The notes under the pieces: model-generated
What the model saw: only the letters and a program-made list of their open reading frames with translations
The model's database searches: none
Told to the model about the DNA's origin: nothing
DNA from: Spirochaetia bacterium
GTDB taxonomy: Bacteria; Spirochaetota; Spirochaetia; PWKH01
Direction: 5' to 3'
NCBI GenBank assembly: GCA_021736505.1
Contig: JAIPFU010000032.1
Coordinates: 1 to 12,937, forward strand
Length of the DNA stretch: 12,937 nucleotides
Translations under genes and position numbers: made by a program
Part shown: positions 1 through 12,937 of the stretch, one piece after another
Position numbering within the stretch: the first letter of the stretch is position 1
How the letters are laid out: every line of letters starts with the position of its first letter

Positions 1-2017
1 CAGGGTCTGGACTGCATTGCGGCGGCAGGGTATAGGCATCGCTGTAGTGGATGTAGTTATGGTTAATCTTGAATCTGTTTGAGATGACACTTAAGGTATG
101 GTTCATTTCAACTACATCATCACTTTTATTATCGTTAAAATCAGCCGGTCGGGGAAGAGGTTCACTAAAGGGGGCATCGGCTACCCAAGCAGGTATATAG
201 GAGAGAAACCGCTTTTCAAAGTCATTTGTACCTACATTGGTTTCGTCGGTACCGTACTGTTTGTCAAGCATATCTTTTTCATATAGTAGTTCTGCATCCA
301 ACTGCAGCTCGACTTCCAAGGAAATGACTCTGTCGAACCAGTTGTCAGAATACTCCGGGCCGTCTCCTATATCATGCGGGGCATCCGCGTAGACATGCAT
401 TCTGCCTAGAGCGAAGTAGAGCGGATTGAGTATGATTCCATACTCATCTCTGTTGTGGTAGAGAATGTCTCCGTCTTTGTAGAGGGTGGAGTACAATCCG
501 CTGTCCCAGCTGTACCAGCCGTATCGTTTCTTCAACTCTTTTCTGGTAAGCAGCACATCATTGTCCATATCACCGTCTAGGTCATTGTCGACATAGTCGA
601 GCCTGCGATCCAGATAAACTACTTGGGTCAAGTCCTCAGATGCTGCATGAAAGTCAGGCTCATGATAGACGACGAATGCATCACCGGGCTCCAGTTCCCA
701 GTTATCTATTTCACCGTCACCGCTCCGATCACAGTAACCGCTGATATAGCTTTCTCCACCGCCATCCCTGTCTCTGAAGGGAATATCGGTATTCGGGTTT
801 TCCGTATACTGAGCATACCCGCCGATATTGCCCATTTCAAGAAGATTCAGGTGCGGGTAGGTAAACTGATTAAGATTTTCATCCGTACCGATGTTCATGA
901 TCTCGTTGGAGACCATCAGATAGCTGTAGCTTCCGCTTCCAAAGGGCCTCTTGTCTCCATTGTTAAAGCCATTTCCATACTGATTCATATCAAAGTCGTA
1001 GAGGAAGGTATAGAGTTCCTGATAAGCAAAACTTCTTTCATCTGCGTTTGAGGTATCTGACAGGTCCGCTAAACCGATATAATCCTGGTCATTCCAATTA
1101 TCTGGATCTTCTTCTGTAGGTGCATTGACCTGGTCATACAAAGGATCATTAGAGGTATTGCTAAAGCAGTCAGCATCAATTCCGTCACCATGCTTGAGGT
1201 ATGCCCATTTCCAGGAGGTCTCGCCCTCCTTCTTTACGGTGACATCGCCTGCATAATAGGGTGATGCATCATTAAAATAGAATCGAACAGCTCCGTATCC
1301 GTTTAAAACTACCTGATAATAGACAAGCTGTGAGGCAACTCCCGTATAATTGGTATCAAGGGCATCTGGCAGGTCATCGACGGTTATGGCTATGCTTTCT
1401 CCACCGGTTACATCGAATACTTTCAGTTCTCCTGCGTGATCATTGCTGTCATAGAGCGTGAAGCAGTTGTCTTTTACACTGTTTCTTGTTACTGGTGTAT
1501 CCTCGTCTACATAGGCTTCAAAGACAGGATTTCCTCCTTCCCACGTAGGTGGATCAATAGAAGTCATATTACTACCGTAGCCTGGAATATTACTGGGATC
1601 AATGGTATCCAGTGTGTCTTCGCTTATGAGTCCAGATCCCCTTCTATCTGCTTGGAATCCTACTTCAGCCATATCCAGAACAATATCTTCGGGCACAAGT
1701 CCGATGTAGCTGTACGCGGCCGTGAAGACATCGGGCTCCAAAGCCTTACTTCCTGTGGTCTCATCAGTGAAAGCAGTCCATCTGTAAACAGCTTTGCTTT
1801 CACTCTCTTCATCAAAAGCTCCCATCGTGAAAATTGATTCTTCAGGGAGGTCAGGGGAAGACCAGCTGAAGAACAATTCGCCGGACTCTCCTTCATCACC
1901 AGTTTCATCCTGAGGTTCGTCTTTTGCACCGAAGAGATTGCAGGTAATAAATGTTGAGCAGAATACTATCAATAATATAAAAAATACTGCTGTCCCAAAC
2001 AGTCTTCTTGTTTTCAT
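1..2017 (-). CDS. Large putative lipoprotein with EF-hand-like calcium loops (C terminus beyond left edge)
   Basis: I read this frame codon by codon from the ATG at 2017 to the left edge: 672 residues with no stop. The start has a strong ribosome site (GGAGG at 2030-2026, 8 nt spacing). The N terminus is a basic stretch (MKTRR), a hydrophobic segment at about 8-24, then Cys20 and Cys26. The TFITC context makes Cys26 the likelier lipidation site under relaxed spirochaetal lipobox rules, so the protein is probably exported and membrane-anchored. The mature part is rich in Asp, Gly, Tyr and Asn. Residues 430-441 (DRSGDGEIDNWE) form a canonical 12-residue EF-hand loop; 477-487 (DNDLDGDMDND) and 626-637 (DFNDNKSDDVVE) are degenerate versions. 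Cysteines are few. I do not recognise the family; a surface or periplasmic calcium-stabilised protein is an inference. G+C is higher than in the operon to the right. Confidence 0.85.
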   Translation of the reverse strand, partial: MKTRRLFGTAVFFILLIVFCSTFITCNLFGAKDEPQDETGDEGESGELFFSWSSPDLPEESIFTMGAFDEESESKAVYRWTAFTDETTGSKALEPDVFTAAYSYIGLVPEDIVLDMAEVGFQADRRGSGLISEDTLDTIDPSNIPGYGSNMTSIDPPTWEGGNPVFEAYVDEDTPVTRNSVKDNCFTLYDSNDHAGELKVFDVTGGESIAITVDDLPDALDTNYTGVASQLVYYQVVLNGYGAVRFYFNDASPYYAGDVTVKKEGETSWKWAYLKHGDGIDADCFSNTSNDPLYDQVNAPTEEDPDNWNDQDYIGLADLSDTSNADERSFAYQELYTFLYDFDMNQYGNGFNNGDKRPFGSGSYSYLMVSNEIMNIGTDENLNQFTYPHLNLLEMGNIGGYAQYTENPNTDIPFRDRDGGGESYISGYCDRSGDGEIDNWELEPGDAFVVYHEPDFHAASEDLTQVVYLDRRLDYVDNDLDGDMDNDVLLTRKELKKRYGWYSWDSGLYSTLYKDGDILYHNRDEYGIILNPLYFALGRMHVYADAPHDIGDGPEYSDNWFDRVISLEVELQLDAELLYEKDMLDKQYGTDETNVGTNDFEKRFLSYIPAWVADAPFSEPLPRPADFNDNKSDDVVEMNHTLSVISNRFKINHNYIHYSDAYTLPPQCSPDP

Positions 2018-2036
2018 GTAAATACCCTCCCATTCA

Positions 2037-2064
2037 ATTATAGAATGTGAACGGAAGGGTACAA
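2037..2064 (-). promoter_or_regulatory. Putative promoter of the lipoprotein gene
   Basis: On the minus strand a perfect TATAAT (2042-2037) lies 16 bp downstream of TTGTAC (2064-2059), a poor -35 match. The predicted start would leave a very short leader carrying the GGGAGGG ribosome site. The weak -35 box fits a promoter that needs an activator. A second AT-rich TATAAT-like block lies further upstream, around 2130-2140, so the assignment is tentative. Confidence 0.4.
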
Positions 2065-2074
2065 GAACTATTAC

Positions 2075-2106
2075 TGCCTAATAGAGTAGGCAATATTGCC
2101 TACTAG
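2075..2106. promoter_or_regulatory. Perfect 20-bp palindrome plus third half-site, candidate operator
   Basis: AGTAGGCAATATTGCCTACT at 2085-2104 is an exact palindrome with no loop, typical of a dimeric DNA-binding protein. A direct copy of its right half lies alongside: TGCCTAATAG at 2075-2084 against TGCCTACTAG at 2097-2106, one mismatch, 22 bp apart, or about two helical turns. It lies about 20 bp upstream of the putative -35 box of the lipoprotein gene, which is an activator-like position. The binding protein is unknown. Confidence 0.6.
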
Positions 2107-2408
2107 GGTTGATACGTGTTTTTTATACATACAATTATAAATTCAGCCTGTTTTCAGAAGGGATCCGGGTTTCAAATGGTCAATTTATCCAATTAAGAAT
2201 TGCATCGATAATGGCTGTTTTGTTTCAGCTGGCTTAATACCGTTCAGTGATAAAAAGTGAGAATGGGTGCAAGTACCAATATATTAAAACTTTCTGCCTG
2301 TAAAATTCTGTTTGCAGCTTAATTGAATCGTCTCGTTAAGCATCTGAATGAATAATTTATTTCTAGAGGGAAAATGCTTGAATAGAGGTGATTCATTTTC
2401 TGCTAAAC

Positions 2409-2461
2409 GGAATAAAAAAAATTTCTGAATTATTAAAGATTGTTTGCTTTATTCCTTTTTT
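2409..2461 (+). terminator. Possible terminator or stem with long loop
   Basis: GGAATAAA (2409-2416) pairs exactly with TTTATTCC (2448-2455), and six T residues follow (2456-2461). The loop is 31 nt and the stem is AU-rich, so it would be weak. There is no plus-strand gene upstream for it to serve, so it may be a relic or chance. Confidence 0.2.
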
Positions 2462-2465
2462 AGGT

Positions 2466-2485
2466 TTATTACATAGATGTAATAA
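2466..2485. promoter_or_regulatory. 20-bp palindrome, candidate protein-binding site
   Basis: TTATTACAT and ATGTAATAA are exact 9-bp inverted repeats separated by AG. With only 2 nt between the arms this is a DNA-level operator-like site, not an RNA hairpin. No intact gene starts close by on either strand, so its target is unclear. It may belong to a lost gene. Confidence 0.45.
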
Positions 2486-2779
2486 TTAAATGGATGCAAT
2501 GACCTATCCTGGATGGGTAATAAAAAACCAAAAGGCTTCTAAGGTAGTATAGTTAATGATAAGAAGTATCGGCTCTACTATAATCATTCTTCCTTATTCC
2601 AGAAACTAAAAAATTCTACTGAATTGCTGAAAAGAATATCGGTATTATCTATAAAACAAAAGATCTTGTCATAAAAGAACCGAAGGTAAATGAGCCGATT
2701 CAGGTTCTTTGTAATGACTGAAGTTACATTCTCTATAAAATATCCTATCGCTAGAGTGACATATGGAGCAGGATTTGGT

Positions 2780-3128
2780 AGTTCAGGGTTGAGAAGGGTT
2801 TATCTGTGGACTGCTGTTCTAACAGTATGGATAGGATGGATTGTACTGGTATCAGCAAGATTGACTTAGCCAGCAGTTTTCCAGATTAAGTTTTAAAAAT
2901 ACTGAGTTACTATTTCCCAAAGCTGATGGATGCGCAGAGCTGCGCTCATGCAATCGTTCAAATTGGCATTTTGAGAATAACCTGCACTGACATCTTGATG
3001 TGAAGTTTGGTAATAATGCAAATCAGACTGTAAGCCGCAAGGCAAGCGGGAATTTTACTCTAATGAAGAAAATGGTACTATCTCTGTATAAACTATTTCA
3101 GTCCTTTGATAAGAAAGGTACAAGTTAA
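2780..3128 (+). pseudogene. Decayed ISAs1-type transposase, C-terminal remnant
   Basis: The frame starting at 2955 reads NWHFENNLH, then TGA at 2988-2990, then HLDVKFGNN and a basic segment with SRKASGNF and MKKMVLSLYKLF, ending at TAA 3126-3128. This matches the C-terminal signature of ISAs1/H-repeat DDE transposases (HW-IEN-LHW-LDV-F, then an N-F/N-A helix and a Leu-rich tail). The TGA stands exactly where the family has the Trp of LHW, which a single TGG to TGA change explains. Upstream, in other frames, I can make out RRVYLW (about 2800) and ASSFP (about 2870), resembling the family's GR-E-R-Y and ISSLP stretches, so frameshifts are also present. The N-terminal half is not recognisable. 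The family call rests on remembered motifs. Confidence 0.65.
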
Positions 3129-3360
3129 AATATGATTTCTGTTGATTTCAGACTTTGAACAGACAAAGCAGAGACTTCCAACCCTGTGTGATAACAAAAT
3201 ACCAGAAATTTGCCTTTGAATACGAGCTGCACAAGAAATAAACTTCCTGAAAGCTTTTGACAGGTATTCTCTCGCATTTTTGAAACTGTTTAAACTGCTT
3301 TTGGTCCTATTTATTTTATCAGAAAAAACTTACTTTCTTCTCTTATAGTATTTTTACTTT

Positions 3361-3420
3361 ATCTAGTAAGGAGGATACTTCTATTTCGAATAATCTTTAT
3401 TCTTTTTTAAATTACTAGAT
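3361..3420. repeat. 9-bp inverted repeat flanking 42 bp
   Basis: ATCTAGTAA at 3361-3369 is the exact reverse complement of TTACTAGAT at 3412-3420. The 42 bp between them contain an AAGGAGG ribosome-site-like run at 3368-3374 with no ATG at a useful distance. It could be a pair of distant operator half-sites, the ends of a tiny relic element, or chance in AT-rich DNA. Confidence 0.3.
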
Positions 3421-3451
3421 TGGAAAAAATTTTCTTGACAAATAAAGGAAC

Positions 3452-3480
3452 CTGAAATAACCTGAGTTTAACGTTATACT
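3452..3480 (+). promoter_or_regulatory. Putative promoter of the LacI-family repressor gene
   Basis: CTGAAA at 3452-3457 (4 of 6 to the -35 consensus) is 17 bp from TATACT at 3475-3480 (5 of 6 to the -10 consensus). A start near 3487 would leave a leader of under 20 nt. A perfect TTGACA lies further up at 3435-3440 but has no good -10 partner at the right distance. The -10 box lies inside the operator, so bound repressor would block initiation. Confidence 0.55.
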
Positions 3481-3492
3481 AAAACGTTAAAC
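3466..3492. promoter_or_regulatory. LacI-family operator O1 (autoregulation)
   Basis: The arms GTTTAACGTT (3466-3475) and AACGTTAAAC (3483-3492) are exact inverted repeats around a 7-nt spacer. Each arm carries an AACGTT core with the central CG typical of LacI-family operators. The left core is itself a near-perfect 14-bp palindrome, GTTTAAC/GTTATAC, with one mismatched pair. The site covers the -10 box and predicted start and ends just before the ribosome site of the repressor gene. A near copy lies at 4539-4565. Confidence 0.8.
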
Positions 3493-3504
3493 TAGAGGAT
3501 GCAA

Positions 3505-4521
3505 ATGAAGGTAACAATTAAAGATATTGCACGGTTGTGTGATGTGTCAGTAACTACCGTTTCTAGAGTGATAAACAATAAAACAGACAGTATTGGAAAA
3601 GAAACAGTAGAACGGATAGAAAAGAAAATAATAGAACTAGGATATACACCAAATTCTGTTGCACGAAGTATGATTACCGGACGTTCTCATACTATTGGGC
3701 TGGTTGTTCCTGATATTAGAAATCCTTTTTTCTCTGAATTGGCCAGGGGCGTAGAAGATTATATGAATGCCAAGCAGTACGGAGTTTTTCTATGTAATAC
3801 GGACAGCTCAATGGATAAAGAAAAGCAGTACATTGATCTACTAAAAGGGAAATTTTCTGATGGAATGCTTTTTACTACGCAGAATAATTACGAGTTATCT
3901 CAATACTTTGATGAACTTATACACAATAATTATCCAATTGTTCTTATCGAGCGTTATGTAGATGGAATAGATGGTTTTCCAGGAATCTATCTTGATAATC
4001 GGGGTGGAGCAAAGAAAATATGCGATTTGATCATAAGCAAAGGTCATAAACGTATAGCATGCATTACCGGACCATTGAAAACGACCAATGCAAGAATGCG
4101 ACTGAACGGATATAAAGACGCATTAAAAGAAGCAGGAGTAAAAATTGATGATTCACTGATTATTGAAGGTAATTATCGCTATAGTGGTGGATACAACTGT
4201 ATGAAAAAACTGATTGATAACAAAGATAATGATTTTACTGCAGTTTTTGCTTGTAATGATATGATGGCTTATGGAGCATATAAAGCATTGGAAGAAGAAC
4301 ACATTGAAGTACCCGATGAAATATCCCTGGCAGGTTTTGATAACATCAAATTCCCCGATGTATTCAAGCCTAAATTAACTACAGTTGAACTGCCGGCATA
4401 TAAAATGGGTAAACGGGCGGCAGAGATGCTTATGAAGATTATGAAGAAAGAAAAGCTTGAAGAAGTAACATATGAATATTCACTGGATGTGGTTGATAAA
4501 GGCAGCGTTGCTGATATTTAA
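3505..4521 (+). CDS. LacI/GalR-family transcriptional repressor of the sugar operon
   Basis: This 338-residue, full-length regulator is probably cytoplasmic and dimeric and senses a sugar or sugar phosphate. The helix-turn-helix is at residues 4-24 (TIKDIARLCDVSVTTVSRVI), the hinge helix near 48-57 (PNSVARSM), and the periplasmic-binding-protein-like effector domain runs from about 62 to the end, with the RLNGY segment at 199-203 and FDN at 278-280. At position 56 the usual hinge leucine that inserts at the operator's central CG is methionine. I prefer the ATG at 3505 over the one at 3499: the AGAGG ribosome site at 3494-3498 abuts 3499 but is 6 nt from 3505, and the product then begins MKVTIKDIA as in relatives. 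Matching operators before this gene and before the permease indicate autorepression and operon control. The effector is not identifiable, so no rbsR symbol is given. Confidence 0.92.
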   Translation: MKVTIKDIARLCDVSVTTVSRVINNKTDSIGKETVERIEKKIIELGYTPNSVARSMITGRSHTIGLVVPDIRNPFFSELARGVEDYMNAKQYGVFLCNTDSSMDKEKQYIDLLKGKFSDGMLFTTQNNYELSQYFDELIHNNYPIVLIERYVDGIDGFPGIYLDNRGGAKKICDLIISKGHKRIACITGPLKTTNARMRLNGYKDALKEAGVKIDDSLIIEGNYRYSGGYNCMKKLIDNKDNDFTAVFACNDMMAYGAYKALEEEHIEVPDEISLAGFDNIKFPDVFKPKLTTVELPAYKMGKRAAEMLMKIMKKEKLEEVTYEYSLDVVDKGSVADI

Positions 4522-4538
4522 AAAATTTTCTCATCTAA

Positions 4539-4565
4539 GTGTAACGTTGTACTAAAACGATATAC
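4539..4565. promoter_or_regulatory. LacI-family operator O2 (operon control)
   Basis: This site matches O1 (3466-3492) at 23 of 27 positions by direct comparison, including TAACGTT, TACTAAAACG and the trailing ACTA. It starts 17 nt after the repressor stop codon and ends 25 nt before the permease ATG, so it separates the two genes. It is less symmetric than O1 (the right core is ACGATA instead of ACGTTA), which may mean weaker binding or a different set-point. Confidence 0.8.
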
Positions 4566-4571
4566 TATATT
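4548..4571 (+). promoter_or_regulatory. Putative operon promoter, -10 region
   Basis: Three -10 candidates overlap the O2 operator: TGTACT (4548-4553, aligned with the TATACT of the repressor promoter), TATACT (4561-4566) and TATATT (4566-4571). None has a clear -35 box 16-18 bp upstream; the preceding DNA is an A/T tract at the end of the repressor gene. A promoter is likely because the operator is repeated here, but its exact position is unresolved. Confidence 0.4.
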
Positions 4572-4590
4572 AGGTAGGTTTGGAGATTGT

Positions 4591-5568
4591 ATGTTAGAAT
4601 TAATAAAAGAAAAAGTTTCTGCTAGAACAAGCATGAGAGAAGTAGGGGTTCTACTTGCACTAATTATACTGATTGTCTTCTTTTCATTTACTTCCCCATT
4701 TTTCCTGAGGGTTAACAACCTCATCAATATAGTACGCCAGATATCACTTCTTGGAATTATTGCTATGGGTATGACAATGATCATTGTAAGCGGTGAAATT
4801 GATCTTTCAGTTGGTGCTGTATATGGTGCAACAGCAATAACAGCTGGAATGATTCTTATTAATGGTGGACTAGTTTGGGTTGCCATTGTTGCTTCTCTTT
4901 TAGTTGGTTCTTTTTTCGGTATTTTGAATGGAGTTTTGGCAACATACGGAAAAATACCTGCATTGATCGTTACTTTAGGAATGATGAACATAGCACGTGG
5001 GGCAGCCTTAGTTCTCAGTGGAGCAAGAGTTATATCTTTATCACCTAGAACGGTTGATGCCGCCGGATTGGATTTCTTTCTCTTCCTAGGGCAGGGGAAA
5101 ATTTTCAGCATACCCGTAATTAGTATTATTTTTATTATTATTGTAATAATATCTAATTTTTTATACAAAAAGACCATTTTAGGATTTAGAATGCGCGCCG
5201 TTGGAGGGAATAGTTCTGCCGCAAAAGCTTCAGGGCTTAACCGTAATTTAATTAAGATATTTGCTTTTGCTATTACAGGATTTTTTTGCGCCGTAGCTGG
5301 AATCTTAAACCTTTCATTTCTAGCAAATGTCCAAGGGACAACCGGTAACGGTTTAGAGCTTGATGTAATTGCTGCAGTAATTATTGGTGGCACATCGCTT
5401 ACAGGAGGTGAGGGGACAATAATTGGCACCTTAATCGGGGTACTTATAATGGGAGTCCTTAAAAACGGCATAGTTCTTCTCGGAGTATCTCCATTTTTTC
5501 AGATGCTCATCATTGGTATGGTAATTATTGGTGCAGTTGCAATAGATATGTGGTCAAGAAAGTCCTGA
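4591..5568 (+). CDS. rbsC-like: Ribose-type sugar ABC importer, permease subunit
   Basis: This inner-membrane channel subunit has 325 residues, the normal size for the RbsC/AraH/XylH permease family. Hydrophobic segments fall at about 18-36, 50-66, 75-90, 93-112, 120-142, 172-190, 220-245, 257-268, 275-290 and 300-320. Family marks are SGEIDLSVG (67-75), the cytoplasmic coupling segment around MRAVGGNSSAAKASG (201-215), and the GGTSLTGGEGT loop (266-276). GGAG at 4582-4585 lies 5 nt before the ATG. It is the first gene after operator O2 and precedes the ATPase, whereas classic rbs operons place the ATPase first. The transported sugar cannot be read from the permease. A long open frame on the opposite strand (4518-5471) is a shadow of its hydrophobic codons. 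Confidence 0.93.
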   Translation: MLELIKEKVSARTSMREVGVLLALIILIVFFSFTSPFFLRVNNLINIVRQISLLGIIAMGMTMIIVSGEIDLSVGAVYGATAITAGMILINGGLVWVAIVASLLVGSFFGILNGVLATYGKIPALIVTLGMMNIARGAALVLSGARVISLSPRTVDAAGLDFFLFLGQGKIFSIPVISIIFIIIVIISNFLYKKTILGFRMRAVGGNSSAAKASGLNRNLIKIFAFAITGFFCAVAGILNLSFLANVQGTTGNGLELDVIAAVIIGGTSLTGGEGTIIGTLIGVLIMGVLKNGIVLLGVSPFFQMLIIGMVIIGAVAIDMWSRKS

Positions 5569-5589
5569 TTGGATTTAGTAGGGGGAAAT

Positions 5590-7107
5590 ATGAGTGTTAT
5601 TGTAAAGTTTGAAAATATTACAAAAAATTTTCCTGGAGTCAGAGCACTTTCACATGTAAGTCTTGATGTAAAGTATGGGGAAGTACATGCAGTCGTTGGT
5701 GAAAATGGTGCAGGTAAATCGACGCTAATGAATATTCTCGGGGGTTTGTTTGATCCCACTGAAGGGAAAATCTATTTTGAAGGAAAAGAAGTAGATATAC
5801 CCAATGAGCAGGCTTCTCTGCAACTAGGTATCGGTGTTGTTTATCAGGAAATGAAACTCTGTCCAAATTTGTCAATAGTAGAAAACATCTTTTTGGGAAG
5901 GGAGATTAGGGGTAAAAGAAGAAAAATCGACTGGAAAAGTATGAAAGAAACATGTATACAGGTTCTGGATTCTCTAGGTTTGAAACTATCTCCTGATACA
6001 TTAGTTAAGAGTCTCTCAATAGCCGAACAACAGATAGTGGAAATTGCAAAATCATTGGCCCGGGATATAAAAGTACTTGTCCTTGATGAGCCAACATCAG
6101 CTTTAACCATGACAGAATCCCAGAAACTTTTCAGTAACATTCATGCACTGAAAAAGAAAGGTGTGTCCATTATTTATATATCCCACAGGCTTGAAGAGAT
6201 TATTGAGTTAAGCGATAGAATATCAGTACTGAGGGATGGTGAATTTAAAGGTACATTCAATGTTGAAGATGTTAATGTGAATAAGCTGGTTAAGTTGATA
6301 GCTGGAGAGAAACTGCTGAAAGAACTAAGTCAGAAGGCTCCTCAGAAAAGAAAAAATTTTTCAAGCAAGGTCCCTTATGTTGTGGTTGAGAATCTCAGCA
6401 GCAGTGATGGATCAGTGCAAAATGTGAGTTTTAATCTAAAAAGGGGAGAAATACTTGGGTTTTATGGAGTCCAGGGAGCTGGTCGGACTGAAATGCTACA
6501 AACAATTTTTGGGCTTAGGAATAAAAAAAGCGGAAGCATCAAAGTTGATAATATAGAAATCGAAAATAGAAATCCAATGAAGGCTATTGAAAATGGATTT
6601 GCCATGGTACCTGAAAACCGTAGGGAAGCAGGGCTATTTCCCAATATGAATATTTTAGAGAACATTAATATTTCCAATGCAAAAGATATTATAAAAATTG
6701 GCGGTCTATTAAAAAAGCAGAAAATGAAAACTATTTCTGAGAAATATAAAGGTAAAATTGGAATTAAAACCCGCGATATCTATCAGAGCATTATGCAACT
6801 CAGCGGCGGGAATCAACAGAAAGTGATAATAGCAAGGTGGTTGGCATCGAAACCACAAGTCTTTCTTGTGGATGAACTGACACGGGGTGTTGATGTTGGG
6901 GCTAAGTCTGAAATTTTCTCAGTCCTGCGGATGCTACAGGAACAAGGATTAGGAATTATACTGGTTTCATCGGAATTACAGGAAGTTATAGCTGAGGCAG
7001 ATCGTGTGTTAGTGATGAAAGACGGACGTATCGTCAAAGAACTTACAGGTAATCAAATAAATAAAGATGAGATTGTGGAACATGCTTTACTTGGAAAGGG
7101 AATTTAA
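5590..7107 (+). CDS. rbsA-like: Ribose-type sugar ABC importer, double-domain ATPase
   Basis: This cytoplasmic ATPase has two fused nucleotide-binding domains and powers import with the neighbouring permease and binding protein. It has 505 residues, as usual for RbsA/MglA/XylG. Domain 1 has Walker A GENGAGKST (37-45), a signature-like LSIAEQQ (142-148), Walker B VLVLDEP (162-168) and the switch His in SHR (199). Domain 2 has the degenerate Walker A GVQGAGRT (293-300), with Arg in place of Lys as is normal for this domain, LSGGNQQK (404-411) and Walker B VFLVDEL (424-430), where relatives usually have DEP. I chose the ATG at 5590, preceded by AGGGGG (5580-5585). The in-frame TTG at 5569 directly follows the permease stop and lacks a ribosome site. 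The gap to the permease is 21 nt, so the two are cotranscribed. Confidence 0.94.
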   Translation: MSVIVKFENITKNFPGVRALSHVSLDVKYGEVHAVVGENGAGKSTLMNILGGLFDPTEGKIYFEGKEVDIPNEQASLQLGIGVVYQEMKLCPNLSIVENIFLGREIRGKRRKIDWKSMKETCIQVLDSLGLKLSPDTLVKSLSIAEQQIVEIAKSLARDIKVLVLDEPTSALTMTESQKLFSNIHALKKKGVSIIYISHRLEEIIELSDRISVLRDGEFKGTFNVEDVNVNKLVKLIAGEKLLKELSQKAPQKRKNFSSKVPYVVVENLSSSDGSVQNVSFNLKRGEILGFYGVQGAGRTEMLQTIFGLRNKKSGSIKVDNIEIENRNPMKAIENGFAMVPENRREAGLFPNMNILENINISNAKDIIKIGGLLKKQKMKTISEKYKGKIGIKTRDIYQSIMQLSGGNQQKVIIARWLASKPQVFLVDELTRGVDVGAKSEIFSVLRMLQEQGLGIILVSSELQEVIAEADRVLVMKDGRIVKELTGNQINKDEIVEHALLGKGI

Positions 7108-7124
7108 TTTTAGAACAAGAAAAA

Positions 7125-7172
7125 AACCGAGGTAAATACATGTTAATTCATGTAAATATATTTTGCCCGGTT
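7125..7172 (+). promoter_or_regulatory. Intercistronic stem-loop before the binding-protein gene
   Basis: AACCG (7125-7129) can pair with CGGTT (7168-7172), and inside that TACATG (7137-7142) pairs with CATGTA (7149-7154) around a 6-nt loop. No T run follows, so this is not a standard terminator. Its position just before the binding-protein gene suggests an RNA processing or stabilising structure that would let this subunit be made in excess. An overlapping TATAAT at 7172-7177 could alternatively mark an internal promoter, but its -35 box is poor. Confidence 0.4.
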
Positions 7173-7194
7173 ATAATATTTAGGAGGAATTTTT

Positions 7195-8175
7195 ATGAAA
7201 AAGTTGGTAAATTTGATGCTCGTGCTGTTGGTGGGGACGCTTTCAGTATTAAGCGCACAAGGGTCCCAGGAAAGCGCTAACTTAACTCCTGAGACCGAAG
7301 ATGCTATTGAAATAACAGTAGTTTATCATGACACAGGAATTGAATTCGGTCAAGTTATCAGAACTGGTGCTATGGCTGCAGCCGAGGAATTCGGTATAAA
7401 GGTAAACTGGGTTGGCCCTATTGGTATTGATGTTAACGAACAAGTGAACTTTATTGAAAATGCAATTACATCAGAAGTTGACGGTTTGGCAGTGTCAAAT
7501 GTTAATGCAGAAGCCTTGAACCCAGTCATAGATAAAGCTATTGATGCTGGAATCCCTACCGTAACTTTCAACAGTGAAGCAGCTGGTTCTAAAAGATTAG
7601 CTTTTTACGGTCAGGACCTTGTTGAATCAGGGTATATCCAGGGGCAGATTCTTGTAGAATATATGGGTGAAGAAGGTAAGGTGATTATTACTAGTGGTGA
7701 TGCTTCTGCATCCTGGTCTCAGGACAGGGAATCTGGGGTAAGAAAAGCCCTTGACAAATATCCTGGTATTGAAATAGTCCAGGTGCTGAGCACCGGATGG
7801 GAGGACCAGCAAATGTATGCAGCGATTGAAAATGCTCTACTTGCAAATCCTGATTTGACAGGTATGGCTTCCCTTGGGGCTCCCACAAGCATGGCTACAG
7901 GTAGAGCTTTGCTGAGAAATGATAAATATGACAAAATTATGCATGTTTGCCATGATTTGATGCCGGAAACATTGGATAATGTTAAAGCAGGGGCAACCAA
8001 GGCAACATTAAGTCAAAATCCATTTATGCAGGGATATCTTCCTGTTAAAAATCTCTATCTCCACCTTTCTGAAGGTAAAGAACTTCAGAGCGAAGATACA
8101 GGAATTCTCCGAGTTGATTCAACGAATGTTGATGAATATTTGCAGAAATTAGAGAATGGAGAACCAATTGGTTAA
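7195..8175 (+). CDS. rbsB-like: Periplasmic sugar-binding protein of the ABC importer
   Basis: This type I periplasmic binding protein (Peripla_BP_4/RbsB class), 326 residues, captures the substrate and delivers it to the permease. It has a Sec signal peptide (MKKLVNLMLVLLVGTLSVLSA) with likely cleavage near Ala21. No lipobox cysteine is present. The two-lobe fold is evident from repeats such as VDGLAVSNVNAEALNPVID (95-113). Aligned by eye with E. coli RbsB, Arg141 and Gln235 have counterparts (Arg178, Gln274), but the DR pair carrying Arg90 is replaced by NS (126-127) and the AQND region by SLGAPT (226-231). The pocket therefore differs from classic ribose binders. The ribosome site is strong (AGGAGG 7182-7187, 7 nt spacing). 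A 9-bp stem-loop follows the gene. Confidence 0.9.
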   Translation: MKKLVNLMLVLLVGTLSVLSAQGSQESANLTPETEDAIEITVVYHDTGIEFGQVIRTGAMAAAEEFGIKVNWVGPIGIDVNEQVNFIENAITSEVDGLAVSNVNAEALNPVIDKAIDAGIPTVTFNSEAAGSKRLAFYGQDLVESGYIQGQILVEYMGEEGKVIITSGDASASWSQDRESGVRKALDKYPGIEIVQVLSTGWEDQQMYAAIENALLANPDLTGMASLGAPTSMATGRALLRNDKYDKIMHVCHDLMPETLDNVKAGATKATLSQNPFMQGYLPVKNLYLHLSEGKELQSEDTGILRVDSTNVDEYLQKLENGEPIG

Positions 8176-8261
8176 TATCACAATTTGGTAACTTGGCTAA
8201 TGGGACAAAACTCATACTATTTTTGAACCACCATTAGTTGCAACTCATGCTAATAAACATT

Positions 8262-8290
8262 GGTGCCTGATAGCATCCCTGTCAGGCATC
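8262..8290 (+). terminator. Stem-loop after the binding-protein gene, partial terminator or RNA stabiliser
   Basis: GGTGCCTGA (8262-8270) pairs with TCAGGCATC (8282-8290) over 9 bp including one G-U, with an 11-nt loop. The following tract is AT-rich but not a clean T run. It sits in a 156-nt gap between binding protein and kinase, the longest gap in the operon. It probably protects upstream message or lowers downstream expression. Nothing else recognisable lies in that gap. Confidence 0.55.
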
Positions 8291-8331
8291 TATATAAATT
8301 TATTTTCAAGTAAAAAATTAGGTAAAGAATA

Positions 8332-9294
8332 ATGACTCAAAAAGCAAAAATACATGTTATTGGCAGTTACGCTGTAGGTATGACCATGCGTACTGCATGT
8401 TTTCCAAAAGAAGGTGAAACCATTCCTGGTTATAATTTCACCCAGCTCCATGGTGGTAAAGGATCTAATCAGGCAGTCGGTGCAGCACGGATGAATGCAG
8501 ACGTAATGTTTACTTCCTGTATAGGGGAAGATATGCTGGGAGATGCTGCATTATCAATGCTTGGGAGTGAAGGAATTCGAACAGAGTCTGTGTTTCGTTC
8601 TTCGCAATCAAGTACTGGTGTTGGTTTTGTGATGGTTGGAGATAATGGAGAGAATGAAATCCTGATAGATCTTGGTGCAAATGAAGATCTTTCCAGAGAG
8701 CACATAGATCAATCTTTTAATTTAGGATTTGATGCTGATATTTTATTGGTTCAATTGGAAGCAAACTTGGATGCAGTATACTATGCAATGAAACTTGCCC
8801 AGAAAAAAGGTATTCCCTCTGTGCTTAATCCGGCACCATTTAGGGAGATTCCTGAAGAATTTATAAGACTTGCGACATATATCGTCCCAAATCAGACAGA
8901 ATCAGAAAGTCTTCTCAAACATAATGGAGTTTCTTATGATCTGTGTCTAGAATTGCACAACAAATATGGAGTGGATGTAATTCTTACTGCTGGTAAGGAC
9001 GGTGCATTTTATACTGATACAGATACTGACTCTATGGAAACTGTAATAAAAAATTTGAAGGTTGATAAAGTTCCTGTGATTGATACGACCGGTGCCGGAG
9101 ATTGTTTTAATGCTGCTTTGGCGGTTGCACTTGCAGAAAATAAGTCTATTTCTGAGGCAGTTCTTTTGGCCAATACTTCAGCATCTTTGTCGGTTCAGGT
9201 CGAAGGTGTTCTAGAATCATTACCTGATAGAGAAAAAGTTGAAAGCAAACTAATGAAAAGTGAAAATGCAGCATGTATAAATTTACTAAAATAA
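8332..9294 (+). CDS. PfkB-family sugar kinase, ribokinase-like with altered sugar pocket
   Basis: This cytoplasmic kinase of 320 residues (E. coli ribokinase has 309) would phosphorylate the imported sugar at the 5-OH with ATP. PfkB marks are complete: GGKGSNQAVGAAR (41-53), VLNPAPF (164-170), and the anion-hole and catalytic segment DTTGAGDCFN (251-260), with Asp257 as the base. Against E. coli ribokinase, the ribose contacts Gly42, Lys43, Asn46 and Glu143 are kept at the same numbers, but Asn14 and Asp16 are Ala14 and Gly16 (GSYAVGM in place of GSINADH). Loss of two hydroxyl-binding side chains argues against plain ribose as preferred substrate and fits a deoxypentose. The ribosome site AGGTAAAG is weak, and the preceding stem-loop may tune expression. 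Followed by the pyranase after 26 nt. Confidence 0.9.
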   Translation: MTQKAKIHVIGSYAVGMTMRTACFPKEGETIPGYNFTQLHGGKGSNQAVGAARMNADVMFTSCIGEDMLGDAALSMLGSEGIRTESVFRSSQSSTGVGFVMVGDNGENEILIDLGANEDLSREHIDQSFNLGFDADILLVQLEANLDAVYYAMKLAQKKGIPSVLNPAPFREIPEEFIRLATYIVPNQTESESLLKHNGVSYDLCLELHNKYGVDVILTAGKDGAFYTDTDTDSMETVIKNLKVDKVPVIDTTGAGDCFNAALAVALAENKSISEAVLLANTSASLSVQVEGVLESLPDREKVESKLMKSENAACINLLK

Positions 9295-9320
9295 AACAAG
9301 AATAAAAAGGTACTTGATAT

Positions 9321-9791
9321 ATGAAAAAAAGCAGAATTTTAAACAAACATCTTAACAATGCGATCGCTTCAATGGGGCATGGCGATTATATTATTATCTC
9401 GGATGCGGGATTCCCTATACCTGAAGAGAAAAGGGTGGACCTGGCGATTGAAGCCGATGTACCAGGTATTGCTGATATACTTGAACTGGTGACCAGCGAT
9501 TTTATTTATGAACGGGTTATTGTTGCAAATGAACAGAAAGACCATAATCCTGAACATTTTAAAAGAGTTGATGAAATTTGTGATAGGTGCGATGTAGAAA
9601 CCATTCCCCATGAACAGTTAGTTGGAGAATATCCGCAAAAAGCAAAATTCATTATACGGACCGGGGGTTTTGAACCCTGGGGGAACGTTATTTTATGTTC
9701 CGGAGTAGATGCTCCTGTCTGGTTTCAAAAACCAGGAACTAGTGTACCCGATTATTACCAGGAACGGGTGGATTACAAAGAAGAGAAGTAA
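9321..9791 (+). CDS. rbsD-like: RbsD-family sugar pyranase (mutarotase)
   Basis: RbsD proteins interconvert pyranose and furanose forms so that the kinase gets its furanose substrate. Here 156 residues carry the family pattern: SRILNKHLNNAIASMGHGD with the catalytic His20, DAGFPIP with Asp28 (28-34), VANEQKDHNP (68-77), His97, and IIRTGGFEPWGNVILCSGV (111-129). Two things differ from E. coli and B. subtilis RbsD as I remember them: the tyrosine of the SPYAN motif is Trp120, which lines the sugar site, and about 27 residues extend past the usual end (from Asp130), including VWFQKPG and a charged tail. It lies between kinase and aldolase, and its stop is 3 nt from the aldolase start, so translational coupling is likely. 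FucU-type fucose mutarotase is the main alternative within the same superfamily. Confidence 0.88.
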   Translation: MKKSRILNKHLNNAIASMGHGDYIIISDAGFPIPEEKRVDLAIEADVPGIADILELVTSDFIYERVIVANEQKDHNPEHFKRVDEICDRCDVETIPHEQLVGEYPQKAKFIIRTGGFEPWGNVILCSGVDAPVWFQKPGTSVPDYYQERVDYKEEK

Positions 9792-9794
9792 TAA

Positions 9795-10475
9795 ATGAAA
9801 AATTTAGCAAAATATATTCAATTTACTGATGTTAATCCTGAGATGACCAGAACACAGTTGATAACGCATTGTGAAATTGTTGCTGAGTATGGTTTTAATG
9901 CAGCTATGATAGCTCCCTGCTGGGCGGAATTAGCCCAGGAGGTTATGAAGGGGGCTTCTAAAAGTCATGTGGCTTCATGTTTTTCATTTCCCAATGGTAA
10001 TGATACAACCGCAATGAAGACAGCTGCAGCTAAAGAGTTGATCAGTATCGGCGTTAGAGATTTTGATTTTACAGCACAAACTTCATATCTTTTGTCTGGT
10101 ATGTATGATGAATATTTCATTGAACTCAAGGCTATTGCAGATATTGCTAAAGTTGAGGGAGCACAGACCAAGGTAATTATTGAGTTTGGACTATTAAATG
10201 AAGAACAACGGAGGATTGGGGCAGAACTCGCGGTAGAGGCTGGAATAAATTATCTCAAGCAGTCAAGCGGATTTGTAAAGGGAATTCCTGCTGTTCCTGA
10301 AGATATTGCATTTTTAAAGGCTATTACTAAGGATAAGGTAAAAGTTAAAGGATCAGGGAATATTAATACTCGAGAAAAGGCTGTTTCCTTGCTAGAAGCA
10401 GGTGCTTCATTATTGGGAACTAGCTCTGCTGTTGCGATTGTTAAGGGGGAAACAGGAAATTCTTCAGCGTATTAA
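9795..10475 (+). CDS. DeoC/LacD-family class I aldolase, divergent
   Basis: Deoxyribose-phosphate aldolases cleave 2-deoxyribose 5-phosphate to acetaldehyde and glyceraldehyde 3-phosphate. This 226-residue protein has the size and fold pattern of the family. The Schiff-base lysine is Lys155 (LKQSSGF), the proton-relay lysine Lys185 (VKGSGNI), the aspartate Asp91 (FDF), and the phosphate-binding end is GTSSAVAIV (208-216). It diverges in the N-terminal strand, where the usual DHT-LKP is QFTDVNP (9-15), and at FPNGNDTT (65-72) and EFGLLN (130-135), where DeoC has FPLGANTT and ETCLLT. Chemistry should be retained while substrate choice may differ. It is the last gene of the operon, 3 nt after the pyranase, with its ribosome site (GAAGAGAAG) inside that gene. 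I withhold the deoC symbol because of the divergent substrate motif. Confidence 0.85.
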   Translation: MKNLAKYIQFTDVNPEMTRTQLITHCEIVAEYGFNAAMIAPCWAELAQEVMKGASKSHVASCFSFPNGNDTTAMKTAAAKELISIGVRDFDFTAQTSYLLSGMYDEYFIELKAIADIAKVEGAQTKVIIEFGLLNEEQRRIGAELAVEAGINYLKQSSGFVKGIPAVPEDIAFLKAITKDKVKVKGSGNINTREKAVSLLEAGASLLGTSSAVAIVKGETGNSSAY

Positions 10476-10479
10476 ACCT

Positions 10480-10548
10480 CATAAGTAATAGTTCTTATGC
10501 TCGTTCTTCAAATTAGAAGATATTTTTTTGAAATCCGAAGATTTTTTT
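10480..10548 (+). terminator. Tandem terminator-like hairpins at the operon end
   Basis: Three small hairpins follow the aldolase stop: CATAAG (10480-10485) with CTTATG (10494-10499); TCTTC (10505-10509) with GAAGA (10516-10520), followed by seven T at 10523-10529; and AAATC (10531-10535) with GATTT (10540-10544) around a CGAA loop, followed by TTTT. Each stem is short and AU-rich, but two of them run into T tracts on the plus strand, which fits intrinsic termination of the sugar operon. The remaining DNA to 10720 is AT-rich with no convincing promoter boxes, although one for the next gene is expected there. Confidence 0.6.
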
Positions 10549-10720
10549 GGGCTGACCATTAAGGTATTTAACCATAGGTGTGTTATTGTATATTTGTCAA
10601 TTTTAGAGACATTCCTTTATCACAATTTCATATAACTTATCTTTTTTTACGGCTTATGAACATTATGGAAAGTATCTTTTGTAACTGAAATTCTCTTGAG
10701 TGATAATATCGGGAGGTATT

Positions 10721-11752
10721 ATGTCATCACGCAATCATATAAAAAAATTAATCAATAAAGAAAAAGTTGATCACTGCGGGTTCTGGCTGGGCAAACCGCA
10801 CACCGAAACAACAGATATGCTTAATAAAGTATTGAAAACCGCAACACTCGAAGAAATTCAGCAAGTTTTTCAAGATGATATCCGCTGGATAACTCCACAA
10901 TATGTGAAATCAACATACGCACATCCCGATGGTTTTTCGATGCGTCCATGGAAGGATAAAAACCCCCACGGTCTCTCAGGGAAGGGATTACTTTCATACA
11001 ACTCTACAATTAAGGATTTAGATGCCATCAATTTTCCTAAAGTTGAACATATTGATTTTACGGAAATATTGGAAATGCTTAATAAACCGGAAGATGTTTA
11101 TAGATTGAGCGGTTTCTGGTCTCCTTTTTATCACGATCTTTCGTATCTGTTCGGAACAGAAGAACTTCTGGTTTTTCTTATGACTGATCCGGAAATCATC
11201 AAAGAAGCAACTGACCGTATATGCAGTTTTTATTATGATGCCAACGATCTTTTTTTTAAAAAAGCTTCTGATAAGATAGATGCTCTCTTCATTGGGAATG
11301 ATTTTGGAACCCAAAATGGATTAATAATATCACCGAATCTTTTTCGCCAGTTTTTCCTTCCTTGGATAAAAAGATTTGCAGAACAGGCACACAATTTTGG
11401 CCTTCAATTTGTTTTTCACAGCTGCGGCGGTATTGCAGATATCATTGATGATCTCATAAATGCAGGTGTAGACTGTTTGCATCCGATGCAGACAACAGCA
11501 AGAGGAATGGATCCTGAGACATTGTCTTCAAAATACTCAAGTCGTATTACCTTCATGGGAGGTATAGACACACAAGATTTGCTTTTAAATGGTACAAAAG
11601 ATGACGTGGATCGCGAAATTAAGAGATTATTTAATGCATTTGGAAATAGTTTTATACTCGGACCAAGTCATGAAGCTTTATTACCCTCAATCAATGTAGA
11701 AAATGTCATACATCTAGCTCAGCATAACAGAACTGCGGATGAAAGAGTATAG
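10721..11752 (+). CDS. URO-D/MtaA-superfamily protein, not a haem enzyme
   Basis: This 343-residue protein has the uroporphyrinogen decarboxylase (PF01208) barrel pattern: GNDFGTQNGLIISPNLFRQF (192-211), the metal-binding FHSCGG with His233 and Cys235, MGGIDTQDLL (279-288), and GPSHEALLP (314-322), whose His317 may replace the third Cys ligand of MtaA/CmuA methyltransferases. The N terminus (CGFWLGKP) lacks the MRQAGR arginines of true HemE, so porphyrin decarboxylation is unlikely. The reaction is unknown; relatives transfer methyl groups to or from corrinoid carriers, but no corrinoid protein is nearby. I chose the ATG at 10721 because GGGAGG (10711-10716) precedes it; the GTG at 10700 has no ribosome site. 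It is separated from the sugar operon by 245 nt and terminators, so a shared role is only suggested by position. Confidence 0.85.
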   Translation: MSSRNHIKKLINKEKVDHCGFWLGKPHTETTDMLNKVLKTATLEEIQQVFQDDIRWITPQYVKSTYAHPDGFSMRPWKDKNPHGLSGKGLLSYNSTIKDLDAINFPKVEHIDFTEILEMLNKPEDVYRLSGFWSPFYHDLSYLFGTEELLVFLMTDPEIIKEATDRICSFYYDANDLFFKKASDKIDALFIGNDFGTQNGLIISPNLFRQFFLPWIKRFAEQAHNFGLQFVFHSCGGIADIIDDLINAGVDCLHPMQTTARGMDPETLSSKYSSRITFMGGIDTQDLLLNGTKDDVDREIKRLFNAFGNSFILGPSHEALLPSINVENVIHLAQHNRTADERV

Positions 11753-11863
11753 GGCTTTAATAGAATATTTGGGATTTAAATGAAATGCATTAGTTTGAAC
11801 TAGATCTTGATGAAATGTTTTGTTCCTTACTTGAATGAAATTCATGTACGCAAAAGCTCTTAC

Positions 11864-12937
11864 TTATCCTTTTATGACAGCAAGGGGGAGAAGCTTTACA
11901 AGCGGGCGTACAAGATCACGCTGCTGATCCATAACCTCATCAATATTCTTGTATGCCCCCATTGCTTCGTCTAAATCTTTTTTTGAATGAAGATTATGGA
12001 ATATACCCAGACGGTCGAGTCGGGACTGCTCGTCTGCTAAATTGAGTTTTCGCTGAGCTTCTTTTCTTCCCATGAGGCGGCCTGCCCCGTGACTGCAGGA
12101 ATGAAAACTCTCAGGGTTACCCAAGCCTTCAACGATGTAGCTGGGGCTGCCCTGGCTGCCGGGAATGATTCCGCGCTGACCAAGCTCCGCTGAGGTGGCG
12201 CCTTTTCGATGAACCACCACCCGCTGACCGTAGTGAGTTTCAATACGTGCAAAGTTGTGATGGATATGGATTCTGTCGGTACTACTGAAGGGGCCGAAAT
12301 GATCGTGCATTACGGAGATTACCGTATCCATCATGCGTGTTCTGGATTCTGATGCAAACTGCTGAGCAAATTCCATTGCTTCAAAATAGCTTTTTCCCTT
12401 GGCTGCTTGTACTCTAGGATCGGTAGTAGCTGCTGGGCTTGGATGAGCAGTATCGATGGAGAGGGGCGCTAACTGCATATCTGGAAACTGCAGGTGATTC
12501 TTTTTTGCCTCGTTCTTGGCGATATCAGAGAATTCGCGGGCGATTGTGTAGCCGAAATTCCTGCTGCCGGAATGGAGCATTAACCAAATATACCCGTCAT
12601 CACCACGCTGAACTTCGATAAAATGGTTCCCTCCGCCTAAGGTTCCCAGCTGATAACGGGCAGATTCGAGTTCCCTCTGCACGGTTGGAACTTCAGGTGC
12701 AGCATCAAATCCTTTCCAGTGCTGTTTCTTTTTATGATGAGAAAAGCCCGCAGGTATCTCTTTTCGAATCCTTCTGACAGCCTTCTGCAGCTCCTTCAAG
12801 GAGCAGTCCTGCAGATCTGTTTGAACCGCGATCATCCCGCAGCCGATATCAACTCCAACGGCATTGGGGATGACTGTATCCACTGTTGCGAGAACCCCGC
12901 CGATGGGCATTCCAAAGCCTTTGTGAGCGTCAGGCAT
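11864..12937 (-). CDS. rtcB: RtcB RNA ligase, N terminus beyond right edge
   Basis: RtcB joins RNA 2',3'-cyclic phosphate or 3'-phosphate ends to 5'-OH ends using GTP and manganese. The 357 visible residues begin at PDAHKGFGMPIGG, which is internal in the family; roughly the first 50-60 residues are missing, so the methionine at the edge is not a true start. Active-site parts, numbered from the edge: GVDIGCG with Asp30 and Cys33, GGGNHFIE with Asn104 and His105, HSGSRNFG with His122, HHNFARIE with His227, and SHGAGR with His283, the guanylylated residue. All the expected catalytic residues are present. No RtcA or RtcR is visible in the window. It converges on the URO-D gene with about 110 nt between them, and its G+C is clearly higher than in the sugar operon. 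Confidence 0.95.
   Translation of the reverse strand: MPDAHKGFGMPIGGVLATVDTVIPNAVGVDIGCGMIAVQTDLQDCSLKELQKAVRRIRKEIPAGFSHHKKKQHWKGFDAAPEVPTVQRELESARYQLGTLGGGNHFIEVQRGDDGYIWLMLHSGSRNFGYTIAREFSDIAKNEAKKNHLQFPDMQLAPLSIDTAHPSPAATTDPRVQAAKGKSYFEAMEFAQQFASESRTRMMDTVISVMHDHFGPFSSTDRIHIHHNFARIETHYGQRVVVHRKGATSAELGQRGIIPGSQGSPSYIVEGLGNPESFHSCSHGAGRLMGRKEAQRKLNLADEQSRLDRLGIFHNLHSKKDLDEAMGAYKNIDEVMDQQRDLVRPLVKLLPLAVIKG

Follow-up and report, generated by a model that had tools for sequence, protein, structure and literature searches.

The operon analysed here probably imports and degrades an O2-methylated pentose, most likely 2-O-methyl-D-ribose from 2'-O-methylated RNA, and we put the probability of this reading at about 58%. 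It lies in a window (the whole stretch of DNA analysed) of 12,937 nt on contig JAIPFU010000032.1 of assembly GCA_021736505.1, from a Spirochaetia bacterium. The evidence comes from a separate clade of DeoC-fold aldolases, from kinases that lack a residue which binds the 2-OH in a related kinase, from published nucleoside-hydrolase clusters and from demethylation-type genes.

Operon layout and operator-like sites

ORF calls and family searches placed the operon at 3499-11752, with all genes on the + strand (Table 1). An earlier note on this DNA had described an importer, an RbsD-like pyranase, a PfkB kinase and a DeoC-like aldolase as one operon at 7195-10475; the ORFs and their families bore out this cassette, but the operon was found to be larger, with a regulator, permease and ATPase upstream and a URO-D/MtaA-like gene downstream. 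The gaps between the binding-protein, kinase, RbsD-like and DeoC-like ORFs are 156, 26 and 3 bases. The start codons of the ATPase and URO-D-like genes were inferred, and the family searches used 5587 and 10718, respectively.

The regulator scored 261.5 bits against the RbsR model NF047341, below the cut-off of 382, and the two adjoining sites 5' of its gene are candidate operators. With the pattern GTTTAACGTTAAAC and up to 3 mismatches, 4 matches were obtained in the window and 0 of 200 shuffles reached 4; this test is favourable to the palindrome, since the pattern was derived from the 3466..3492 site itself after the stem had been noticed. One of the 4 matches sits within the binding-protein gene (7394-7407). 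Promoter-like sites in the window were at chance level in number, including one at 10679-10707 between deoC and the URO-D-like gene; no + strand terminator-like site was found in that interval, and the Rfam search of the window gave no match.

Table 1. Features of the operon, with positions in the window.
Feature	Position	Strand	Basis or remark
Two adjoining palindrome-like sites, operator candidates	3466..3492	.	directly 5' of regulator gene
LacI-family regulator, RbsR-like	3499..4521	+	PF00356 and Peripla_BP domains
Third operator-like site	4539..4552	.	regulator-permease interval; 3 mismatches to palindrome; weak alone
CUT2-type ABC permease, RbsC-like	4591..5568	+	PF02653
CUT2-type ABC ATPase, RbsA-like, two nucleotide-binding domains	about 5590-7107	+	PF00005, two stretches
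Periplasmic sugar-binding protein	7195..8175	+	PF13407 (Peripla_BP_4)
PfkB sugar kinase, GSYAVGMTM subfamily	8332..9294	+	PF00294
RbsD-type pyranase (RbsD_FucU), C-terminal extension, Trp for Tyr	9321..9791	+	NF008761
DeoC-fold class I aldolase, Gln16 clade	9795..10475	+	TIGR00126 deoC
URO-D/MtaA-CmuA-like protein	about 10721-11752	+	PF01208, 69.6 bits, cut-off reached

The aldolase belongs to a separate clade

The window aldolase shares with DeoC the fold, the Schiff-base Lys167, Lys201 and Asp102. It scored 147.9 bits against TIGR00126 (cut-off 117.3), DERA chains headed its fold list, and the Pfam DeoC model was not reported for it in the family search. The score, the fold list and the catalytic residues speak for catabolism of 2-deoxy-D-ribose, in which import, conversion of pyranose to furanose and 5-phosphorylation would be followed by ordinary DeoC chemistry, yielding glyceraldehyde 3-phosphate and acetaldehyde, and the DeoC label that TIGR00126 still assigns counts against 2-O-methylribose. 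However, where DeoC has Asp16, Leu20, Thr168 and Thr170, the window enzyme has Gln, Val, Gln and Ser, with Met at 47. The Gln16 aldolases formed one separate clade (33/33 rows, SH-aLRT 98), in which D102, K167 and K201 were retained and D16 to Q, L20 to V/I, T168 to N/Q and T170 to S were found in every row, whereas the ordinary DeoC rows kept D16 and L20 in 61/61, T168 in 59/61 and T170 in 60/61. The 33-row table leaves out L011, which had the same scores as L010, and the 61 controls comprise 45 of 63 ordinary DeoC rows, 15 Actinomycete rows and E. coli DeoC. Such a departure at positions (nearly) invariant in the controls argues against 2-deoxyribose, an ordinary substrate with no evident need for it.

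According to the available part of one report, E. coli DERA with the change L20A or F76A can use a panel of donors, the methoxy aldehyde among them, and preparation of a 2-OMe pentose 5-phosphate analogue reached a scale of >150 mg (PMC11821518); this synthesis is the reverse of the cleavage proposed below and so supports it. On the other hand, the window aldolase retains Phe76 and its L20 to V/I change is small beside L20A, which counts against 2-O-methylribose. The same part of that report describes some DERAs as accepting glycolaldehyde with reduced activity, so the earlier note was too strict in denying that ribose 5-phosphate can serve as a DeoC substrate. This acceptance also favours an unmethylated pentose (ribose, arabinose or other). 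After phosphorylation at O5, direct cleavage of such a sugar would yield glyceraldehyde 3-phosphate and glycolaldehyde and thereby bypass the pentose phosphate pathway.

Probable loss of a 2-OH contact in the kinase

The kinase, predicted to be a 5-kinase of a 2-substituted pentose, scored 280.0 bits against the ribokinase model TIGR02152, below the cut-off of 299.65, and its AlphaFold2 model had a pLDDT of 92.5; the AlphaFold models are ligand-free and served for fold only. The replacement of Asn14 and Asp16 by Ala and Gly, already pointed out from the sequence, was seen in the alignment to the E. coli K-12 kinase, with K43, N46, E143 and D255 retained (E. coli numbering). In the PfkB kinase PsuK, the 2'-OH is bound by Asn14 and Asp16 and the 3'-OH by Asp16, Gly41 and Asn45, as given in the available part of PMC9247573. 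Position 16 was G or A in 26/26 aligned cassette kinases, all of which retained Lys43, Glu143 and Asp255, whereas non-cassette kinases of the same genomes had D in 18/20, E in one and S in one fragment; the change therefore exceeds chance. This table covers 26 of the 28 loci with a kinase match, leaving out L022, in which the kinase is divided between two frames, and L152, which has a mis-framed ORF. Loss of Asn14 alone is little informative, since the residue is retained in 11/26 cassette kinases, a count that speaks against 2-O-methylribose, and since the homologous Asn-to-Ala change in Arabidopsis ribokinase barely reduced ribose activity, as reported in the available part of PMC9604405.

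A kinase without 2-OH contacts would suit a 2-deoxy sugar too, but the absence of the 2-OH-binding Asp16 in 26/26 would be odd if the pentose carried a free 2-OH. At the protein level, the closest named relatives are kinases, one Sphaerochaeta-labelled (71%) and one of Sediminispirochaeta (63%). In three kinase-match plasmid regions no aldolase was listed next to the kinase, which shows that related kinases occur also without one.

Binding protein, importer and pyranase

The binding protein scored 53.5 bits against the RbsB model NF007936, far from reaching the cut-off of 337. The Arg90 to Ser change claimed earlier was present in the alignment to E. coli K-12 RbsB, with D89 to N besides, and the protein differs at 7 of the 11 positions that we take to contact ribose (89, 90, 13, 16, 64, 164 and 190). 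In the comparison of 15 of 19 loci (without L022, L166, L167 and L169), five Bacilli cassette binding proteins retained 8/11 of these contacts, which counts against 2-O-methylribose. The permease has 60-64% identity to that of L168/L171.

The pyranase scored 122.7 bits against NF008761 (cut-off 93). Its Tyr to Trp change, likewise expected from the earlier note, was located at Y128 of E. coli K-12 RbsD, presumably Y120 in B. subtilis numbering. Of the residues His, Asp, His, Tyr and Asn, which we take to form the active site, all but the Tyr are retained. Among cassette RbsDs, Trp was found in 18/20 and the C-terminal extension in 20/20.

The E. coli rbsDACBK operon shares with the window the CUT2 importer, RbsD, PfkB kinase and LacI-type regulator, but it has no aldolase, and the window differs from it in a kinase below the ribokinase cut-off without Asn14/Asp16 and in a binding protein without D89 and R90. 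The enterobacterial deoxyribose locus, deoK-deoP-deoX-deoM, follows the same kinase and mutarotase logic with different importer and mutarotase types; no DeoP or DeoM type was found by family search among the eight operon proteins scanned.

Distribution and variants of the cassette

The core inference of the earlier note, a coherent move away from ribose in which an aldose phosphate undergoes aldol cleavage directly, is supported and holds far beyond the window; the cassette was found again in Bacilli, Actinomycetes, Hyphomicrobiales and haloarchaea. A nucleoside hydrolase and permease replace the importer and RbsD in 7/33 loci, and hydrolase and RbsD occur together in 0/33; family search and BLAST gave no nucleoside hydrolase match in the window. 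The order kinase-aldolase-hydrolase was seen in L149, L151 and L152, while in L001, L004 and L081 a PTS lies next to the aldolase, with neither a kinase nor an RbsD match. These counts are not independent events, because redundant sets were kept (L009/L010/L012, L150/L153, L168/L171, L172/L173 and L082/L083) and L167 and L168 come from one genome. Among the 80 loci kept from the contig scan, identity was at most 44%, and 63/80 have Asp16 and are ordinary DeoC. An aldolase match was present in 84 plasmid records, of which three regions were taken for comparison. The only match in 251 Lactobacillaceae genomes was the search centre itself, and the binding-protein search of 337 genomes from the class to which G824 belongs gave a match in G824 only. 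Six matches, five with middling scores, were obtained in Chloroflexota.

Published nucleoside-hydrolase clusters

The hydrolase RK9NH gave 100% conversion of 2'-O-methyluridine, 0% of 2'-deoxyuridine or thymidine, 4% of 5-fluoro-2'-deoxyuridine and 3% of 2'-deoxyguanosine, and the DeoC-like RK9DPA, its neighbour, did not complement E. coli deoC on thymidine (PMC6278475). The failed complementation is one negative result. RK9DPA probably has Gln16, judging from the sequences of its relatives. A hydrolase/aldolase/ribokinase cluster has also been cited for Microbacterium resistens (PMC6278475), and an aldolase of this species (P0245) is 81% identical to that of L149 and carries Gln16, Ile20, Asn168 and Ser170. 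Like the RK9NH/RK9DPA and Agromyces/Microbacterium resistens clusters, the window has a DeoC-like aldolase and a ribokinase homologue, and like the 2'-O-methylnucleoside hydrolase cluster type it pairs a Gln16-clade aldolase with a Gly16-type kinase; it differs in having an ABC importer and RbsD where they have a nucleoside hydrolase and permease.

Inactivity of a related-type hydrolase on 2'-deoxyuridine and thymidine, with a partner unable to replace deoC, argues further against 2-deoxyribose. The same hydrolase cleaves uridine and guanosine fully (PMC6278475), and plain ribose therefore remains compatible with these data. An unmethylated pentose also draws support from the aldehyde dehydrogenase of L007, whose best model was lactaldehyde dehydrogenase (426.3 bits, below the cut-off of 650).

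A third alternative is another 2-substituted or branched pentose undergoing the same chemistry, such as 2-O-methylxylose, which occurs in plant pectin. Because the stereocentre at C3 would be lost on aldol cleavage, such pentoses cannot be told apart by their product. The haloarchaeal cassettes adjoin a GH88 gene, and L167, L169 and L170 combine Asp at kinase position 46 with an oxidoreductase/isomerase-like pair (isomerase-like assignment checked in L169 only), which hints at substrate variants. The nucleoside-hydrolase cassettes, in contrast, point to a nucleoside sugar, and we rank this as the least probable of the readings weighed here.

Demethylation-type genes

The URO-D/MtaA-like protein is a candidate methyltransferase that may act on the methyl group. 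It belongs to the URO-D fold family common to the MtaA/CmuA corrinoid methyltransferases, but scored 58.7 bits against TIGR01463, below the cut-off of 235.4. Several points count here against 2-O-methylribose: the gene starts about 245 bases past deoC, its product is only 27% identical to that of L168, whose gene adjoins rbsD, and BLAST of the window matched neither the corrinoid protein nor the RACo of L168.

Elsewhere, a PhyH-type dioxygenase was found in 5/33 cassette loci and a set of URO-D, corrinoid protein, RACo and DUF1638 in 2/33, whereas none of these five was found in 62 control loci by the same BLAST test. The test covered 9 kb, several loci being short contigs; the queries came mostly from cassette loci, which biases it toward finding modules there, and the controls are mostly Nitrospira, without L014 (ordinary DeoC). 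Of the solved structures, leucine hydroxylase is closer to the cassette PhyH than PHYHD1 is, which again counts against 2-O-methylribose.

Degradation of 2-deoxyribose would leave the demethylation-type genes unexplained. Together with the pocket changes and the published hydrolase and aldolase data, this makes the 2-deoxyribose favoured in the earlier note the weaker option and unlikely, though the foremost of the alternatives; its other suggestion, another modified pentose, fits. The PhyH and corrinoid modules would be equally unexplained by an unmethylated pentose, which we hold to be slightly less probable again.

Proposed pathway

We infer the identity of the sugar, every reaction and the URO-D-like role from gene content, conservation, residues and clade, which were established directly. 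For 2-O-methylribose, the ABC importer would take up the free sugar, mostly as pyranose, and the RbsD-type enzyme would provide the furanose form. The PfkB kinase, without the 2-OH-holding residues, would phosphorylate O5, and the DeoC-fold aldolase, via a lysine Schiff base, would cleave 2-O-methylribose 5-phosphate to D-glyceraldehyde 3-phosphate and 2-methoxyacetaldehyde. Removal of the methyl group would follow, possibly by the URO-D/MtaA-like protein in the window and by the corrinoid set or PhyH dioxygenase elsewhere. Apiose and 3- or 5-deoxy sugars were dropped on the reasoning that they lack either the C3-OH for retro-aldol cleavage or an O5 to phosphorylate.

More tentatively, with slightly less than even odds, the cassettes may constitute a complete and widespread pathway for O-methylated RNA ribose, with a dedicated importer, pyranase, kinase and naturally evolved methoxyacetaldehyde-releasing DeoC-type aldolase, and with modules that can be exchanged at the front (a free-sugar importer, a nucleoside permease and hydrolase, or a PTS) and, for demethylation, at the back (a PhyH dioxygenase or methyl transfer by a corrinoid set).

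Implications

A breakdown route for 2-O-methylribose appears not yet to have been worked out: none was found in the open-licence literature, as judged by titles and abstract starts among the matches listed. With the cassette, each enzyme that would have to be assayed for it can be named. It would also supply natural aldolases and kinases for the synthesis of 2'-modified nucleosides, for which an engineered DERA has been employed, according to the available part of PMC11821518. If the proposal is true, the database labels 'ribokinase' and 'deoxyribose-phosphate aldolase' would need correction for the cassette subfamilies.

Organization of the operon in the window

The genes from the LacI-type regulator through the URO-D/MtaA-like gene formed a single series on the + strand, with 3 bases separating the RbsD and aldolase genes. 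This confirmed the unit of importer, pyranase, kinase and aldolase described in the earlier note, and every substitution quoted there was real (kinase Asn14/Asp16 to Ala/Gly, pyranase Tyr to Trp and binding protein Arg90 to Ser). Every protein of the operon belongs to a known fold; a description of this gene combination as a pathway was not found in the literature searched. The closest named relatives of the kinase were spirochaetal.

Genes of the operon in the window
Gene product	Position	Strand
LacI-type regulator	3499-4521	+
CUT2 permease	4591-5568	+
CUT2 ATPase	about 5590-7107	+
Sugar-binding protein	7195-8175	+
PfkB kinase	8332-9294	+
RbsD-type pyranase	9321-9791	+
DeoC-fold aldolase	9795-10475	+
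URO-D/MtaA-like protein	about 10721-11752	+

LacI-operator-type palindromes were located upstream of the regulator gene, with one more in the regulator-permease gap, and a fourth match fell within the binding-protein gene. Four matches were reached in 0/200 shuffles, which is only suggestive for these operator-like sites because the pattern was derived from the first site itself and the fourth match is intragenic. No terminator-like site was found on the + strand between the aldolase and URO-D genes; a promoter-like site was present in this gap, such sites occurring at chance level. Flanking the operon on the - strand were an open-ended ORF of 672 residues with a lipoprotein-like start (2-2017) and a convergent ORF reaching the window end (11864-12937), which we take to resemble the RNA ligase RtcB.

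Distribution and gene content of the cassette

Aldolases of the same clade, with Gln16 at the pocket position held by Asp16 in ordinary DeoC, were found at 32 loci beyond the window by a one-genome-per-species scan, plasmid searches and further genomes. Carriers in the scan included Oceanobacillus, Brevibacillus, Paenibacillus, Oceaniradius, Roseitalea, Kaistia and Devosia, and the cassette was also present in plasmid regions of haloarchaea. Brevibacillus borstelensis and Paenibacillus eucommiae (L005 and L006) are carriers available in culture. Strong matches were scarce in whole-genome samples (6/297, 1/251, 6/297 and 3/246 genomes, each count including its centre genome; in the first sample 41 matches were obtained, of which the six with E values no higher than 1e-81 were counted).

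Neighbouring genes were sought by BLAST within 9 kb of the aldolase. With the window counted, a PfkB kinase match was obtained at 28 of the 33 loci, RbsD at 20, a CUT2 binding protein and a GntR-like regulator at 19 each, a nucleoside hydrolase at seven, PhyH at five, a mannose-type PTS and URO-D at three each, and the combination of corrinoid protein, RACo activator and DUF1638 at two. The usual core is kinase plus aldolase. In the same test, for which the queries came mainly from cassette loci and the control loci were taxonomically lopsided, none of 62 loci with ordinary DeoC carried any of these partners; an ABC ATPase was seen at three of them, and an aldehyde dehydrogenase likewise at three.

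Several other genes were seen beside the cassettes. A DUF455 protein recurred in five related loci (L005, L006, L008, L172 and L173), adjoined in four by an isomerase-like gene, the L006 copy of which had no Pfam match. In L015 and L016, rbsD and the aldolase gene were separated by a PanB-like (ketopantoate hydroxymethyltransferase) gene; in L086 such a gene adjoined that of a related kinase. The haloarchaeal cassettes L082 and L083 had a short ATPase gene (about 270 residues) and adjoining GH88 and SDR genes.

Alternative front ends

The nucleoside hydrolase was absent from all 20 loci with RbsD, and the seven hydrolase loci (L007, L009, L010, L012, L149, L151 and L152) lacked both RbsD and the CUT2 importer, their permease being of NCS1 or MFS type. 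Since the hydrolase would free the furanose directly, a pyranase would be unnecessary there. The PTS loci of lactic type (L001, L004 and L081) gave neither kinase nor RbsD match, and no isomerase was present among the annotated genes of L081, which argues that the aldolase probably acts directly on the sugar phosphate. L001 has an additional gene read as a class II aldolase.

Kinase residues and the choice of sugar

In PsuK, a relative of these kinases, Asn14 and Asp16 bind the 2'-OH, and the 3'-OH is contacted by Asp16, Gly41 and Asn45 (PMC9247573); the substrate residues listed for ribokinase are Asn14, Asp16, Gly42, Lys43, Asn46, Glu143 and Asp255 (PMC9604405). In E. coli ribokinase numbering, position 16 was Gly in 23 and Ala in 3 of the 26 cassette kinases, and Asp16 was present in 18/20 non-cassette kinases from the same genomes. 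Lys43, Glu143 and Asp255 were kept in all 26 and Asn46 in 23. Position 14 varied (Asn 11, Ala 8, Gly 5, Leu 2) and should be given little weight, as the matching Asn-to-Ala change in an Arabidopsis ribokinase did not much lower ribose activity (PMC9604405). Loss of Asp16 suits a 2-O-methyl as well as a 2-deoxy sugar, and the kinase residues by themselves cannot decide between the two. Three variant cassettes (L167, L169 and L170), with Ala16, Asn46 changed to Asp, a more distant RbsD and oxidoreductase and isomerase-like genes, may serve another sugar. The L022 kinase gene (8501-9437) was broken across two frames, by pseudogenization or sequencing error.

The choice rested instead on a metagenomic clone (insert MK014213) in which the nucleoside hydrolase gene RK9NH lies 15 bases from the DeoC-like RK9DPA gene. 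According to PMC6278475, RK9NH converted 2'-O-methyluridine and uridine each to 100%, 2'-deoxyuridine and thymidine were not converted, 5-fluoro-2'-deoxyuridine (4%) and 2'-deoxyguanosine (3%) gave traces, and a deoC mutant with RK9DPA did not regain growth on thymidine. The same source describes ribokinase and aldolase genes in the clusters of Intrasporangium chromatireducens and Microbacterium resistens, the hydrolase of the latter having 97% homology to an Agromyces 2'-O-methylribonucleoside hydrolase. The order kinase-aldolase-hydrolase of this cluster type also occurred in L149, L151 and L152 (the L152 kinase ORF being mis-framed). The M. resistens aldolase P0245, likely that of the cited cluster, was 81% identical to the L149 aldolase, and both it and P0315 of Intrasporangium sp. 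carried Gln16, Asn168 and Ser170. The earlier interpretation, a ribose-type cassette shifted to a modified pentose, was right in kind, and its favoured sugar, 2-deoxyribose, is probably wrong; equally compatible with the kinases, it is an unlikely substrate in view of the RK9NH/RK9DPA results. We favour 2-O-methylribose, with a probability of about 0.58.

Candidate methyl-handling genes and proposed chemistry

A PhyH-family dioxygenase gene (Pfam assignment made for the L166 protein) stood immediately upstream of, and in the same orientation as, the permease gene in L015, L016, L022 and L166, and farther from it in L017. Bacterial and human PhyH-like enzymes demethylate 2'-O-methylnucleosides (PMC12709175); the solved structures nearest to the cassette PhyH were other hydroxylases. 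In the cassettes L168 and L171, the importer, RbsD and kinase shared 47-65% identity with those of the window. Both cassettes encoded a pair of URO-D proteins along with a corrinoid protein, DUF1638 and an activator of RACo type. The corrinoid protein, RACo and DUF1638 were absent from the window; its URO-D-like gene would fit as a counterpart of the L168/L171 URO-D, though at only 27% identity.

With 2-O-methylribose as substrate, the aldolase would split 2-O-methylribose 5-phosphate into glyceraldehyde 3-phosphate and methoxyacetaldehyde. At equilibrium, reactions of this kind lie towards synthesis (K about 540 in a model case; PMC11821518), so product removal would be needed to drive cleavage. 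The cassettes share the aldolase but vary in their putative demethylation genes, so aldol cleavage probably precedes methyl removal; demethylation first would yield ribose and make a specialised aldolase pointless.
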